DNA of 64,000 bases, from assembly GCA_019637095.1 (NCBI GenBank), contig JAHBWG010000003.1, positions 1-64,000 of the forward strand. Reading direction: 5' to 3'. The notes beneath the pieces are model-generated. The model worked only from the letters and a program-made list of their open reading frames with translations. It made no database searches and was not told the DNA's origin. The position numbers were made by a program, and so were the translations under genes. This document shows, piece after piece, positions 1-64,000 of this stretch. How positions within the stretch are numbered: the first letter of the stretch is position 1; each line of letters opens with the position of its first letter. The DNA comes from Sandaracinaceae bacterium. Its GTDB lineage: Bacteria > Myxococcota_A > Polyangia > Polyangiales > Sandaracinaceae.

Positions 1-82
1 GCCACCGGCTCCGTTCACCGACCGCGCCCCACGCGCGCCCGTCGTCCGGCGACCACCCCCGCCGCCCCCGCGCGCAGCGCGG

Positions 83-135
83 GTCAACCGCGAAGCCCGG
101 CGCGCCGCGCCGGGTCGCCGAAGGCGACGGTTGAC
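83..135. repeat. Nested inverted repeat, possible terminator-type structure
   Basis: The outer arms GTCAACCG (83-90) and CGGTTGAC (128-135) are exact complements. Between them lies a second perfect palindrome of 9-base arms around one base (96-114, CCCGGCGCG/CGCGCCGGG), then a small TCGCC-GAA-GGCGA hairpin (115-127). There is no U-tract, so classical intrinsic termination is uncertain. It may be a dispersed intergenic element or a structured 3' region. Confidence 0.45.
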
Positions 136-230
136 GCGCGCGAGCACGGGGGCAGAGTGGGGTGGCGCCGGACGACGGGCCCCTAGACGAGTGCACGACG
201 CCTTGTCGGCACATCGACCGGGACGAGGAC

Positions 231-297
231 GGCTACGGCGTCGGCCACGGTCGGCCACGGGTACGGCCACCGCGTCGGCTACGGCTACAGCGTGGCC
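231..297. repeat. Degenerate GGCYACGG short tandem repeat
   Basis: About 67 bases consist of variants of GGCTACGG and GGCCACGG in irregular register. No reading frame through it gives a regular peptide repeat, so it looks like a decayed intergenic microsatellite. A hexamer-type satellite also appears inside the gene at 9102-10223. Confidence 0.4.
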
Positions 298-346
298 GAG
301 GAGCCCGGGGAACCGTCCGTGGGACGGAGCGATGCTGACGCCGATG

Positions 347-1879
347 TCAGCCGGACCGCGCGGCGAGCTTCTCGGCGAGGTAGCGCGCCATCGTGAGGAT
401 CGGGGCCATGGTGTGGCTCGAGGCGCTGCTCGGGAAGATCGAGGCGTCCATCGCGTAGACACCGCGCGTGCCGCGGACGAGCCCGTCGGGGTCGACGGCG
501 CCGCTCGAGGCCGAGCCGGTCATCCGCAACGTGCCTTGCTGATGCGCGGAGAGGAGCGGCGCGCTCGCGGGGCGCAGGCTCATCGAGTCGAGGCGCGACA
601 GATCGCGCTCGCCGCGGACCACCACCGGAGGAACGCACGGGACGAGCACCTCGATCGCGCCCGCCGCGAGGTACGCGCGCGCCGCGACGCGCGCGGCGGC
701 CCGCAGGCGCGCCTTGTGCTCGTCGGCGTGCGTGTAGCGGATGCGCGGCCGGCCGTGCTCGCCCGCCTCGACGTGACCCGAGGGCGCGTCCGGCGCGAGC
801 AGGAGCGAGGCGGCGATGCGGTCGTACTGGGCCATCATGCGCTCGCTCTCGCGGCCGACGAACGGCATGAGCGTCGAGACGATCCCGGGCGTGCCCATGA
901 TCGCCTCGACGCGCGAGCCCCAGAGCCCGTGCTCGGGGTGATCCTCGACCTCGAGCTCGGTGATCGCGTACGCCTGCGGGATGCCGCGGAACGCGTTCAC
1001 CGGCTCGGCGAAGCGCGCGACGATCGGGAGCTGCGGCTGGAGGATCAGGTTCCGGCCGACGTGCGCGTTGCCGAGGCCGGAACGCAACAGGAGCTCCGCG
1101 CTCGCGACGGCGTTGCACGCGACGATCACGATCGGGGCGCGCACGACGAGCTCGCCGGTCTCGCGGTAGCCGCGCGCGTCGAGGGTGCGGACGTGGACGG
1201 CCTTGACCTCGGCGCTCGCGCCCTCGATGAGCCGGGCGCGGGCGCGCGTGAAGAAGCGCGCGCCGGCGGCGACGGCCGCGGGGATGGCGACGAAGCGCGG
1301 GTTGCGCTTCGCGTTCAACGGGCAGCCGATGAGGCAGGTGCCCATCCCCTGACAGCCGACGCGGTTGTGGAGCATGACCTCGCCGCGCAAGCCCGCGCGC
1401 TCGGCGCCGCGCCGCAAGAGCGCGTTGGCGCGGTTGATCTGCGCCTCCTCCACGCGGCTCGCGGAGAGATCCTCGAGCGCGCGCGCCGCGAACGGCGCGA
1501 GCGCGTCGTCGGTCAGCTCGCCGAGCCCGAAGCGGCGCCGCCAGTGCGCGAGGACGCCGTGCGGGATCGGCACGACGTCGCTCGCGTTGATCACGCCGCC
1601 GCCGCCGAGCACGCGGGCGCTCAGCACGCTGATCGCGAGGTCGTCCGTCGAGCGCCCGCCGCGATCCATGTAGAGCTGGTCGTACATCTCGGCGTCGCGC
1701 TGCGTGAGCTCGAGGCCGGTGCGATCGGGACCCTCTTCGAGCACGACGACCTCGCGGCCCGCCTCGGCGAGCACGCGCGCCACCGTGGCCCCGCCGCACC
1801 CCGAGCCGATGACGCAGACGTCGGCCGCCAGATCGGCCGGTCGCGCCGCGCCCGCGAGGCTCTCGATGCCCCCGCTCAC
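347..1879 (-). CDS. GMC-family FAD-dependent dehydrogenase (large subunit)
   Basis: A 510-residue flavoprotein of the glucose-methanol-choline oxidoreductase family. The N-terminal FAD dinucleotide fold is clear (GSGCGG at about 25-30, followed by an acidic EEG at the end of the second strand). The C-terminal GMC domain keeps the two active-site positions: His in SAHQQGT (about 446) and His in SSHTMAP (about 489). A Cys motif, C-x5-C-x3-C at about 176/182/186, resembles the cluster region of bacterial FAD-glucose and fructose dehydrogenases, which in those enzymes holds [3Fe-4S]. The GTG start overlaps the upstream small-subunit stop by four bases (GTGA), so the two are translationally coupled. 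Substrate (sugar, sterol or alcohol) cannot be read from sequence. No cytochrome c subunit is adjacent. Confidence 0.88.
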   Translation of the reverse strand: MSGGIESLAGAARPADLAADVCVIGSGCGGATVARVLAEAGREVVVLEEGPDRTGLELTQRDAEMYDQLYMDRGGRSTDDLAISVLSARVLGGGGVINASDVVPIPHGVLAHWRRRFGLGELTDDALAPFAARALEDLSASRVEEAQINRANALLRRGAERAGLRGEVMLHNRVGCQGMGTCLIGCPLNAKRNPRFVAIPAAVAAGARFFTRARARLIEGASAEVKAVHVRTLDARGYRETGELVVRAPIVIVACNAVASAELLLRSGLGNAHVGRNLILQPQLPIVARFAEPVNAFRGIPQAYAITELEVEDHPEHGLWGSRVEAIMGTPGIVSTLMPFVGRESERMMAQYDRIAASLLLAPDAPSGHVEAGEHGRPRIRYTHADEHKARLRAAARVAARAYLAAGAIEVLVPCVPPVVVRGERDLSRLDSMSLRPASAPLLSAHQQGTLRMTGSASSGAVDPDGLVRGTRGVYAMDASIFPSSASSHTMAPILTMARYLAEKLAARSG

Positions 1880-2406
1880 GGCTCGCGCAGCCCGGTGGCG
1901 GGCCCGGGGTAGCGGATGCGCGCCCAGGACGCGGGTGTATCGTAGAAAACCAAATTGACGAACTTGCGGAAGGCCGTCGCGACCTGGCGGCGCACGAGGT
2001 CCTCGCTGCGCATCCACTGGCCGAAGTGCGCCTCGCGCGCGGCCTGTTCGAGATCCGAGAAGCTCGCCCAGCGCCGGTCGTAGAGCACCGGCCCGAGCTC
2101 GAGCCAGACGAGGGCGCTCGACAGGTCGCTCACGACGTCGGGCGGCTCGCCGGCGAGGAATCCGTCGAACGCGTCGGCGATCGCCTCGCGCTCGCGCATG
2201 GCGACCGGCCCGGCGATCGTCGTGACGAGGTTGCGCAGCGTGCGGTGCTCGCGATCGCTGAGCACGCGCAGCCCGCGCCGCGCCGGCGCGACGCCGAAGA
2301 GCGAGAGGTACGCGGCGGCGCCGCCGCCGGCGAGCGACGCGCCCGCGCCCAGGCCCCAGCGCAAGAAGCGCCGGCGCCGGATCACCGCGAAGCCTTCGGC
2401 CGCCAT
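1876..2406 (-). CDS. Tat-exported gluconate-2-dehydrogenase subunit-3-like protein
   Basis: A 176-residue protein with a twin-arginine signal (RRRRFLRWG at about 10-18, then a hydrophobic Ala/Gly stretch). The mature part is helical, with LSDREHRTLRNLV and a DAFDGFLAG segment typical of the gluconate 2-dehydrogenase subunit 3 family. In known FAD-glucose dehydrogenase complexes this small subunit carries the folded flavoprotein through the Tat pathway as a hitch-hiker chaperone. The partner here is the GMC dehydrogenase overlapping its end. The chosen ATG sits immediately before the Tat motif; longer N-terminal extensions are low-complexity. The 117-base gap to the divergent lipoprotein gene should hold both promoters. 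Confidence 0.8.
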   Translation of the reverse strand: MAAEGFAVIRRRRFLRWGLGAGASLAGGGAAAYLSLFGVAPARRGLRVLSDREHRTLRNLVTTIAGPVAMREREAIADAFDGFLAGEPPDVVSDLSSALVWLELGPVLYDRRWASFSDLEQAAREAHFGQWMRSEDLVRRQVATAFRKFVNLVFYDTPASWARIRYPGPATGLREP

Positions 2407-2523
2407 CGCCGACAGCGTACCGCGGGTGCGCGCCGGGGATGGACACGCGCGGCCGCGGGAGCGAAGATCCCTCGCGGCGTGGGGAGCTGGGGGGAGCGGG
2501 GACGGGTCGGGGGAGCGCATCGC

Positions 2524-4101
2524 GTGGCGGCGCTCGCGTGCCTCGCCGGGCTGCTCGCCGCGTGCGATCCGGAGGCGCGCGCGCAGGTCGTGCTCGTCGT
2601 GGACACGGATCTGCCCGTTCCGACGCTCGCGGACGCGCTGCGCGTGGAGCTCTGGAGCGAGGACGGCGCGATCGAGTCGCGGGTCGTCCCGGTCCGCGAT
2701 CCGAGCGAGCTGCCGCTCTCGTTCGGCGTCGTGATCCCCGCGGGCCGCTCGGTGCGCGCGCGCCTGCGCTTGCACCGGGAAGAGCGGACCTACCGCGTGT
2801 ACCCGAACCAGGCGCGCGCGGGCGACGAGGACGAGCCGATCGCCGACTACGCCGTCGACCGGCTGCTGACCCTCGACGCTCCCGCGGCGGGGATCGCGCG
2901 CTACCTCGTGCGGCTCGATGGGGACTGCCTCGCGGTCCCCGCGGACCTCGAGGCCGACGCGACCTGCGTCTCCGGCCGCTGCGCGGGCGAGCGCTGCGAG
3001 AGCCCGCGCGCGGGGCTCGAGCCGATCGACGCGCCGCCACCGACCCGGAGTGGCGCGTGGGCCGTCGTGGTGCCGGCGCCCTGCGAGGCCGCCGCGGCGC
3101 CGCCCGCGCACTGGGACGAAGCGCGCGCCTGCATCGACGGTGGCTTCTTCTACATCGGCGACAGCCGCGTCGGCATCACGTTCTGCGCGGACGCCGAGAG
3201 CCGCTTCCACTGCAACACCGTCCCCGAGCGCCCGGTGCGCGTGCCGCCGTTCGAGATCGATCGCTTCGAGGTGACGGCGCGGCGCTATCGCGAGGCGATC
3301 GAGCGCGGCGCGGTCACTCCGCGACTCGAACAGCGCTTCGACGCGCTCGCGCGGCCGCTCTGTCACCTCGGTCGGCCCGACGGGGACGAGCTGCCCATGA
3401 ACTGCGTGACGTTCGCCGAGGCGGCGCAGTTCTGCCGCGCGGCGGGCGGCGCGCTGCCCACGGAGGCGCAGTGGGAGTACGTCGCGTCGGGCCGCGGCGA
3501 CGAGCGCAGCTTCACGTGGGGCAACGCGAGCGCCTCGTGCGAGTCGGCGGCCTACGCGCGGATCGGACCGACCGTGGAGCGCGCGTTCGGGATCAGCGGC
3601 GTCGACTGCGCGCGGCCTACGATCGCGTCGGGCGCGGAGTGCTGCGGGACCGCGCGCCCCGAGTGCGAGCCCGCGCTCGCGCCGGCGCGCCCCGACGTGT
3701 CGGGCTGGCCGCTCGACGGCCCGCAGCCGGTCGGCGCGTTCTGCGAGGACCGCACGCGCGACGGCGTCTTCGACATGGGCGGCAACGTGAAGGAGTGGAC
3801 CCTCGACTGGCGGCGCTTCTTCGGCCAGCGCGACGCCTGCTGGGATCGCGCCGGGGTGTTCGAGGATCCGCGCTGCTGCGGGCGCACGATGGAGCGCTCG
3901 CCGCTCTACGGCGCGTCGCCGCCGCCCTGCGACGACGAGCGCGAGACGCGCGACGACGGACGCGTCGTCCAGGTGAGCCGCCCGGTCCGCGGCGCGAGCT
4001 GGGCGGCCCCGCCCGGCGTGCTGCCGACGTCGACGCGCTGGGGCAGCTCCGACAGCAGCTCGTGGGAGATCGGGTTCCGGTGCGTGTACCCGTCGCGCTG
4101 A
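2524..4101 (+). CDS. FGE/SUMF1-like lipoprotein, first of a pair
   Basis: A 525-residue predicted lipoprotein. The GTG start is preceded by GGGGGAG about eight bases upstream and gives a signal peptide ending in LLAAC. An N-terminal domain of about 150 residues, of the type VDTDLPVP...LRVELWSEDG, is shared with the next gene. The second half is a formylglycine-generating-enzyme/SUMF1 (C-type-lectin-like) fold: GGFFYIGD, FEIDRFEVTARRY, NCVTFAEAAQFC, LPTEAQWEYVASG, FDMGGNVKEW, VRGASW and GFRC. The copper-binding cysteines of true FGE, normally just after the RGGS(W/Y) motif, are missing (the segment reads RGASWAAPPG), so catalysis of formylglycine is unlikely. Many other cysteines suggest disulfides in an exported domain. 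Transcribed divergently from the dehydrogenase operon. Confidence 0.82.
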   Translation: MAALACLAGLLAACDPEARAQVVLVVDTDLPVPTLADALRVELWSEDGAIESRVVPVRDPSELPLSFGVVIPAGRSVRARLRLHREERTYRVYPNQARAGDEDEPIADYAVDRLLTLDAPAAGIARYLVRLDGDCLAVPADLEADATCVSGRCAGERCESPRAGLEPIDAPPPTRSGAWAVVVPAPCEAAAAPPAHWDEARACIDGGFFYIGDSRVGITFCADAESRFHCNTVPERPVRVPPFEIDRFEVTARRYREAIERGAVTPRLEQRFDALARPLCHLGRPDGDELPMNCVTFAEAAQFCRAAGGALPTEAQWEYVASGRGDERSFTWGNASASCESAAYARIGPTVERAFGISGVDCARPTIASGAECCGTARPECEPALAPARPDVSGWPLDGPQPVGAFCEDRTRDGVFDMGGNVKEWTLDWRRFFGQRDACWDRAGVFEDPRCCGRTMERSPLYGASPPPCDDERETRDDGRVVQVSRPVRGASWAAPPGVLPTSTRWGSSDSSSWEIGFRCVYPSR

Positions 4102-5501
4102 TCGCCGGGCTCGCGGCGACGCTCGGCGCGTGCGTCGAGCCGGCGCCGGCGCGCCCGCAGGCGATCGTGGTCGTGCACGCGGACCTGCCGGTGCGCCTCG
4201 CGGATCGGCTGCTCTTGGAGGTGCTCGCCGACGACGGCACCGGCGCGCTCGTCGCGTGCGCGGACGGCTGCGTGCTCGAGCGCGTGGTCGGCGAGGAGGA
4301 CGGCCCCGGCGTCGTGGCGTGGCCGGTGTCCTTCGGCGTCACCGGTGCGGCGAGCCCGCGCTACGTGCGCGCGGTGCTCTACCCGCGCGGGCGGACCGGC
4401 CCCGACGGCCCGCTGCCCGAGGTGGCGATCGAGCACGTCGCGAGGCTGGTCGTGGACGGCGTGGTCGAGCAGCACGTCGTGCTCGGCGGCGAGTGCGCGG
4501 GGATCCCATCGACGCGGCGTGTGGACGGCACCACGTGCGACGCCGGGCGCGTCGTCCCGATCGGCGACGCGGCGCCGGGGCGCGGGCCCGACGCGCCGAT
4601 CACGGGCACCTTTCGCGCGAGCTACGATCGCGGGTGCGCGGGCGCGCCGCGCGAGGGCGCGCCGGACGAGGCGGAGGTGTGCATCCGCGGCGGCACCTAC
4701 CTCATGGGCGACGACCGCGTGATCGGGCTCGGGCGCTGGTGGGACGGCGCGCCGGAGCACCTGGTGACGGTCTCTCCGTTCTTCCTCGACACGCACGAGT
4801 ACACGGTGGGGCGACTGCGACGCCTGCTCGAACGCACGAGCGGCCTCGCCCTCCCGGTCGCGCGCGGCGCGCCGGGGAGCGCGACCGAGCACTGCAACTG
4901 GGACCCGGCCGATCGCGCGCTCGACGCGCACCCGCTGAACTGCGTGACGTGGTCGCTCGCGAACGCGATCTGCGAGGCCGAAGGGCGCCGGCTCGCGACG
5001 GAGGCGGAGTGGGAGTGGGCGGCCGGCAACCGCGAGCACGAGCACCTCCAGCCCGGAGGCGATCGCGAGCCCATCTTCCGCCGCGATCTCGGCTGCGCCG
5101 GGAGCTCGCGCGTGCCCCCCGATCCGCCGCCGGACATCCGCTGCACGCGGCCGGTCGGCTCACCGCGTGCGTGCCCTGGGCTCGCGTGCGACGAAGCGGA
5201 TCTCGCGCAATGGGTCCCGGATCGCACCCTCGACGGCGTGCTCGACATGGCGGGCAACGCGTCGGAGTGGGTGCGCGACGCCTACCAGCTCTACACCGAT
5301 CCCTGCTGGGCGCCGGGTCACGGGCCCGATCCCTTCTGCGATCCGTTGCTGGCCGATCCGATCCACGGCGCGAGCGCGCGGGGCGGCGACGGGGCGCGCG
5401 ACGGCTACTACTGGGAGCTCGCGGCGCGCCGACGGGTCGACTCCGCGAGCCGCGCCGCCTCTGCGTCTCGTGGGTTCCGCTGCGCGCGCGACGACGGCTG
5501 A
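4080..5501 (+). CDS. FGE/SUMF1-like lipoprotein, second of a pair
   Basis: A 473-residue predicted lipoprotein and clear paralogue of the preceding gene, in the same order: lipobox (LGAC), an N-terminal domain starting VVVHADLPVRLADRLLLEVL, and a C-terminal FGE-like fold with GGTYLMGDD, PFFLDTHEYTVGRL, NCVTWSLANAIC, LATEAEWEWAAGN, LDMAGNASEWVRD and GFRCARD. As in its neighbour, the catalytic copper-site cysteines of FGE are not present. The GTG start at 4080 lies inside the end of the previous gene (22-base overlap) with GGGAGAT upstream, which argues for coupled expression. A start a few codons downstream would still leave a short signal peptide. Function is unknown; binding or structural use of the fold is more likely than formylglycine formation. 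Confidence 0.8.
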   Translation: MRVPVALIAGLAATLGACVEPAPARPQAIVVVHADLPVRLADRLLLEVLADDGTGALVACADGCVLERVVGEEDGPGVVAWPVSFGVTGAASPRYVRAVLYPRGRTGPDGPLPEVAIEHVARLVVDGVVEQHVVLGGECAGIPSTRRVDGTTCDAGRVVPIGDAAPGRGPDAPITGTFRASYDRGCAGAPREGAPDEAEVCIRGGTYLMGDDRVIGLGRWWDGAPEHLVTVSPFFLDTHEYTVGRLRRLLERTSGLALPVARGAPGSATEHCNWDPADRALDAHPLNCVTWSLANAICEAEGRRLATEAEWEWAAGNREHEHLQPGGDREPIFRRDLGCAGSSRVPPDPPPDIRCTRPVGSPRACPGLACDEADLAQWVPDRTLDGVLDMAGNASEWVRDAYQLYTDPCWAPGHGPDPFCDPLLADPIHGASARGGDGARDGYYWELAARRRVDSASRAASASRGFRCARDDG

Positions 5502-5523
5502 CCGCGCGCCCGCGTAGCGTCCA

Positions 5524-6464
5524 CTAGAATTGCACGACCCAACCCAGGCTCCCGCCGTCGTAGGGCGGGGGCTCGGGCTCGGGGCGCACGGCGAAGTAGG
5601 TCGCGACCGCCGCGCCCGCGAGGCCGGCGACGATGAGCGTCCAGAACCACCACTCCTCGGCGATCGACGCGGGCTCGGGCGAGAGATCCGCGGTGACGCG
5701 GGCGACCCCGCCGGGGACGAGGTTGAGATCCGCGCGGTGCGGCACGTGGCCCGCGGCGCGCACCTCGAGGCGGTGGCGGCCGGGAGCGACCTCCGCGTCG
5801 AAAGGCACGGGCCCGAGCGCGGTCTCGTCGACGACGACCTCGGCCTCGGCCACGTTCGAGGCCACGACGAGGCGCGCCGGGAGCGGCTCGAGCGCGATGG
5901 ACAGCTCCGCGCGGTCGCCGGGACCGAGCGTGCGATCGACGAAGAGCGGGCGGTGTCCATCGCGGCGCGCCTGCACGGTGTGGTGACCCGGATCGAGCGC
6001 GAGCGCGGCCGCGCCCGATCCGTCGAGCGAGACGGGGCGCCCGTCGACGAGCACCTCGACGCCGTCGGGCTCGGGAACGGAGAGCGAGAGATGCACGATG
6101 CGCCCCTCGAGCTCGCGGACGTAGCCCTGCGCCTCCTCGCGGCGGGTGGCCGCGGCGCCGTCGAGCTCGGCGGCCACGAAGGCGCGGAAGCTGGCGAGCG
6201 CGTCGACGTACTGCCCGAGGGCGCGCTGGCAGTAGCCGATGTTGAAGGCGAGGATCGGCGAGGGGTAGATCGCGTGGGCGCGCAGGAACGCGTCGAGCGC
6301 GTCGGCCCAGCGCTGCGCGCCGATGAGCCCGAGGCCGGCCTCGAAGTGCGGGCGCGCCGCGGCGCGGGCGTCGGCGCCGGCGTCGGTCGTCGCGGGCTGC
6401 GCGTGCCCGACGTGGGGCGCGAGCGCGGAGGCGAGGAGCGCGAGCGTGAGGAGCGAGCGTCGCA

Positions 6465-6465
<1 letters not shown>
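5524..6465 (-). CDS. TPR/PEGA-domain membrane protein
   Basis: A 313-residue exported protein. It has a Sec signal ending near AHVGHAQP. A TPR-like helical domain follows (about 35-115; FEAGLGLIGAQRWADALDAF and FNIGYCQRALGQYVDALASF). Two beta-rich PEGA-type repeats come next (about 130-265; DGVEVLVDGRPV and EAEVVVDETALGPVPF...PGRHRLEVRAAG). A C-terminal transmembrane helix is WFWTLIVAGLAGAAVATYF, with a short Pro-rich tail. PEGA domains are usually surface or periplasmic binding modules. The gene begins one base inside the stop of the Ser/Thr kinase gene (TGATG), so it is probably a partner or output of that kinase. Confidence 0.8.
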
Positions 6466-8018
<1,553 letters not shown>

Positions 8019-8088
8019 CACCCCACGACGACAACGATACGCCGTCGGCGTCGGAGCCCGCAAGCGCGGGCCCGGGAGGGGCGCACGC

Positions 8089-8823
8089 TCAGAAGGTCGC
8101 CGTTCCGAAGCCCGAGCCGGCGAGGACCGGAGCCGGCGCGGCCGGGTCGCGCGCGAGCACGAGCATCGGGGCGTCCTCGTCGTGGTCGTGGTCGTGGTCG
8201 TGGTCGACGTGCTCGAAGCGGACGCCCATCTCGGCGAGCCACGCCTCGGGGTTCACGTCGTGGCGGCCGTACGGCCCGGGGAACGGGGAGGCACCGTCGC
8301 GGCGCGCCTCGCGGACCTCGAAGTGGAGGTGCGCGACCATGTTCGGGAAGCGGCCGTTGCTGGTGTTGCCGACGTCGCCGAGCTTGTGCCCCGGCAAGAC
8401 GTATTGCCCCTCCTCGACGTCGACGCGCGCGAGGTGCGCGTAGAGCGTCCAGCGGCCGTCCGCCTCGTGGCGCACGACGATGGCGTTGCCGTAGCCCGCG
8501 AAGCGGCGGCCGTCGCGCTCGCGCACGACCGCCTCGACGACGCCGGCGCGCACCGCGTAGACCGGGGTCCCCGCCGGGGCGAGGAAGTCGGTGCCCGCGT
8601 GGAAGGTGCGATCGCCGGTGCGCGTGCTCGTGCGCCACCCGTAGTGCGAGCCGACGCCGATCCCGGCGGGGACGGGCGAGGCCGCGACGACCTGCGAGCC
8701 GTCGAGGAAGCCGTGCTCGATCACCGAGGCGAGCCCGCCCTCGCCGCGCTCGTCGCCCGCCATCGGGTTGGCGCAGATCAGCAGGATCGTGAGCGAGAGC
8801 GGCAGCGCAGCGTCAGGACCCAT
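8089..8823 (-). CDS. M23/LytM-type peptidase with His-Asp repeat
   Basis: A 244-residue exported protein with the LytM fold of zinc peptidases that cut peptidoglycan cross-links. The conserved zinc motifs are HAGTDFLAP (about 102-110) and HLHFEV (about 164-169), with an intervening [10 protein letters not shown] strand. The N-terminus is hydrophobic and acts as a signal peptide. Close to the C-terminus is an unusual run of five His-Asp pairs, encoded by a GTGGTC-type repeat near 8170-8200, which could bind metal. A stand-alone gene with its own promoter region; the next gene is 70 bases away. Confidence 0.85.
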
Positions 8824-8986
8824 GAGAGCGACCTCCGGATCCCCTGCACATCAGGTTGCGTGCCAGCGCCGGGCGCCGTGAAACCGATCGGCAACCCGCC
8901 CCGCGCAGGTGTGCGGCCCACTGTGCCCACGCCCACTTCGCGGGGGCGCACACCCGTTCAGCGGGCTCAACGGGCGACGAGAGGTG

Positions 8987-9101
8987 GCTCGCGCGAAGGC
9001 GCGAAGCCGCGAAGGGAAGGGCCGGGTCTCGGCACGACTCCGCGGGCGACTCGGTGCGCGAGCGCGCAGAACGCGCGACGTCTTCGCGTCTTGGCGCGAG
9101 C
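8987..9101. repeat. Intergenic inverted repeat of the cttcgcgtctt type
   Basis: Left arm 8987-9006 and right arm 9082-9101 are 20-base inverted repeats differing at two positions (GCTCGCGC, AAG and CGCGAAG blocks match). They flank about 75 bases of GC-rich sequence and end at the stop codon of the gene at 9102-10223. No coding potential. Similar CGCGAAG/CTTCGCG arms recur as intergenic elements in large bacterial genomes, and a related element lies at 31042-31170. Confidence 0.55.
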
Positions 9102-10223
9102 TCAGAGGCCGTCGAGGGCGGGCTCGGCTTCGGCCCCAGGATCCCGTTCGGCTTCGGCGTCGGCTTCGGCGTCGGCTTCGGCTTCGGCTTCGGCTTCGGC
9201 TTCGGTGTCGGCTTCGGTGTCGGCTTCGGCTTCGGCTTCGGTGTCGGCTTCGGTGTCGGCTTCGGGGTCGGCTTCGGGGTCGGCTTCGGGGTCGGCTTCG
9301 GGGTCGGCTTCGGTCTCGGCGTCGGCCTCGGGCTCGGCTGCCGCGCGCGGCGAGGGCGCCCAGCCGAAGCCGTCGGAGGGACGCCAGCTCACCATCAGCG
9401 CGCCGGCGAGCGGGAGCGCGCCCTGGTCGAACGAGCGCTCGCCCAGGAGCGCCATCGACGCGGCGAGCTCCACGCCCACCTCGGGGCCGAGCCCCAGGCG
9501 CACGCCCGCGTTGACGGCGAGCCGATCGACGAGGGCCGCGTAGAAGAACCCGCCCTGCAGCTCGACCACGAACGCGAGCCACTCGAACGGGTGCCAGTCG
9601 ACGCCGCCGCCGACGCGGGCGCCCGCGTGGGGCTCCGCCGGGCCGACGCCGACGCCGAGCGAGCCGAGCAGCGTGAGCCACGCGTGCGCCCGGAAGTTCT
9701 CCGTCAAGACGAGCGCGCCGGTGATCCCGACGTCGAGCGCGAGCGGCTGGCTCGACTGATCGAGCCCGCTCGTCGCGGGCAGCACGAGCCGCCCCTTCAA
9801 CGCGAGCACCGCGCCGCCCTCCTCGACGAGCTGCCCGCGCGCGCCGACCGACAGGTACCCGAGGCCGAGGTAGCTCGCGCTCACCGCGCTCAGGAGCGCC
9901 TGGTAGCGCAGGAGCTCCCACGACACGAACGCCTCCACGCGCGGATCGCCGAGGCGCACGCTCGCGTGCCCGCGGCCGTTCACGTGGAGGTTCCCGTACA
10001 GCTCGCTCGCGTGCGCGACGAGCAACAGATCACCGCCGAGCGCGATCTCGTCGCGCGGGCACGCGCGGTGAGGGACCCCGAGGAAGCCGTCGAGCTCGCC
10101 GACCTGCAAGGGGCCGATCGGCCGCGACGGAAGGTCGGACGCGCACGCGCGGCGCCACGCCTGCGCGCTCACCGCGCACGGCAGCGCGAGCACCAGCGCG
10201 AGCGCGACGAGCCCGCGCGTCAC
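9102..10223 (-). CDS. Outer-membrane-like protein with acidic repeat tail
   Basis: A 373-residue exported protein. The GTG start overlaps the upstream PHP-protein stop by four bases and gives a signal peptide ending ...CAVSAQA. The body (about 25-300) alternates short hydrophobic strands with Gly and aromatic residues ([25 protein letters not shown]), compatible with a beta-barrel. The last 70 or so residues are a low-complexity tail built from Glu-Ala followed by Asp, Thr, Pro or Glu-Ala, encoded by a hexanucleotide satellite (about 9136-9335). The family is not recognised. Its coupling to the large lipoprotein upstream suggests they act together at the outer membrane. Confidence 0.7.
9136..9335. 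repeat. Hexanucleotide satellite coding for an EA-rich tail
   Basis: About 200 bases are runs of TCGGCT, TCGGTG and TCGGGG hexamers on the plus strand. They are read on the minus strand as Glu-Ala-Asp-, Glu-Ala-Thr- and Glu-Ala-Pro-type dipeptide repeats at the C-terminus of the gene at 9102-10223. All units are multiples of three, so changes in copy number would lengthen or shorten the tail without a frameshift. Confidence 0.75.
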
Positions 10224-13174
10224 GGCGCCTCCAGGCCGGGCCCGTCGAACCCGCCGCCGTCGCGGTCGAGGAGCAGCGGGTTCGTGAACGCGAACGGGTA
10301 GCCGCCCGGCGTGACGACGAGGAACGGGTAGCCCGCGCTCCCGCGCGCGGGCGCCGGCGGGTGGCCGAGCGGTCCCGTGTCCTGCGAGCGGTCGCACGGC
10401 GCGGGCGCCGCCTCGAGCGGCTCGTCGCGCTCGACGTCACGCCAGTCGACGACGCCGTCGCCGTCGTGATCGCCGGTGTCGGGGATCCCGTCGCAGTCGA
10501 GGTCGCCGTCGAGCGCGAGGGGCGTCCCGGCCTCGACGATGATGAACGCGTCGCGCGTTCCGTCCGGCAACAGCTCGGCGAGCGCGACCTCGCCGTCGAA
10601 GCGCACGACGCCCTCGGTGCCGAACGGGTCGCTCGGGTGCGTCAGCTCCGCTTGCAGCGTACGGGCGACGCGCCCGTTCACGAGGATGCGCACCTCCTCC
10701 ACGGGCACCCACGGCGCGGCGCGCACGCGGATCGACAAGAGCGCGCCCGCGCCCGGCACGAACGGATCGACCGAGGGCCTGCGCGTCGCGCCCGACGCGT
10801 CGGTCGTCGCGATCTCGATCACCGGGCCGTTCGTTCCGATCATGCGGCCGGCGCGCACGTCCGCGTCGAACGCGGCGCCATCGAACGCGGCGAGAGTCTG
10901 CGCGGTCCACACGAGCGTGCGCGGCGTGCCGAGCACGTTGTCGGCGAGGTTGTGCGAGTCGCTGTTGCCCGTCCCCGCGCGCACGATCCCCTGGCGCAGG
11001 AGGTAGAACCAGTACGCGCGGAACGGCGTGAGGTCCTCGTTGGCGGTGCCGTTCATCACCTCCTGGGTGTGGTAGTCGGCGTTGCCGAAGCTCGCGCCGG
11101 GCGGCGTGCGCAGGACGAGGCCGGGGCCGGTTCCGTCGTAGACGCGCGGCAGCGGCACGCGCGCGTCGACGCCGACCGCGCGCGGGAACCCGAGGTCGCG
11201 CCCGAACTGCGCGGGCGACCACGGGTGGTTCAGCTGGATGACCCCGGTCGCGCGCGGCCAGCCCGCCTCGACGAAGCGATCGAAGAGCGCGCCCGGCTCC
11301 ACCAGCTCGTCCCACGGCGCGCCGCGGTAGGGGCCCTCGGGCGCGAACGCGAGGGGCCACACGTTCCAGTGCCCGATGACCTGCGGGATCGTCTCGCCGG
11401 GCGTCAGGTCGAACAGGATGTGGCCCGTCGCCTCGACGCCGACGCGCACGCGCAGGCGGTCGTCGGCGCCGAGCGCCTCGCGCGCGTCGGCGAAGTCCCA
11501 CACGACGTCGTGGTCCGTCGCCGCGATCACGTCGACGCGCGCGGCGAGCCACGCGGCGACCCGATCGTAGTCGGGCACCGTGCTGTCGAAGCTCGCACCG
11601 CCGTGCACGTGGAAGTCCGCGCTGAGCGTGCCCTCGGGCGCGACGTCGAGCGACGCGAGCGCGAGCGACACCGGCGCGCGCTCGCCCGCCGCCACGGTGA
11701 CCGTCGCGCGCGCGAGCGTCGCGAACGGGCCCACCGTCGCGTACACGTCGTAGCGACCGGGCGGCACCGCGACGCTGGCCTCGCCGTTCACGAGCGCGCG
11801 GTCGCACGCGGGCGAGCCGCCGGTGGAGCTCCCGAGCAGCGGCGCGCACTCGAGGAAGCGCCCGAAGTAGCGCGCGCGCACGGCCGCGTCGGTCGCGTCG
11901 TCCGCGGGGTGCACGACGACCTGCGCCCAGTCCGCCGCGCCGTCGACGGTGACCGACAGATCGAGGTGCGCCGCCCCGGTGATCGCGAGCTCACCGACGT
12001 CGAGCTCGCCGGCGGCCGGCGCGCGCGCGCTCGCGAACGCCACCGGGCGCCCGAACGCGTACACCGTCGCGACGTAGTCACGCCCCGCGGGCACCGACAC
12101 GGAGAAGGTCCCACCCGCGCGCGGAGTGATCTGCGTCCACGGCGTGCGCTCCTCGGCGGGCTGCTCGGGGCGCCCCTCCTCGACGAGCACGGTGGCGCGC
12201 ACGTCCTCGCCGAGCGCGGCCTCGCCGGTGACGCGACCCCGCAACGTGACGTGCGATTCTCCGAAGAGCGATCGCCGGATCGCGAGCGCCTGATCGGCGG
12301 CGGGGCCGACGCTGCGCCCGGGCACGACGCCGATGAAGCGCTCGAAGACCTCGTGGTCGCGCGGCTGCACGATCCGCGGCGGCAGGCCGACGGCCGAGAG
12401 CTGCTCGGTGTGCCAGCCCGAGAGCGCGGGGCGGTCGCAGGCCACCTCGAAGTAGGTGGCGGCCGGGCTCGACTGCCCGCCCGCCGCCATGAACGGCGCG
12501 TCCTCCCACGACGCCTCGACGGGCGAGACGAGCCCGGGCTGCGCGAAGCCGCGCCCGCGCCCGGGCGCGAAGGGCAACGCCTCTTTCCCGCTCCAGTACC
12601 ACGCGTCGACGAGGCTGAAGCTCCGCGGCTCGCGGGTGCGGTTGACGATCTCGGTGCGCACGCGCAGCCCCGGCTCGCAGCCGCGCAGCTCGTAGCGCGT
12701 CGCCACCCGCGCCTCCGGGGAGCCGGCGAGCGAGCCGTGCACCTGGACGGCCGCCCACCCGTCGCCCGACTCGAGCGTGACGCGGTGGTAGGCGATCGTG
12801 TCGCCGGGCAAGAGGCCGACCCCCTGGAACAGATGGCTCAGCGAGTCGTCGTCGCCCGACGCGCTCGCGAGGTCGAGGAGGTTGCCTCCCGTCGGCGCGA
12901 CGTAGTGCGGGTGATCGAGCGCGTCGATCACCGCGGTGACGACGCCGTTCTCGAGGATCACGTCGCCGGGTGAGGCGAGCGCGTCGATGCCGCCGGGGAT
13001 CGCGTCGCCGGGCGCGAGCACGCGCACCGTCGGCGCGCGGCCGCCCGCGCACTCGAGCGCGAGCGCCGCGCACGGGCTCACGACGGTGCAGCCCTCGTCG
13101 GCGCGCAGGCACGAGGTGTCCTCGCAGCCCGAGAGGCCGACGAGCGCGAGCGACGCGAGAGAGAGCCAGCGCAC
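10220..13174 (-). CDS. CehA/McbA-type PHP-domain lipoprotein
   Basis: A 984-residue predicted lipoprotein (GTG start, lipobox LVGLSGC). The first half is beta-rich, with carboxypeptidase-regulatory-like segments (about 330-500; GRVTGEAALGEDVRATVLVEEG and PAGRDYVATVYAFG). The second half is a PHP-type metallohydrolase domain with metal-ligand motifs DFHVHGG (about 520), ATDHD (about 550), a long central region containing LNHPW, and GNSDSHN (about 740). These fit the CehA/McbA family, which includes carbaryl and phosphoesterase-type hydrolases. Near the C-terminus is an Asp-rich DLDCDGIPDTGDHDGDG stretch like calcium-binding thrombospondin type-3 repeats. The substrate is unknown. It is coupled by a GTGA overlap to the acidic-tail outer-membrane-like protein. 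Confidence 0.82.
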   Translation of the reverse strand: MRWLSLASLALVGLSGCEDTSCLRADEGCTVVSPCAALALECAGGRAPTVRVLAPGDAIPGGIDALASPGDVILENGVVTAVIDALDHPHYVAPTGGNLLDLASASGDDDSLSHLFQGVGLLPGDTIAYHRVTLESGDGWAAVQVHGSLAGSPEARVATRYELRGCEPGLRVRTEIVNRTREPRSFSLVDAWYWSGKEALPFAPGRGRGFAQPGLVSPVEASWEDAPFMAAGGQSSPAATYFEVACDRPALSGWHTEQLSAVGLPPRIVQPRDHEVFERFIGVVPGRSVGPAADQALAIRRSLFGESHVTLRGRVTGEAALGEDVRATVLVEEGRPEQPAEERTPWTQITPRAGGTFSVSVPAGRDYVATVYAFGRPVAFASARAPAAGELDVGELAITGAAHLDLSVTVDGAADWAQVVVHPADDATDAAVRARYFGRFLECAPLLGSSTGGSPACDRALVNGEASVAVPPGRYDVYATVGPFATLARATVTVAAGERAPVSLALASLDVAPEGTLSADFHVHGGASFDSTVPDYDRVAAWLAARVDVIAATDHDVVWDFADAREALGADDRLRVRVGVEATGHILFDLTPGETIPQVIGHWNVWPLAFAPEGPYRGAPWDELVEPGALFDRFVEAGWPRATGVIQLNHPWSPAQFGRDLGFPRAVGVDARVPLPRVYDGTGPGLVLRTPPGASFGNADYHTQEVMNGTANEDLTPFRAYWFYLLRQGIVRAGTGNSDSHNLADNVLGTPRTLVWTAQTLAAFDGAAFDADVRAGRMIGTNGPVIEIATTDASGATRRPSVDPFVPGAGALLSIRVRAAPWVPVEEVRILVNGRVARTLQAELTHPSDPFGTEGVVRFDGEVALAELLPDGTRDAFIIVEAGTPLALDGDLDCDGIPDTGDHDGDGVVDWRDVERDEPLEAAPAPCDRSQDTGPLGHPPAPARGSAGYPFLVVTPGGYPFAFTNPLLLDRDGGGFDGPGLEAP

Positions 13175-13242
13175 CCGCGGGAGCGTACCAGAGCGGGGCG
13201 CGAGCTCGGCGCGCGCCGCGCGAGCGCGCCGCGAGCGCGTGA

Positions 13243-15030
13243 TCAGGGTCCCCAGATCGCGTGGTTGTCGCCCGAGATGCAGTTCGGGGGGCAGTACAGT
13301 CCCAGGGTCGTCCAGCGCGCGCCGTCCCAGTGGAGCAGCGTGCGCGCCTGACCGACCGCCCAGACGTCGTCCGCGGCGCGGCCCCAGACCCCGCGGAGCG
13401 CGTTGCTCGTGCCGCTCGGGACCGAAGCCCACGCGCTGCCGTCCCAGTGGAGGATCGTACCGGCGTCGCCGACGACCCACACGTCGTTCGCCGCGGCCCC
13501 CCAGACCGCGTGCAGGTCGCGCGCGGTGAGCGCCGGGACGCCGCTCCACGACGCGCCGCGCCAGCGCAGGATCGTCCCGCTCGCCCCGACCGCCCAGACC
13601 GCGTCCGGCGCCGAGCCCCAGACCCCGTCGAGCTGCGCGCCGACGCCGGTGGACACGGGGCTCCACGCGCTGCCGTTCCATCGCAGCGCGGCCCCGCCGG
13701 TGCCGACCGCCCACACGTTCGTCGGCGACGACGCCCAGAGACCACGAAGACTGCTGACGGACCCGGTGCTCACCGTCGTCCACGCGGCGCCGTCCCAGTG
13801 GTGGCTCTCACCGCCGTCGCCGACCGTCCACACGTCCGTCGCCGAAGTCCCCGTGACCGCCCGCAGGGTCGTGGTCATGCCCGGGATCCAGAGGTTGTGG
13901 CGCCTCATCCCGTCCCAGAACCCCGCCTCCACACCGACCACGTAGACCGCCGACGCGGACGCCCCCCACACGGCGTGGTACGGGCTGCCCGGGAGGAAGC
14001 TCTCGCCTCCCCACCGGTCGGTGATCCAGCGCGAGGTGACCCCCGATCCGCCCGAGGAGACTCCCACGAGCCACGCGCCGTTCCAGCTCGGGATGCAGGT
14101 CGGCGACTCGCCGCTCCACGCGCCGCCCGCTTGGCAGGTGCGGGTGGGCGCGCCGCTCAGCGCAAAGCCGTCATCACAGGAGAACGTCGCGACGGTGCCC
14201 GGCGGTCCGGTCGTGCGATCGACGGAGCCGTTGGCCGGCGCGACGAGCGCCGGTGCACAGTCGGCGGGCGTGCAGCTCGGCGCCGTCCCGCTCCAGGTCC
14301 CGTCGGCGAGGCACGTCCGAGTCGGCGAGCCGCTCAGCACGAGCCCGGGGTCGCACGCGTACGTCGCGACGTCGCCGAACGCGCCGCTGGTCCGATCGAC
14401 CCTCCCGCCGGCTGGCGCCGAGAGCGTCGGGCAGGCGACGCGCATCGCGCAGGTCGGGGGTAGGTAGCCGCTCGCGCACGCGCAGGTGAAGGACGACCCG
14501 TCCTCGGTGCACGAACCGCCGTTCAGGCACGGGTTCGGATCGCACGGCGAGCGCACCTCCTCGCACGTCGGCGCGACGCCGCTCCAGCTGCCGGTGGGAC
14601 CGCACACGCGCTCGGCCGATCCACCGTTGCCGGTCAACACGTAGCCCGCACCGCACGAGTAGGTGGCGACGTCGCCCGGCCGCCCCTCCACGCGGTCGAC
14701 GTCCCCGTGGAGCGGCGCGCTCAGGGGCGGGCAGCCGACGAGGCCGGCGTCGTCCGTCCCGGCATCCGACGGCGTCGCGTCGGGGTCCCCGCCGTCCGGG
14801 ATGGTCGCGTCGATCGCGCCCGCGTCGGTCGCGCCCGCGTCCATCCCCGCGTCGATCCCGGAGTCCATCCCCCCGGCGTCGCGCGGGGGCGCGCCCGTCG
14901 TGCAGAGTCCGTCCACGCAGCTCTGCCCCGGGGGGCAGCGTGACGTGGCGCCGCCGCAGGTGAAGGTCCCCGACGGGATGGTGAACTCACAGCCCAAGAG
15001 CAGCAGGGACACCGCGAGGCTCGCGCGCAT
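13243..15030 (-). CDS. Sushi/EGF/propeller lipoprotein, copy 2
   Basis: A 595-residue predicted surface lipoprotein (lipobox Cys about 14). In order: a Cys-rich head with CPPGQSCVDGLC (32-43); a DAG-rich linker (about 50-97); a sushi/CCP domain (100-156); an EGF-like domain CDPNPCLNGGSC...CACASGYLPPTC (163-194); two more sushi domains (200-253 and 258-312); and about 280 residues of propeller-like repeats of the type GVWGSAPDAVWAVGASGTIL (315-595). Sushi and EGF modules are mainly animal extracellular adhesion domains, and all their cysteines are kept here. The start overlaps the stop of the TPR gene by one base (TGATG). It is paralogous to the gene at 15803-17812, which has one more sushi domain. 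Probably a cell-surface binding protein; ligand unknown. Confidence 0.85.
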   Translation of the reverse strand: MRASLAVSLLLLGCEFTIPSGTFTCGGATSRCPPGQSCVDGLCTTGAPPRDAGGMDSGIDAGMDAGATDAGAIDATIPDGGDPDATPSDAGTDDAGLVGCPPLSAPLHGDVDRVEGRPGDVATYSCGAGYVLTGNGGSAERVCGPTGSWSGVAPTCEEVRSPCDPNPCLNGGSCTEDGSSFTCACASGYLPPTCAMRVACPTLSAPAGGRVDRTSGAFGDVATYACDPGLVLSGSPTRTCLADGTWSGTAPSCTPADCAPALVAPANGSVDRTTGPPGTVATFSCDDGFALSGAPTRTCQAGGAWSGESPTCIPSWNGAWLVGVSSGGSGVTSRWITDRWGGESFLPGSPYHAVWGASASAVYVVGVEAGFWDGMRRHNLWIPGMTTTLRAVTGTSATDVWTVGDGGESHHWDGAAWTTVSTGSVSSLRGLWASSPTNVWAVGTGGAALRWNGSAWSPVSTGVGAQLDGVWGSAPDAVWAVGASGTILRWRGASWSGVPALTARDLHAVWGAAANDVWVVGDAGTILHWDGSAWASVPSGTSNALRGVWGRAADDVWAVGQARTLLHWDGARWTTLGLYCPPNCISGDNHAIWGP

Positions 15031-15791
15031 CAGAACCTCCCCGAGACGTGGATCGAGCCCAGCCCCAGCGCGACCGTCGCCTCGCCCCCCGACGCGTCCA
15101 CGACGGCCCAGACGACCCCCGCGGCCGCGGCGACCAGCCCGACGGGCAAGAACACCGCGCCGCTCACGAGCAGCGCGGGGCCACGCTCGTAGGACGCTTG
15201 GGTCGCGTCGGTCCACACGGGGTCGGCGCCCGGGCGCTCGACGGCCTCACGGTCGGCGAGCCCGACCCCGAGCAGGACACCGCCGGCCACCGCGACCGCC
15301 GCGCCGACCCCGACGAGGATCCACGGCGCAGGGCCTGCTCCGTCGGACCCGCGCTCGGACCCGCGCTCGGATCCGCGCGCTCCTACGGGCGACGCGATCT
15401 CGACGCGCGCCGGCGTCACCTCTGCGGCGGACGGCGACGCCGACGGAGCCTCGAGCGCGCGCCGCAGCACGTCGATGCGCCGCTCCACCCGCGCGCGGAT
15501 CGGGGTATCCGGGACGCGCTCCAGAAACTGCTCGTAGCTCCGCAGCGCGAGCTCGTCCTGACGGTCGCGCTCGGCCGCCGAGCCGATGTTGTTCAAGAGC
15601 TCGGCGCGCCCGCTCAGCTCGTAGCTGCGCTGGAAGTACCTCACCGCCTCCGCGTATCGACCCCCCGCATAGGCGGCGGCGCCCGCTTCGAAGAGCGCAC
15701 GAGCCTCCCCCTCCAGCGTACTGTCTTGAGCTACCGCCGAGCCCGCGACGCCCAGCACCACCACCACGAAGAGCACACCGGAGAGCCTCAC
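15030..15791 (-). CDS. Small TPR membrane protein, copy 2
   Basis: A 253-residue exported protein. The GTG start has a perfect AGGAGG ribosome-binding site that overlaps the stop codon of the preceding gene. A signal peptide (…AGSAVAQDS) is followed by TPR-like helices (about 25-110; GEARALFEAGAAAYAGGRYAEA and FQRSYELSG), a Ser/Gly/Glu-rich linker with GSERGSERGSD, and two or three hydrophobic helices in the last 110 residues (WILVGVGAAVAVAGGVLLGVGL and LLVSGAVFLPVGLVAAAAGVVW). Strongly similar to the copy at 17809-18603. It overlaps the downstream lipoprotein gene by one base, so the pair forms one translational unit. The role may be assembly or display of that lipoprotein. Confidence 0.82.
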   Translation of the reverse strand: MRLSGVLFVVVVLGVAGSAVAQDSTLEGEARALFEAGAAAYAGGRYAEAVRYFQRSYELSGRAELLNNIGSAAERDRQDELALRSYEQFLERVPDTPIRARVERRIDVLRRALEAPSASPSAAEVTPARVEIASPVGARGSERGSERGSDGAGPAPWILVGVGAAVAVAGGVLLGVGLADREAVERPGADPVWTDATQASYERGPALLVSGAVFLPVGLVAAAAGVVWAVVDASGGEATVALGLGSIHVSGRF

Positions 15792-15798
15792 GTTCGTT

Positions 15799-15804
15799 CC
15801 TCCT
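15799..15804 (-). promoter_or_regulatory. Ribosome-binding site overlapping upstream stop codon
   Basis: On the minus strand AGGAGG lies seven bases before the GTG at 15791 and shares bases with the TAG stop (15803-15805) of the preceding lipoprotein gene. It decides the GTG start of the TPR gene and shows that module 1 and module 2 are translated from one message. Confidence 0.8.
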
Positions 15805-17812
15805 ACCGAGGGCCCCACACCGCGTTCAGGGTCGGAGCGGCGCCCAACGGGAGCAAGCTCGCGTCTGCGTGGGTGATCGACGTGCCGTCCCAGTGCACGA
15901 GCGAGCACTGACCGACGATCCACACGTCGTTCGGTGAGGTGCCCCAGACGCCACGGAACCAATCGCAGAGACTGAGGCTGGTCACGGGGTGCGGGATCGA
16001 CGTCCAGGTGGTCCCGTCCCACCGAAGGATGACGCCCCGGGGGCCCGACACGACACCGACCGCCCAGACGTCGGTCGCCGACCGCGTCCAGACCGCCTCG
16101 AGCTGCACCGAGAAAGGCAGGGGCATGGCCGTCCAGCTCGCACCGTCCCAGCGGTAGGCAGCGGAGCCGTTGCCCACGGCCACGACGTGGGTCGACGACG
16201 AGCCGCCCAGCCCCGAGCCGCTCGAGATGGCGAAGGGGACCGGCGAGGCGGGGGTCCAGGCGGTGCCTTGCCAGCGGAAGAGACCATCATAGCCGATGAT
16301 CCATGCATCGCTCGACGAGGCGGCCCACACGTCTTGCAGCCACCCCGTCGCGCCGCCGACCGCCGACCACGCGACGCCGTCCCAGCGTCGGATCGTACCG
16401 CCGAAGCCCACCGCCCATGCGTCACGATCGGACGATCCTCCGACGGACATCAGCCGCTCCGTGGTACCGCTCGGGACCGCGCCCCAGCGCATGCCGTCCC
16501 AGTGGACGATGGTCCCGTCGAAGCCCACCGCCCACGCGTCCGTCGGCGAGGTCCCCCATACGCCGAGCAGCCCCGCGTCCGTGCCGCTCGGAACCCGGAT
16601 CCACCGCACGCCGTTGTAGCGGATGATGGTCCCGCCCCCGCCGACGGCCCAGATCCCGCCGATGCAGCGTGGGACCGCGCCGGACCAGGTCCCGTCCGCC
16701 TGGCAGGTGCGCGTCGAGGTGGTCCGAACGTCGCAAGCCCCGGTCGCAGGGACGCAGGAGTGGGCCCCCTCGACGAGGTACCCCCGATCGCAGGTGTACG
16801 TCGCCACGTCGCCGGTGCTCCCCGTGGTGCGATCGACCGCCCCGTTGGCCGGCGCGCTCAGCGTCCCCGCGCACGGAACGCCGGCGCAGGTCGGCGCGGT
16901 GCCCGACCATGATCCGTCGTCACCGCAGGTGCGCGTCGAGTCACCGACCAGCGCGTAACCCACATCGCACGAATAGGTCGCGACGTCGCCGGCCATCCCC
17001 GTGGTGCGATCGACGGATCCGTGGGCAGGGGCGACCAGAATGGGAGCGCACCCCCCGCGAACGCAGGTGGGCGCGACGCCGCTCCACGTCCCGTCCGCTT
17101 GGCAGGTGCGCATCGTCGCGCTGCTCGGCAGGTAGCCAGAGTCGCAAGCGTAGGTCGCGACGTCACCGAAGGAACCGGTCGTCCGATCCACGCTGCCGTT
17201 CTCGGGAGTGACGAGCGTCGGACACGTCACCCGCGCAGCGCACGTGGGACCCTGGAACCCCATCGCACACGTGCACGAGAAGCTGTCGTCGTTGCGCGTA
17301 CAGAGACCGCCGTTGAGGCACGGGCTCGGCTCGCACGGAGACACCGCGACCTCGCACGTCGGCGTCAGGCCGGACCATGAACCGTCGCTCTGACAGGTCC
17401 GGGTGTCGGACCCACCGTTCCCGGTGAGGACGTAGCCCGTATCGCAGCGGTACGTCGCGACGTCCCCGGCGCTCCCCGCCGCGCCATCGACGGACCCGTT
17501 GGGGGGCGGATCGAGGGTGGGGCACGTCGCCGGCGCTCCGCCAGCGTCCCCGCCCGCGTCGCTCTCCGCGTCCGGGGGGAACGCGGCATCCTCGGCGAGG
17601 GCGGAGTCCGGGCGGTCGGCGTCCGCGGAGGCGTCGCGCGCCCCCGCGTCCGGGCCGCCCTCACCCGAGATGCACAGGCCGTCCACGCAGCGCTGCCCAG
17701 GAGGGCAGCTCGGCGAGTCGTCGGAGCACACGAACCGACCGCTCGGGGCGGTGACCGTGCAGCCCGCCGCGAGCAGCGCACACAGACAGGCGCTCCAGCG
17801 CCAGCGGGTCAC
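15803..17812 (-). CDS. Sushi/EGF/propeller lipoprotein, copy 1
   Basis: A 669-residue predicted surface lipoprotein (lipobox LLAAGC, Cys about 18). In order: CPPGQRCVDGLC head (36-47); DAG/Ala-rich linker (about 54-95); sushi 1 (97-153); EGF-like CEPSPCLNGGLC...CTCAMGFQGPTC (160-191); sushi 2-4 (197-250, 255-309, 314-383; the last carries an insert with two extra cysteines); and about 280 residues of repeats such as GVWGTSPTDAWAVGFDGTIVHW (386-669), most likely a beta-propeller. The GTG start overlaps the stop of the TPR gene by four bases, with GGGGAG about nine bases upstream. Same architecture as the gene at 13243-15030, so the pair arose by tandem duplication with gain or loss of one sushi domain. 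Confidence 0.86.
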   Translation of the reverse strand: MTRWRWSACLCALLAAGCTVTAPSGRFVCSDDSPSCPPGQRCVDGLCISGEGGPDAGARDASADADRPDSALAEDAAFPPDAESDAGGDAGGAPATCPTLDPPPNGSVDGAAGSAGDVATYRCDTGYVLTGNGGSDTRTCQSDGSWSGLTPTCEVAVSPCEPSPCLNGGLCTRNDDSFSCTCAMGFQGPTCAARVTCPTLVTPENGSVDRTTGSFGDVATYACDSGYLPSSATMRTCQADGTWSGVAPTCVRGGCAPILVAPAHGSVDRTTGMAGDVATYSCDVGYALVGDSTRTCGDDGSWSGTAPTCAGVPCAGTLSAPANGAVDRTTGSTGDVATYTCDRGYLVEGAHSCVPATGACDVRTTSTRTCQADGTWSGAVPRCIGGIWAVGGGGTIIRYNGVRWIRVPSGTDAGLLGVWGTSPTDAWAVGFDGTIVHWDGMRWGAVPSGTTERLMSVGGSSDRDAWAVGFGGTIRRWDGVAWSAVGGATGWLQDVWAASSSDAWIIGYDGLFRWQGTAWTPASPVPFAISSGSGLGGSSSTHVVAVGNGSAAYRWDGASWTAMPLPFSVQLEAVWTRSATDVWAVGVVSGPRGVILRWDGTTWTSIPHPVTSLSLCDWFRGVWGTSPNDVWIVGQCSLVHWDGTSITHADASLLPLGAAPTLNAVWGPR

Positions 17813-18603
17813 TGGAAGCTCCCCGCGAGCGCGACCGTGGTGGGCCCCACGCGCACCGACAGGCTCGACGATCCGTCGCTCTGGGCGACCAATCCCCACA
17901 CCACTCCGACCGTGGCGAGGACGACGCCGAGCGGGAGCATGACCACGCCGCTCGTGAGCAGCGCGGGCGCCCGCTCGTAGGCCTGAGCCGTCTCGTCGGT
18001 CCACGCCGCGCCCTCGGGCGGATCCTCCACGGCTGCCCGGTCGACCAGCCCGACGCCGAGGACGATCCCCCCGGCGACCGCCACGGCCGCGCCGGCCGCG
18101 ACGAGGATCCAGGGAGCCACGCCGCCATCCGCGCGCTCCTCCGGGACACGCGTCCGCGCCGCGGCGCGGGTCGGCCCGGCGACGGGCGCGTCCTCCGCGG
18201 AGGCGGGGGCGGCGATCGGCTCGGCCTCGCGCGCGAGCCGCGCTCGCAGATCGGCGATCCGCGTCTCGGCCCGCGCTCGCGCCGGGGCGTTCGCTTCGGT
18301 CGGCTCGACACGCTCGAGGAAGGACTCGTATGCGCTCAGCGCCAGCTGGTCCTCCCGCGCGCGCTCGGCCGCGGTCCCGATGTTGTTCAGGAGCTCCGGG
18401 CGCCCGCTCAGCTCGTAGCTGCGCTGGAAGTATCGGAGCGCCTCCTCGAAGCGCCCGCCTTCGTAGGCCGCGAGCCCCGCCTCGAAGAGGGCGCGCGCCT
18501 CACCCTCGTACGTGGAGTCGGGCTGCGCGGCGGCGTGCGTACGAAGGAGGAGGAGCGCGAGGCAGAGGGCGCTGGACACCGAGCTGGGCAGGACATGGGC
18601 CAT
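17809..18603 (-). CDS. Small TPR membrane protein, copy 1
   Basis: A 264-residue exported protein, first gene of the four-gene module. A signal peptide ends near THAAAQPDS. The TPR-like region (about 28-120) contains EGEARALFEAGLAAYEGG and RYFQRSYELSGRPELLNNIG, nearly identical to copy 2. After an Ala/Glu/Pro-rich linker come hydrophobic helices (WILVAAGAAVAVAGGIVLGV and LLTSGVVMLPLGVVLATVGVVW). It ends four bases inside the sushi/EGF lipoprotein gene. The N-terminal TPR region also resembles that of the kinase-linked TPR/PEGA protein, hinting at a common scaffold used with different envelope partners. Confidence 0.82.
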   Translation of the reverse strand: MAHVLPSSVSSALCLALLLLRTHAAAQPDSTYEGEARALFEAGLAAYEGGRFEEALRYFQRSYELSGRPELLNNIGTAAERAREDQLALSAYESFLERVEPTEANAPARARAETRIADLRARLAREAEPIAAPASAEDAPVAGPTRAAARTRVPEERADGGVAPWILVAAGAAVAVAGGIVLGVGLVDRAAVEDPPEGAAWTDETAQAYERAPALLTSGVVMLPLGVVLATVGVVWGLVAQSDGSSSLSVRVGPTTVALAGSFQ

Positions 18604-18634
18604 GAACCAGCGAGCGTACCAGCGCGGCGCCGGA

Positions 18635-19876
18635 TCAGTCGGGGAAGTCGACGACCGAGAGGTCGAGCGGGAGCTGGCCGACGCGGTCGTCGGGGGACGC
18701 CGCGGCGCGGTCGAACCACTGGCCCGACTGATCGGGCGCGGTCCGCCATCGCTCGCGGTCGAGTCGCCCGGCGACCCGGAGCTCGGTGAAGGTGTGCGGG
18801 ATCCCGTCCGCTCCGAGCGCCGAGGGCTCCGCCATGAGGTGGAGGTGCAGATGGGGCGCCGAGGTGTTCCCGGTGTTGCCGAGCCGCCCGATCTCCTGCC
18901 CGGCGACGACGCGGTCGCCGACGGCGACCCGGACGCTGCCGCGCCTCAAGTGCGCGTAGAACGCGTGGACTCCGCCGCCGAGGTCGAGGATGACGTGGTT
19001 GCCGTCGACGGTCTGGAGCGTGATCGTCCCGGGCTCCGGGAGCGAGCCCGGCGTGATGTCGTCGAGCGCGTCGAGGGCCTGGACGACGACGCCGTCGGCG
19101 ACGGCGTAGAGCGGCTCGTCGAAGCCGGCCCAGCTCTCGAGCGCGCTCGGGTCGCCATCGAAGAACCGCCCCTCGTCGTCCAGGCGCTGCCAGTCGATCG
19201 CGAAGCGCTGCGACACGACCATCCGCCCACGCACCGGCTGGATGGCGTCGCGGTGGACCGCGCCGGGATCACAGCAGCCGTTGATGGCGACCCAGCCGCG
19301 ACCGCGTACCGGAGGAGCGATCCTCGGCGTGGTCCGCCGCGAGATGTCCCACGGCGCGGCGAGGTAGCGGACGGGAACGGGCTCGCGCGAGCCGGGGTTC
19401 GCGGCGGCCCGCGCCTCGACGCGGTGGAGGATCCGCGCGGGGACGTCGTCACGCGCGTCGAACGCGAGCTCGACGAACACCACGCGCCCCGCGTCGGGAG
19501 CGATGCGCCGATCCTCGACCGGGCGCAGCGTCAACCCGCGCATCGCGCCGAGGAGCGCGTCCCCTTCGAGCCGCGACACGCGCCGCTCGCGAGCGTCGTA
19601 GTCGAGCACCTCGAGCGCCGTGAGCTCGGCCTCGACCGGCCGCACGTTGAGCAGCCGCAGCTCGTAGACGACGTGCCAGCGCTCGTCGGTCCCGAGGACG
19701 GGCGCGGTCTCCGTCCCGACGATCTCCACGACGAGCGCGGAGTAGTCCTCCTCGAACCCGCGCAGGTCCGTCGGCGGCGGCGGGCACTCCGGCGGAGGGA
19801 GGAGCGGCGCAGGGGCGCTCTCACAGCCCACGACGAGAGCGACCAGCGCGCACGCGCTCGACCAAGACGCCGGCAT
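18635..19876 (-). CDS. M23-type (LytM fold) lipoprotein
   Basis: A 413-residue predicted lipoprotein (ALVVGC). About 200 residues of beta-rich N-terminal domain precede a LytM/M23 fold (about 215-370). The second zinc motif is intact (HLHLHLM, about 345), as are strand features VDGNHVILDLGGGVHAFYAHL and GRLGNTGNTSAPH. Where typical LytM proteins have HxxGxD, this one reads SQRFAIDW: the Asp is kept but the His is not at its expected place, so the metal site may be altered or supplied differently. Possible roles are peptidoglycan hydrolysis or, if inactive, activation of amidases. Divergent from the GH3 gene; the 203-base gap holds no other gene. Confidence 0.8.
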   Translation of the reverse strand: MPASWSSACALVALVVGCESAPAPLLPPPECPPPPTDLRGFEEDYSALVVEIVGTETAPVLGTDERWHVVYELRLLNVRPVEAELTALEVLDYDARERRVSRLEGDALLGAMRGLTLRPVEDRRIAPDAGRVVFVELAFDARDDVPARILHRVEARAAANPGSREPVPVRYLAAPWDISRRTTPRIAPPVRGRGWVAINGCCDPGAVHRDAIQPVRGRMVVSQRFAIDWQRLDDEGRFFDGDPSALESWAGFDEPLYAVADGVVVQALDALDDITPGSLPEPGTITLQTVDGNHVILDLGGGVHAFYAHLRRGSVRVAVGDRVVAGQEIGRLGNTGNTSAPHLHLHLMAEPSALGADGIPHTFTELRVAGRLDRERWRTAPDQSGQWFDRAAASPDDRVGQLPLDLSVVDFPD

Positions 19877-20079
19877 CGACCGACCACACTAACAGGGTCG
19901 CGCACGCGGCGTGGAACGGAGCGCGATGCTCCCGCGTGCCGCAGCGGCGACGGTGCTGCTCGCGTCCCCTTCCGCCCGAGGAGCGGCGGGCCGCGCGGCG
20001 CCGCGAGCGGCGCGCCTCGGCCGGAGTCGTGCGGGCGTGCGGCGATCACGTCGCGCGCGGCTTCTGGTACGAAGCGGGG

Positions 20080-22230
20080 ATGCGCACGACGATCGCCCTG
20101 GCCACCCTGGTCCTCCTCGGCTGCGACGGCGGCCCCGACGCCGGCACGGACGCGGGCCCCGTCGACGGCGGCGTGGACGCGGGGCGGACGTACGTGCCGG
20201 AGCCGTTCGAGCCGACCGACGCCACGCGCGCGTATTGTCCCGCGGACGACGACGCGATCGAGGCGCGGATCACCGCCTTGCTCGGCCGGCTCTCCGCCGA
20301 AGAGAAGATCGCGCTGATGCACGGCGCGGGCACCGCGGTCGTGGACGGCTCGTGGCGCGTCGACGGCAACGAGGCGCACGGCATCCCCGGGCTCAACATG
20401 CTCGACGGACCGCGCGGGCTCAGCCGCTTCAGCGGCTACCGCGGCACCGCGTTCCCCGTCGCGATGATGCGCGGCGCGAGCTGGGACCCGGAGCTCGAGC
20501 GACGCGTCGGCGCGGCGATGGCGCGCGAGCTCCGCTCGGTCGGCGCGGACGTCCTGCTCGCCCCGACGATCAACGTCCTGCGCCACCCGCGCTGGGGCCG
20601 CGCGCAGGAGACGTACTCGGAGGACGTCCACCACCTCGGCGCGATGGGCGTCGCGATGATCCAGGGCATCCAGTCCGAGGGCGTGCTCGCGAGCGCGAAG
20701 CACTACGCGGCCAACAGCATCGAGAACACGCGCCACGAGGTCGACGTCGTCGTCGACGAGCGGACGCTGCGCGAGATCTACCTCCCGCACTTCCGGCGCG
20801 CGGTGCAGGAGGCGCACGTCGCCTCGATCATGAGCGCGTACAACCAGGTGAACGGGCTCTACTGCGATCTGAGCGAGCACCTCTTGCGCGACATCCTCAA
20901 GGACGAGTGGGGCTTCGCGGGCTTCGTCGAGTCGGACTGGATCCGCGGCACGCACGGCGACGCGGCCTCGGTGCTCGCGGGGCTCGACATCGAGATGCCC
21001 TCCCCGATCCACTTCCGCTTCCTGCGGCGCGCGCTCGCCAACGGCGATCTCACCGAGCGCGACCTCGACGCGTCGGTCCGCCGGATCCTGCGCGCGCAGC
21101 TCTGCTACGGCCTCGACACGCGCGCCCGCGTGCTCGACGACCCGAGCCAGCGAGAGACCGCGGCCCACCTCGCGCTGGCGCGCGAGGCCGCGACGCGTGG
21201 GATCGTGCTCTTGCGCAACGAGGGCGGGCTCTTGCCCCTCGGGCCGAGCGCGCGCGTCGTGGTGCTCGGCCGCGCCGCGGACGTCGGCAACATCGGCGAC
21301 ACCGGCTCGAGCTCGGTCACGCCGACGCGCGTCGTCACGGCGCTCGAGGGCATCACGGCGCAGGCCGCCGCGGTGACGCACGTCGCGGGGGCGAGCCTGA
21401 GCGCGGCGGACGCGGACGCGGTGCGCGCCGCCGACGCGGTGATCGTGGTGACCGGACTGCTCGCCGCGGACGAGGGCGAGCGCGACGTCGGCGCGGGCGA
21501 TCGCGCCGGCCTCGCGCTGTTCGACGAGGAGATCGCGCTCATCGAGGCCGCGGCCGCGCTGAGCGCGAACGTCGTCGTGGTGCTCGAGGGCGGCTCGGCC
21601 CTCCTCGTCGAGGGCTGGGGCGAGCGCGTCGCGGCGATCCTGCACGCCTTCTATCCGGGCGCCGAGGGCGGCCACGCCATCGCCGACGTGCTCTTCGGCG
21701 TCCACGCGCCGTCGGGCCGCCTGCCGTTCAGCGTGCCGCGGCGCGAGGCGGACCTCCCGCCGTTCGACAACACCAGCCCGCGCGTGACGTACGGCTACTT
21801 CCACGGCTACCGCCACCTCGCGCGCGAGGGCGTCGCGCCGCGCTACCCGTTCGGCTTCGGCCTCACGTACACCACCTTCGCGTACGGCGAGCTCACGCTC
21901 GAGGCGGCGGTGATCGAGCCGTCGGGCACGCTGCGCGCGCGCGTCGAGGTCACCAACACCGGCGCGGTGCGCGCGCGCGAGACGGTGCAGCTCTACGTCG
22001 CGGCCGTCGGCTCGCGGGTCGAGCGCGCGCCGGCGGACCTGCGGGCGTTCGCGCAGGTCGAGCTCGCGCCCGGCGAGACCCGCGCGGTCGAGCTCGCGGT
22101 CCCCGCGGCGGACCTCGCGTTCTACGACGTCACCGCCGGCGCCTTCGAGGTCGAGCGCATCGCGTACGAAGCGCGCGTCGGCCCGCACGCGGCCGAGGCG
22201 GCGAGCACCGCGAGCTTCCGCGTCGAGTAG
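20080..22230 (+). CDS. Glycoside hydrolase family 3 lipoprotein (beta-glucosidase-like)
   Basis: A 716-residue GH3 enzyme anchored as a lipoprotein (LVLLGC, then a DAG linker). The (beta/alpha)8 domain carries the family markers GLNMLDGPRGL, LLAPTINVLRHPRWGRAQETYSED, ASAKHYAANSIE and the nucleophile motif GFVESDW (Asp at about 287). The alpha/beta sandwich domain includes GIVLLRNEGGLLPL and PSGRLPFSVPR, and a fibronectin-III-like C-terminal domain starts near LTLEAAVIEPSGTLRARVEVTNTG. Family members usually release glucose or xylose from beta-linked oligosaccharides. The ATG at 20080 was chosen because it starts the signal peptide; in-frame starts upstream add only low-complexity sequence. 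Confidence 0.92.
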   Translation: MRTTIALATLVLLGCDGGPDAGTDAGPVDGGVDAGRTYVPEPFEPTDATRAYCPADDDAIEARITALLGRLSAEEKIALMHGAGTAVVDGSWRVDGNEAHGIPGLNMLDGPRGLSRFSGYRGTAFPVAMMRGASWDPELERRVGAAMARELRSVGADVLLAPTINVLRHPRWGRAQETYSEDVHHLGAMGVAMIQGIQSEGVLASAKHYAANSIENTRHEVDVVVDERTLREIYLPHFRRAVQEAHVASIMSAYNQVNGLYCDLSEHLLRDILKDEWGFAGFVESDWIRGTHGDAASVLAGLDIEMPSPIHFRFLRRALANGDLTERDLDASVRRILRAQLCYGLDTRARVLDDPSQRETAAHLALAREAATRGIVLLRNEGGLLPLGPSARVVVLGRAADVGNIGDTGSSSVTPTRVVTALEGITAQAAAVTHVAGASLSAADADAVRAADAVIVVTGLLAADEGERDVGAGDRAGLALFDEEIALIEAAAALSANVVVVLEGGSALLVEGWGERVAAILHAFYPGAEGGHAIADVLFGVHAPSGRLPFSVPRREADLPPFDNTSPRVTYGYFHGYRHLAREGVAPRYPFGFGLTYTTFAYGELTLEAAVIEPSGTLRARVEVTNTGAVRARETVQLYVAAVGSRVERAPADLRAFAQVELAPGETRAVELAVPAADLAFYDVTAGAFEVERIAYEARVGPHAAEAASTASFRVE

Positions 22231-22286
22231 CCCGCGTGCGTCAGCACACTGCCCGCGGCGTGGCGAGGGCGCTACAGGTTCGGCAC

Positions 22287-24251
22287 ATGGCACGCCCCGA
22301 TCGGATCCGCTTCTCCGGCCGCATCCTGTACCTGACCGAAGACCTGGACCTCTTGAAGGGTCAGCTCGCGGGCCAGGACCTCCCCTTCGACGCGGGACGC
22401 GCGCTCGTCGACAACATCTCGACGGACGAGATCACGCCCGGCTGGGTCTGCTTCTACTACGACGAGACGCTCGGCGAGTTCTCGCTCGTGGGCCTGCGCG
22501 GCGGCGCGTTCGAGCGCGGCTCGTTGAAGAGCGGCGGCTTCGACGTCGTCGTCAGCGGCAAGAGCAAGGGCTGCGGCAGCTCGCGCGAGACGGCGCCCTA
22601 CTCCGAGCTCACCGCTGGCGTGAAGCTCGTGATCGCCGAGAGCATCGAGAAGATCTACGGGCAGAACGCGCAGAACATCGGCCTGCTCACCTCGACCGAC
22701 TTCGGCCTGTTGCCGCGCATCGAGGCGGGCGAGGAGATCCCGATCGAGGAGTTCACCCGCGGGCTCGACCCGATCAGCGCGGACGTCGTGCGCGCCGGCG
22801 GCCTCTTCGCCTACAACCGCATGCGCATGGCCGGCGAGATCCGCCCGCGCCTGCCGGAGACGCAGCCGCGCCCGATGACGATGGTCGAGAAGATCATCGC
22901 GGCGCACGCGGTCGTCGACGCCAAGGCGGGCACGCTCGGCGTCCCCGCGGTCGCCCCCGGCGACGCGCTCTTCGTGCGCACCGACGTGCGCTTCAGCCAC
23001 GAGTACGTCACGCCGATGGCCGACTCGCTCTTCCGGCAGGGCTTCGGCGAGAGCGCGGCCGTCAGCGAGCCCGCGAGCGTGTTCACGTTCCGCGACCACC
23101 TCACGTTCCTCGGCGACGTGATGGACGAGAAGAAGCGCGCGATGGGCCTGCTCGGCCACGCCGACGGCCTCGCGGTGACGCAGGAGAAGTTCTCGCAGCG
23201 GCACGGCCTCAAGCTCTACGGCGAGGCGCCGTCGGGCGGCTCCGAGGCCATCTGCCACAACGCCGTGATCGAGGACCTCGCGCTGCCCGGTCAGATCGTG
23301 ACGGGCACGGACAGCCACACCTGCATGGCGGGCGCGCTCGGCTGCTTCGCGTTCGGCGTCGGCTCGACGGACATGGCCAACGCGTGGTTCACGCGCGACG
23401 TGCGCGTGCGCGTGCCCGAGTCGGTGCGCTTCGTCCTGACCGGGCGGCTGCGCCCCGGCGTCGCGGCCAAGGACGTGATGCTCTTCATCCTGAGCCAGCC
23501 GTTCTTCCGCACGAGCAAGGGCATCGGCAAGGTGCTCGAGTTCGCCGGCGAGGGCGTCGCCTCGCTCCCGCTCGACGAGCAAGCGACGTTGACGAACATG
23601 GCCGTCGAGGCCGGCGGGTTCACCGGCATCATCGAGCCCTCGGACGTCGTGGTGGAGTACCTGCGCACGATGCGCGGCCTCTCCGAGGACGCGGTCCGCG
23701 CGCGGATCGTGAGGAGCGACCCGGACGCGGAGTACCTCGAGACGTTCGAGTACGACCTCGGCGCCATCCCGGTGATGGTCGCGACGCCGGGCGACCCGCG
23801 CAACGGCGTCCCGCTCACCGAGATCGGCGCCGACGTGAAGATCGACATCGCGTACGGCGGCTCGTGCACCGGCGGCAAGAAGGCGGACATGGACATGTAC
23901 GCCGAGGTCTTCCGCGAGGGGCTCGCGCGCGGCCTGCGCGTCGCGGAGGGCGTGCGCTGCTACATCCAGTTCGGCAGCCAGCACATCCGCCGCTACGCGG
24001 AGGAGCGTGGCTACGTCGAGATCTTCGAGCAGGCGGGCGTCTCGCTCATCCAGCCGAGCTGCGGCGCGTGCATCAACGCCGGCCCCGGCGCGAGCGCGGG
24101 CCCGAGCGACGTCTCGGTCAGCGCGATCAACCGCAACTTCCCCGGCCGCTCGGGCCCCGGTCAGGTCTACCTCGCGAGCCCGCTGACCGTCGCGGCGAGC
24201 GCCCTCGCCGGCCGCGTCGTAGGCCCGGACGAGATCCTCGCAGGCGCCTGA
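22287..24251 (+). CDS. Aconitase-superfamily fusion with N-terminal swivel domain
   Basis: A 654-residue protein that joins, in one chain, an N-terminal small-subunit (swivel, LeuD-like) domain and a C-terminal large-subunit (LeuC-like) domain. The swivel part has NISTDEITPGW and the substrate-binding loop GKSKGCGSSRE (about 91-101). The large part starts near MTMVEKIIAAHAV (about 195) and keeps the [4Fe-4S] ligands in GTDSHTCMAG and QPSCGACINAGPG, plus the C-terminal NRNFPGRSG motif. Isopropylmalate isomerase, homoaconitase and dimethylmalate dehydratase are all candidates; the exact substrate is not readable. The order small-then-large is the reverse of mitochondrial-type aconitase and recalls AcnB without its HEAT domain. 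Free-standing gene. Confidence 0.85.
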   Translation: MARPDRIRFSGRILYLTEDLDLLKGQLAGQDLPFDAGRALVDNISTDEITPGWVCFYYDETLGEFSLVGLRGGAFERGSLKSGGFDVVVSGKSKGCGSSRETAPYSELTAGVKLVIAESIEKIYGQNAQNIGLLTSTDFGLLPRIEAGEEIPIEEFTRGLDPISADVVRAGGLFAYNRMRMAGEIRPRLPETQPRPMTMVEKIIAAHAVVDAKAGTLGVPAVAPGDALFVRTDVRFSHEYVTPMADSLFRQGFGESAAVSEPASVFTFRDHLTFLGDVMDEKKRAMGLLGHADGLAVTQEKFSQRHGLKLYGEAPSGGSEAICHNAVIEDLALPGQIVTGTDSHTCMAGALGCFAFGVGSTDMANAWFTRDVRVRVPESVRFVLTGRLRPGVAAKDVMLFILSQPFFRTSKGIGKVLEFAGEGVASLPLDEQATLTNMAVEAGGFTGIIEPSDVVVEYLRTMRGLSEDAVRARIVRSDPDAEYLETFEYDLGAIPVMVATPGDPRNGVPLTEIGADVKIDIAYGGSCTGGKKADMDMYAEVFREGLARGLRVAEGVRCYIQFGSQHIRRYAEERGYVEIFEQAGVSLIQPSCGACINAGPGASAGPSDVSVSAINRNFPGRSGPGQVYLASPLTVAASALAGRVVGPDEILAGA

Positions 24252-24307
24252 GAAGATTCCGCCCCGCGCGGCGTAGCCTGGTACGCTCGACCGCCCGAGG
24301 GGAATCC

Positions 24308-24970
24308 GTGAAGCACAAACAGCACTACCTGGTCCCGGTGATCGCCGGCGGCGTCTTGTCCGCCATCCTCAGCGCGATCCCGCTCGTCAACTACTGCAAC
24401 TTCATCTTCTGCATGTGGATGCTGCTGGGCGCAGGCCTCGCGGTCTACCTCGTGAAGCAGAAGGCGAAGACCAACATCGAGCCGGGCGAGGGAGCCGCCA
24501 TCGGCGGCCTCACCGGGCTCGTCACGGGCGGCCTGTTCGGCGCGCTCTACCTCCTCCTGTTCGTCATCTTCGGGGCCGCGATGATCCCCGGCGCGCCGTC
24601 CGGGCAAGGCGGTGAGGCGGCGATGGGCGCGGGGATGATGATCCTCATCGGCGCCGGCAGCTGCATCGGCTCCCTCGTGATCTTCGGCGCGTTCGGCGCG
24701 CTCGGCGGCGTGCTCGGCGCGATGCTCACCAAGGACAGCGCGCCGCCCGCCGGTGGCCAGAACTTCGGGCAGCCTCCGGGCGGCGGCTTCGGCCAGCCCC
24801 CGCAGGGCCCGGGCGGGTTCGGTCCGCCTCCCGGCGGCGGGTTCAACCAGCCGCCTCCCGGCGGTGGCTTCGGCCCGCCCCCCGGGGGTGGCTTCAACCA
24901 GCCGCCTCCGGGCGGTGGCTTCGGCCCGCCGCCCGGCGGCGGCGGGTACCCTCCGCCCGGTCAGTTCTGA
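24308..24970 (+). CDS. Membrane protein with PPGGG-repeat tail
   Basis: A 220-residue protein with three or four membrane helices (about 8-28, 33-50, 66-98 and 108-138), then a tail made of GGGFNQPPP and GGGFGPPP units in a 17-residue (51-base) period. The start is a GTG with GAGGGG five bases upstream, followed by a short basic KHKQHY segment. The family is not recognised. Gly/Pro/Phe/Gln tails of this kind occur in many bacterial membrane proteins and may be flexible cytoplasmic or surface segments. The DUF2085 gene begins at its end. Confidence 0.75.
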   Translation: MKHKQHYLVPVIAGGVLSAILSAIPLVNYCNFIFCMWMLLGAGLAVYLVKQKAKTNIEPGEGAAIGGLTGLVTGGLFGALYLLLFVIFGAAMIPGAPSGQGGEAAMGAGMMILIGAGSCIGSLVIFGAFGALGGVLGAMLTKDSAPPAGGQNFGQPPGGGFGQPPQGPGGFGPPPGGGFNQPPPGGGFGPPPGGGFNQPPPGGGFGPPPGGGGYPPPGQF

Positions 24971-25035
24971 AGCGCGCCGCGCCCGCCGTCATCGGCGTCT
25001 GCTTCCTCCTGATCTCGGCGCTCGCGCTCGCGCCG

Positions 25036-25395
25036 ATGCTGTGGCCCGAGAGCCCCCTCGCGCTCATCGCGCGGGGGGTGTTCTCGGGCCTCTGTCATCA
25101 GGACGCCGCGCGCAGCTTCGCGCGCGACGGTCACGCGATGGCGGTGTGCCACCGCTGCGCCGGGATCTACCTCGGCCTCGCGCTCGGCGCGCTCGCCGCG
25201 CTCGGCGTGCGGCTCGATGCAGCGCGCAAGTCGTATTGGCTCGCGGGGATCGCCCCGCTCGCCGTGCAGGTCGCGCTCGGCTGGGCGTTCCCCGCGCTCG
25301 ATCTGTACTGGCTGCGCGTGGCGACCGGCCTCGTCGCCGGCGGCGCGGGCGGCCTGCTCCTCGCCTCGGCCGTCGCCGGACCACGTAAAGTGTAA
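25036..25395 (+). CDS. DUF2085 small membrane protein
   Basis: At least 119 residues. The diagnostic motif is VFSGLCHQDAARSF followed by VCHRCAGIYLG, the two Cys-rich signatures of DUF2085, then two or three hydrophobic helices. The ATG at 25036 is the first standard start. However, the frame stays open upstream to 24967, where a CTG overlaps the previous stop and would add KRAAPAVIGVCFLLISALALA, a convincing first membrane helix. The true protein may therefore be about 142 residues with a CTG start. Function unknown; the conserved Cys/His pairs suggest metal or redox binding. Confidence 0.75.
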   Translation: MLWPESPLALIARGVFSGLCHQDAARSFARDGHAMAVCHRCAGIYLGLALGALAALGVRLDAARKSYWLAGIAPLAVQVALGWAFPALDLYWLRVATGLVAGGAGGLLLASAVAGPRKV

Positions 25396-25432
25396 AGCGC
25401 CACTTGACACAAGACAGCGGTGCCGCCAGACT
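25390..25432 (+). promoter_or_regulatory. Operator-like dyad with -35 TTGACA before redox operon
   Basis: GTGTAAAG (25390-25397) and CTTGACAC (25403-25410) form an 8-base inverted repeat with one mismatch and a 5-base centre. The right arm contains a perfect -35 TTGACA (25404-25409); 17 bases on is a weak -10 CAGACT (25427-25432). A start seven bases later would be at the reductase ATG (25440), which has no Shine-Dalgarno, so the message may be leaderless. The MerR-family gene in this operon is the obvious candidate to bind the dyad, although TetR-type operators also look like this. Confidence 0.5.
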
Positions 25433-25439
25433 CCGGGCC

Positions 25440-26633
25440 ATGGAGTCGATCGCGCGGCGCCTCGAGCGGCGCTGGAACACCCTCAAGACCGACCTCACCT
25501 GGATCGGCCGGGATCTGCGGGGGCAGAAGCGCCCGCCCGTCGTCGCGCGCCGCGGGCCGAGCCGGTACCCGGTCGCGACGGCGCCGCGGCCCGCGCTGCG
25601 GCCGCGCCCGCTCCGAGTCGAGGCGGTCGTGCGCGAGACGCCCGACGCGGTGACGCTGCACCTCGCCGAGGGCGACGGGACGCCGCTCGCGTTCGAAGCG
25701 GGGCAGTTCCTCACCTTCCACGTCGAGCTCGACGGGCAGACCCTCAAGCGCGCCTACTCGCTGTCGAGCTCGCCGCTCGACGGGCCGGGCGCGACGATCA
25801 CCGTCAAGCGCGTCGAGGGAGGCCGCGTCTCGAACCACCTGAACGACCACGCCGCGCCGGGGGACCGGCTCCTCGCGCTCGGCCCGTCCGGGTCCTTCGT
25901 GGCCGGCGCCGCGACGGAGCTCGTCATGCTCGCCGGCGGCTCGGGGATCACGCCGATCGCGTCGATCGCCGAGACGCTCCTGCGCACGCGAGACGACGTG
26001 CGCGTCCACCTGCTCTACGGGAACCGCGCCGAGGCCGACGTCATCTTCCGCGACCGGCTCGAGGCGCTCGCACGATCGCACGCCAACTCGTCGCTCGCGC
26101 TCGCGCTCGAGGCGCCGCCGGCCGGCTGGTCCGGGCTCACGGGGCGGCTCGACGAGGCGGTGCTCGGCCCCTGGCTCGACCGGCTCGAGCACGACCGGCT
26201 CGAGCCCAGCGTCGATCGCGCATACTACGTGTGCGGCCCGGAGGCGATGATGGACGGCGCGCGCGCGCTCTTGTCGGCGCGCGGCGTCCCGCCCGAGGCG
26301 ATCTTCGAGGAGCGCTTCCGCTCGCCCGCCGACGCGCCCGCGAGCGCGGAGCTGCCGGCGGAGGCGGTGACCGTCCGCGTACGCGCCGCCGGCCGCGACA
26401 CCATCGTGCCGGTCGCCCCGGGCCAGACGCTGCTCGAGGCGGGGCTCGCGGCGGGCGTGCCGATGCCGTTCTCGTGCGCGATGGGCGGCTGCGCCGCGTG
26501 CAAGTGCAAGCTCGCCGAGGGCGAGGTCGTGATGGACGAGCCCAACTGCTTGACGGATCGCGAGCGCGCCGACGGCTGGATCCTGGCCTGCTCGTCGCGA
26601 CCGCGCGGGCCCGTGCGCCTCGAGGTGGTGTGA
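25440..26633 (+). CDS. FAD/NAD(P)H oxidoreductase with C-terminal 2Fe-2S ferredoxin domain
   Basis: A 397-residue electron-transfer protein of the phenol hydroxylase/CMO reductase type. After a basic N-terminal helix comes an FAD-binding barrel (about 55-155, with RAYSLSSSP), an NAD(P)-binding domain (about 160-290, with LAGGSGITPIASI and YYVCGPEAMMDG), and a plant-type [2Fe-2S] ferredoxin domain (about 300-397, CAMGGCAACKCKL and a later Cys in ILACSS). It would pass electrons from NAD(P)H to an oxygenase, and the di-iron protein two genes downstream is the natural acceptor. The ATG overlaps nothing and has no ribosome-binding site; a TTG at 25404 is in frame but falls within the promoter dyad. 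It overlaps the MerR gene by one base (TGATG). Confidence 0.9.
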   Translation: MESIARRLERRWNTLKTDLTWIGRDLRGQKRPPVVARRGPSRYPVATAPRPALRPRPLRVEAVVRETPDAVTLHLAEGDGTPLAFEAGQFLTFHVELDGQTLKRAYSLSSSPLDGPGATITVKRVEGGRVSNHLNDHAAPGDRLLALGPSGSFVAGAATELVMLAGGSGITPIASIAETLLRTRDDVRVHLLYGNRAEADVIFRDRLEALARSHANSSLALALEAPPAGWSGLTGRLDEAVLGPWLDRLEHDRLEPSVDRAYYVCGPEAMMDGARALLSARGVPPEAIFEERFRSPADAPASAELPAEAVTVRVRAAGRDTIVPVAPGQTLLEAGLAAGVPMPFSCAMGGCAACKCKLAEGEVVMDEPNCLTDRERADGWILACSSRPRGPVRLEVV

Positions 26634-27370
26634 TGGGCGAGCTCGCCGTCGCCGGGCTCGCGCCCGACCCGCACCCCTACCGCATGAAGGACCTGTGCGA
26701 GCTGTCGGGGCTCGGGCGCCAGGCGATCCACTTCTACATCCAGCAAGGGCTCTTGCCCCAGGGCCACAAGACCGGGCGGAACATGGCCTGGTACGGCGAG
26801 GAGCACCTCGAGCGGCTGAAGCTGATCAAGCGCCTCCAGCACGAGCGCTTCTTGCCCCTGAAGGCCATCAAGGCGGTGCTCGACGACCAGCAGTCGGCGT
26901 TCAGCGAGACGCAGCGCGGCTTCCTCATCGGCGTCAAGCAGCACCTCGCCGCGGGGCTCGACGACGCGCCGGGCCTCACGGTGGACGCGCAAGAGCTCGC
27001 GGCGCGCCTCGGGCTCGAGCGCGCGGACGTCGAGCGCATGGTCGAGCTCGAGCTCGTCGGCGGCCGCACCGACGACGAGGGCGGCCTCGCGATCCGGCAA
27101 GAGGACGTGTGGCTCGTCGAGGCGTGGGCCGAGGTGAAGCGCCTCGGGCTCACCGAAGCGCTCGCGCTCACCCCGGCGGACCTGCGCATGTACGACGAGG
27201 TCGTGACCGAGCTGCTCACGCGCGAGACCCAGCTGCTCGCGTCGCGCCTGCCGGCCATCCCCGAAGCGCGCGCGGCGGAGCTCATCGAGAAGGTCCTGCC
27301 CGTCGTCCACAGCATCCTCACGGGGATGCACCACGCCAAGATCCGGAACTTCCTCGCCTCGATCGGTTGA
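26633..27370 (+). CDS. MerR-family transcriptional regulator
   Basis: A 245-residue regulator. A MerR-type winged helix-turn-helix lies at about 16-85 (MKDLCELSGLGRQAIHFYIQQGLLP, GHKTGRNMAWYGEEHLERLKLI). The rest is an unusually long helical effector domain (about 90-245) without the Cys clusters of metal-sensing MerR proteins, so a small organic or lipid-like effector is more likely than a metal. It sits between the reductase and di-iron genes in one operon and probably autoregulates through the dyad before the reductase. Confidence 0.88.
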   Translation: MGELAVAGLAPDPHPYRMKDLCELSGLGRQAIHFYIQQGLLPQGHKTGRNMAWYGEEHLERLKLIKRLQHERFLPLKAIKAVLDDQQSAFSETQRGFLIGVKQHLAAGLDDAPGLTVDAQELAARLGLERADVERMVELELVGGRTDDEGGLAIRQEDVWLVEAWAEVKRLGLTEALALTPADLRMYDEVVTELLTRETQLLASRLPAIPEARAAELIEKVLPVVHSILTGMHHAKIRNFLASIG

Positions 27371-27386
27371 CAAGGAGAGTTGCATC

Positions 27387-28574
27387 ATGATTTCCGAGCG
27401 CGTCGTCCAGCTCCTCCCCTCTCGCGTCCGCAGCCAGGTCGAAGGCTACGCCGACGCCCTGTCGACCCTCCTCGAGGTGCGCGACCCGCGCGTGCTCTCG
27501 AGCATCGGCCCCTCGGCGCTGCGCGGCACCGTGCTCAAGCGCGGCAAGCAGGGCGTCCCGACGACGATGCCCGCGAGCCACCGCGCGTACTTCGACTGGA
27601 CCTACCCGCACGACTTCCCGGAGATGAAGGAGCTCTACGACCGCGCCAAGCGCGGCCAGTGGGACGGAGACGCCCTGCCCTGGCACACGAGCGTCGACCC
27701 GTTCGATCCGAACGTGCCGCTCGTGCCGGAGGACTTCTTCGCCTACGACGTGCTCGAGGAGGAGATCGGCGTCCGCTTCACGCCCAAGGAGAAGGCCGAG
27801 CTGCAGCACGCGATGGTGAGCTGGATGCTCAGCCAGTTCCTCCACGGCGAGCAGGGCGCGCTCTTCGCCGCCGCGCAGGTCACGGAGGCGGTCCAGTTCT
27901 TCGACGGCAAGCTCTACGGCGCGACGCAGGTGATGGACGAGGGCCGCCACGTCGAGGTGTTCCACCGCTACCTCGACACCAAGATGGAGAAGCTCTACTC
28001 CATCAACGACAACCTCTTCGTGATCATCGACGCGCTGATGCTCGACTCGCGTTGGGACATGAAGTTCCTCGGGATGCAGATCATGGTCGAGGGCGTCGCC
28101 CTCGGCGCGTTCGGCACGCTCTACCGCGAGACGAAGGAGCCGCTCTTGCGCGAGCTGCTCAAGAACGTGATCCAGGACGAGTCGCGGCACGTGCACTACG
28201 GCGTCCTCGCGCTGCGCGAGCACGTGCTCAACGAGCTCGACGAGCGCGAGCGCCGAGAGCGAGAGGACTGGTCGTTCGAGGTCGCGCTCCTGATGCGCAA
28301 CCGCTTCCTCGCGTACGAGATCTACGAGGAGCACTTCGAGGGGCTCATCACCCGCAAGCAGTGGCGGCGCGCGGTCGCCGCGGCGCGCGGGATGGAGCGC
28401 TTCCGCCACGTGATGTTCAGCCGCATGGTGCCGAACCTGCGCGAGATCGGCCTCTTGTCCGACCGCATCCGGCCGCACTACACGCGCGTCGGGCTCGATC
28501 GCTACTTCGGCGGCCTCGCCGCCGACCAGCTCAGCGGCGACCAGATGCTCGCCGAGCTCGACCAGGCGGCCTGA
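27387..28574 (+). CDS. Ferritin-like di-iron oxygenase/desaturase-like protein
   Basis: A 395-residue protein with the full four-Glu, two-His ligand set of R2-like di-iron enzymes: Glu155 (HGEQGAL), Glu185/His188 (DEGRHVEVF), Glu235 (MVEGVALG) and Glu265/His268 (DESRHVHYG). An N-terminal region of about 110 residues and a C-terminal extension frame the helical bundle. A strong AAGGAGAG ribosome-binding site lies seven bases before the ATG. Related folds include fatty-acid desaturases, N-oxygenases of the AurF type and R2-like oxidases; which chemistry applies cannot be decided here. The co-transcribed reductase would supply electrons. Confidence 0.86.
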   Translation: MISERVVQLLPSRVRSQVEGYADALSTLLEVRDPRVLSSIGPSALRGTVLKRGKQGVPTTMPASHRAYFDWTYPHDFPEMKELYDRAKRGQWDGDALPWHTSVDPFDPNVPLVPEDFFAYDVLEEEIGVRFTPKEKAELQHAMVSWMLSQFLHGEQGALFAAAQVTEAVQFFDGKLYGATQVMDEGRHVEVFHRYLDTKMEKLYSINDNLFVIIDALMLDSRWDMKFLGMQIMVEGVALGAFGTLYRETKEPLLRELLKNVIQDESRHVHYGVLALREHVLNELDERERREREDWSFEVALLMRNRFLAYEIYEEHFEGLITRKQWRRAVAAARGMERFRHVMFSRMVPNLREIGLLSDRIRPHYTRVGLDRYFGGLAADQLSGDQMLAELDQAA

Positions 28575-28580
28575 GCGCGC

Positions 28581-28910
28581 TCACCACTTGGACTTGGCGC
28601 CGCCGCCCTTGGCGCTCTTGCCGCCGCCGCTCGACCACTTCGGCCCACCGAACGAGCTCGGCTTGCTGCCGCCGCCGTACGAGCTCGGCTTGCTGCTCCC
28701 GCCGCTCGACCACTTCGGCCCGCCGTACGAGGTCGACCACTTCGAGCCTCCGTGCGGCTTGGGCTCGCTCGACCCCCACCCGCCGAGGTCGCCGCCGCCG
28801 TACTTGTCGTAGCGCCTCGGAGACGGCCCCCGGGACCCGCCGAGCGTCGCGAAGTAGAGGGCGGCCGCGAACACGACCACGCTCGCGACGAAGACGATGG
28901 CGAGGATCAC
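28581..28910 (-). CDS. Short membrane protein with SYGGPKWSS-type repeats
   Basis: A 109-residue protein: an N-terminal membrane helix (VVILAIVFVASVVVFAAALYF), then a basic Tyr/Gly region and repeats of Gly-Gly, Lys-Trp-Ser-Ser and Ser-Tyr-Gly-Gly, ending in GAKSKW. The GTG start overlaps the TPM-domain gene stop by four bases. Gly/Ser/Trp-rich C-termini of this type normally form the tail of one-piece TPM-domain proteins; here the tail and anchor are a separate gene. Confidence 0.65.
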   Translation of the reverse strand: MILAIVFVASVVVFAAALYFATLGGSRGPSPRRYDKYGGGDLGGWGSSEPKPHGGSKWSTSYGGPKWSSGGSSKPSSYGGGSKPSSFGGPKWSSGGGKSAKGGGAKSKW

Positions 28911-29347
28911 GACGCCGTCACCGCGTCGGGGAGCTCGTCGCCCGCGACGTCCTCGCCGGGGACCACCTCGCGCAGCAGCGCGCCGATCGCGAGCAACGCG
29001 CGCTCGAAGCCGCCGATGGGGTCGTTCTGCGCGAAGCCGCGCGCGAGCCCGTCGGCGACCGACTGCCAGAAGCCCTCGCCGCGCGCCCCGTGGACGCCCT
29101 CGCCCGCGTAGACCGCGCACTCGTGGCTCTCGGTCGCGACGTACAGCAAGACGCCGGTGTCCTCGGCGGTCTCGCCCATCTCGAGCGCGAAGAAGAGCTC
29201 CTGCGCGCGCGCCATCGCGTCCGGCACGGGGCAGCGACGCTCGGCGTGCACGCGCACCTCACCGCGGTTGCCCGCCTCGGCCTCGCCGATCGCGCGCACG
29301 AGCAGCGCCTCTTGCTCCGGCCTGAGCCATGCCCCTCGCCGCTGCAC
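28907..29347 (-). CDS. TPM-domain protein (YgcG-like)
   Basis: A 146-residue protein matching the soluble short branch of the TPM (TLP18.3/Psb32/MOLO-1) family: AIGEAEAGNRGEVRVHAERRCP, FFALEMGETAEDTGVLLYVA, VYAGEGVHGARGEGFWQSV and the characteristic C-terminus DELPDAV. There is no signal peptide or membrane helix. TPM domains are reported as acid phosphatase-like or protein quality-control modules. The GTG start is the only one that keeps the whole first helix. Coupled by a GTGA overlap to the Gly-rich membrane protein, likely its membrane partner. Confidence 0.82.
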   Translation of the reverse strand: MQRRGAWLRPEQEALLVRAIGEAEAGNRGEVRVHAERRCPVPDAMARAQELFFALEMGETAEDTGVLLYVATESHECAVYAGEGVHGARGEGFWQSVADGLARGFAQNDPIGGFERALLAIGALLREVVPGEDVAGDELPDAVTAS

Positions 29348-29400
29348 GACGCGCAGCCTATCACGGCGCCAGACCGCTCGCGCCTGCTACGCTCGGCCCG

Positions 29401-30105
29401 GTGACGCCGACGATCGTGCTCTTCGACGTGGACGGGACGCTCGTGAGCTGCGGCGGCGCGGGCCGCGTGGCGATGGAGGCGGCCCTCGTCGAGATCGCGG
29501 GGAGCGCCGACGCGCTCGCGTTCTCGTTCGCCGGCGGGACGGACCGCGCGATCGCGCGGCGCGCGCTCGAGGGCTCGGGGCGGGTCGCGGACGACGCGGC
29601 GATCGACGCCTTCCTCGCGCGCTACCTCGAGCGCCTCCCCGCCGCGCTCGCGAGCGCCGAGCGGTATCGCGTCCTCGACGGAGCCGTCGGCGTGCTCGAC
29701 ACGGTGCGCGGGCGCGCGGGGATCGCCGTCGGCTTGGGCACCGGCAACGTCGAGGCGGGCGCGCGGGCGAAGCTCGCCCGCGGCGGGATCGCCGAGCGCT
29801 TCGCGTTCGGTGGCTTCGGCTGCGACCACGAGGAGCGCGCGCGGCTGCTCGCCGCCGGCGCCGCGCGCGGCGCCGCGCGGCTCGGCGCCGCCGTCGATGC
29901 CTGCCGCGTGCTCGTCGTCGGCGACACCGAGAAGGACGTCGCCGCCGCCCTCGCGATCGGCGCCGAGTGCGTCGGCGTCGCCACGGGCCCGACCGACGCC
30001 GCGACGCTCCGCGCCGCCGGCGCCCACGCGGCGTTCGACGACCTCACCGACCCGGGCGCGCGCGCCTGGTTCGCCGCGCTCGCCGCATCGCACACGTCTT
30101 CTTGA
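29401..30105 (+). CDS. HAD-superfamily hydrolase (phosphoglycolate phosphatase-like)
   Basis: A 234-residue haloacid dehalogenase-type phosphatase with motif I FDVDGTLVS (nucleophile Asp and acid/base Asp, about 8-16), motif II in VGLGTGN, a conserved Lys (AKLARGG), and motif IV VVGDTEKDV (about 177-185). The cap domain between motifs I and II is alpha-helical (class I). The GTG at 29401 gives a compact N-terminus right before motif I. Small phosphorylated metabolites such as 2-phosphoglycolate are typical substrates; the specific one is not readable. Divergent from the TPM gene with a 53-base gap. Confidence 0.85.
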   Translation: MTPTIVLFDVDGTLVSCGGAGRVAMEAALVEIAGSADALAFSFAGGTDRAIARRALEGSGRVADDAAIDAFLARYLERLPAALASAERYRVLDGAVGVLDTVRGRAGIAVGLGTGNVEAGARAKLARGGIAERFAFGGFGCDHEERARLLAAGAARGAARLGAAVDACRVLVVGDTEKDVAAALAIGAECVGVATGPTDAATLRAAGAHAAFDDLTDPGARAWFAALAASHTSS

Positions 30106-30171
30106 CACTCGTGCTCGCGCGCGCGGCGCGGCGCGGAGGAGGGCTGGGGCCTCGCGTGCTATCGTAGCAGC

Positions 30172-31005
30172 ATGGATGCGCACCCCACCCGGCCCCCGCG
30201 CAACACGGGCCCCATCGAGCTGCGCGACTTCGGCCCGAACGGGCGCCGGCTCGGGACGTTCGACGACTGCTACGCCGGGAGCCCGTGGGAGCTCCACCGA
30301 GGAGAGCTGGTGGAACAGATGGGGAGCAAGGACCTCCACGGCATCGTGATGGCCCTCGTGGCCGCGCTGTTCCGAACCCACGTGCGCGACGGGTACACGG
30401 TGATGACCGACGTGTACTGCGACCTCTCGGACGCGGAGGGACCGTCGATGCGGGCGCCCGACGTGGTGATCGTCGGCGACCTCAGCGCGCCCAAGAACGA
30501 GGCGTACCGCGGGACGCCGCTCCTCGCCGTCGAGGTGCGGGGCACGCAGTCCAAGCACTACCTCGAGGAGAAGGTGAAGCTCTACCTCGAGCACGACTGG
30601 CCGTGGATCTGGATCGCGCACTGCGAGCGCGGCGAGCTCGAGGTGTTCCGGCGCGGTGAGGCTTCGGTGACCTATCGCCCGGGCGCGGAGGTCCCGCTCC
30701 TCGCGGAGCTCGACAAGCACGGCCTCGCGCGCGTGCCCGTCACCGCGTTCTTCGACGACCGCGAGGCCCCGCGGTTCATCGACGAGTGGGTGCGCGCCCG
30801 GGGCGAGGCGCGCGGCGAGGCGCGCGGCGAGGCGCGCGGCCGCGCAGAGGCGGTCCTCGGCGTGCTCGCGGCGCGCGGTCTCGCGGTGGACGAGGCGACG
30901 CGCGCCCGCGTCCGCGCGTGCACGGACCTCACCGTGCTCGACCGCTGGCTCGGCGCCGCGGCGACCGCCCCGAGCGTCGACGAGCTCGCCCGCGCCCTCG
31001 GGTGA
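30172..31005 (+). CDS. Uma2-family (DUF820) PD-(D/E)XK nuclease-like protein
   Basis: A 277-residue protein with the Uma2 restriction-endonuclease-like core: RAPDVVIVGD (about 98-107), LLAVEVRGTQS (about 120-130) and EKVKLYLEHDWPWIWIAH. Together these supply the Asp, Glu and Lys of the PD-(D/E)XK site. A repeat-coded basic/acidic helix RGEARGEARGEARG (about 208-223) and a short C-terminal domain follow. Such proteins are abundant in multicellular bacteria; their role is unproven. No partner gene is adjacent. Confidence 0.8.
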   Translation: MDAHPTRPPRNTGPIELRDFGPNGRRLGTFDDCYAGSPWELHRGELVEQMGSKDLHGIVMALVAALFRTHVRDGYTVMTDVYCDLSDAEGPSMRAPDVVIVGDLSAPKNEAYRGTPLLAVEVRGTQSKHYLEEKVKLYLEHDWPWIWIAHCERGELEVFRRGEASVTYRPGAEVPLLAELDKHGLARVPVTAFFDDREAPRFIDEWVRARGEARGEARGEARGRAEAVLGVLAARGLAVDEATRARVRACTDLTVLDRWLGAAATAPSVDELARALG

Positions 31006-31041
31006 CGGGGCGATCCGCCGCGAGCTCGTCGAGCGAGTCCG

Positions 31042-31170
31042 TCTCCCGATGGCCTGGTCTCGAGCTTCGCGCAGACGCGCAGACGCGCAGCGCTCTTCCT
31101 TCGAGGACTCGATCTCTGCGTCTCTGCGGCTGTACGGGAGATCGACCTCGGCTTGGTCTCGAATTTGCGG
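31042..31170. repeat. Intergenic element with nested inverted and direct repeats
   Basis: Outer arms TCTCCCG (31042-31048) and CGGGAGA (31135-31141) pair. Inside, CGCAGACGCGCAGA-type units (about 31070-31090) face CTCTGCGTCTCTGCGG (31114-31129) in inverted orientation. A direct repeat TGGTCTCGAGCTTCGCG (31055-31071) returns as TGGTCTCGAATTTGCG (31154-31169). Gene-free; it resembles the inverted-repeat element at 8987-9101. Confidence 0.5.
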
Positions 31171-31199
31171 ACCCGGCGGCGGCCCTCCAACCTGAAGGC

Positions 31200-32303
31200 G
31201 TGCGCGGGATCGCGGTGTCGCTCGCCCTCGCCAGCGCCGCGTGCGCGGGGCCGGAGGTGAGCGCGCACGCGACGTCGGCCCCGATCGTCGAGGCGACGGA
31301 AGCGCGCGCCGAGCCCGGGACCGGCGCCGACGTGGCCGCCGACGTGGCCGCCGACGTGGCCGCCGAGGCGCTCGACGAGCCCGCGCCGGGGCCGGAGCCG
31401 GACCCCATCGCGGCGCTGATGGCGATGGACGGCTCCCAGAGCACGAGCGTCGGCGGCCCGAACGACGGCCGCGTCGAGGGCGCGGTCGCGCTGCCCGCGA
31501 CGGCGCCAGGCCTGCGCTCCAACCCGCGGCGCCCGAACGCCGAGGCGCTCTACGGCACCGTCGAGGTGGTGCAGGCGCTCGTCGACGCCGCCCGCGTCGT
31601 GCACGAGTCGTTGCCCGGCGGTGAGCTCGTCGTGAACGACCTCGGCCTCCGCGAGGGCGGCCCCATCGCGCACCACGGCAGCCACCGCGCCGGCCGCGAC
31701 GTCGACGTCTTGTTCTACCTGCTCGACCGCGCCGGCCAGCCGACGCCGTCGGTCGGCGCGTTCCTCGACCCGCGAGGGCGCGGCTTCGACTTCCGCGACC
31801 TGACCGACCCGCGCGACGATCACCTCGTGCGCCTCGACGCGCCGCGGACGTGGCGCTTCGTCCAAGCCCTGCTCGAGGGCCCGCACGCGCCGCTCGTGCA
31901 GCGCGTCTTCGTCGTCGAGCACCTGCGCACGCTGCTGCTCGCGGAGGCCGAGCGCGCGCGCGCGCCGCGCGCGATCCGAGACCGCTTCGCGGAGATCACC
32001 TGCCAGCCCGGCTACCCCCACGACGACCACTTGCACATCCGCTTCTTCTGCACGCCGGAGGACCTCGCCGCCGGCTGCGAGGACACGGGACCGACCTACT
32101 TCTGGCGCGCTCAGGCGCTGCGCGCGGTCGGCCTCGCGCCGGTCCCGCACCGGCCGCGCCGCGATCGCCCGATGCCCCCGCGCACGAGCGCCGCCGAGGC
32201 GCGCGAGCGCGCCGGCCCGATGCACGCGCGCGTCCAAGAGTGGCTCACGCGGCGCGAGTCCTGGTCGCGCGAGCCGCGCCCCGGCCGCACCTTCTGCCGC
32301 TGA
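31200..32303 (+). CDS. M74 penicillin-insensitive murein endopeptidase-like lipoprotein
   Basis: A 367-residue predicted lipoprotein (lipobox ASAAC, GTG start). An Ala/Asp/Pro/Glu-rich linker contains ADVAADVAADVA repeats. The catalytic domain (about 95-320) has the M74 (MepA) zinc motifs: HHGSHRAGRDVDVLFYL (H-x6-D) and the later HDDHLHIRFFC (HxH). MepA cuts D-alanyl-meso-DAP cross-links in peptidoglycan. The protein extends about 50 basic residues past the HxH motif. Upstream is the 31042-31170 repeat element; a longer in-frame start would add only low-complexity sequence. Confidence 0.84.
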   Translation: MRGIAVSLALASAACAGPEVSAHATSAPIVEATEARAEPGTGADVAADVAADVAAEALDEPAPGPEPDPIAALMAMDGSQSTSVGGPNDGRVEGAVALPATAPGLRSNPRRPNAEALYGTVEVVQALVDAARVVHESLPGGELVVNDLGLREGGPIAHHGSHRAGRDVDVLFYLLDRAGQPTPSVGAFLDPRGRGFDFRDLTDPRDDHLVRLDAPRTWRFVQALLEGPHAPLVQRVFVVEHLRTLLLAEAERARAPRAIRDRFAEITCQPGYPHDDHLHIRFFCTPEDLAAGCEDTGPTYFWRAQALRAVGLAPVPHRPRRDRPMPPRTSAAEARERAGPMHARVQEWLTRRESWSREPRPGRTFCR

Positions 32304-32318
32304 CGCGCGGGCCCGACG

Positions 32319-32936
32319 TCACGCAGGCACGCCGGGCACCGCCGCGCCCGGCAGCGCCGCGACGCGCGCGAGCCACGCAGACAGGTGCGGCCGATCCTCG
32401 GGCACCTCGAGGCCGGCGAGGTGCTGCGCGCCGGGGAACGGCGTGTAGAGCACGACGTCGGCGAGGGTGAAGCGCTCGCCCGCGAGGAACGGCCGGCCCG
32501 CGAGGAGCGCGTCCCAGGGTCCGAGCGCGTCGAGGATCGCCTGCCGTTTCTCCGCGATCGTCTCGGGCGACGGCGAAGCGGAGAACAGCGTGGCCATCGT
32601 GAGCGCCCCGAAGCGCGGCGCGAGCTCGTCGACGACGCGCGTGATCGTCATCCGCACCGCGGCGCGCGCGGCGGGATCGCCCGGCAAGAGCGGCCGCTCG
32701 GGGTAGCGGTCCTCGAGGTACTCGAGCACCACGAGCGAGTCGTGCACGACCGCGTCGCCGTCGAAGAGGGTCGGCGACTTCGCACGCGGCCCCGCCGCCA
32801 CGAGCTCGGGCGGCGGGTCCTTCGGGGAGAAGAGCGCGAGCTCGAACGGCAGCTCCTTCGCGGCGAGCGCGAACGCCGCGCGGTGGCCGAACGGACAGCG
32901 CGGCAGGACGTAGAGGGTGCGGGGACGCTCGGTCAT
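32319..32936 (-). CDS. Glutathione S-transferase-family protein
   Basis: A 205-residue GST: a thioredoxin-fold N-terminal domain with YVLPRCPFGHRAAFAL (Cys-Pro-Phe-Gly at about 13-16), the cis-Pro/ESxxI-type segment SPTLFDGDAVVHDSLVVLEYL, then a helical C-terminal domain with the family N-cap LAGERFTLADVVLY. The active-site Cys suggests an omega- or beta-class-like or stringent-starvation-protein-like type. The ATG overlaps the upstream acyl-CoA synthetase stop (ATGA), so the two are coupled. Confidence 0.86.
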   Translation of the reverse strand: MTERPRTLYVLPRCPFGHRAAFALAAKELPFELALFSPKDPPPELVAAGPRAKSPTLFDGDAVVHDSLVVLEYLEDRYPERPLLPGDPAARAAVRMTITRVVDELAPRFGALTMATLFSASPSPETIAEKRQAILDALGPWDALLAGRPFLAGERFTLADVVLYTPFPGAQHLAGLEVPEDRPHLSAWLARVAALPGAAVPGVPA

Positions 32937-35104
32937 GGCGGGGATGCTCCTGGGGCTCGAAGAACGTCGAGGGCGGGCAGGTCCACGATCACGCGGGCGT
33001 CGATGGCGACGAGGCCCCGCCGCGTGATCACGAGCGGGTTCAGGTCGAGCTCGACGATCCGAGGGCACGCCTCGACGAGCGCGGCGAGGCGCAGGAGCAC
33101 CTCGGCGAGCTCGCGGCGGTCGAGCCGCGGGCGGTTGCGCGCGCCGTCGAGCAGCGGCTGCGCGCGGATCTCACCGATCATGTCGAGCGCGTCGCGCCGC
33201 GTCATCGGCAAGAGGCGGAACGCGACGTCCTCGTAGACCTCGACGAACACGCCGCCCATCCCGACCATCATCAACGGGCCGAAGCCCGGATCCCGGCTCA
33301 TGCCGATGATGATCTCGGTCCCCTTGACCTGCTCCTCGACGGTGAAGCCGTCGATGCGCGCGCCTGGCCTGTACGCCTCGACGCTCTGGCGGATCGAGGC
33401 GCACGCCGCGCGCACCTTCTCGGGACCGACGACGTCGAGCACGACGCCGCCCGCGTCGGACTTGTGGACGATGTCGTTCGAGATGAGCTTCACCACGACG
33501 GGGTAGCCGATGCGCTCGGCGACCGCGATCGCCTCGTCCTCGTCCTTCGCGGTGCCCGACTGGTTGTAGCGGACGCCGGCCGCCTCGAGGATCTCGCGCG
33601 CGAGCGCGAGATCGGTGTTCGCGTGGCCCGACGCGCGCGCGCGCTCGACGAGCGCCGCGGCGGCGTCGAGGCGCGCCGGCGGGTAGCCCTCGAGCGCGAA
33701 CGGGGCGGCGTCCTCGCGGCGCAGCCACGCCCCGCGCTTGGCGAGCGCGCCCATCGCGCTCACCGCGAGCTCGGGCATGTTGAACTCGGGGATCCCGTGC
33801 GCGTCGAGCACGCTGCCGACCTCGGTGCCGACCAGGCCGATGAAGCTCGCGATCAGGGGCTTGTCCCAGCTGCGCTGCGCCTCGAGGATCGCGTCGGCCG
33901 TCGCCTCCGGCGCGGTCATCGCCTGCACCGTCATGATGAGGATGACGCCGTCGATCTCCGGCGCGCGGCCGAGGATCTCGAGCGCGGCGCGGTAGCGCTC
34001 AGGCGTCGCGTCGCCGATGACGTCGACCGGGTTGTTGCGCGACCACACCGCGGGCAGCACCTCGTCGAGCGCGGCGCGCGTCGCGTCCGAGAGCGTCGCG
34101 AGCTCGAGCCCGTGCCCGCCGCACGCGTCCGCCGCGAGCACCCCGGGGCCGCCCGCGTTGGTCACGATGGCGATCCGGCGCCCCTTCGCCGGAGGCTGAT
34201 GGGCGAGCGCACGCGACCACGCGCTGAAGTCGCCGAGGCTCTTGGCGTGCAGCACGCCCGCCTGCGCGAACGCGGCGCCGTAGGCGGCCCCCGCGCCCGC
34301 GAGCGCCCCGGTGTGGCTCGACGCGGCCTTGGCGCCCGCGGCGGTCATCCCGCCCTTGAGCGCGACGATCGGCGTCGTGCGGCCGACCTCGCGGGCGACC
34401 TCGAGGAAGCGCGCGGGCTCGTTCAGCGCCTCGACGTAGAGGGCGATCGCCTTGGTGCTCGGGTCGTGCGCGAACCAGCGCAACACGTCTTGATCGTCCA
34501 CGTCGCACTTCGCGCCGAGGGAGACCGCCGCGCTGAGGCCGAACTTCTCGCGCTGCGCGTAGCTGATCATCCCGGTGACCAGGGCCCCCGACTGCGAGAG
34601 CAGGCCGATGCCGCCCGCGGGCGGCGCGCCCGCGCCGAAGCTCGCGTTGAGCCGGCTCTGGGGGCGGATCACGCCGAGGCAGTTCGGGCCGACGACCCGC
34701 ATCCCGAGCGAGCGGGCGAGCGCGGCGATCGAGCGCTGGAGCGCGCGGCCCTCCTCGCCCATCTCGGCGAAGCCCGCGGTGATCACGATGATCGCCTTGG
34801 CGCCGAGGGCGCCGGCCTCCTCGACGACGCCGCGGACCGCGCCCGGCGGGATCGCGATGGCGACGAGGTCGACCGGGGCGCCGATGGCCGACAACGACTC
34901 GTGCATTCGTTCACCGAAGAGCTCGCCGCCCCGCGCGTTGACGAGGTACACGGGCCCGGCGAAGCCGGCGGCGCGGTCGCGCCCGCCGATCTCGCCGAAG
35001 AGGAGGTTCTTCGCGAGGGCGTGCCCGACGGACTCGGGGCGGTGGCTCGCGCCCACGACGGCCACGGATCGCGGGGAGAAGAAGGGGTCCAGCGCGTCGA
35101 TCAT
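32933..35104 (-). CDS. ADP-forming acyl-CoA synthetase (alpha-beta fusion)
   Basis: A 723-residue nucleoside-diphosphate-forming acyl-CoA synthetase. The CoA-binding domain (about 8-130, FFSPRSVAVVGASHRPESVG) is followed by a succinyl-CoA-ligase-like domain carrying the phosphohistidine site ASSHTGALAG (about 263), a second ligase domain, and a C-terminal ATP-grasp domain (about 490-723; AKDEDEAIAVAERIGYPVVVKL, VHKSDAGGVVLDV). No GNAT acetyltransferase domain is attached, unlike protein lysine acetyltransferases of the Pat type. It should interconvert acyl-CoA plus ADP/Pi with acid plus ATP, or act on a related acid. Confidence 0.9.
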   Translation of the reverse strand: MIDALDPFFSPRSVAVVGASHRPESVGHALAKNLLFGEIGGRDRAAGFAGPVYLVNARGGELFGERMHESLSAIGAPVDLVAIAIPPGAVRGVVEEAGALGAKAIIVITAGFAEMGEEGRALQRSIAALARSLGMRVVGPNCLGVIRPQSRLNASFGAGAPPAGGIGLLSQSGALVTGMISYAQREKFGLSAAVSLGAKCDVDDQDVLRWFAHDPSTKAIALYVEALNEPARFLEVAREVGRTTPIVALKGGMTAAGAKAASSHTGALAGAGAAYGAAFAQAGVLHAKSLGDFSAWSRALAHQPPAKGRRIAIVTNAGGPGVLAADACGGHGLELATLSDATRAALDEVLPAVWSRNNPVDVIGDATPERYRAALEILGRAPEIDGVILIMTVQAMTAPEATADAILEAQRSWDKPLIASFIGLVGTEVGSVLDAHGIPEFNMPELAVSAMGALAKRGAWLRREDAAPFALEGYPPARLDAAAALVERARASGHANTDLALAREILEAAGVRYNQSGTAKDEDEAIAVAERIGYPVVVKLISNDIVHKSDAGGVVLDVVGPEKVRAACASIRQSVEAYRPGARIDGFTVEEQVKGTEIIIGMSRDPGFGPLMMVGMGGVFVEVYEDVAFRLLPMTRRDALDMIGEIRAQPLLDGARNRPRLDRRELAEVLLRLAALVEACPRIVELDLNPLVITRRGLVAIDARVIVDLPALDVLRAPGASPP

Positions 35105-35139
35105 GGCGCGCAGGATGCCACGGAGTGTAGAACGGGCCC

Positions 35140-35691
35140 ATGGTCCATCCGTGGCACGACCTGCCCAACCCGATCGCCGACGTCGAGGAGGGCTTCAACG
35201 TCGTCATCGAGATCCCGAAGGGCTCGAAGGTGAAGTACGAGCTCGACAAGCCGAGCGGCCTCTTGAAGGTCGACCGCGTGCTCTACAGCTCCGTGCACTA
35301 CCCCGCGAACTACGGCTTCTTGCCGCGCTCGTACTGCGGCGACGGGGACCCGCTCGACGTGCTCGTGCTCGGCAACGAGCCGGTGAGCCCGCTCGCGATG
35401 ATGCGCGCGCGCGCGATCGGCGTGATGCGGATGGTCGACCAGGGCGACCCCGACGACAAGATCATCGCCGTGCACGTGCACGACCCGGCGTTCGAGGAGT
35501 ACGCGACCCTCGCGGATCTGCCCGGCCACACGATGCGGGAGATCCAGCGCTTCTTCCAGGACTACAAGACGCTCGAGAACAAGAGCGTCGCCATCGAGGA
35601 GCCCGACGAGCGGGACGTCGCCGTGCGGGTCGTGCGCGAGGCGCTCGAGCTCTACCAACGCGAGGAGAACCGCCTGCGCGGCTGGCGCTGA
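35140..35691 (+). CDS. ppa: Soluble inorganic pyrophosphatase (family I)
   Basis: A 183-residue enzyme that hydrolyses pyrophosphate to two phosphates in the cytoplasm, pulling biosynthetic reactions forward. Family I signature residues are present: [15 protein letters not shown], the YPANYGFLP strand and the metal-binding [11 protein letters not shown] (D-G-D-P-x-D, about 68-73), with later DPDDKIIAV. Typical length. The ATG is 35 bases from the divergent acyl-CoA synthetase start, so the promoters must overlap. Confidence 0.95.
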
Positions 35692-35734
35692 GCCAGCCGC
35701 TCGCGCATCCACGACGAAGAACGAGAGCCGATCG

Positions 35735-37450
35735 ATGTTGACGCGCATCGCGATACGCAACTTCAAGCTCTTCGAGGAGGTCGAGATTGAGCTCGGTGAT
35801 CGTGTCGTATTCGTGGGGCCCAACAACTCCGGGAAGACGACGGCGCTACAGGCCCTGGCCCTCTGGAGCACGGGGGTGCGCCGCTGGGTCGAGAAGCGCG
35901 GCGCGCGCAACGTCCCCGAGAAGCGCGCCGGCGTCACGATCAATCGCCGAGACCTCATCGCGCTGCCCGTCCCGACCGCCAACTTGCTCTGGCGAGACTT
36001 GCACGTGCGGGAAGGACTGCGCGAGCACGGGAAGGCCCGGACGAGGAACATCTTGGTCGAGCTCGAGGTCGACGGCGTCGACTCCGGCAAGCCGTGGCAC
36101 ACCGCCATCGAGCTCGACTACGCCAACGAGGAGTCGTTCTACTGTCGCTCGAAGGTCGGACCGAGCGGCGAGCGCCTAGAGATACCGAGGAGCGTCGCGG
36201 AGATCCGCCTCGCCTACCTGCCGCCGATGTCCGGCCTGGCGGCGAACGAGACCCGGCTCGACGAGGGCGCCATCGCGGTGCGGATCGGCGAAGGGCGGAC
36301 TGCGGAGGTCCTACGAAACCTCTGCTGGCTGGCCTTCGAGCGCGAGGGGGGAGTGCAGTGGCGCGAGATCGTGGCGCAGATGAGGTCGCTCTTCGGCGTG
36401 GAGCTCGACGATCCGCGCTACGTCCCCGAGCGCGGCGAGATCACCCTGACCTTCCGCCAGGGTGGCGTGCGACTCGACCTCTCCTCCAGCGGTCGTGGGC
36501 AGCAGCAGACGCTCCTGCTCCTCGCGCACATGGTCGCCAACCCTGGCTCCATCCTCTTGCTCGACGAGCCCGACGCCCACCTCGAGATCCTGCGGCAGCG
36601 GCAGATCTACGACGCCATCACGAAGACCGCGGAGCGAACTCGCAGCCAAGTGATCGCGGCAAGTCATTCCGAGATCATCCTCAACGAGGCGGCGGACCGC
36701 GACATCGTCGTCGCCTTCGTCGGGCCGCCTCATCGCATCGACGATCGCGCAAAGTCGCAGGTCGCCAAGGCGCTCAAGACGCTCGGCTTCGAGCAGTATC
36801 TGCAAGCCGAGCAGGTGGGCTGGGTGCTCTACATCGAGGGCGCGACTGACCTCGCCATCCTACGCGCCTTCGCGGAGACACTCGAGCACCCGATCCGGCC
36901 CTTCCTCGAGCGCCCCTTCGTCCACTACGTGGCGAACCAGCCGGCACCCGCTCGAGACCACTTCTACGGCCTTCGAGAGGCCAAACCGGATCTCGTCGGC
37001 GTAGCGCTCTTCGATCGGCTCGACACGCTCCATCAAGACCCCAACCTCCGACAGCTCATGTGGCGGCGCCGTGAGATCGAGAGTTATCTCTGCACCCGCG
37101 AGGTGCTCCTCGCCTACGCGCGGCAGGTCGCCGAGACCCAGCATGGGGCGCTCTTCGCGAGCACCGCAGACGGCTTCATGGAGGCGGCCATCGAGGAGGT
37201 CACCGCCGCGCTCAAGACGCTGGGGAAGCCCGACCCGTTCGGCGGTGAGATCAAGGCGAGCGACGAGTTCCTCGACCCGGTCTTCCGAAGCTTCTTCTCG
37301 AAACTGGGCCTGCCCGAGGCGACGATGCGCAAGACCGACTACCACACGCTGGCCCCGCTGCTCGCCAAGGACGCCGTGGCTCCGGAGATCGGCGAGAAGC
37401 TCGACGCGATCCTCGAAGTCGCACAGGTCGCGCGGCCCAGGGGGACTTGA
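35735..37450 (+). CDS. OLD-like ATPase with TOPRIM-like C-terminus
   Basis: A 571-residue protein. The ABC-type ATPase has Walker A GPNNSGKTT (28-36), a signature-like SSGRGQQQTLLLLAH, Walker B LLLDEPDAHLE (about 274-284) and a His switch in ASHSEI. The C-terminal part resembles the OLD-family TOPRIM nuclease (about 365-571): LYIEGATDLAILRAF supplies the Glu, ALFDRLD stands where the usual DxD or DRD lies, and REIESYLCTREVL matches the later EIENYL-type helix. Bases are less GC-rich at wobble positions than in neighbours, which suggests transfer. OLD proteins are often anti-phage nucleases; here no partner gene is seen. The altered acidic motif makes nuclease activity uncertain. Confidence 0.8.
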   Translation: MLTRIAIRNFKLFEEVEIELGDRVVFVGPNNSGKTTALQALALWSTGVRRWVEKRGARNVPEKRAGVTINRRDLIALPVPTANLLWRDLHVREGLREHGKARTRNILVELEVDGVDSGKPWHTAIELDYANEESFYCRSKVGPSGERLEIPRSVAEIRLAYLPPMSGLAANETRLDEGAIAVRIGEGRTAEVLRNLCWLAFEREGGVQWREIVAQMRSLFGVELDDPRYVPERGEITLTFRQGGVRLDLSSSGRGQQQTLLLLAHMVANPGSILLLDEPDAHLEILRQRQIYDAITKTAERTRSQVIAASHSEIILNEAADRDIVVAFVGPPHRIDDRAKSQVAKALKTLGFEQYLQAEQVGWVLYIEGATDLAILRAFAETLEHPIRPFLERPFVHYVANQPAPARDHFYGLREAKPDLVGVALFDRLDTLHQDPNLRQLMWRRREIESYLCTREVLLAYARQVAETQHGALFASTADGFMEAAIEEVTAALKTLGKPDPFGGEIKASDEFLDPVFRSFFSKLGLPEATMRKTDYHTLAPLLAKDAVAPEIGEKLDAILEVAQVARPRGT

Positions 37451-37475
37451 AGGGTCGCGTCGCGCCGCCCCCTGT

Positions 37476-38243
37476 TCACTCTTCTTCGGCCGCGGCGCGG
37501 CGCTTCTCGAGCGGCGCGTCCTCGAGCTCCGCGACCTGCTCGACGTAGCGACCGTCGGAGAAGACCCAGCCGTAGCGCACGTCGCGTCGGCTCGCGTCCG
37601 GACGCCACGTGTCGGGGTGCGTGATGCGCGCCGTGTCGATCGAGACGAGCCGGTCCGCCTCGTGGACGTCGCCGACGCGCACGTCGGTGCGGAAGCCCTG
37701 CGCCTCGAGCAGGCGCTCCGCGAAGCGCCTCCAGCGCGGGGTCAGCGTCCGCTCGAGCTGCTCGAGCGCGCGGCGCTCCTCGGTCTTGCCCCACGCGACG
37801 CTCGCCTCGTGCTCCGCCCTGTGCTTGCGCGCGCGCGTCAGCGCGCCGACGGCCGCGCCGAGCGCGGTGAGCGAGACGCACACCCAGAGCGCCGCGTCCG
37901 GGAGGTAGTCGAGCAGGACCGCGACCACCCCCGAGCCGCCGATCGCGAAGAGCACGCCCGCGGGCTCGTAGCGCATGGACAGCTTCGTCGTGTCGGCGGC
38001 GAGCGCGTCCTTCGCGCTCCAGAGGCGCTCCGCCGTCTCGAGCGTCGCCTTCGCGATCCCGACCTCGACGACCTTCGCCTCGAGGTGCGTGCTCTCGGGC
38101 GCGATCTCGGTGCCCGGCGTGCGCACGTCGCCGGGCTCGAGCCGCCGCCACACGACGATCTTGCGCGTGACGAGCGGGCCGTCCTTCGTCCCGTCGAGCC
38201 GCACGGGTTCGTCCATCGCGGTCGAGGGTCGCTCGCCCTTCAC
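37476..38243 (-). CDS. Membrane protein of unknown function, last gene of nadA operon
   Basis: A 255-residue protein with two adjacent membrane helices (about 103-145; AGVLFAIGGSGVVAVLLDYL and ALWVCVSLTALGAAVGALT) between cytosolic or periplasmic segments. The N-terminal part contains RKIVVWRRLEPGDV and the C-terminal part RRFAERLLEAQGFRTDVRVG. The GTG at 38243 overlaps the CoA pyrophosphatase stop by four bases (GTGA); an ATG nine codons further in has poorer spacing. The family is not recognised. Convergent with the OLD-like gene. Confidence 0.7.
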   Translation of the reverse strand: MKGERPSTAMDEPVRLDGTKDGPLVTRKIVVWRRLEPGDVRTPGTEIAPESTHLEAKVVEVGIAKATLETAERLWSAKDALAADTTKLSMRYEPAGVLFAIGGSGVVAVLLDYLPDAALWVCVSLTALGAAVGALTRARKHRAEHEASVAWGKTEERRALEQLERTLTPRWRRFAERLLEAQGFRTDVRVGDVHEADRLVSIDTARITHPDTWRPDASRRDVRYGWVFSDGRYVEQVAELEDAPLEKRRAAAEEE

Positions 38244-38809
38244 GGCGTCCGCAACGTTTCGAAGAGCAGGTGGAGCATGCGGTAGGTGAGGCCCCACACG
38301 ATCCCGCTCTCGAGCTCGAAGGCGGGGAAGCGGTGCGGCATCCCCTTCCACTCGAGGTGGTAGGTCGCGTCTCGCGCGCCGCTCATCAGCGGCGCGAGCG
38401 CGGCCCACTCGAGCGCGGCGACCTCCGCGTTGGGGACGAGGACGGGGCGCTCGCGCACGACCCACACGAGCGGGCGCACGACGAGCCCGGTCGTGTGCGT
38501 GGGCACGTCCTCGAGCGGGCCGAGCAGCTCGCCGCGCGCGCGCAGATCGAGGCCGATCTCTTCGAGGGTCTCGCGCCGCGCCGTCTCGACGAGGCTCGCG
38601 TCGGACGGCTCGCGGCGCCCGCCGGGGAACGCCATGTGGCCGGACCACGGATCGCCGGCGCGCTCGGCGCGCTTGATGAAGAGGATCGCGGGATCCTCGG
38701 CCGCGTGCAGGATCGCCGCGACGGCCGCGCTCGGCGCGGGCTCCGCCGAGGCGTCGCGCGCCGCGAGCCGCGCGGCGAGCGCGGCCGGATCGAAGCGGCG
38801 GAGGGTCAC
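38240..38809 (-). CDS. NUDIX hydrolase, CoA pyrophosphatase-like
   Basis: A 189-residue NUDIX enzyme. The Nudix box is GGRREPSDASLVETARRETLEEIGL (given here in parts: GGRREPSD, then TARRETLEEIGL), with the Asp-for-Glu variant and downstream VPTHTTGLVVRPLVW segment typical of the coenzyme A pyrophosphatase (NudL) branch. Such enzymes split CoA into phosphopantetheine and 3',5'-ADP. It is coupled by GTGA overlaps to nadA upstream and the membrane protein downstream, so it may tune NAD/CoA pools. The GTG start removes low-complexity sequence. Confidence 0.86.
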   Translation of the reverse strand: MTLRRFDPAALAARLAARDASAEPAPSAAVAAILHAAEDPAILFIKRAERAGDPWSGHMAFPGGRREPSDASLVETARRETLEEIGLDLRARGELLGPLEDVPTHTTGLVVRPLVWVVRERPVLVPNAEVAALEWAALAPLMSGARDATYHLEWKGMPHRFPAFELESGIVWGLTYRMLHLLFETLRTP

Positions 38810-40269
38810 GCGGGCGACGCGCTCCCGCGCGCGCGGCGGGCGTGCCGCGTGGTGACGTCCTCGACGAGCGCGGCCGGCAGGCGCCCCCCCCGCGAGAACG
38901 CGCGCATGTGGAGGATGGGCTCGCCGCCGAGGTCCGCGGCGGTGCGCCCGTCGATGCGCTCGACGTAGAGGCGCGGGCGGTACGGCGCGAGGTCGTCGTC
39001 CGCCACCGCGGCGGTGCGCGCGACGTGGAGGAGCGCGTCGAGCGAGTTCATCTTCATGAACGGGCACGTCGCGCAGCCGCCCGCGGTCGAGCAGCCCTCG
39101 CCGCCGAGCGCGCCAGGCACCACGCCGAGCTCGTGCTCGGGCGCCGCCGCGATCGCCTCGGCGGCGACGGGGAACACGATCTGCGCCTCGACGCCGCTGC
39201 CCGGGTGCGCGGAGAGGATCTTGCGCACCCCGTTGACGATCGACGTGATCATCCCGGCCTCGGTCCCGAGCACGAACGGGAGGCGGCGCGCCTCCCCCGC
39301 CGCGACCGCCGCCGCGACCTTGCGCTCGATGAACGCGAGGATGTTGCTGGTCGAGCCGGCCACGCCCGCGTCGGCCGCCTGCTGCCGCTCGAGCGCGACG
39401 TGGAACATCTCGCCGGGCACCTCGAGGTGCGCCGCGACGAAGGCGTCGGGGTACTCGTCGCGCACGCGCCGCGCGACCTCCTCACCGAACATGTGATGCA
39501 CGATGCACGTGCCCTGGCGGAAGTAGTGGAAGCGCTCGAGCACGCCGCGCAGCGAGGCGCGGTCGTGCGCGGGGTGGAGCGCGCGGATCGCCTCGTCGCG
39601 CTGTCCTGCCAGCGTCGCGAACAGCTCGCGCAGGTTCGCGCCCATGTACGTGTCGGGCCCGAAGAAGACGTGCGCGCCCTCGATCTGCGCGAACGCGGAC
39701 AAGACGGTCGCGACGACGTTGCTCGAGGTGCAGGTGATCGTCGGGACGCGCGCGTGCGCGCGGGCCTTCGTGTGGAGGCTCGTGTTGATGTAGACGACGT
39801 GCAGGGCGCGCTCCGTGCGCGCGGCCTCGTCGAGGTACGCATCGTACTCGGGGGTGTCGGCGCTCTCGGCGAGCGAGCAGCCGATCGGCGCGGCCGCGAC
39901 GCGATAGAGCGGGACGCGGTGGTGGCCGGCCGCGTCGAGCATCGCGCGGGCGTTCTCGCTCATGAAGTCCACGCCGAGCACGACGATGTGCGCGCAGCCC
40001 GCCTCGACCATCTCGACCGCGGCGTCGGCCATCTTCAGCGAGTCGGAGATGTGGACGTGCGGCCAGGTGCACGCGCTGAGCACGCCCTGGAGCTCGGGAT
40101 CCATGTAGAAGTGCGCGACGACGCCGATCTTCTTGGCCGACAGGAGCGCGTCGAGCTCTCGCACGACCGCCGGGTCTGGCCTGAGGAACTCCGCCTGCGC
40201 CTCGGCGAAGCTCCCCTCGGGGAGGAACGCGTCCTCGGTGATCACGAGCGACGGGAAGGGCTCTCGCAT
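38806..40269 (-). CDS. nadA: Quinolinate synthase A
   Basis: A 487-residue enzyme that condenses iminoaspartate with dihydroxyacetone phosphate to quinolinate in NAD synthesis. The three [4Fe-4S] ligands lie in GCSLAES (about 144), CTSSNVV (about 194) and CATCPFMKMNSL (about 416). Also present are VVAHFYMDPELQ, HISDSLKMAD, FGPDTYMGANL and GSTSNIL. The usual HPEC motif is replaced by HLEVPG, keeping His and Glu. The protein is longer than typical NadA (about 350), with N- and C-terminal extensions. No nadB or nadC is next to it. Confidence 0.93.
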   Translation of the reverse strand: MREPFPSLVITEDAFLPEGSFAEAQAEFLRPDPAVVRELDALLSAKKIGVVAHFYMDPELQGVLSACTWPHVHISDSLKMADAAVEMVEAGCAHIVVLGVDFMSENARAMLDAAGHHRVPLYRVAAAPIGCSLAESADTPEYDAYLDEAARTERALHVVYINTSLHTKARAHARVPTITCTSSNVVATVLSAFAQIEGAHVFFGPDTYMGANLRELFATLAGQRDEAIRALHPAHDRASLRGVLERFHYFRQGTCIVHHMFGEEVARRVRDEYPDAFVAAHLEVPGEMFHVALERQQAADAGVAGSTSNILAFIERKVAAAVAAGEARRLPFVLGTEAGMITSIVNGVRKILSAHPGSGVEAQIVFPVAAEAIAAAPEHELGVVPGALGGEGCSTAGGCATCPFMKMNSLDALLHVARTAAVADDDLAPYRPRLYVERIDGRTAADLGGEPILHMRAFSRGGRLPAALVEDVTTRHARRARGSASPA

Positions 40270-40421
40270 GGACGGACTCTAGAGCACGAGACGCCGCGCC
40301 GACACCCGGCGTGCGCCGCGCGCCCATGCGCGTATCTGGTCCGCGTCGCGGCGAGGTGCTAAGGCCGGCCGCAACGTCTTCATCGACGCGCGGGGGGTGC
40401 CCGCGCCAGGAGAGTACGATC

Positions 40422-41498
40422 ATGCAGAGGCACTTCCGAATCGCCCTCGCGCTCGCGCTCGCGCTCGCGGGCGCCGCGACCTCCCCGGACCTCGCGAGCG
40501 CGCAGGCGGCGCCCGACACCGCCGCGCAGCACCAGGATCGCGTCGCGGCCCGCAACCCCGAGGACGACCTGCGCCTGCAGCTCACGGCGGGCGCCGCGCT
40601 CGCGTACGGCAACGCGCGCAACTTCGCCGTCAACCTCGGCGGCAACTTCAACGTGCGCCGCGACCAGCACGCGTTCCTCGCGGAGGTCGGCTGGATCTTC
40701 GGCATGACCGCGGTCCGCGACGACCCGGCGATGATGATGTACGACTTCGGCGACTTCGCCGAGACGACGAACAACTTCACCGGCCGGCTGCGCTACGACT
40801 TCTTCGTCGACGACGACAACGCGCTCTTCGGCGTCTTCCGCGCGCGGCGCGACCCGTTCGCCAACCTCGAGCCGCGGGTCCAGGCCCAGGTCGGTTACTT
40901 GCGCAACCTCCTGCGCGAGGACAAGCACCGGTTCTGGGTCGAGATCGGTGTCGACTACTCGTACGACCGCTTCTCCGACGGCCTGCTCGAGGTCGGCGGC
41001 GGCGTCCAGTCGACCGACCGCTCGCTCTTCGCGGCGCGCGGCTTCATCGGCTACACGAACGAGATCAACTCCGCGCTCACCTACACGACGGGCCTCGAGG
41101 TCCTCTGGGTCGTGCTGCGCGCGCCCGCCGCCGTGGACCCGGGGCACTTCCGCTTCGAGTGGGTGAACCGCTTCCGCTCCCAGATCGAGGACTGGCTCCA
41201 GGTCTCGCTCGACATCACCGGCCGCTTCGACAGCCAGCCGCCCGGCCAGGCCTCGCCGTGGGACGAGCAGGGCGGCCAGCCGACGCAGATGTTCGACCTG
41301 ATCACGACGCTCAACCTCGTGGGCAACTTCGACCTCGACGGGACGCCGGCCGCCGAAGAGGAGCCCGCGTGCCCCGAGCCGACGCCGTGCCCCGAGTGCG
41401 CCGAGCCGACGCCGTGCCCCGAGTGCGCCGAGCCGGCGCCCGAGCCGGAGCCCGAGCCGGAGGCGGAGGCGGAGCCGGTCGCCGAGGACGGCGAGTAG
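40422..41498 (+). CDS. DUF481-type outer-membrane protein with CPEC tail
   Basis: A 358-residue exported protein (signal ending near LASAQA). The central domain (about 50-300) matches the DUF481/YdiY beta-barrel: LQLTAGAALAYGNARNFAVNLGG, LRYDFFVDDDNALFGVFRAR and FWVEIGVDYSYDRF. The C-terminus is unusual: two copies of CPECAEP preceded by CPEPTP, then Glu-Pro and Glu-Ala runs. Two CxxC pairs could bind metal or form disulfides. An AGGAGAG site lies seven bases before the ATG. Free-standing, divergent from nadA. Confidence 0.83.
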   Translation: MQRHFRIALALALALAGAATSPDLASAQAAPDTAAQHQDRVAARNPEDDLRLQLTAGAALAYGNARNFAVNLGGNFNVRRDQHAFLAEVGWIFGMTAVRDDPAMMMYDFGDFAETTNNFTGRLRYDFFVDDDNALFGVFRARRDPFANLEPRVQAQVGYLRNLLREDKHRFWVEIGVDYSYDRFSDGLLEVGGGVQSTDRSLFAARGFIGYTNEINSALTYTTGLEVLWVVLRAPAAVDPGHFRFEWVNRFRSQIEDWLQVSLDITGRFDSQPPGQASPWDEQGGQPTQMFDLITTLNLVGNFDLDGTPAAEEEPACPEPTPCPECAEPTPCPECAEPAPEPEPEPEAEAEPVAEDGE

Positions 41499-41530
41499 TC
41501 GACGATCGCCGACGCGCTCGAGGACTGTCC

Positions 41531-41557
41531 CTCCGCGGTGGCCTCGCCGCGGCGGAG
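41531..41557. terminator. Possible bidirectional hairpin between convergent genes
   Basis: An imperfect hairpin CTCCGCGGTGGC / GCCGCGGCGGAG lies in the 80-base gap between the converging DUF481 and aldo/keto reductase genes, followed by a short perfect GGGTG/CACCC stem (41561-41575). There is no T-tract on either side, so this is only a candidate. Confidence 0.3.
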
Positions 41558-41578
41558 CATGGGTGAGAAGCACCCCTC

Positions 41579-42580
41579 TCAGCGCCGCAGGACGCTCGCG
41601 TAGTCGTCGCCGCTGCCCTCCTCGCTCCGGTCGGTGGCGGGCGGCGGCGCCGGCGAGAGCGCGCCGAGCTCGGCGTAGAGCGCGTCGTCGAGGGCGAGCT
41701 CCGCGGCCGCGAGCGCGGGCGCGAGCTGCTCGACGCTGCGGCCGCCGATCAGCGGCGCGGTCACCGCGGGGTGCCGCGCGACCCACGCCACGGCGAGCGT
41801 GACCGGGTGGATCCCGCGGGCGTCCGCGAGCGCCGTGAAGCGCTCCGCGACCTCGAGCGTCCACGCCGCGCCGTAGCGCTTCACGTACATCGGGTCGTCG
41901 ACGAGCCGCCCGGCCGCCGGCCGCCGCGCGGCGCCGTAGCGCCCGCTCAGGAGCCCGCCGCCGAGCGGGCTGTACGGCAGGACGGCGAGCCCCTTCGCGC
42001 GCGCCATCGGCAGCACCTCGATCTCGGCCGTGCGCTTCACGAGGTTGTACATCGGCTGGATCGCCGCGATCGGCGCCCAGCCGTGGCGCGCCTCGATGCC
42101 GAGCGCCTCGACCGTCTGCCACGCCGCGAAGTTGCTCACCGCGGGGTAGATCACCTTGCCCGCGCGCACGAGCCGCTCGACGCCGCGCAGCGACTCCTCG
42201 AGCGGCGTGTGCTCGTCGAAGCGGTGCAGGAACAGCACGTCGACGCGGTCCGTGCCGAGCCGCGAGAGGCTCGCCTCGACCGCGCGCTCGAGGTGGTAGC
42301 GCGAGGCGCCGCGATCGTTGGGGCCGTCGCCCGTCGGGAAGTACGCCTTGGTCGTCAAGACGACTTGGTCGCGATGCGGCCGGACGAGCGCGCCGAGCAG
42401 GCGCTCGCTCTCGCCCTTGGCGTAGACGTCCGCGCAGTCGAACAGGTTGATCCCGGCGTCGCGCGCGCGGGCATACATCGCCGCGCTCGCCTCGGCGTCC
42501 GCCTCGCGGCCGAACGCCATCGTGCCGAGCCCGAGCCGCGAGACGCGCACGCCCGTCGTGCCGAAGGGGACGTAGTCCAT
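41579..42580 (-). CDS. Aldo/keto reductase
   Basis: A 333-residue NADPH-dependent (beta/alpha)8 reductase. The catalytic tetrad positions are visible: Asp in FDCADVYAKGESE (about 51, with Tyr 56), Lys in VLTTKAYF and His in LFLHRFDEHTP (about 124). The cofactor segment is near PYSPLGGGLLSGRYG and IGGRSVEQL. The N-terminal MDYVPFGTTGVRVSRLGLGTM is typical of the AKR12/AKR9-like branch. The substrate is unknown. Divergent from miaE with a 63-base gap. Confidence 0.92.
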   Translation of the reverse strand: MDYVPFGTTGVRVSRLGLGTMAFGREADAEASAAMYARARDAGINLFDCADVYAKGESERLLGALVRPHRDQVVLTTKAYFPTGDGPNDRGASRYHLERAVEASLSRLGTDRVDVLFLHRFDEHTPLEESLRGVERLVRAGKVIYPAVSNFAAWQTVEALGIEARHGWAPIAAIQPMYNLVKRTAEIEVLPMARAKGLAVLPYSPLGGGLLSGRYGAARRPAAGRLVDDPMYVKRYGAAWTLEVAERFTALADARGIHPVTLAVAWVARHPAVTAPLIGGRSVEQLAPALAAAELALDDALYAELGALSPAPPPATDRSEEGSGDDYASVLRR

Positions 42581-42643
42581 CGCCCGGGGATCTCGCACGG
42601 CGCGGCCGCGCCGCCAACCCCGCCGCGTGCTACGAGACGTGGC

Positions 42644-43219
42644 GTGATCCGGCTTCGCCACGAGACGCCGCGCGAGTGGGTCGCGCTCGTCGAGCGCGAG
42701 CTCGTCGCGTTCCTGCAAGACCACGCCGCCAACGAGCAGCGCGTCTCGCGCGCCGCGCTCACCCTCGCGATCCAGCACCCCGAGCGCGAGACGCTGGTGC
42801 GCGAGCTCGTCGACGTCTCGATCGAGGAGCTCGAGCACTTCAGGCAGGTGCTCGGGCTGCTCGAGGCGCGGGGCGCGGGGCTGGGCCGCGATCACCCCGA
42901 CCCGTACATGCGCACGCTGATGAAGCAGATCGCGACGCCGGATCGCGAGGAGTGGCTGCTGCGGCGCCTCGTGCTGTTCGCGATCGTCGAGCGCCGCGGC
43001 TACGAGCGCTTCGCGCTGCTCGGCGAGCACCTCGCGGACGCGCAGCTCGCGGCGCACTACCGCGAGCTCGCGCGCTCGGAGGCGCGCCACCAGGCGCTCT
43101 ACCTGCGGCTCGCGCGGCAGTACTTCGACGGCGCGCGCGTCGAGCCCCTGCTCGACCGCTACCTCGACCTCGAGGCCGAGGCGATGCGCGCGCAGCCGCT
43201 CGCGCCCGCGCTCCACTGA
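42644..43219 (+). CDS. miaE: tRNA-(2-methylthio-N6-isopentenyl/hydroxy) adenosine hydroxylase MiaE-like
   Basis: A 191-residue di-iron enzyme that hydroxylates the isopentenyl group of ms2i6A37 in tRNA. Ligand motifs fit MiaE: ANEQRVSRAAL (Glu 33), SIEELEHFRQV (Glu-x-x-His, about 62-65), ERRGYERF (Glu 115) and SEARHQALYL (Glu-x-x-His, about 145-148), with the KQIATPDR segment. The GTG start precedes IRLRHETPREW; no longer start is convincing. Next comes the PIG-L deacetylase gene 10 bases later. Confidence 0.88.
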   Translation: MIRLRHETPREWVALVERELVAFLQDHAANEQRVSRAALTLAIQHPERETLVRELVDVSIEELEHFRQVLGLLEARGAGLGRDHPDPYMRTLMKQIATPDREEWLLRRLVLFAIVERRGYERFALLGEHLADAQLAAHYRELARSEARHQALYLRLARQYFDGARVEPLLDRYLDLEAEAMRAQPLAPALH

Positions 43220-43229
43220 GGTGCCGGCG

Positions 43230-43916
43230 ATGCGACCGCTCGCGGTGGCGTTCGCGCCGCACCCCGACGACGAGAGCTACGCGATGGCGGGGACGCTCGC
43301 GGAGCTCGCGCGGCGAGGCTGGCGCACGCGCGTCGCGTGCCTCACGCGCGGCGAGGCGGGCGCGAGCCACCTCGGCCCATGCACGCCCGCCGAGCTCGCG
43401 CGGCGGCGCGAGGCCGAGCTCGCCGCGTCGTGCGCGGCGCTCGGGGCCGAGCCCGTCGTGCTCGGGCTGCCCGACGGCGGGCTCGCCGGCGTCACCCACG
43501 ATCTGTCGCCGCACGCCGAGGGCGCCCGGCTCGTCCTGACGCTCGGGGACGACGGCGCCTACGGGCACCCCGACCACCTCGCGACGACGCGCATGGTGCG
43601 CGCCATGCGCGGCCCGTGGACGCTCTGGCTCGCGGTGTTCCCGCGCGGGCTCTTCGCGCCCGTCCACCGCGCGCTGTCGCGCCACGTCCGGCTCGAGCGC
43701 GAGGTCGAGACGCTCGGCGTCGAGCGGAGCGCCGCGAGCGTGGTGATCGACGTGCGCGCGCACCGCGAGGCCAAGCTCGCGTCGATCGCCGCGCACCGGA
43801 GCCAGCGCCGGACCGACGACGTGCGCAGCTTCCTCGCGCCGGGCTTCGTCGATGGCCTCCTCGACGAGGAGTGGTGGGCGCACGCCGGCGGGCCCGCCCT
43901 CGAGCTCGGGCCATGA
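43230..43916 (+). CDS. PIG-L family deacetylase
   Basis: A 228-residue PIG-L/LmbE-type zinc deacetylase. Zinc-binding motifs AFAPHPDDESYAMAG (His-Pro-Asp-Asp-Glu, about 11-15) and GHPDHLATTRMV (about 115) are intact. Such enzymes remove N-acetyl groups from GlcNAc-linked substrates, as in GPI, mycothiol or bacillithiol routes. The ATG follows GAGGTG; a GTG nine bases upstream is in frame. It overlaps the GT4 glycosyltransferase by four bases (ATGA), so the pair probably works on one glycan. Confidence 0.88.
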   Translation: MRPLAVAFAPHPDDESYAMAGTLAELARRGWRTRVACLTRGEAGASHLGPCTPAELARRREAELAASCAALGAEPVVLGLPDGGLAGVTHDLSPHAEGARLVLTLGDDGAYGHPDHLATTRMVRAMRGPWTLWLAVFPRGLFAPVHRALSRHVRLEREVETLGVERSAASVVIDVRAHREAKLASIAAHRSQRRTDDVRSFLAPGFVDGLLDEEWWAHAGGPALELGP

Positions 43917-44959
43917 GGGTGCTGCACGTCACGCGGGACCTCCCGCCGCGCGTCAACGGCGGGATCTCGGTCGCCGTCGGCGCGGTGGTCGGCGCGCAGC
44001 TCGCGGCCGGGCTCGAGGTCCTCGTGCTCTCGTTCGACGCGTGGCGCCCGCGCGGCGGGCCGCGCGCCGCGCCGCTGCCCGAGACGGCGGGCGTCGCCCG
44101 GGCGCGCGCCCCCGAGGACCTGCCGGCCGCGCTCGCGCGCGCGCGCGCTTTCTTGCCCGACGTCGTCCACGTCCACGACGCGGCGCTCGCGGCGATGGTC
44201 TGCGAGCTCACGGCGCCGCGCGTCCTGACGCTCCACGTCGATCACGAGGCGCAGCGTCGCTTGCGCAACGCGGACGCGCCGAGCCGCGGCGAGCTCGCCC
44301 AGCGCGCGGCCATGGAGGCCGCCGCCGCGGTGATCGTGCCCTCTGCCGCGACGGGGCGCGACGGCGCGCACGTCGTCCCGTTCGGCGTCGAGCTCCCCGC
44401 CGAGCGCGCGCACGGGGACGACCTGCTCTACGTCGGCCGCTTCGCCGACGTGAAGGGCACCGCCGAGCTGTTCGAGGCCGCGCGCCGGATCGACGCGCCG
44501 ATCGTCGTCGCCGGCGGGCTCCCCGACAGCCCGCGCGCGGAGCGCCGCTGGCGCGCGCGCGCGCCCGCGAACGTGCGCTTCGACGGCTGGCTCGACCGTG
44601 ACGCCCTCGCCGCCCGCTACCGGCGCGCCGCGGTGCTGATCGCGCCGAGCTGGACGGAGACGTTCGGGCTCGCCGTCGCCGAGGCGATGAGCTTCGGCGT
44701 CCCCGTCGTCGCCGCGGCGGCGGGCGCGCTCGTCGAGCGCGTCGAGCACGAGAGGAGCGGTCTGCTCGTCTCGCCGCGCGATCCGATCGCGCTCGCCGCC
44801 GCGGTCGAGCGCCTGCGCGCCGACCCCGCCCTGCGCGCGCAGCTCACGCGCGCGGCGCGCTGCCGCCGCCAACGCTGGAGCTGGGCCGCGCACGAGGCCG
44901 CGACCCGCGCCGTCTACCACGCCGCGCTCGCGCGCCGCGCGCCGCGCCCGCCTCGATGA
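43913..44959 (+). CDS. Glycosyltransferase family 4
   Basis: A 348-residue GT-B retaining glycosyltransferase. The N-terminal domain begins VLHVTRDLPPRVNGGISVAVG. The C-terminal donor domain has YVGRFADVKGTAELFEA, the E-x7-E motif in ETFGLAVAEAMSFGVPVVA, and a final helical segment. The acceptor is unknown. It is coupled to the PIG-L deacetylase (ATGA overlap). The combination recalls the BshA/BshB step of bacillithiol synthesis and similar glycan routes, but no BshC-type gene is nearby. Confidence 0.9.
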   Translation: MRVLHVTRDLPPRVNGGISVAVGAVVGAQLAAGLEVLVLSFDAWRPRGGPRAAPLPETAGVARARAPEDLPAALARARAFLPDVVHVHDAALAAMVCELTAPRVLTLHVDHEAQRRLRNADAPSRGELAQRAAMEAAAAVIVPSAATGRDGAHVVPFGVELPAERAHGDDLLYVGRFADVKGTAELFEAARRIDAPIVVAGGLPDSPRAERRWRARAPANVRFDGWLDRDALAARYRRAAVLIAPSWTETFGLAVAEAMSFGVPVVAAAAGALVERVEHERSGLLVSPRDPIALAAAVERLRADPALRAQLTRAARCRRQRWSWAAHEAATRAVYHAALARRAPRPPR

Positions 44960-45017
44960 GCGGGCTCGACGAGCGCTCGTGCGCTCATGTATCCATGACG
45001 TGTTCGACGCACGGCCC

Positions 45018-45974
45018 ATGAGGTATCGACGACCGCTGCTGTGCCTGGTGCTCGCCGCGTGCGGGCCCGCGCAGACCGCGGAGCCCGCGCAGACCGAGCG
45101 CGAGCCCGCGTCGAGACCGCCCGCCCGCGACGAGGCCACGTCCGCGCCGCCGGGGGCGCCTCCACGGCCGGATGCCGCGCCGCCCGATGGGCTCTACGCC
45201 GCCGCGCTGCAGCCCCAGGCGACGAGCGACGCTCTCCGCGTCGTGAACGGCTCCCACGATCGCGCGTACGCGGTGGTCGGCGAGCGCCTCGAGCCCCCCG
45301 TGCAGCCCGTGGGCGCCGCGAACGACGAGAACACCACCTACGAGCTCGTGGCCGCGCTCGCGGCCGGCGCGTGCAGCTCGGTCGTCCTCGTGATCGGCGG
45401 GCTGGTGCGCGCGCCGTCCTCGAGCATCGGCGATCCCACCGGCTGCGAAGCGCACTTCTCGCTCGACGCCGCCGACGCCGACCGCGCCGCGACGCTCTTC
45501 GGCGTCGCGCGCGTCGACCGCGTCGAGCTCGGCCGGGACCTCCGCGGGACCCTCTCGATGTCGCAGACGTCGTTCCTCCCGAGCGAGCGGGTCGTCGCAC
45601 AGCTCGTGATCGAGAACCCCGAGGCCGGCGCCCCGGTGCAGGTCCACGTGATCGAGGATCCGCGCCTGCAGTGGAACGTCCGGCTCACGGGCACGCGCGA
45701 CGACCGCGCGCGGGTGCCGGAGCGCACCGACCTGCCCATCGGGCTCAGCGTGTTCGGGGGTACCGCGTGGCGAACCCTCGACGCGGGCCGCGCCGTGACC
45801 CAGCCCATCTGGATCGGTGCGCAGCTCGACCTCTCGACGCCCGGCCGATACCTGATCGGCGTCGCCGTCGACGTCGAGCTCGCCCCCGCCGGGATCGGCC
45901 CCGACCAGGACGAGGCGCGCTTTCGCCGCTGGACGCAGACGTTCCACGGGAGCGTGAGCTTCGAGGTCCTGTGA
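45018..45974 (+). CDS. Putative lipoprotein of unknown function
   Basis: A 318-residue predicted lipoprotein (lipobox LVLAAC, Cys about 15). A Pro/Ala/Glu-rich linker runs to about 60, then a beta-rich globular domain with SDALRVVNGSHDRAYAVVG, a Cys pair (AGACSSVV, PTGCEAHF) and TSFLPSERVVAQLVIENPE. I do not recognise the family. The ATG at 45018 was preferred over an in-frame start 39 bases upstream because it begins the signal peptide. Confidence 0.72.
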   Translation: MRYRRPLLCLVLAACGPAQTAEPAQTEREPASRPPARDEATSAPPGAPPRPDAAPPDGLYAAALQPQATSDALRVVNGSHDRAYAVVGERLEPPVQPVGAANDENTTYELVAALAAGACSSVVLVIGGLVRAPSSSIGDPTGCEAHFSLDAADADRAATLFGVARVDRVELGRDLRGTLSMSQTSFLPSERVVAQLVIENPEAGAPVQVHVIEDPRLQWNVRLTGTRDDRARVPERTDLPIGLSVFGGTAWRTLDAGRAVTQPIWIGAQLDLSTPGRYLIGVAVDVELAPAGIGPDQDEARFRRWTQTFHGSVSFEVL

Positions 45975-46417
45975 GCCGCCCGACGCATCGACGGTCTCTG
46001 ATCAGACTCGCGGCTCGCTCAGGCCGCAGCGATCAGCAGCTGCGCGACCGCCAGGCAGTGCCTGCACCATCTCGAAGGCGCGCAGCGGATCGGATCCGCA
46101 GAGCTTCAGGATGCGCTCGGCCTCGCTCGCTCGATCCATCATGGGGATGCGGTCGTCCGACCTCGCGAAGACGTACCCCGAAGCGGCCGGGGACACAACC
46201 GGCCCGAGGTCGTCGCGCTCGCGCGGCGCGCGCGGCGAGAGACCGCGGCCGCGTCAGGCAGATGCGCTACGTCGCCCGCTCGGCCACGAGAGGTCGTGGA
46301 GGGAGCGTGCGTGCATGCGGGGTTCGACCAAAGTAGCTGCGCGCCGGCAACGACCGTGGTATCCATCGTCGCGCCGACGCCATCGAGACGTTCGATGAAC
46401 GGTAGAGGGGGGCTCAC
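45975..46417. other. 443-base gap without a convincing gene
   Basis: No convincing coding sequence. A 64-codon minus-strand frame (46002-46196, starting GTG) has somewhat protein-like content (ILKLCGSDPLRAFEMVQALPG) but no ribosome-binding site or recognisable relatives. The sequence near the right end carries a GAGGGGGG ribosome-binding site for the next gene (before 46418). The rest is probably promoter and decayed sequence. Confidence 0.5.
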
Positions 46418-47347
46418 ATGAGGAAGCGCTGGCTCGGTTTGATCGCGTGCGCCATCGCCGCCTGTGGCGGAGACACACGCAGCGGTGACGCGGGACCTAC
46501 CGGCGTAGATGCCGGCGAGGCGACAACGGATGGCGGTGTCACCTCGGCCGACGCGTCGATCGGGAGCGACGCCGGACCCAGCCCATCGCCTCGACGGGTA
46601 CCGGACGTCCCGCTGATGAACGTGGGGAACGCACGATGGGACGTCATCTCCTTCGTCGCGCTCAACATCGCCGTCGACGGGACGCTGACGGAAGTGTTCG
46701 TCGTGGTCCGGAACGACGGCCCGGTGGATCACCTGTGCAGCCCGAGCGCCGAGATGGCCGTGATGGGTGAGGGCGACAGGAACCTCGGCACGTTCTATCT
46801 CTCGTTCGACGGGCAGGTGCAAGATGTCTTGGGGATCGCGCTCACCTGCATCCCTCCCGGCCAGATCGGGATCGGGTACGGCAACACGAGCGGCGCGGTC
46901 GCGGTCGGCTCGGCCACCGAGATCCGCTACGTGTTCAATGGCGACGCGTACAGCAGCGCGCGGCCATGGGCGGACGTGCGCAACGAAGGCAGCGCGGTCG
47001 TCGACCCGTTCGGCGGCGGGTCGTTCTGGGCGCTGCGAGGTGCGCTCCGGCACGTCTCGGGCAACGCGATCCGCAACCCCGAGGTGACGGTGTTGCCGAT
47101 GGTCGACGGCCTCCCGATCGCGAGGCTGCAGAGCATCGAGCTCGTGACCGTGCGGCCGGGGGACTCGCTCGCCTACACCACGACCTCGACCGAGACGCGG
47201 TTCGTCGAGTACCTCGCCGCCATCGACTACCGGGCTCCTCCCTCGGTCGTGCTCGACACGCCCGAGCTCCGCGCCGCCGTGGCGTCGCGCGACCGGCGCG
47301 CCGCCATCCGCGACGCGAACGCGGCGCGCCGGGGGACGCGCCTGTGA
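46418..47347 (+). CDS. Putative lipoprotein with DAG linker
   Basis: A 309-residue predicted lipoprotein (lipobox AIAAC, Cys about 16). The Gly/Asp/Ala linker (GDAGPTGVDAGEATTDGG, ADASIGSDAG) runs to about 56. The mature domain begins VPDVPLMNVGNARWDV and contains FVVVRNDGPVDHLCSPSAEM, a Cys pair and PGDSLAYTTTSTE. The family is not recognised; the fold may be an immunoglobulin-like beta-sandwich. It overlaps the downstream membrane protein gene (GTGA). Confidence 0.72.
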   Translation: MRKRWLGLIACAIAACGGDTRSGDAGPTGVDAGEATTDGGVTSADASIGSDAGPSPSPRRVPDVPLMNVGNARWDVISFVALNIAVDGTLTEVFVVVRNDGPVDHLCSPSAEMAVMGEGDRNLGTFYLSFDGQVQDVLGIALTCIPPGQIGIGYGNTSGAVAVGSATEIRYVFNGDAYSSARPWADVRNEGSAVVDPFGGGSFWALRGALRHVSGNAIRNPEVTVLPMVDGLPIARLQSIELVTVRPGDSLAYTTTSTETRFVEYLAAIDYRAPPSVVLDTPELRAAVASRDRRAAIRDANAARRGTRL

Positions 47348-48111
47348 GCGAGGCGCTGATGCTCGCCGCGGGGGGGCTCATGGTCGTCGGGCTCGTCGTC
47401 GCGGGGGTCGGCGCGTCCGTGGCATGGCGGAGCTTCGCGAAGGCCCGCGACGTCGGCCGGCACGTCCCTCGCGCGCCCGTCACACCGCTCGCGGCGGCGC
47501 GGCCAGGCGAGCGCATCCACGCCCTGGGTGAGGTCACGAGCCAGGACGTCCTGTCGAGCCCGACCGGCGCACCACCGGCCGCGTACTTCGCCGTCGACCT
47601 CGACCGCATCGCCGTCGGCAACCCCTCGCTGCGTCGATTCCGCGTGGGGACCGAGCTCTGGATGCGCGACGCCTCGGGAGCCACGAGCCTCGTGCAGATG
47701 GAGCACGCCGAGGTGCTCGACCGCGCCGCCGTCGAGTGGGTCTGGCTCCCCGTCGAGACGCCGCCCCGGCCGGTTCAGCCGTTCCTCGCCGCGCACCAGA
47801 TCGTGATCCCGCGCCCGATCCGCGGGGTCGGCGTCGACGTCCGCTACCGCGAGCGCGCCCTCCGGCGCGGCGATCCGATGCGCGTGTCGGGGTTGGTCCT
47901 CGCGGTCGACCGCGACGAGAGCGGCGCGCCGCGCGTCGTGCTCGGCACGGATCGGCGAGTGCCACTCCACGTGAGCAACGCGACGGACGCGGACCTCGCG
48001 GCGCTCCAGGGCCGCCACCGCAGGTGGATCGCGTTCGGCGTCGCGCTCACCGCGCTCGGGCTCGTCATGACGGTGACCGGCATCGCCCTCGGCAGCGCGC
48101 TGTCGCGGTGA
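47344..48111 (+). CDS. GIDE/BAM-like two-helix membrane protein
   Basis: A 255-residue protein with one N-terminal helix (about 5-28) and one near the C-terminus (about 228-252). Between them is a beta-rich domain with ALGEVTSQDVLSSPTGAPPAAYF, PIRGVGVDVRYRERALRRGD and MRVSGLVLAVDRDES. This two-anchor layout matches the GIDE (BAM) domain of mitochondrial MUL1-type proteins and their bacterial relatives, but no RING finger is present. The GTG start overlaps the lipoprotein stop by four bases. Confidence 0.6.
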   Translation: MSEALMLAAGGLMVVGLVVAGVGASVAWRSFAKARDVGRHVPRAPVTPLAAARPGERIHALGEVTSQDVLSSPTGAPPAAYFAVDLDRIAVGNPSLRRFRVGTELWMRDASGATSLVQMEHAEVLDRAAVEWVWLPVETPPRPVQPFLAAHQIVIPRPIRGVGVDVRYRERALRRGDPMRVSGLVLAVDRDESGAPRVVLGTDRRVPLHVSNATDADLAALQGRHRRWIAFGVALTALGLVMTVTGIALGSALSR

Positions 48112-48121
48112 GGCGCGGGGC

Positions 48122-49249
48122 TCACCGCGCGGCGAAGATGCGCAGGAGGTAGCGCTCGCGATCGTCCTCGCGCGCGAAGAGCGCGACGGGGCCGGCGGCG
48201 CAGACCGCGCCGTGGCTCACGTGCCGGTCCGTCGCGAGCGCGGCGCCGCTCGACGTGTCGACGCGCGCCGCGTAGCCGAACGCGAGCCGCACGAGCTGCA
48301 CGTCGACGCACCGCGCGCCGAGCGCGGGCGGGTGGATCACCGCGAGCGTGCGCCGCGCGGCGCCGTTCACGTAGCCGACGGCCGGGTGGTCGCGGCTCGG
48401 CGCGAGCGACAGCCCCACGCCGAGGGTGGCCAGGGGGCTCACGCCGCCCGGCGGCGCGAACGGACGCCACGCGGGCGGCGCGTCCGCACCGAGCGGGTCC
48501 CAGCGCGGCGTGATCGGCGTCCCGCGGCGGTTGTCGGCGAGGCGGTGCAGCTCCGCGTAGGTCGCCGGCTGCTCGGGCACGAGGCGCGCGCGGTAGTCGG
48601 CGATCTCGATCGCAGGGCCGAGCGGCGCGCGCCCCGCCGCGAGGCGATCCGCGTGGCGGAGCATGAACGCCGTCGAGACGCTGCGCGCGCCGGCCGCGGT
48701 CGGCACGACCCGCTCGAGCGCGTCGAACAGCGCGGGCGGCCGGCCCCGGTGCACGCGGTGGTACGCGGTCGCGGCGTCCGACTGCCACGCGCTCGAGCGC
48801 GAGCTCAGCTCGACGCGCGCGCGCAGGTTCGCGTCGCGCTCCGCGCACCAGGCGACGTGGCTCGCGACGGCGCCCGCGTTCGGCGCCCGGGCGAGGATCT
48901 CTCCGTCGGCGCCCTCGATCGTGGCGGCGGTGACGACGCACGTGCCGGAGGCGGCGGCGACGACCGCGACGCACTCCCCCGCCGCGGCGGGCACGTCGAA
49001 CGCCGGCAGCGCGCACCGGTCGAGCTCGACGGACGCGCCCTCACCCTCGGGGGCGAGCCCGACCGCGGCGGCGGCGGCGCTCTCGCGGGCGAACGCGGCG
49101 CGCGCGAGCGCGTCGTCGATGGGGGCGACGCCCACGAACATCGTGGTGGCGAGGCTGACGGCGCAGCTCGCGAGCGGCGCGAGCACGAGCGCGCCCACCA
49201 CACAGCCGATGCGCGGCCGGCGGCCGCGGAGCGAGGACGACGACGCCAC
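48122..49249 (-). CDS. Putative exported protein of unknown function
   Basis: A 375-residue protein with an N-terminal hydrophobic segment preceded by basic residues (GRRPRIGCVVGALVLAPLASCAVSLA), either a signal anchor or a lipoprotein signal with SC near 29. The rest has several paired cysteines (LDRCALPAF, GECVAVVAAASGTCVV, ARCVDVQLV) and WDPLGADAPPAWRPF. I do not recognise the family. The GTG at 49249 is the longest sensible start. Confidence 0.6.
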   Translation of the reverse strand: MASSSSLRGRRPRIGCVVGALVLAPLASCAVSLATTMFVGVAPIDDALARAAFARESAAAAAVGLAPEGEGASVELDRCALPAFDVPAAAGECVAVVAAASGTCVVTAATIEGADGEILARAPNAGAVASHVAWCAERDANLRARVELSSRSSAWQSDAATAYHRVHRGRPPALFDALERVVPTAAGARSVSTAFMLRHADRLAAGRAPLGPAIEIADYRARLVPEQPATYAELHRLADNRRGTPITPRWDPLGADAPPAWRPFAPPGGVSPLATLGVGLSLAPSRDHPAVGYVNGAARRTLAVIHPPALGARCVDVQLVRLAFGYAARVDTSSGAALATDRHVSHGAVCAAGPVALFAREDDRERYLLRIFAAR

Positions 49250-49369
49250 GTCGAGCGCATCCTACGACGGGCCCGACCCGCGCGCGCAGAGGAACCGCTC
49301 GGCGAGGTGCGGGTCGCGCGCATCGCGCAGCGATCCGAGCCCGCGCCGAGGTATCGTTCGGCCCTGGCG

Positions 49370-50485
49370 ATGCGCTCGCTCCCTCTCGCCTCCTCGCTCC
49401 TGACCGGCCTCGTCGCGCTGCTGCTCGTCGCGCTCGCGCCGAGCGCCGTGGGCGCGCAGACCGGCGGGAGCTTCGGCTCGTCCGACTTCGGCTCGAGCGG
49501 CTCCTCGGGAGGCGGCGGCGGGTGGAGCTCGAGCGACTGGGGGAGCTCGGGATCGAGCTCGAGCGAGTCGGGCGGCTCGAGCGCGCCCGCGCTGCCGCCC
49601 TCGGCCGCCACCTTCCAGGTCCCCCGCGCCTCGCTCGGCACCGCGGTGGTCGGCGAGATCGAGCGCGCGTCCGACGAGGAGTGGGCGGCGCGCAACGCCT
49701 CGGGCGACCGCAGCTTCTGGCTCTTCTGCGGCCTGTGCCCGCTCTCGTTCCTCGGGCTGTTCGGCGTCGCCTGGGCGACGGGGACGACGGAGGCCGACCG
49801 GCGCGCGCGCGCGGTCGCGAGCCGGCGGCGGGGGCCGTGCGAGCTCCGCCGCGTGTCGATCGCGTTCGACTGGAGCGTGCGCGCGCGCCTACAGGCCGCG
49901 CTCGATCGCATGGCCAACGAGCTGCCACTCGAGGGCGCCGCGGGGCGGCGCGCCGCGCTCGGCGTCGTCGCCCGCGAGCTCGACGCCGCGCTCGACGGCG
50001 CGCGCTACGCGGCGTTCCAGTCCCTCCGCCTCGAGCGCGCGACGCTGGAGGACGCCTTCCGCCGCGCCGCGCTCGACCTGCGCGCGCGCTACACGCAGGA
50101 GACGGCGGGCGCGCGCGCGCACGGCCCGGCGCCGGAGCTCGCGGCGCGCCGCGAGGCCGGCGAGGGGCTCGTCGTCGTCAGCGTGCTCTGCGCGGCGGGC
50201 GGCCACTTCATGGACTTCCCGACCACGCTCGACCGCGCCGCGCTCGCGAACGCGGTCGCGACGCTCGCAGACGCCGACCCGCCGACGCTCTTCGCGCTCG
50301 AGGTGATCTGGTCGCCCTCGGTCGAGCAGGACCGCATGAGCTCGCTCGAGCTCGAGGCGCGCTACCCCGAGCTCTTGCCGCTCGACGACGTGCCGCGCCT
50401 GGGCCGCGTGGCCTGCGACTACTGCCGCGCCCCCTACCCCGCCGAGCTCGCGCGCTGCCCCGCGTGCGGCGCGCCACGCGCGTGA
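49370..50485 (+). CDS. DUF1517-like membrane protein with C-terminal zinc ribbon
   Basis: A 371-residue protein: signal peptide ending ...SAVGAQT, a Gly/Ser-rich segment ([16 protein letters not shown]), a membrane helix (about 118-137; [20 protein letters not shown]), then a cytosolic domain ([38 protein letters not shown]) resembling DUF1517. It ends in [19 protein letters not shown], two CxxC pairs fit for zinc. DUF1517 function is unknown. The ATG follows a weakly spaced ribosome-binding site. Confidence 0.72.
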
Positions 50486-50543
50486 GCGCCGATCGCGTGC
50501 GACCCGCGGGCACGGGCGCGGTCCTGGTGCTATGCGGCGGCCC

Positions 50544-51848
50544 ATGATCCCGCGCTACACCCCCGCCGAGGTCGGGGCGCTGTGGAGCCCGGCGGCGCGC
50601 TACCGCACGTGGCTCGAGGTGGAGCTCGCCGCGTGCGAGGCGATGGAGGCGACCGGCGCGGTGCCCGCGGGCACCGCCGCGTCGATCCGCCCGATCGCCG
50701 ACCGGCTCGATCCGGACCGCATCGACGCGATCGAGCGCGAGACGCGCCACGACGTCATCGCGTTCCTCACCCACGTCGAGGAGCTCGCGGGCCCGCCCGC
50801 GCGCTGGCTGCACCTCGGGATGACCAGCTCGGACGTGCTCGACACGGGGCTCGCGATCTCGCTCCGTGGCGCCGCCGACGCGATCCTCGCGCGCGCCGAC
50901 GCGCTGCTCGCCGCGTTCCGGGCGCGCATCGAGGAGCACCGCCACACCCCGATGATCGGGCGCTCGCACGGGATCCACGCCGAGCCGATCACGTTCGGGG
51001 TCGCGCTCGCGGGGCACTTCGCGGAGATCGCGCGGGCGCGTCGCCGCGTGGCGAGCGCGCGCCACGAGATCGCGGTCGGCAAGATCGCGGGCGCGGTCGG
51101 GACCTACGCGCACCTCGACCCGGCCGTCGAGGCGGCCGCGCTCGCGAAGCTCGGGCTGCGCCCCGAGACGGTGGCGACGCAGATCGTCCCGCGCGACCGG
51201 CACGCCGCGTTCGTCACCGCGTGCGCGTCGGTCGCCGGCGCGATCGAGCGCTTCGCGACGAACGTGCGGCACTGGCAGCGCACCGAGGTGCTGGAAGCCG
51301 AGGAGGCGTTCGCGAAGGGCCAGAAGGGCTCGAGCGCGATGCCGCACAAGCGCAACCCGATCCTGAGCGAGAACCTCTGCGGGCTCGCCCGCGTGGTGCG
51401 CGCGCAGGTCGTGCCGGCGCTCGAGAACGTGGCGCTCTGGCACGAGCGCGACATCAGCCACTCGTCGGTCGAGCGGATGATGATGCCCGACGTGACGGCG
51501 ACGACCGCGTTCATGCTCGAGCGCTGCCGCACCCTGATCGAGGGGCTCGTCGTCTACCCGCAGAACCTGGGCCACAACCTCGCGCGCGCGCGCGGCCTCT
51601 GGGCGAGCGAGGGCGTGCTGCTCGCGCTGGTCCGCGCCGGCAAGCCGCGGCAAGAGGCGTACGTCTGGGTGCAGCGCAACGCGATGCGCGCGTTCCACGG
51701 CGAGGGAGACTTCCTCGAGCTGCTCCTCGCGGACACGGAGATCCGCGCGCTCGTCGGCGAGGACGCGATCCGCGCCGAGCTCGACCTCGACCGCGCGCTC
51801 GCCAAGTGCGGCGCCATCATCGACCGCGCGCTGGGAGAGACGCCGTGA
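50544..51848 (+). CDS. purB: Adenylosuccinate lyase
   Basis: A 434-residue fumarase-superfamily lyase acting twice in purine synthesis: SAICAR to AICAR, and adenylosuccinate to AMP. The family signature [11 protein letters not shown] (about 264-274), [12 protein letters not shown] and [11 protein letters not shown] are complete. The ATG giving MIPRYTP matches known PurB N-termini, so I preferred it to an ATG 12 bases upstream. It is coupled to purC by a GTGA overlap. Confidence 0.95.
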
Positions 51849-52813
51849 GCGTGGAGCTCGCCACCCTGCGCGAGGGCCTCGCGTACACGCTCGATCGCAC
51901 CGACCTGCCGCTCGGGCGCAAGGTCGAAGGCAAGGTCCGCGACAGCTACCTCCCCGGCGACGGAACGCGCGTGCTCGTCACGACCGACCGCATCAGCGCG
52001 TTCGACCGCGTGCTCGGCACGCTGCCGTTCAAGGGCCAGGTGCTCAACCAGCTCAGCGCGTGGTGGTTCGAGACGACGCGCGAGGTCGCGCCCAACCACC
52101 TGATCGACGTGCCGGACCCGTGCGTGACGCGCGCCCGCGAGTGCACGCCGCTCCCCGTCGAGTGGGTGATGCGCGCGTACGTCACCGGCGTGACGTCGAC
52201 GAGCATCTGGGCGCACTACGCCAAGGGCGCGCGCGAGTTCTGCGGCCACCGCCTGCCCGACGGAATGAAGAAGAACGAGCCGCTGCCCGAGGCGATCCTC
52301 ACGCCGAGCACGAAGGCGCACGAGGGCGCGCACGACGAGAGCGTGAGCCGCGAGACGCTCCTCGAGCGCGGGGTGATCGACGAGGCGACCTTCGAGGCGG
52401 CGAGCGCGATCGCGCACGCGCTCTTCGCGAAGGGGCGCGCGGTCTGCGCGTCGCGCGGCCTGATCCTCGTCGACACCAAGTACGAGCTCGGCCGCGCCGC
52501 GGACGGCTCCATCGTCGTCATCGACGAGATCCACACGCCGGACAGCTCGCGCTACTGGCTCGCCGACAGCTACGAGGGGCGCCTGTCGCGCGGCGAGGAG
52601 CCCGAGAGCTTCGACAAGGAGTACGTCCGGCGCTGGCTCGCCGCGACCGGCTTCACCGGCGACGGCCCGATCCCCCCGATCCCGGACGACGTCCGCGTCG
52701 AGGCGTCGCGCCGCTACATCGAGGCATGCGACGCCATCCGCGGCGTCGCGTTCGAGCCCAACCTCGAGCCCCCGCTCGCGCGCATCGCGCACAACCTCGG
52801 AGTCGCAGCATGA
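51845..52813 (+). CDS. purC: SAICAR synthetase
   Basis: A 322-residue ATP-dependent ligase joining CAIR and aspartate. Markers: [43 protein letters not shown] (the SAICAR signature) and [11 protein letters not shown]. It is longer than short bacterial PurC (about 240) and matches the long form seen in yeast and some bacteria. Starts four bases inside purB and ends inside the purS start. Confidence 0.95.
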
Positions 52814-53049
52814 AGGCCCAGATCCACGTCACGCTCAAGCGCGAGGTCCTCGATCCCCAGGGCGACGCGGTCCGCCGCGCGCTCGGCACGCTCGGGCTCG
52901 GCGAGGTGAAGGACGTCCGCGTCGGCAAGCTCATCGAGATCGAGCTCGCGACGGACGACCGCGCCGAGGCCGAGGCGCAGCTCACGCGCATGTGCGAGAA
53001 GCTCCTCGCCAACCCGGTGATGGAAGACTTCCGCGTCGAGCTGCCGTGA
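52810..53049 (+). CDS. purS: FGAM synthase subunit PurS
   Basis: A 79-residue small subunit of the three-part FGAM synthase. The pattern [25 protein letters not shown] and EVKDVRVGKLIEIEL is typical. The ATG overlaps the purC stop (ATGA). PurQ and PurL, its partners, are not in the next positions; an acyl-CoA ligase follows after 77 bases. Confidence 0.93.
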   Translation: MKAQIHVTLKREVLDPQGDAVRRALGTLGLGEVKDVRVGKLIEIELATDDRAEAEAQLTRMCEKLLANPVMEDFRVELP

Positions 53050-53126
53050 GCGGGCCGGCGTGGTCTTGAACCCGGAGGCACCTCCGGGATAGATCGGCGA
53101 TCCACCGCATCGCCGAAGGAGAGACC

Positions 53127-54647
53127 ATGCTGAACCTCGCCACGCTCTTGCGCGAGAGCGCGAAGAAGAACCCGCAGAAGCCCGCGCTCGTCCTCGGGGA
53201 CGTGAAGATCTCCTACGGCGAGCTCGACGCCTTCAGCGCGCGCTTCGGCGGCGGCCTCGCGAAGCTCGGCGTCGCGCCGGGCAAGCACGTCGCCTTGCTC
53301 CTGCCCAACGTCCCGCACTTCACGATCGCCTACTACGGCGCGCAGTACGCGGGGGCGGCGGTGGTGCCCCTGAACGTGCTGCTGACCGCGGACGAGATCG
53401 CCTACCACCTCGAGGACTCGGACGCGGTCGCCCTCGTCGCGTGGGAGGGCTTCCTCGAGCAGGCGCACGCCGCGTTCCTGCGCGTCGACTCGTGCAAGCA
53501 CCTCATCGTCGCCAAGGCGGATCGCGCCGACCTCGGCGCGCCCGAGGGCGCCGTGAACATGACCGCCCTCATCGGCGGCTCGGCGCCGATCACCGACCTG
53601 ACGAACCGCATGCCGGACGACACCGCGGTCATCCTCTACACGTCGGGCACGACGGGCAAGGCGAAGGGCGCGGAGCTCACGCAGTTCAACATGTTCTTCA
53701 ACGCGCTCTACGCGCAGCGCTTCCTGCTGCACATGACCGAGGCGACGACGGCGCTCGCGACGCTGCCGCTCTTCCACTCGTTCGGGCAGACGTGCATCCA
53801 GAACGCCGTCTTGTCGGCGGGCGGCACCATCGTCTTGCTCCCGCGCTTCGATCCGAAGACCGCGCTCGACCTGATGCAGGCGCACCGCGTGAACCTCTTC
53901 GCCGGCGTGCCCACGATGTACTTCGCGCTGCTCCACTACCCCGAGGCGAGCGCCTACGATCTCGGCCTCGAGATCTGCATCAGCGGCGGCTCGGCGATGC
54001 CCGTCGAGGTGATGAGCGCCTTCGACGCGAAGTACGGTGTGAACATCCTCGAGGGCTACGGCCTGAGCGAGACCTCGCCGATCGCCTCCTTCAACGTCCT
54101 CGACCGCCCGAAGAAGGCGGGCTCGATCGGCCTGCCCATCTGGGGCGTCGAGTTCGAGCTGGTCGACGCCGACGACAAGCCCGTGACGAAGGCCGGTGAG
54201 CCCGGCGAGATCTGCATCAAGGGCCACAACGTGATGAAGGGCTACTACAAGAAGCCCGAGGCCAACGAGGAGGCCTTCAAGGGCGGCTGGTTCCACACCG
54301 GCGACGTCGCGACGCGCGACGAGGACGGCTACTACTTCATCGTCGACCGCAAGAAGGACATGATCATCCGCGGCGGCTTCAACGTGTACCCGCGCGAGAT
54401 CGAGGAGGTGCTCTACGGGCACCCGGCGATCGCCGAGGCCGCCGTGATCGGCGTCCCGCACGAGAGCCACGGCGAGGAGGTCAAGGCGGTCGTCGCCTTC
54501 AAGGCGGGCAAGAGCGCGAGCGCCGACGAGATCGTGTCGTACTGCAAGGAGAAGCTCGCCGCGTACAAGTATCCGCGGGTGGTCGAGGTGATGGAGGCGC
54601 TGCCCAAGGGGCCGACCGGCAAGATCCTCAAGCGCGAGCTCAAGTAG
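53127..54647 (+). CDS. Long-chain acyl-CoA synthetase (AMP-forming)
   Basis: A 506-residue ANL-superfamily ligase that activates a carboxylic acid with ATP and CoA. The P-loop YTSGTTGKAKGAELT (about 170), the EGYGLSETSP motif (about 311), the adenylate-binding FHTGDVATRDEDGYYF and hinge region DRKKDMIIRGGFNVYP, and the C-terminal Lys in PTGKILKREL are all present. Fatty or related acids are likely substrates. Good GGAGAG site nine bases upstream of the ATG. Confidence 0.93.
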   Translation: MLNLATLLRESAKKNPQKPALVLGDVKISYGELDAFSARFGGGLAKLGVAPGKHVALLLPNVPHFTIAYYGAQYAGAAVVPLNVLLTADEIAYHLEDSDAVALVAWEGFLEQAHAAFLRVDSCKHLIVAKADRADLGAPEGAVNMTALIGGSAPITDLTNRMPDDTAVILYTSGTTGKAKGAELTQFNMFFNALYAQRFLLHMTEATTALATLPLFHSFGQTCIQNAVLSAGGTIVLLPRFDPKTALDLMQAHRVNLFAGVPTMYFALLHYPEASAYDLGLEICISGGSAMPVEVMSAFDAKYGVNILEGYGLSETSPIASFNVLDRPKKAGSIGLPIWGVEFELVDADDKPVTKAGEPGEICIKGHNVMKGYYKKPEANEEAFKGGWFHTGDVATRDEDGYYFIVDRKKDMIIRGGFNVYPREIEEVLYGHPAIAEAAVIGVPHESHGEEVKAVVAFKAGKSASADEIVSYCKEKLAAYKYPRVVEVMEALPKGPTGKILKRELK

Positions 54648-54701
54648 CCCGCGCGCGGGTGACGCCGCGGACCCCGAAGGCGTCACCCGCGAGGCGACAC
54701 C

Positions 54702-55937
54702 GTGCGCGCGCGGCCGAGCGGATCGGGGCCGGCACGGGGCCTGCTGTCTGCGTACGGCGTGCGCGCTCGCCTCGCGACGGTGCTGCTCCTCGCGCTCGCC
54801 CCCGGCTGCGTGGGCGAGCTCTCCCTCGACGTGCCGGGGCGACCCACCGACGCCGGCGCGCGGCCGGGCCCGCCGAGCGTCTACCTCGACGGCGGCCCGC
54901 CGCCGGGCCCCAGCGACGCCGGCGGTTTGCCCCCGGTGGGCCACGACGCCGCGCCGCCGCCGACGCGCGACGAGTGCGGCGACCTGCGCACGGTCTCCAC
55001 CGTCCACTTCGGCACGCCGCAGCCCACGCACCTGCCGATGCGGCCGGGACAGATCTACGCCGTCGGCTCCTTCAACGGCTGCTCGGGGCTCGTGGTCGGC
55101 GACCGCTGGGTGCTGAGCGCCACGCACTGCAACCAGCGGCCGGGCACGCGCTTCTGCGTCGATCGCCAGGCGCGCAACCCGCAGATCTGCTTCACCGTCG
55201 CGAACGTCTACCGCGAGCCGTCGGGCAGCGACCTCACGCTGCTCCAGCTCTCCGAGAGCGTGACCGCGCGCTTCCCCGAGCTCGAGCCAGTGCTGCCGAT
55301 CACCGACGACCTCGACGCGTCGTGGGTCGGGCGCATGACGGAGGCCGGCGGGTTCGGACAGCAGGAGAGCGGCGGCTTCAACGAGCGCGAGTTCACCGCC
55401 AACCCGATCTCGCAGCTCTCGCGCGACCGCGTCGTGGTCGACGGCCGCGGGCGCTCGGGCGTCTGCTACGGCGACAGCGGCGGCCCGATCATGGTCGTCG
55501 CGGACGACGGATCGATCCGCACCATCGGCGTCGTCTCCGACGGCGACGGCACGTGTACCTACGTCGCGACGTTCACGCGCGTCGACCTCTACCGCGCGTT
55601 CATCGAGCGACACATGGGCCCGATCGCGCCGCCCGGTCCGCCGCCGTGCGGTGACGTCACGCGCGAGGGCGCGTGCGTCGACGGCAGCGCGCGCTTCTGC
55701 GGCCCGGAGGATCACCTCGTCGTCGAGCGCTGCGCGGGGAGCTGCGGGTGGGACTTCGGCGCGAACGGCTTCCGGTGCCTCTCCGGGCCCGACCCGTGCG
55801 GCGGCCTCTCCCCGCGCGGCCAGTGCGACGGCGACACCGCGCGCTGGTGCGAGCGCGGCGCGCCGCGGGCGCGCGACTGCGGCGCGTGCCGGCAGCGCTG
55901 CGCGACGAGCGCCACCGTCGGCGCGACCTGCGAGTGA
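54702..55937 (+). CDS. Trypsin-like serine protease with Cys-rich tail
   Basis: A 411-residue exported protease of the S1 type. The triad is visible: His in LSATHC (about 142), Asp in GSDLTLLQL (about 175) and Ser in GDSGGPI (about 259). An Asp/Gly/Pro/Ala-rich linker (about 45-90) precedes it. About 100 residues of Cys-rich tail follow, with repeats such as EGACVDGSARFC and RGQCDGDTARWC, probably a binding module. The GTG at 54702 has GAGG seven bases upstream; a GTG at 54759 gives a tidier lipoprotein signal (ALAPGC) and may be the real start. Confidence 0.84.
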   Translation: MRARPSGSGPARGLLSAYGVRARLATVLLLALAPGCVGELSLDVPGRPTDAGARPGPPSVYLDGGPPPGPSDAGGLPPVGHDAAPPPTRDECGDLRTVSTVHFGTPQPTHLPMRPGQIYAVGSFNGCSGLVVGDRWVLSATHCNQRPGTRFCVDRQARNPQICFTVANVYREPSGSDLTLLQLSESVTARFPELEPVLPITDDLDASWVGRMTEAGGFGQQESGGFNEREFTANPISQLSRDRVVVDGRGRSGVCYGDSGGPIMVVADDGSIRTIGVVSDGDGTCTYVATFTRVDLYRAFIERHMGPIAPPGPPPCGDVTREGACVDGSARFCGPEDHLVVERCAGSCGWDFGANGFRCLSGPDPCGGLSPRGQCDGDTARWCERGAPRARDCGACRQRCATSATVGATCE

Positions 55938-55948
55938 GCGCGGCTCGC

Positions 55949-56018
55949 GGGGACGATCCTCGTCGTCTCGTCATTCTCGTGGGGCGCTGCGAATGACGAA
56001 ATGACGAGGATCGTCCCC
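55949..56018. repeat. 27-base inverted repeat, REP/MITE-like
   Basis: Left arm 55949-55975 and right arm 55992-56018 are inverted copies. The first 16 bases (GGGGACGATCCTCGTC) and a further CGTCATT block match exactly, and only a 4-base patch differs. A 16-base loop separates them. It fills the gap between the protease and the PH-like gene. The strength and length exceed a usual terminator, so a mobile or dispersed palindromic element is likely. Confidence 0.7.
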
Positions 56019-56053
56019 TACCACCCACCGCCCTCTCGTGCGAGCCTCCACGC

Positions 56054-56539
56054 GTGACGGGCTATCGCGTCGCCGGCGAGGAGCCGGCCGATCCGCTCGC
56101 GATCGATCCCGCGCGCTGCCGGCAGCAGTCCTTCCGGCACCAGCTGCTCGTGCAAGTCGTCGCGGTCCTCCTGACCGCGGGGCTCTGGCTGCCGGGACTG
56201 CTCGTCTGGCTGTTCCTCGCGTCCAGGCGCGTCACGCGAGTCACCGAAGGATACCGCGCGCGCATCGGCGCCGGTCGGCTCGAGATCGGCAACGCGGTGT
56301 CCATGCAGAGCATCCCCTTGGACACGATCACCGGCGTGAGGGTCCACGACGGCTACGTCACCGTGACGGTTCGCGTCGGGCAGCCGGCACAGATCCGCGG
56401 AGTCGTGGATCCCGTCGCCGCGTCCCGCGCGATCCTCGACGCCCGCGACATGCACGTTCGCACCGTACGGGAGGAGATCCTGGACGCGGAGGACGAGCTC
56501 GAGGTCAGGTCGGCGCGGCGCGGGCGCGGCGCCCGTTGA
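56054..56539 (+). CDS. Small membrane protein with PH-like domain
   Basis: A 161-residue protein with two adjacent hydrophobic helices (about 30-57; LLVQVVAVLLTAGLWLPGLLVWLFLA) followed by a beta-rich domain (EGYRARIGAGRLEIG, IPLDTITGVRVHDG) resembling bacterial PH domains of the YdbT type. GTG start. The family assignment is tentative. Convergent with mfd. Confidence 0.65.
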   Translation: MTGYRVAGEEPADPLAIDPARCRQQSFRHQLLVQVVAVLLTAGLWLPGLLVWLFLASRRVTRVTEGYRARIGAGRLEIGNAVSMQSIPLDTITGVRVHDGYVTVTVRVGQPAQIRGVVDPVAASRAILDARDMHVRTVREEILDAEDELEVRSARRGRGAR

Positions 56540-56569
56540 GCGCGGCCCACCGCGGGGAGCGACCAGCGC

Positions 56570-59500
56570 TCACGCGCGGCGCAGCGGCTCGACCTCGTGG
56601 ATCACGGACTCGACGCGGTCGAGCGAGTCGCCGCCGAGGTCGGGATCGAAGTGCCGCACGAGGCGCATGTTCGGGGTGAGGCGCCACGGCGAGCCCGGCC
56701 GGCCGACGAGCTTCATCACGAGCGCCGGGTCGAGCGGGGTGTCCTCGCGCAGGTGGAACGCGACGCGGCGGGGGCTCGCCTCGCAGCCGAGCACGCGCAG
56801 CTCGCGCAGCGCGGGGCGCAGCCGCATCGCGCGGACGAGCTGCGCGGCGACCTTCGGCGCGGGGCCGAAGCGATCCTCCATCTCCGCCGCGAGATCGGCG
56901 ACCTCCTGCTCGTCGCGCGCCGCGCCGAAGCGCTTGTAGAACGAGAGGCGCAGCCCGACGTCCTCGATGTAGTCGGCGGGCAGGTACTGCTCGAGGTCGA
57001 GCGTGAGCTCGGGGTCGACCTCGTGCGCGACCGGCTCGCCGCGCAGCTCGGAGACCGCCTCCTGCAACATCTGCAGGAAGAGGTCGAAGCCGACCGCCGC
57101 GACCGTGCCGCTCTGCTCCGCGCCGAGCACGTCGCCCGCGCCGCGCAGCTCCATGTCGAGCGAGGCGACGCGGAAGCCCGCGCCGAGGTGGCTGAAGCGC
57201 TCGAGCGCCTCGATGCGCGCGCGCGCCTCGTCCGTCATCGCGGTCGGCGGCGGCGTCAGGAGGTAACAGTACGCGCGCTCCTTGCTGCGCCCGACGCGCC
57301 CGCGGAGCTGGTAGAGCTGCGCGAGCCCGAAGCGGTCGGCGCGGTCGATCAGGATCGTGTTCGCGCGCGGGATGTCGAGCCCGCTCTCGACGATCGCGGT
57401 CGAGCAGAGCACGTCGTAGTGGCCGTCGACGAAGTCCGTCATCGTGCGCTCGAGCGTGGCCTCGGCGAGCTGCCCGTGCGCGACGGCGATCCGCGCCGAC
57501 GGCACGAGCTCGCGCAGCCGCTGCGCGCGCTCGTAGAGCCCCTCGATGCGGTTGTAGACGAAGAACACCTGGCCGCCGCGCGACAGCTCGCGCCCGATCG
57601 CCTCCTGGATGACGTGGTCGTCCCAGCGCGTGACGAACGTGCGCACCGGACGCCGGTCCGCCGGCGCGGTCGTGATGAGCGAGAGATCCCGCAGCCCGCC
57701 GACCGCGAGCTGGAGCGTGCGCGGGATCGGCGTCGCGGTGAGCGTCAAGACGTCGACCTCGCTGCGCAGCTTCTTGATGCGCTCCTTGTGCGCGACCCCG
57801 AAGCGCTGCTCCTCGTCGACGACGAGCAGGCCGAGGTCCTTGAAGTGCACGTCCTTGCTGAGCAGGCGGTGGGTGCCGACGAGCACGTCGACCTCGCCCG
57901 CCTTGGTGGCCATCAGCACGCGCGCCTGCTCGTCCTTGTCGACGAAGCGGGAGAGCACCTCGACGCGCAGCGGGTAGTCCGCGAGCCGGCTCGCGAAGGT
58001 GTGGACGTGCTGCGCGGCGAGGACCGTCGTCGGACAGAGCACGGCGACTTGACGGCCCGCCATCGCGACGCGGAACGCCGCGCGCACGGCCACCTCGGTC
58101 TTGCCGAAGCCCACGTCGCCGCAGACGATGCGGTCCATCGGGCGCGGCGCCTCGAGGTCCGAGAGCACGTCCTCGATCGCCTGCGCCTGGTCGGTCGTCT
58201 CCTCGTACGCGAAGGTGGCCTCGAACTCCGCGTAGACGCGGTCGACCGGGCCGATGGCCGGGCGCTCGTGCGCGAGCCGCTCGGCGTAGAGCTTGAGCAG
58301 CTCCTCGGCCATCTGGCGCACCTTCTCGCGCACGCGCGCCTTGGTCTTGGCGAAGGTCTGCCCGCCGAGGCGATCGATCTTCGGCGCGTGCCCCTCGCCG
58401 GCCGAGTACTTCTCTAGCTGGTGCAGGCGTGTGACCGGGAGGTACAGCTTGTCACCGTTGGCGTACTCGACGACGAGCACCTCGACCTCGGCGCCCTCGA
58501 CGCCGCGCAGCGCGTCGTCGACGCTGACCGAGAGCTTCTTGCGCTCGAGCCCGAGGTAGCGCCCGACGCCGTGGTCCGCGTGCACGACGTAGTCGCCGAC
58601 CTCGAGCTGGCCGAGATCCTCGAGCACGGCGCGGCCGCGCGCGTGACCCTTGCCCCGCGCCTTGGCGCGCGCGGTCCGGCGGTGCGCGCGCGTGCCGAAC
58701 ACCTCCTCCTCGGTCACGAGCACGAGCCCCTCGGCGCCGAGCACGAACCCGTGCGTCACGTCGCCGACGCTGATCCGCGCGCGCCCGTCCGGCGGCTCCG
58801 CGAGCACCGCGGGCGAGAACGCGGGCGGCTCGCCGCGGACGAGCGGCACCTCGTAGTTCGCGAGGAGCGAGCCGAGCCGCGTCGCCTGCGTCGTCGTGCG
58901 CGCGGTGAACACGACGCGCATCCCGCCCTCGAGCCAGCGCCGCGCGTGCGCGGCGAGCGGCGCGAGCGCGTCCTCGCGGCCGTGCCCTCCGCGGCGCGCC
59001 TTCAGCTCGGCCACGAGCGGCGCCTGATCCTCGGCCGCCACGCGCAGGACGGAGCCGACGTCGGCGACCGCCTCGATCGCGGAGAGCGGGCGCGCTGCAT
59101 CGGGCCGGCCGCCGACCGCGAGGCGGTGCGCGACGGCGAGCGGGCCCGCGAGGCGCCGGGCGGCGATCGCCTCCGCGTCGAGGTAGTGCGCGTCGAACGG
59201 GAACGTGGGCCGCCCGTCGGCGCGCCGCGCCGCGTAGTCGCGCTCCGCGTGCGCGAGCGCGTCCTCGGCCGCGCGCACCGTCGCGGTGGCGTCGAGCACG
59301 ATGGTGAGCGTGCCGCTCGGGAGGTAGTCGTCGAGCGTCGCGAGCGCGGGATAGAACGCGGGCAGGTACGCGTCCGCGCCGAGGTACAGCCGGGCCGACT
59401 CGAGGTCCTCGAGGAGCTGCTTGGCCTGCCGCGTCGGCACGTCGTGCGCGTCGCAGAGCTCGCGCACCCGCACGCGCGCGAGCGCGAGCTCGTCCTGGCC

Positions 59501-60202
59501 GTAGAGCGCGTCGCGCACCGGGTGCACGTGCAGCGCGTCGATCGTCTCGAGCGTGCGCTGATCCTCCGGGTCGAAGCGGCGGATCGAGAGCACGAGCCAG
59601 TCGTCGAGGTCGATGCGCGCCGGGTGCGCCGCGTGCGGCGGGAACACGTCGACGATCGCGCCGCGCACCGCGAAGGTCCCGGGATCCTCGACGACCGGTA
59701 CGCGCACGTAGCCGCCCTCGACGAGCAGCGCGACGAGCCGGTCGCGATCGAGCTCCTCCTCGGCGCGGACCACCATCGAGCGGCGCCGGATCGCGTCCGC
59801 CGGCGTGATGCGCCGCGCGAGCGCGGCCATCGGCGCGACGACGAAGCGCCACGGCAGGCCGTGCGCGAGATGGAACAGCGCCGCGAGCCGCTGCATCGCG
59901 CCGCGCCGATCCGGGGCGACCTCGACGAACGGGGACGTCTCGTGGCCCGGATAGTAGAGGGCCGCGCCCGCGTCCCCGGTGAACGAGCGCAGGTCGCGCG
60001 CGAGCTCGGCCGCGCTCGCGTCGTCGCGCGTCAGGACCAGCGCGCGGCGCGTGCGCGGGAGCGAGGCCGCGAGGTAGGCCACCGCGCTCGGCGCCATCCC
60101 GGCGAGGTCCACGCGCGGGCGCTCCGCGAGCGCGGCGAGCGCCTCGGCGAGGCGCGCGCTCCCGCGCTCGAGCGCGGCCTCGACGGCGTCGGGTTCGGTC
60201 AC
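56570..60202 (-). CDS. mfd: Transcription-repair coupling factor
   Basis: A 1210-residue ATP-dependent translocase that removes RNA polymerase stalled at DNA lesions and recruits UvrA. Domains in order: UvrB-like N-terminal module (about 1-330); RNA-polymerase-interaction domain starting GDYVVHADHGVGRYLGLERK (about 540); SF2 helicase core with Walker A GDVGFGKTE (about 695) and DEEQRFG (about 800); TRG and C-terminal regulatory domain (ELRGAGDVLG and later). The GTG start is the longest sensible one. Typical length for Mfd. Confidence 0.96.
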   Translation of the reverse strand: MTEPDAVEAALERGSARLAEALAALAERPRVDLAGMAPSAVAYLAASLPRTRRALVLTRDDASAAELARDLRSFTGDAGAALYYPGHETSPFVEVAPDRRGAMQRLAALFHLAHGLPWRFVVAPMAALARRITPADAIRRRSMVVRAEEELDRDRLVALLVEGGYVRVPVVEDPGTFAVRGAIVDVFPPHAAHPARIDLDDWLVLSIRRFDPEDQRTLETIDALHVHPVRDALYGQDELALARVRVRELCDAHDVPTRQAKQLLEDLESARLYLGADAYLPAFYPALATLDDYLPSGTLTIVLDATATVRAAEDALAHAERDYAARRADGRPTFPFDAHYLDAEAIAARRLAGPLAVAHRLAVGGRPDAARPLSAIEAVADVGSVLRVAAEDQAPLVAELKARRGGHGREDALAPLAAHARRWLEGGMRVVFTARTTTQATRLGSLLANYEVPLVRGEPPAFSPAVLAEPPDGRARISVGDVTHGFVLGAEGLVLVTEEEVFGTRAHRRTARAKARGKGHARGRAVLEDLGQLEVGDYVVHADHGVGRYLGLERKKLSVSVDDALRGVEGAEVEVLVVEYANGDKLYLPVTRLHQLEKYSAGEGHAPKIDRLGGQTFAKTKARVREKVRQMAEELLKLYAERLAHERPAIGPVDRVYAEFEATFAYEETTDQAQAIEDVLSDLEAPRPMDRIVCGDVGFGKTEVAVRAAFRVAMAGRQVAVLCPTTVLAAQHVHTFASRLADYPLRVEVLSRFVDKDEQARVLMATKAGEVDVLVGTHRLLSKDVHFKDLGLLVVDEEQRFGVAHKERIKKLRSEVDVLTLTATPIPRTLQLAVGGLRDLSLITTAPADRRPVRTFVTRWDDHVIQEAIGRELSRGGQVFFVYNRIEGLYERAQRLRELVPSARIAVAHGQLAEATLERTMTDFVDGHYDVLCSTAIVESGLDIPRANTILIDRADRFGLAQLYQLRGRVGRSKERAYCYLLTPPPTAMTDEARARIEALERFSHLGAGFRVASLDMELRGAGDVLGAEQSGTVAAVGFDLFLQMLQEAVSELRGEPVAHEVDPELTLDLEQYLPADYIEDVGLRLSFYKRFGAARDEQEVADLAAEMEDRFGPAPKVAAQLVRAMRLRPALRELRVLGCEASPRRVAFHLREDTPLDPALVMKLVGRPGSPWRLTPNMRLVRHFDPDLGGDSLDRVESVIHEVEPLRRA

Positions 60203-60286
60203 TGCGCGGCGGTGTGTAGTGCACGCCCGCCGGGTTCGCTAGTGGTCCGCTCGCGCGCCCGGGGGGCGCGCTACCCTGCGCGCCGC

Positions 60287-61129
60287 ATGCGCCTCGACGA
60301 CGTGCTCGCTCCATCGCCCGCGAAGCGCGCGGTCGAGCGCACCTGGCTGCTCTACACGCCGGTGTGGGGCCTCGCGTGCGCGGTGGTGATGGTCCTCGGG
60401 ATCGCGGAGCGCTGGGGCGACGCGGAGCTCATGGCTTTCGGCGTGACGCTCGGCCTGGGCGCGGTCGCGCTGCCGATCGCGCTGCGGCCGCCCGAGGACC
60501 GGGGCGTCCCGCTCCACGGGAGCACCGCCGCGCGGATGGGCGCGAGCGTCGTGCTCTTCGCGTTCTTGCTCAACTACTTCCAGACGCCGTTCTTCTTCGA
60601 CGTGCTCCACATGCACTACGGCTTCGCGAGCACGTGGAACGTCGAGAACAACCCCGTCTTCTTGTACTTCCTCACCATCGCGTACTTCTCGACGTACGCG
60701 GCGCTGCTCACGATCTCGGCGCGCGCGGCGCACAGAGCCCTCGCCGCCCGGCCGTGGCTCGCGCGGCTCGCCACCTACGGCGTCGTCCCGTTCGCGATCG
60801 CCGCGCTCGAGACGCTCCTCAACGCCAACCCCTTCATGCAGAGCCTCTTCTGCTACGACGAGCCCGCGCTCGCGATCGGGTTCGGCTCGCTCGCGTACGG
60901 CGCGGCGTTCGTGCTCGCTTTGCCGATCTGGCTCTGGATCGACGAGTCGCCGCGCGTGCGCCTGGGCATGGTCGAGGTCGTCTTGCTGTGCCTGTTGGCG
61001 GTCGCCGTGCACACCGCGCTGCTCCACGTGTTGCGCGTCGCCGTCGCCCCGTACCTGACGACCGTGGTCGACGGCGCGAACGGCCTGCGCGACTTCGACA
61101 CGAGCTGCCTCGTCCGCCCCGACCCGTGA
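60287..61129 (+). CDS. Cycloeucalenol-cycloisomerase-like membrane protein
   Basis: A 280-residue protein with about seven membrane helices. The layout and motifs resemble plant cycloeucalenol cycloisomerase (CPI1, also about 280 residues): RTWLLYTPVWGL near the start, then NYFQTPFFFDVLHMHYGFAST, NNPVFLYFLTIAYFSTYAAL, ETLLNANPFMQSLFCYDE and YGAAFVLALPIWLWIDE. CPI1 opens the 9,19-cyclopropane ring of cycloartenol-derived sterols; some myxobacteria are known to make cycloartenol or related sterols. The motif resemblance is from memory and needs a profile search. No other sterol gene is adjacent. Confidence 0.68.
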   Translation: MRLDDVLAPSPAKRAVERTWLLYTPVWGLACAVVMVLGIAERWGDAELMAFGVTLGLGAVALPIALRPPEDRGVPLHGSTAARMGASVVLFAFLLNYFQTPFFFDVLHMHYGFASTWNVENNPVFLYFLTIAYFSTYAALLTISARAAHRALAARPWLARLATYGVVPFAIAALETLLNANPFMQSLFCYDEPALAIGFGSLAYGAAFVLALPIWLWIDESPRVRLGMVEVVLLCLLAVAVHTALLHVLRVAVAPYLTTVVDGANGLRDFDTSCLVRPDP

Positions 61130-61194
61130 TCGCCACGTTCTGGCGTGCTGACGCGGCGCCCGTGCGATGATCGGCGCGAAGGGGGAGCGCCGCC

Positions 61195-63360
61195 ATGGGG
61201 CTGCACTACGTCGTCGTCGTCCACGGCATCGGGGCGCAGCGGCTCGGCGAGACGCCGCTGCCGGTGGTGAGCCGGCTCGCCGAGGCGCGGCGCGCGCCCG
61301 CCGCGAAGGGGAGCGCGGACGTGGTCACGCTCGGCATGGTCGCCTCGGGCCTGCGCGAGCAGGGCTGGGTCGCGTTCGAGGGCATCCCGGCGCAGCGGCC
61401 CGACGCGCCGCTCGAGCGAGCGTTCCTCGGCGTCCCCGCGCACGACGGAGACGAGGCGAACTTCCGGTTCGTCGACATCCACTGGGCGGACCTCCTCGAC
61501 GCGGACGTGCGCGCGACCGCGCAGGAGCCGCGCGTCTGGGCCCGCGGGCTGCTCGGGCGGCTCGCCCGCAAGGAGGGCCCCAGGCCGCCACCCTGGGCCG
61601 AGGAGATCCTCCACTCGATCGCGCTGAGCTTCGACGCGGCGAGCCTGGGGCTCGGCTGGCAGAGCCCCGCCCTGCGCGATCGGCTCGTCGACGACTACCT
61701 CGGCGACGTGCAGGTGTACGGCGAGCACGCCCGCACGCGCGGGACCGCCGTGCGTCACTTCCACGAGCGGATGAGCGCCCTGCACGGCGCGCTCTCGCCG
61801 GACGAGCAGGCCAGCGTGAAGTACACGATCGTCGCGCACAGCCTCGGGAGCGTGATGGCGTTCGACGCCCTGCTCTACGCGGCGGCGCGGCCCTCCGCGC
61901 GCGAGCGCCGGAGCCCGCCCTGGACCCGCCACGGCCTGCCGTTCCACGGCTACGCGCGCGAGGGCGACGCCCCCGAGGAGCCGCGCTGGCTCGAGCGCGT
62001 CGGCGCGCTCGTCACGCTCGGCTCGCCGATCGACAAGTTCCTCACCCTCTGGTGGTACGGCTACCGCCACCTCGCTCACCCCGACGACTGGATGCGCGAC
62101 GCGCGCGAGCTCCCGCGCATCGCCCACTTCAACTACTGCGAGGAGCAGGACCCGGTCGGACATCACCTCGACTTCGCGGCGACGTCCTCGGCGTACGGCC
62201 GCCTGTTCTCGCGGCAGGAGGATCGGGTGTACGTCCGCTACGCGATCCCCGGCCTCGCGCACCTCGCGTACTGGCAGGACGCCGACCTCTTCCGCTGGAT
62301 CCTCGCCCGCGCGATCGATGGCGAGCCGCCCTCGCCCGACGAGCCGCCGCTGCGGTTCTTCGACCTGCGGATCTACGCCGCGATCCTGCGCTTCAACTAC
62401 CTAGTCCCGCCGACCGCGACCGCGCTGGCGCTCGCGGGGCTCCTGGCGTGGGCGCGGCACGATCCGGGCGTCGGCAGCGGCGCGATCGCCGGGGCCGCGG
62501 CCGTGGCGGCCGGCTGGTTCGGCAAGCAGGCGATCGACCTGTCGGTGTGGTGGCGCCAGCTCCTCGCGGCGAAGCGCAAGGGCGACGAGGCCGCGAGCGA
62601 CGCGCGGGCGGGCGAGCGGCGGGTCGACGCGCGCCCGCTCGACGCGCCGCGAGAGGTCCAGCAGGCCATCGTGCCGCGCGCGGGCGAGCGGATCTCGCGG
62701 GTCCCGCGAGAGGCACCCGCGGGGATGGGCGAGCGCGTCGTGCGCACGCTCGCAGGCGCGAGCGCGGAGGAGACGCGCGACCTCGTCGCGCGGCGGCTCG
62801 CGGGGCGCGCGTTCCGGTTCGTCGCGCTGCCGGGGCTCACGCTCGCGTGCTTCGCGGCCGCGATCCTCGTCGGCGGCGCGTGGTGGCGCGCGAGCGAGGG
62901 CGGCGCGGGCCTCTCCTTGCGCGCCGAGCACGTCGCGCTCGCGCTCTCCTCGCTCGGCACGCTCGCGGCGTGGCGGCTCGTGATCAAGCCACGGATCAAG
63001 GCCTGGCAGGAGCGGCCCTTCTTCTCGACGCGCGCGCTCGCCGCCCTCGGCGCGGGCGCGGCGGTCGTGGTCGCGGCGTGGGCGGTCGCGCGGCTCGAGC
63101 TCGCCCCGCGCCTCGACGAGGCCGAGCCGAGCGTGCTCGCGCCGCTCGCGCTCTGGGCCGACAAGGCCGTCCTGCACGCCGGCGCGGAGGTCTTCGCGCT
63201 CTTCACGATCCTCGGGACGGCGTTCGTGTACACGATGCTGCGCCTCGCCGACGTGCGCCGCCGCCTCGCGGTCCGCGCGGCGCCGACCAGCTTCGACGAG
63301 TACGTCCGCGTGCGCCTGCCGCGGCCGGCGCCGCCGGCGCGGCCCGCCGAAGAGGAGTGA
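61195..63360 (+). CDS. Large membrane alpha/beta-hydrolase-like protein
   Basis: A 721-residue protein. The N-terminal alpha/beta-hydrolase part (about 1-400) starts with the oxyanion-type LHYVVVVHGIG and has the nucleophile elbow VAHSLGSVMAF (Ser at about 218). The C-terminal half carries five or so hydrophobic helices (about 405-445, 550-600, 615-690) with basic/Arg-rich loops. Related large lipase-like membrane proteins are of unknown function. Excellent GGGGGAG site seven bases before the ATG. Confidence 0.78.
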   Translation: MGLHYVVVVHGIGAQRLGETPLPVVSRLAEARRAPAAKGSADVVTLGMVASGLREQGWVAFEGIPAQRPDAPLERAFLGVPAHDGDEANFRFVDIHWADLLDADVRATAQEPRVWARGLLGRLARKEGPRPPPWAEEILHSIALSFDAASLGLGWQSPALRDRLVDDYLGDVQVYGEHARTRGTAVRHFHERMSALHGALSPDEQASVKYTIVAHSLGSVMAFDALLYAAARPSARERRSPPWTRHGLPFHGYAREGDAPEEPRWLERVGALVTLGSPIDKFLTLWWYGYRHLAHPDDWMRDARELPRIAHFNYCEEQDPVGHHLDFAATSSAYGRLFSRQEDRVYVRYAIPGLAHLAYWQDADLFRWILARAIDGEPPSPDEPPLRFFDLRIYAAILRFNYLVPPTATALALAGLLAWARHDPGVGSGAIAGAAAVAAGWFGKQAIDLSVWWRQLLAAKRKGDEAASDARAGERRVDARPLDAPREVQQAIVPRAGERISRVPREAPAGMGERVVRTLAGASAEETRDLVARRLAGRAFRFVALPGLTLACFAAAILVGGAWWRASEGGAGLSLRAEHVALALSSLGTLAAWRLVIKPRIKAWQERPFFSTRALAALGAGAAVVVAAWAVARLELAPRLDEAEPSVLAPLALWADKAVLHAGAEVFALFTILGTAFVYTMLRLADVRRRLAVRAAPTSFDEYVRVRLPRPAPPARPAEEE

Positions 63361-63363
63361 CGC

Positions 63364-64000
63364 TCACGCCGCGTGCGCGAGCTCGGGCGCGAGCGCCGCG
63401 TCGACGTCGTCTAGCGCGAGGCCGAGCTCCGCCCGCAGCTCGCGCAGCGGCTGCTCCCAGCGCGCCGCGAACGCGAGCCCGAAGAGCGGGCGCGCGCGCG
63501 CGCCGAGCATCCACCCGCGCGCGATCTCGTTCATGCGCGGGCGCACGTCGTCCATGCCCTTGAACAGCGTGTTCGCCATCCCGACGGTGAGCAGCAAGAC
63601 GGGCAGCGGCCCCTCGAGCTGCGCGACGTAGAACGCCTGCAGGCCGAGCTCGCCCGCGACGTCGGTGTCGAAGCCGGTGACGACGTGCCAGAGGTCGTGC
63701 GTCTCGCGCAGGTGGTTGCGCACGAAGTCGAGGTCCGACTCGCCGTCGACGAGGAGGAGGTCCTCGTGCCGGAGCCCGCGCGCGCGCATGAAGTCCGCGT
63801 AGGCGCGGCCGACCGTGCCCTCGGGCAGCCTCGCGAGCGCGTCCTGATCGACGGCGCCGAGGCGGGGCTTGTCGGCGAGCGCGCGGCCGAGCACCGGGTC
63901 GGCGCGCAGGCGCTCCATCATCTCGCGCACCTTGGGCGACTGCTCCGAGAGGTCCGCGAGGACGAACACCTCGTCGAGCCGCGTGGGGTCGGCGACGATC
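63364..64000 (-). CDS. COQ4-like protein (5' end outside the window)
   Basis: At least 212 residues; the frame stays open to the right edge (reading ...IVADPTRLDEVFVLADLS) so the true start lies beyond 64000. The COQ4 metal motif HDxxHx11E is intact: HDLWHVVTGFDTDVAGE, about 60% of the way along. COQ4 is a scaffold and metal-dependent enzyme in ubiquinone synthesis in mitochondria and some bacteria; here the quinone type is unknown. Its stop is three bases from the stop of the hydrolase gene. Confidence 0.83.
   Translation of the reverse strand, partial: IVADPTRLDEVFVLADLSEQSPKVREMMERLRADPVLGRALADKPRLGAVDQDALARLPEGTVGRAYADFMRARGLRHEDLLLVDGESDLDFVRNHLRETHDLWHVVTGFDTDVAGELGLQAFYVAQLEGPLPVLLLTVGMANTLFKGMDDVRPRMNEIARGWMLGARARPLFGLAFAARWEQPLRELRAELGLALDDVDAALAPELAHAA

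Follow-up and report, generated by a model that had tools for sequence, protein, structure and literature searches.

A widespread gene module pairing TPR proteins with lipoproteins in Myxococcota, found in two copies in a Sandaracinaceae bacterium

The window analyzed here, a stretch of 64,000 nucleotides (74% GC) from the 9.25-Mb genome of a Sandaracinaceae bacterium, contains four adjacent genes, for which we favor the following reading and give it an even chance: the locus comprises two copies of a widespread, unnamed two-gene module, in which a TPR protein is the dedicated partner of a lipoprotein and handles it through the lipoprotein's head. The existence of the module, its many copies, the overlap of its genes and the variability of its lipoprotein bodies are established at the level of sequence. 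The second gene, translationally coupled to the first, encodes a lipoprotein in which a short head at the lipobox cysteine is joined by a flexible D/A/G linker to a body that can be exchanged. In the proposed mechanism, the product of the first gene would be exported by means of its signal peptide and anchored in the membrane by two C-terminal helices, with a periplasmic location. The TPR protein would bind or escort its own lipoprotein through contact with the head and would thereby decide where or when the lipoprotein enters the envelope, at the outer membrane or the surface; the sushi/EGF/propeller body in the window would be a binding or adhesion module. We hypothesize that the two proteins form a display or secretion pair, surface exposure being putative. 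The pair family is of more interest than the sushi/EGF locus itself; the sushi/EGF/propeller proteins are one among many bodies on a common chassis.

The genes, for which the preliminary description had named no strand, are all encoded on the minus strand and run TPR1, LIPO1, TPR2, LIPO2 (Table 1). The members of each pair overlap, by 4 nt at the TPR1/LIPO1 junction (GTGA) and by 1 nt at the TPR2/LIPO2 junction (TGATG), in agreement with the preliminary description of the locus, which had recognized two adjacent, coupled TPR-then-lipoprotein units. The LIPO1 stop and the TPR2 start are 11 nt apart; the ribosome-binding site of the second copy was correctly placed over the stop codon of the first: the TAGGAGG sequence ahead of TPR2, with its AGGAGG site, shares bases with the TAG stop of LIPO1 (15805-15803). 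Given the neighboring lipoprotein genes on both sides, the transcription unit may be longer than the four genes. Upstream, a gene for an M23-peptidase lipoprotein (window 18635-19876, minus strand) ends 31 nt from TPR1 and may share its operon; downstream, a gene for a lipoprotein of 984 aa (10220-13174, minus strand) starts about 70 nt from LIPO2. A scan for sigma-70 promoters and terminators gave no usable result, with 0 promoters and with terminator-like matches that fall within genes. LIPO1 (15803-17812) was overlooked by a codon-usage gene caller, and the codon scores of the sushi/propeller genes are atypical.

Table 1. Positions in the window of the genes and protein domains of the two TPR–lipoprotein units
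Feature	Position	Strand	Basis or remark
TPR1 gene	17809..18603	-	reading frame; Pfam; structure model
LIPO1 gene	15803..17812	-	669 aa lipoprotein; GTG start overlapping TPR1 stop
LIPO1 head, lipid Cys18 to Cys47, CTVTAPSGRFVC..CPPGQRCVDGLC	17672..17761	-	part tracking TPR clade
LIPO1 sushi 1	17354..17524	-	Pfam, cysteine layout
LIPO1 EGF-like domain	17240..17335	-	Pfam, cysteine layout
LIPO1 sushi 2	17063..17224	-	Pfam, cysteine layout
LIPO1 sushi 3	16886..17050	-	Pfam, cysteine layout
LIPO1 sushi 4, two cysteines in extra loop	16664..16873	-	Pfam, cysteine layout
LIPO1 predicted seven-bladed propeller, residues 387-669	15806..16654	-	blade model, structure model
TPR2 gene	15030..15791	-	GTG start; SD TAGGAGG overlaps LIPO1 stop
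LIPO2 gene	13243..15030	-	595 aa lipoprotein; ATG overlapping TPR2 stop
LIPO2 head, CEFTIPSGTFTC..CPPGQSCVDGLC	14902..14991	-	head alignment, cysteine layout
LIPO2 sushi 1	14563..14733	-	Pfam, cysteine layout
LIPO2 EGF-like domain	14449..14544	-	Pfam, cysteine layout
LIPO2 sushi 2	14272..14433	-	Pfam, cysteine layout
LIPO2 sushi 3	14095..14259	-	Pfam, cysteine layout
LIPO2 propeller, ~7 blades, first two degenerate	13246..14079	-	blade model

The TPR proteins match the Pfam family TPR_2 (30.3 and 33 bits for TPR1 and TPR2, against a cut-off of 27). TPR1 begins with a signal peptide of the AxA-Q type, and its structure model (mean pLDDT 83.4) comprises a TPR domain at residues 32-127, a linker, two long hydrophobic helices (163-193 and 203-241) and a C-terminal beta-hairpin (246-263). 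TPR1 has 39 matches in its own genome and 30-70 per genome in eight relatives. The family is predicted to be exported and is apparently unnamed; a literature search, with subscription journals mostly outside its coverage, found no account of TPR–lipoprotein pairs or of myxobacterial sushi proteins. Behind the predicted hairpin, the last residue is Phe in 63 of 87 family members, and 52 end in GxF, an arrangement like the outer-membrane beta-signal.

The domain plan proposed for the lipoproteins was upheld. Both carry a lipobox (criterion: signal peptide with [LVI][AST][GA]C), LAAGC in LIPO1 and the looser LLLGC in LIPO2, where the -2 residue is L, and are predicted to be lipidated; in both, the lipobox cysteine is followed by the CPPGQ head and a linker rich in D/A/G. 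The cysteine layout then runs from the head through one sushi domain and the EGF domain to the rest of the sushi domains. With sushi domains defined by four cysteines and a Trp pattern over ~56 residues together with the Pfam cut-off, and EGF domains by six cysteines and the Pfam cut-off, four sushi domains were found in LIPO1 (PF00084, E 1.1e-41) and three in LIPO2 (E 4.9e-34), all listed matches being above the curated cut-off, with one EGF domain in each (PF00008, 27.2 and 28.0 bits against 21.5). A blade model identified the propeller-like repeats as 7 blades in LIPO1, five clear and two weak blades in LIPO2 and 14 blades in each of five paralogues; the counts of 7 and 14 therefore suggest one or two seven-bladed rings. 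In the LIPO1 structure model (mean pLDDT 77.5) the sushi part matches SCR proteins, and the propeller is predicted to form a seven-bladed ring, for which YCF48 is the closest solved fold (TM 0.63, normalized by target). The repeat sequence differs from that of YCF48, there is no photosystem here, and a PDB sequence search gave no YCF48 match. In both proteins the last propeller strand (VWGPR, IWGP) forms the C-terminus, and the MYXO-CTERM anchor, i.e. a C-terminal Cys motif, TM helix and basic end, is absent from them.

As anticipated in the preliminary description, TPR membrane proteins followed by a lipoprotein occur beyond this locus. We counted as paired any TPR gene for which an ORF with a lipobox and a hydrophobic stretch starts -30 to +60 nt from the TPR stop. 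By this criterion, a lipobox ORF adjoins 26 of 41 TPR genes in the own genome, against 40 of 288 control genes (14%), and 34 of 68 in other genomes, against 22 of 425 controls (~5%); in a repeat sample, 31 of 59 TPR genes were paired. About half of the TPR genes are thus without an adjacent lipobox gene. Overlaps of 1 or 4 nt are common among the pairs, and in two operons a single TPR gene is accompanied by two head lipoproteins (G000:C137, heads 3974 and 2274; G005:C105, heads 101286 and 99997), the tandem second lipoprotein keeping the same head.

Thirteen partner lipoproteins whose heads have the form CxxxxPxGxFxC...CPxGxxCxxGxC were aligned, and by sequence comparison CPPGQ-type heads go with one TPR clade while the bodies vary. 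On a quick tree of the TPR proteins, the HEAD label takes 4 changes, against a mean of 12.2 for shuffled labels (0/500 shuffles as low), although the pattern had first been spotted in the data also used for this tree; the prediction in new pairs and a head search across the phylum are the independent checks. For new pairs, HEAD can be predicted from the nearest known TPR (table [[21,1],[4,5]], p 0.004), and in a leave-one-out test of 92 pairs ([[66,2],[6,18]], p 4e-12) 18 of 20 HEAD pairs have a HEAD neighbor. In the phylum search, the 12 strong matches (E up to ~1e-11) that the training set did not contain all lie directly behind a TPR gene; they span several genera and reach into other families and classes, but are not fully independent because five come from one genus. 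Weaker head matches mostly have no TPR neighbor, which is present at 3 of 13.

A more general relation between head and TPR protein was examined by comparing, over all pairs, how similar the lipoproteins are in their first 15 mature residues with how similar the TPR proteins are. The correlation is present in the discovery set (rho 0.229; permuted 0.071 +- 0.044, 0/2000) and in the pooled sets (0/1000), but is missing in the repeat set alone (570/1000); for this reason we claim the link solely for the CPPGQ-type head. In the discovery set, neither the body nor the signal peptide, the latter a weak control, correlates with TPR similarity. These results bear on an alternative explanation, in which the genes are co-expressed envelope genes whose products do not interact physically, and head and TPR protein stay together through proximity. 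Linkage alone could have this effect, because no part of the lipoprotein gene is closer to the TPR gene than the one that encodes the head, and linkage predicts that just this part stays with the TPR gene; the pairing of only about half of the TPR genes and the failure of the all-pairs correlation in the repeat set also fit. The occurrence of every strong new head match behind a TPR gene, across several genera and into other families and classes, argues against it, as do the retention of the same head by tandem second lipoproteins and the lack of correlation for body and signal peptide, and we regard explanation by proximity as possible but somewhat unlikely.

The bodies found on head-bearing partners include, besides the sushi/EGF/propeller of the window, Laminin_G_3, an SBBP propeller and a Cys-rich Stig1-like domain, and several partners have no Pfam body domain. 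Conversely, the same sushi/EGF/propeller body occurs under a second head, CSLLFTGTEHQ at G000:C30 in the own genome and CALVLDGSRHQ at G043:C421 in another family. Each of these two lipoproteins lies behind a TPR gene of another clade than that of the window, and the C-termini of the two TPR proteins are reciprocal best matches. A third head, CSLLLxxxTFR, is found on the same body at C20 and C154, with no adjacent TPR gene. The preliminary description had proposed that sushi/EGF proteins are invariably paired with the TPR protein. This must be abandoned: among the nine sushi-propeller proteins found in the own genome and G043, a TPR gene lies directly upstream of four (the two of the window, G000:C30 and G043:C421) and is missing there for five (two at C20, two at C154 and one at G043:C72), and in the rest of the phylum sushi proteins are not immediately preceded by a TPR gene. 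It is the TPR family and the lipoprotein head that are paired, not TPR and sushi/EGF. EGF/sushi lipoproteins with 14 propeller blades each form two more tandem pairs, at L062 (4368-9120) and L063 (6493-11127), where no TPR gene is adjacent; giant multi-sushi EGF proteins of 1700-1780 aa occur at L274, L275 and L277, from MAGs titled 'uncultured Myxococcales', in loci where no TPR gene was found.

The sushi and EGF domains resemble those of animal proteins such as beta-2-glycoprotein I, CD55 and selectins in fold and sequence signatures, but here they belong to a bacterial lipoprotein with a propeller and without complement context. Acquisition from animals, for interaction with a host, would agree with the best Foldseek matches of the sushi part (human beta-2-glycoprotein I, CD46 and CD55) and with the sporadic distribution of sushi domains, present in 2 of 6 genomes, and of the sushi/EGF unit, which 9 of 379 genomes of the phylum carry. 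We nevertheless consider it highly improbable, as several families of the phylum, represented mostly by environmental MAGs, have sushi proteins, no host is indicated, and the domain fold by itself yields such matches. All named records in which LIPO1 has relatives are MAGs of Myxococcota.

The TPR–lipoprotein pair might instead be a sensor, in which the body detects a ligand at the outer membrane, whereupon the TPR protein relays the signal inward, to the inner membrane and in some cases to a neighboring Ser/Thr kinase. A kinase motif is encoded upstream on the same strand at 17 of 95 TPR genes from several genomes, against 23 of 476 other genes (p 5e-5), and at G043:C421 kinase, TPR protein and sushi lipoprotein are consecutive. 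However, the kinase link is commoner where the TPR gene has no lipoprotein partner (11/40) than where it has one (6/55), and no kinase gene directly flanks the pairs of the window, so that a sensor appears unlikely.

The reading in which the TPR protein handles its lipoprotein through the head has parallels in known systems. Slam (DUF560) proteins also have a TPR domain, and a lipobox gene is adjacent to 185 of 353 of their genes (52%; PMC5449769), similar to the share of about half seen here. Unlike them, the TPR protein has two helices and a beta-hairpin, and both the Pfam search and the model gave no DUF560 barrel; hence it is not a Slam member. In the LES of Bacteroidota, K-(D/E)2 near the lipid cysteine (PMC5080379) is comparable to the candidate address label proposed here, which is likewise a short stretch near that cysteine, but the present head is Cys-rich and has a TPR gene next door. 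For M. xanthus, the consulted passages of one study (PMC3222651) have residues near the lipid cysteine determine whether a lipoprotein goes to the inner membrane, the outer membrane or the matrix, again a signal in this position, and they mention no TPR partner. BamD-type TPR proteins, to which there are weak profile and fold matches, are also exported; the present protein differs in not being lipidated and in its C-terminal helices and hairpin. The parallels to Slam and to near-cysteine sorting suggest lipoprotein sorting or display. A module whose TPR proteins number in the tens per genome, and whose lipoproteins have matching heads but interchangeable bodies, would be a candidate route, distinct from Slam and LES, for sorting or exporting lipoproteins in Myxococcota. 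The fullest form of this idea, a phylum-wide, multi-copy system in which each TPR protein reads its own head and passes the lipoprotein to the outer-membrane machinery, possibly docking by its Phe-ended hairpin, is speculative and seems to us quite unlikely.

The two units of the window had been described as a tandem duplication. TPR1 and TPR2 are 57% identical, and each is equally near a TPR protein from another genus of the family, which rules out a recent event. The sushi/EGF units of LIPO1 and LIPO2, on the other hand, are sisters (support 91), and a tandem duplication is therefore plausible, but old.

Follow-up and report, generated by a model that had tools for sequence, protein, structure and literature searches.

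An intergenic palindrome of a Sandaracinaceae bacterium as a probable REPIN-like element of a Y1/HUH transposon

Is a long palindrome between two genes of a Sandaracinaceae bacterium a transcription stop of that gene pair, or is it a piece of mobile DNA, and if so, of which kind? The palindrome lies at positions 55949-56018 of the 64,000-nucleotide stretch of DNA analysed here, hereafter referred to as the window, which belongs to contig C121 of G000, a genome of 9.25 Mb. An earlier note, made from the letters of the window, had read it as a REP- or MITE-like mobile palindrome; it had proposed to count its copies in the genome and to look for a Y1/RAYT transposase, the alternative being a single genomic copy that serves this gene pair as a terminator. 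Here, we describe the palindrome, its copies in G000, a transposase gene bordered by the same repeat, and the corresponding enzymes and repeats of other genomes. Based on these, the palindrome is very probably a REPIN-like (MITE-like) non-autonomous element of a Y1/HUH transposon, of the kind known as TIRYT (TnpA-REP subclass 2.1).

The palindrome in the window

The palindrome comprises 70 bases and is composed of two arms of 28 nt each, with 26 of 28 positions complementary (93%), and a spacer or loop of 14 nt [55977-55990]. The two mismatches are at arm positions 17 and 19. The palindrome seen in the earlier note is real, but its description as 27-base arms with a 4-base mismatch patch has to be corrected to these values. 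The left arm, or unit [55949-55976, + strand], begins with the tip GGGGACG, which is followed by two direct boxes at an 8-nt period, TCGTCGT [55960-55966] and TCGTCAT [55968-55974]. The right unit [55991-56018, - strand] is inverted, and both of its boxes, [56007-56001] and [55999-55993], read TCGTCAT. Compared with the genome consensus of the repeat, the left arm has one mismatch (C121:55950-55976) and the right arm none (C121:55991-56017). In a search limited to spacings of at most 200 bp, the palindrome is second in the list of 16 inverted repeats of the window. The predicted RNA fold of segment [55940-56025] has an energy of -56.5 kcal/mol (z -7.6), and the DNA fold of the palindrome has z values of -8.8 and -8.3 on the two strands; 0 of 200 shuffles were as good, for RNA and for DNA.

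As the earlier note held, the palindrome fills a gene gap, taking up 70 bp of the 116 bp between two genes that are both on the + strand. The upstream gene [54702-55937] encodes a trypsin-like protease (Pfam Trypsin, 52.6 bits) and ends with a TGA codon 11 bp before the palindrome; its start codon is uncertain, the codon model favouring 54759. The downstream open reading frame of 161 aa [56054-56539, + strand] has a GTG start 35 bp after the palindrome. It is of unknown family, with 0 matches in a Pfam search at E ≤0.01, and is supported as a gene by a relative in G002, with 42% identity over residues 1-101, the single one from a search of 13 other genomes. This relative has a different gene beside it and is located at a contig end, and no counterpart of the window gene pair with the same neighbours was found in the 13 genomes. 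Segment [55700-56200] has no terminator-like site, that is, no G+C-rich stem followed by a T-tract, which bears out the earlier remark that a T-tract is absent. At gathering thresholds, Rfam had 0 matches to the window, and a comparison of phage records with a 161-bp stretch at E ≤1e-5 also gave 0.

Copies, arrangement and placement of the repeat in the genome

The arm pattern GGGGACGATCCTCGTCATYTCGTCATTC, also given as GGGACGATCCTCGTCATYTCGTCATTC for the genome count, has 125 matches in G000 at up to 3 mismatches, 68 on one strand and 57 on the other, while the same pattern read backwards, used as the control, has 0. The proposed copy count thus gives a large family and not a single copy kept as a terminator. 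Among the 100 matches listed, 84 have no mismatch and 16 have one. The arrangement of the units was described on 78 stretches of G000, which take in the 100 matches listed as well as the best doublets, a sample that favours doublets and well-conserved units. They contain 132 units at 81 sites: 40 single units, 23 doublets with tips outward, one doublet with tips inward, 12 direct pairs and 5 larger arrays. Two of the 40 single units are those that border the transposase gene described below. The spacers of the 22 plain doublets other than that of the window measure 5-31 nt and are not alike. Single units have 0.22 edits on average and doublets 1.0, a trend opposite to the better conservation of doublets expected for REPINs, although the single units were sampled mostly from matches with at most one mismatch. 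A lone unit can form a weak hairpin only, with a 5-bp stem and a 3-nt loop, which is lost in the TACCC variant found in other genomes.

One of the 5 larger arrays, at G000:C121:150080-150534 (L030, L244), is made up of seven directly oriented units whose spacers are repeated in part; it adjoins simple repeats of CGTCCT/CGTCCC. Units were also seen at or near the ends of contigs C11, C16, C28, C30, C126, C157 and C196 of G000. The assembly may therefore break at longer arrays, and the family may have more copies than were counted.

Genes around the 81 sites were called with a simple codon-usage model of our own, trained on three genes of the window, which is crude and missed the transposase gene itself. 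By this model, 76 sites fall between genes, 5 overlap the end of a gene and none is inside one. At the 65 sites with a gene called on each side, the neighbours are convergent in 28 cases, co-directional in 31 and divergent in 6. Distances to gene ends were taken at 62 sites whose two neighbours are each no more than 400 bp away. A facing 3' end is at most 2 bp from the repeat in 25 of 81 cases, as against 0 of 43 for facing 5' ends. Uniform placement in the gap would give 17.7 such 3' ends on average, and 25 were reached in 8 of 2000 simulations.

The transposase and the repeats that border it

A search of G000 for the Y1 transposase family gave 8 places, and the gene on contig C150, the weakest of them, is part of a 987-bp element [G000:C150:7542-8528] that ends in two perfect units with tips outward, 31 of 31 positions being identical. 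The repeat unit is thus identical to the end of a transposon. The transposase gene [G000:C150:7564-8457, - strand] encodes 297 aa, and its TGA stop codon is inside the repeat. All 8 places were searched for units over about 3-4.5 kb of surrounding sequence. The other seven were considered as the source of the mobilising enzyme and rejected, as none of them is bordered by units on both sides; the sole further unit was one single unit beside an IS200-like copy on C124. A search for inverted repeats around six of the other Y1 places gave a single G+C-rich match of 16 nt, which is distant from the C90 gene.

The IS200-like copies G000:C124:66183-66750 and C90:92354-92809 (L065, L069) have 658 bp in common at 100% identity. 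The common stretch of the C124 copy stops within the first bases of one repeat unit, which recalls ISPpu9 in the REPs of Pseudomonas putida, as described in the accessible text of PMC8450116. A second group of weak Y1-transposase-like genes was seen at G000:C155:47422-49477, C140:63879-64790 and C62:235-1482, one of them in tandem copies; no inverted repeats with a score of at least 15 were found within about 600 bp of their borders.

The C150 protein matched the NCBIfam model NF047646 (REP_Tyr_transpos) with 28 bits (E 1.7e-6), below the curated cut-off of 80, and 11 of 12 homologues matched it at E ≤0.01. Pfam Y1_Tnp gave 11.8 bits, with a cut-off of 23. The two HUH histidines, H60 and H62, as well as Y120, are invariant in the 12 homologues. 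A profile built from these homologues matches DnaA in its C-terminal part (E 1.2e-5), although Bac_DnaA_C was matched by only 2 of the 12 singly and not by the G000 protein alone. An AlphaFold2 model of the relative L110, made with 25 sequences, has a mean pLDDT of 88.7 and a pTM of 0.67. With VIA-align, its residues 1-191 aligned to the REP-associated tyrosine transposase 4er8 with a Z of 15.6 and an rmsd of 2.8 over 155 residues. Residues 209-298 aligned to the DnaA DNA-binding domain 3pvp with a Z of 11.8 and an rmsd of 2.1 over 89 residues; for a helical domain, this Z is within the range that VIA-align calls possibly a common arrangement. Foldseek ranked 4er8 first (E 1.5e-6), and no DnaA chain is among the 50 matches listed, so the likeness to DnaA rests on VIA-align and the sequence profile together. 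By profile and model, the transposase is predicted to be composed of an N-terminal HUH domain of the REP-transposase type and a C-terminal DNA-binding domain that resembles domain IV of DnaA.

Homologues were sought in 38 genomes (G000 and relatives) and in 282 genomes of the phylum. Five further ones, at about 57% identity, were found in four other genomes: G005 (contigs C122 and C87), G008 (C137), G025 (C55) and G209 (C22). Inverted repeats with a GGGACG tip border 6 of 6 homologues at ≥55% identity, that of G000 included, and the C122 gene of G005 has whole doublets at its borders, one preceding it and two following. The body of the repeat consists of TCGTCAT boxes at G005 C122 and of GCGTCAT at G025 C55; it is of the same kind, TACCCAT, at G005 C87 and G008 C137, and is TTCTTT at G209 C22. 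The common-type pattern (TCGTC/GCGTC) has 125 matches in G000, 82 in G005 and 24 in G025, and 0 in the other 279 of the 282 genomes, in a table from which G008 is absent. The TACCC kind has 9 matches in G005 and 10 in G008 (2 perfect in each) and 0 in five other genomes. The G209 kind, which was deduced from the flanks of the transposase first and searched for afterwards, has 31 matches in G209 and 0 in six other genomes. The counts of each kind include 2-6 units beside the gene. G016 and G028 gave one single weak DNA match each. Enzyme and repeat are thus matched genome by genome: in the searches made, a repeat kind was seen only in genomes with the cognate transposase, except for the common type in G008 (84% complete), where units are present and a matching transposase was not found.

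The anatomy of the transposon ends was examined by automatic extraction at 88 homologue loci from Myxococcota and other phyla. An inverted repeat with a score of at least 15 surrounds the gene at 59 loci, and in 33 of these 59 a tip is at the outer end. The tips of the 33 are GGGACG, GGGTCA or GGGACA, and the body behind the tip varies. These bodies match themselves at a shift of 8 nt with a value of 0.43 compared with 0.28 in shuffles (z 6.6), while z is below 1.1 at lags 3-7 and 9-13; a set of 33 repeats taken by eye gave z values of 8.8 at lag 8, 1.4 at lag 9 and lower elsewhere. Because the loci are related sequences, these z values do not stand for probabilities. As the self-match is confined, over shifts of 3-13 nt, to 8 nt, these ends contain a pair of direct boxes, set at a period of 8 nt. 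This feature is probably new: the term "direct repeat" is absent from the main text of PMC6006769 and PMC3733652, the two papers against which the period was checked. Among loci L130-L189, most of which are from Firmicutes, the Firmicutes relatives often have self-complementary ends whose cores resemble GGGGACGGTTCTTTTTG, and the enzyme family thus includes a second type of end.

In a set of 25 protein/repeat pairs, the repeat bodies resemble each other in step with the Y1 domain (partial Mantel 0.21, p 0.001); for one of the proteins (L139, 184 aa), an incorrect start had been used. Reading of the 8-nt boxes by the C-terminal domain found no support in the same set (partial Mantel 0.00, p 0.50). 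A clade of Y1 transposases could recognise a fixed GGGGACG tip and two tandem 8-nt boxes, the latter read by a captured DnaA-type domain, instead of a structured hairpin foot as in IS608 and the GTAG-RAYTs. The boxes would then vary freely by lineage while tip and period stay, giving each genome a private REPIN population. Given the outcome of the Mantel test for the DnaA-type domain, we regard this scheme as tentative and rather unlikely. Speculatively, the boxes would also offer the stem of a doublet an alternative pairing register, offset by 8 nt.

Origin of the palindrome and comparison with known systems

No empty site was found for the window palindrome or for any G000 copy. The genomes G005 and G008, which are of another genus, are about 97% identical where compared and carry a related family. 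They were compared in the fetched regions, which hold 32 and 19 repeat clusters, respectively, a few of them counted twice in overlapping stretches. Six G005 clusters aligned through both flanks, and 6 of 6 are occupied in both genomes; the remaining clusters had no counterpart in the fetched regions, or their alignment did not continue past the repeat. The two genomes differ clearly at one place, where a doublet and its flank seem to have been duplicated in tandem (G005:C80:35548-35827 compared with G008:C223; L095, L096). That the palindrome family is mobile is therefore a matter we infer from its other features.

An intrinsic terminator of one gene pair, or a palindrome arisen by chance, would suit a hairpin 11 bp past a stop codon; it is rejected by the 125 copies against 0 in the control, the fold z of about -8 and the missing T-tract, which leave it a negligible chance. 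The MITE-like terminal repeats and size would also suit a MITE of a different, DDE-type insertion sequence that shares its ends with the Y1 gene by chance. The repeat, however, accompanies the Y1 gene in 6 of 6 homologues although the repeat bodies differ, and we consider such a coincidence extremely improbable. A classical GTAG-type REP/RAYT system has more in common with the family, which is extragenic, palindromic, of high copy number and rich in doublets, and has a Y1 enzyme with a REP-transposase fold. But the unit has no GTAG tag, its only internal hairpin, of 5 bp with a 3-nt loop, is missing from the TACCC variant, and the enzyme has the DnaA-like C-terminal domain that the available text of PMC6006769 describes for subclass 2.1, so that a classical system is very unlikely. 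The Y1/RAYT enzyme that the earlier note had in mind is accordingly present as a Y1 enzyme bordered by two perfect units, but it is a TIR-associated one (TIRYT, TnpA-REP subclass 2.1) and not a classical GTAG-REP RAYT.

The hairpin could instead work at gene ends as RNA or DNA, either as a bidirectional transcription stop or as a stabiliser of mRNA 3' ends; it would have spread long ago and been kept by selection and not by transposition. The very stable fold, the 3' ends but no 5' ends within 2 bp of the repeat, the scarcity of divergent neighbours (6 of 65 sites) and the compared sites being common to both G005 and G008 all suit such a role. Against it are the absence of a T-tract, the half of the sites that are single units with a weak 5-bp hairpin, and the restriction of repeat kinds to genomes where the cognate transposase was found, apart from the G008 common type. 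We think it doubtful as the account of the family, but it is compatible with a REPIN-like element of a Y1/HUH transposon, the two not being exclusive, and copies may be retained in part through a role at gene ends.

As a REPIN-like element, the palindrome would be two terminal inverted repeats of a Y1/HUH transposon joined with a short spacer, with the 987-bp element on C150 as its autonomous relative. The transposase, made in trans, would most likely recognise the inverted pair when it is single-stranded and folded into a hairpin; its conserved tyrosine would then cut beside the GGGGACG tip, and the doublet would be moved. Copies would survive in gaps, often directly behind genes, at little cost, and an element behind a gene may give the transcript a very stable 3' hairpin. 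The REP- or MITE-like mobile palindrome proposed in the earlier note thus gains support from the 125 matches and from the Y1/RAYT-like gene between perfect units, its movement being the inferred part. With MITEs, the family shares two terminal repeats with little between them, which correspond to the termini of a longer element of G000. It differs from MITEs in its Y1 enzyme, with which a target-site duplication is not expected.

GTAG and CGTC REPs, and the TIRYT or TIRtron genes with long inverted repeats, were described by Di Nocera, De Gregorio and Rocco in 2013 (PMC3733652); in the accessible text, some TIRYT repeats form dispersed families and some have the motif GGGGWSAS. According to the available part of PMC6006769, subclass 2.1 is the second largest Y1 subclass and probably corresponds, for the most part, to the TIRYTs; its C-termini are DnaA-like, and whether this domain recognises the target is raised as a question. 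The family described here shares with them the Y1 HUH transposase, the C-terminal DnaA-like HTH, and long terminal inverted repeats that open with a G-run and occur in part in dispersed dimers or clusters. Its tip, GGGGACGA, does not fit GGGGWSAS, which PMC6006769, in the same part, reports for the majority of cases and not for all, so that the motif is not strictly defining. That text also states that no REP-like sequences were found near subclass 2.1 genes, whereas the family here has 125 units, its doublets show a clear polarity, and its repeats have a direct period of 8 nt.

REPINs were defined by Bertels and Rainey in 2011 (PMC3116915, accessible text). Like the REPIN/RAYT systems, the family has short extragenic inverted doublets that form hairpins, a cognate Y1 enzyme bordered by the same repeat, and tandem clusters. 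Unlike them, it has no GTAG-type REP core, half of the examined sites are well-conserved single units, and its doublets are putatively mobile. The CGTC-tagged REPs of PMC3733652 resemble it in having CGTCATTC at the inner end of the unit and in forming doublets. They have, in the accessible text, a stem of 8-9 bp, a loop of 4-5 nt and a 3-bp tail, compared with an internal stem of 5 bp and a loop of 3 nt here, and are reported without a dedicated transposase, whereas a transposase is linked to the repeat here. No paper was found that treats REP elements, RAYT and Myxococc together.

In the light of the published descriptions of TIRYTs, subclass 2.1 and REPINs, the family appears to be a new and large member of the TIRYT kind that acts like a REPIN population. 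To those descriptions it adds a polarity of doublets, enzymes and repeats that are matched genome by genome, and an 8-nt period. An enzyme of the subclass 2.1 type is tied here to a large repeat population with copy counts, the pairing recurs in four other genomes, and the pair of 8-nt boxes provides a concrete candidate for the binding site.
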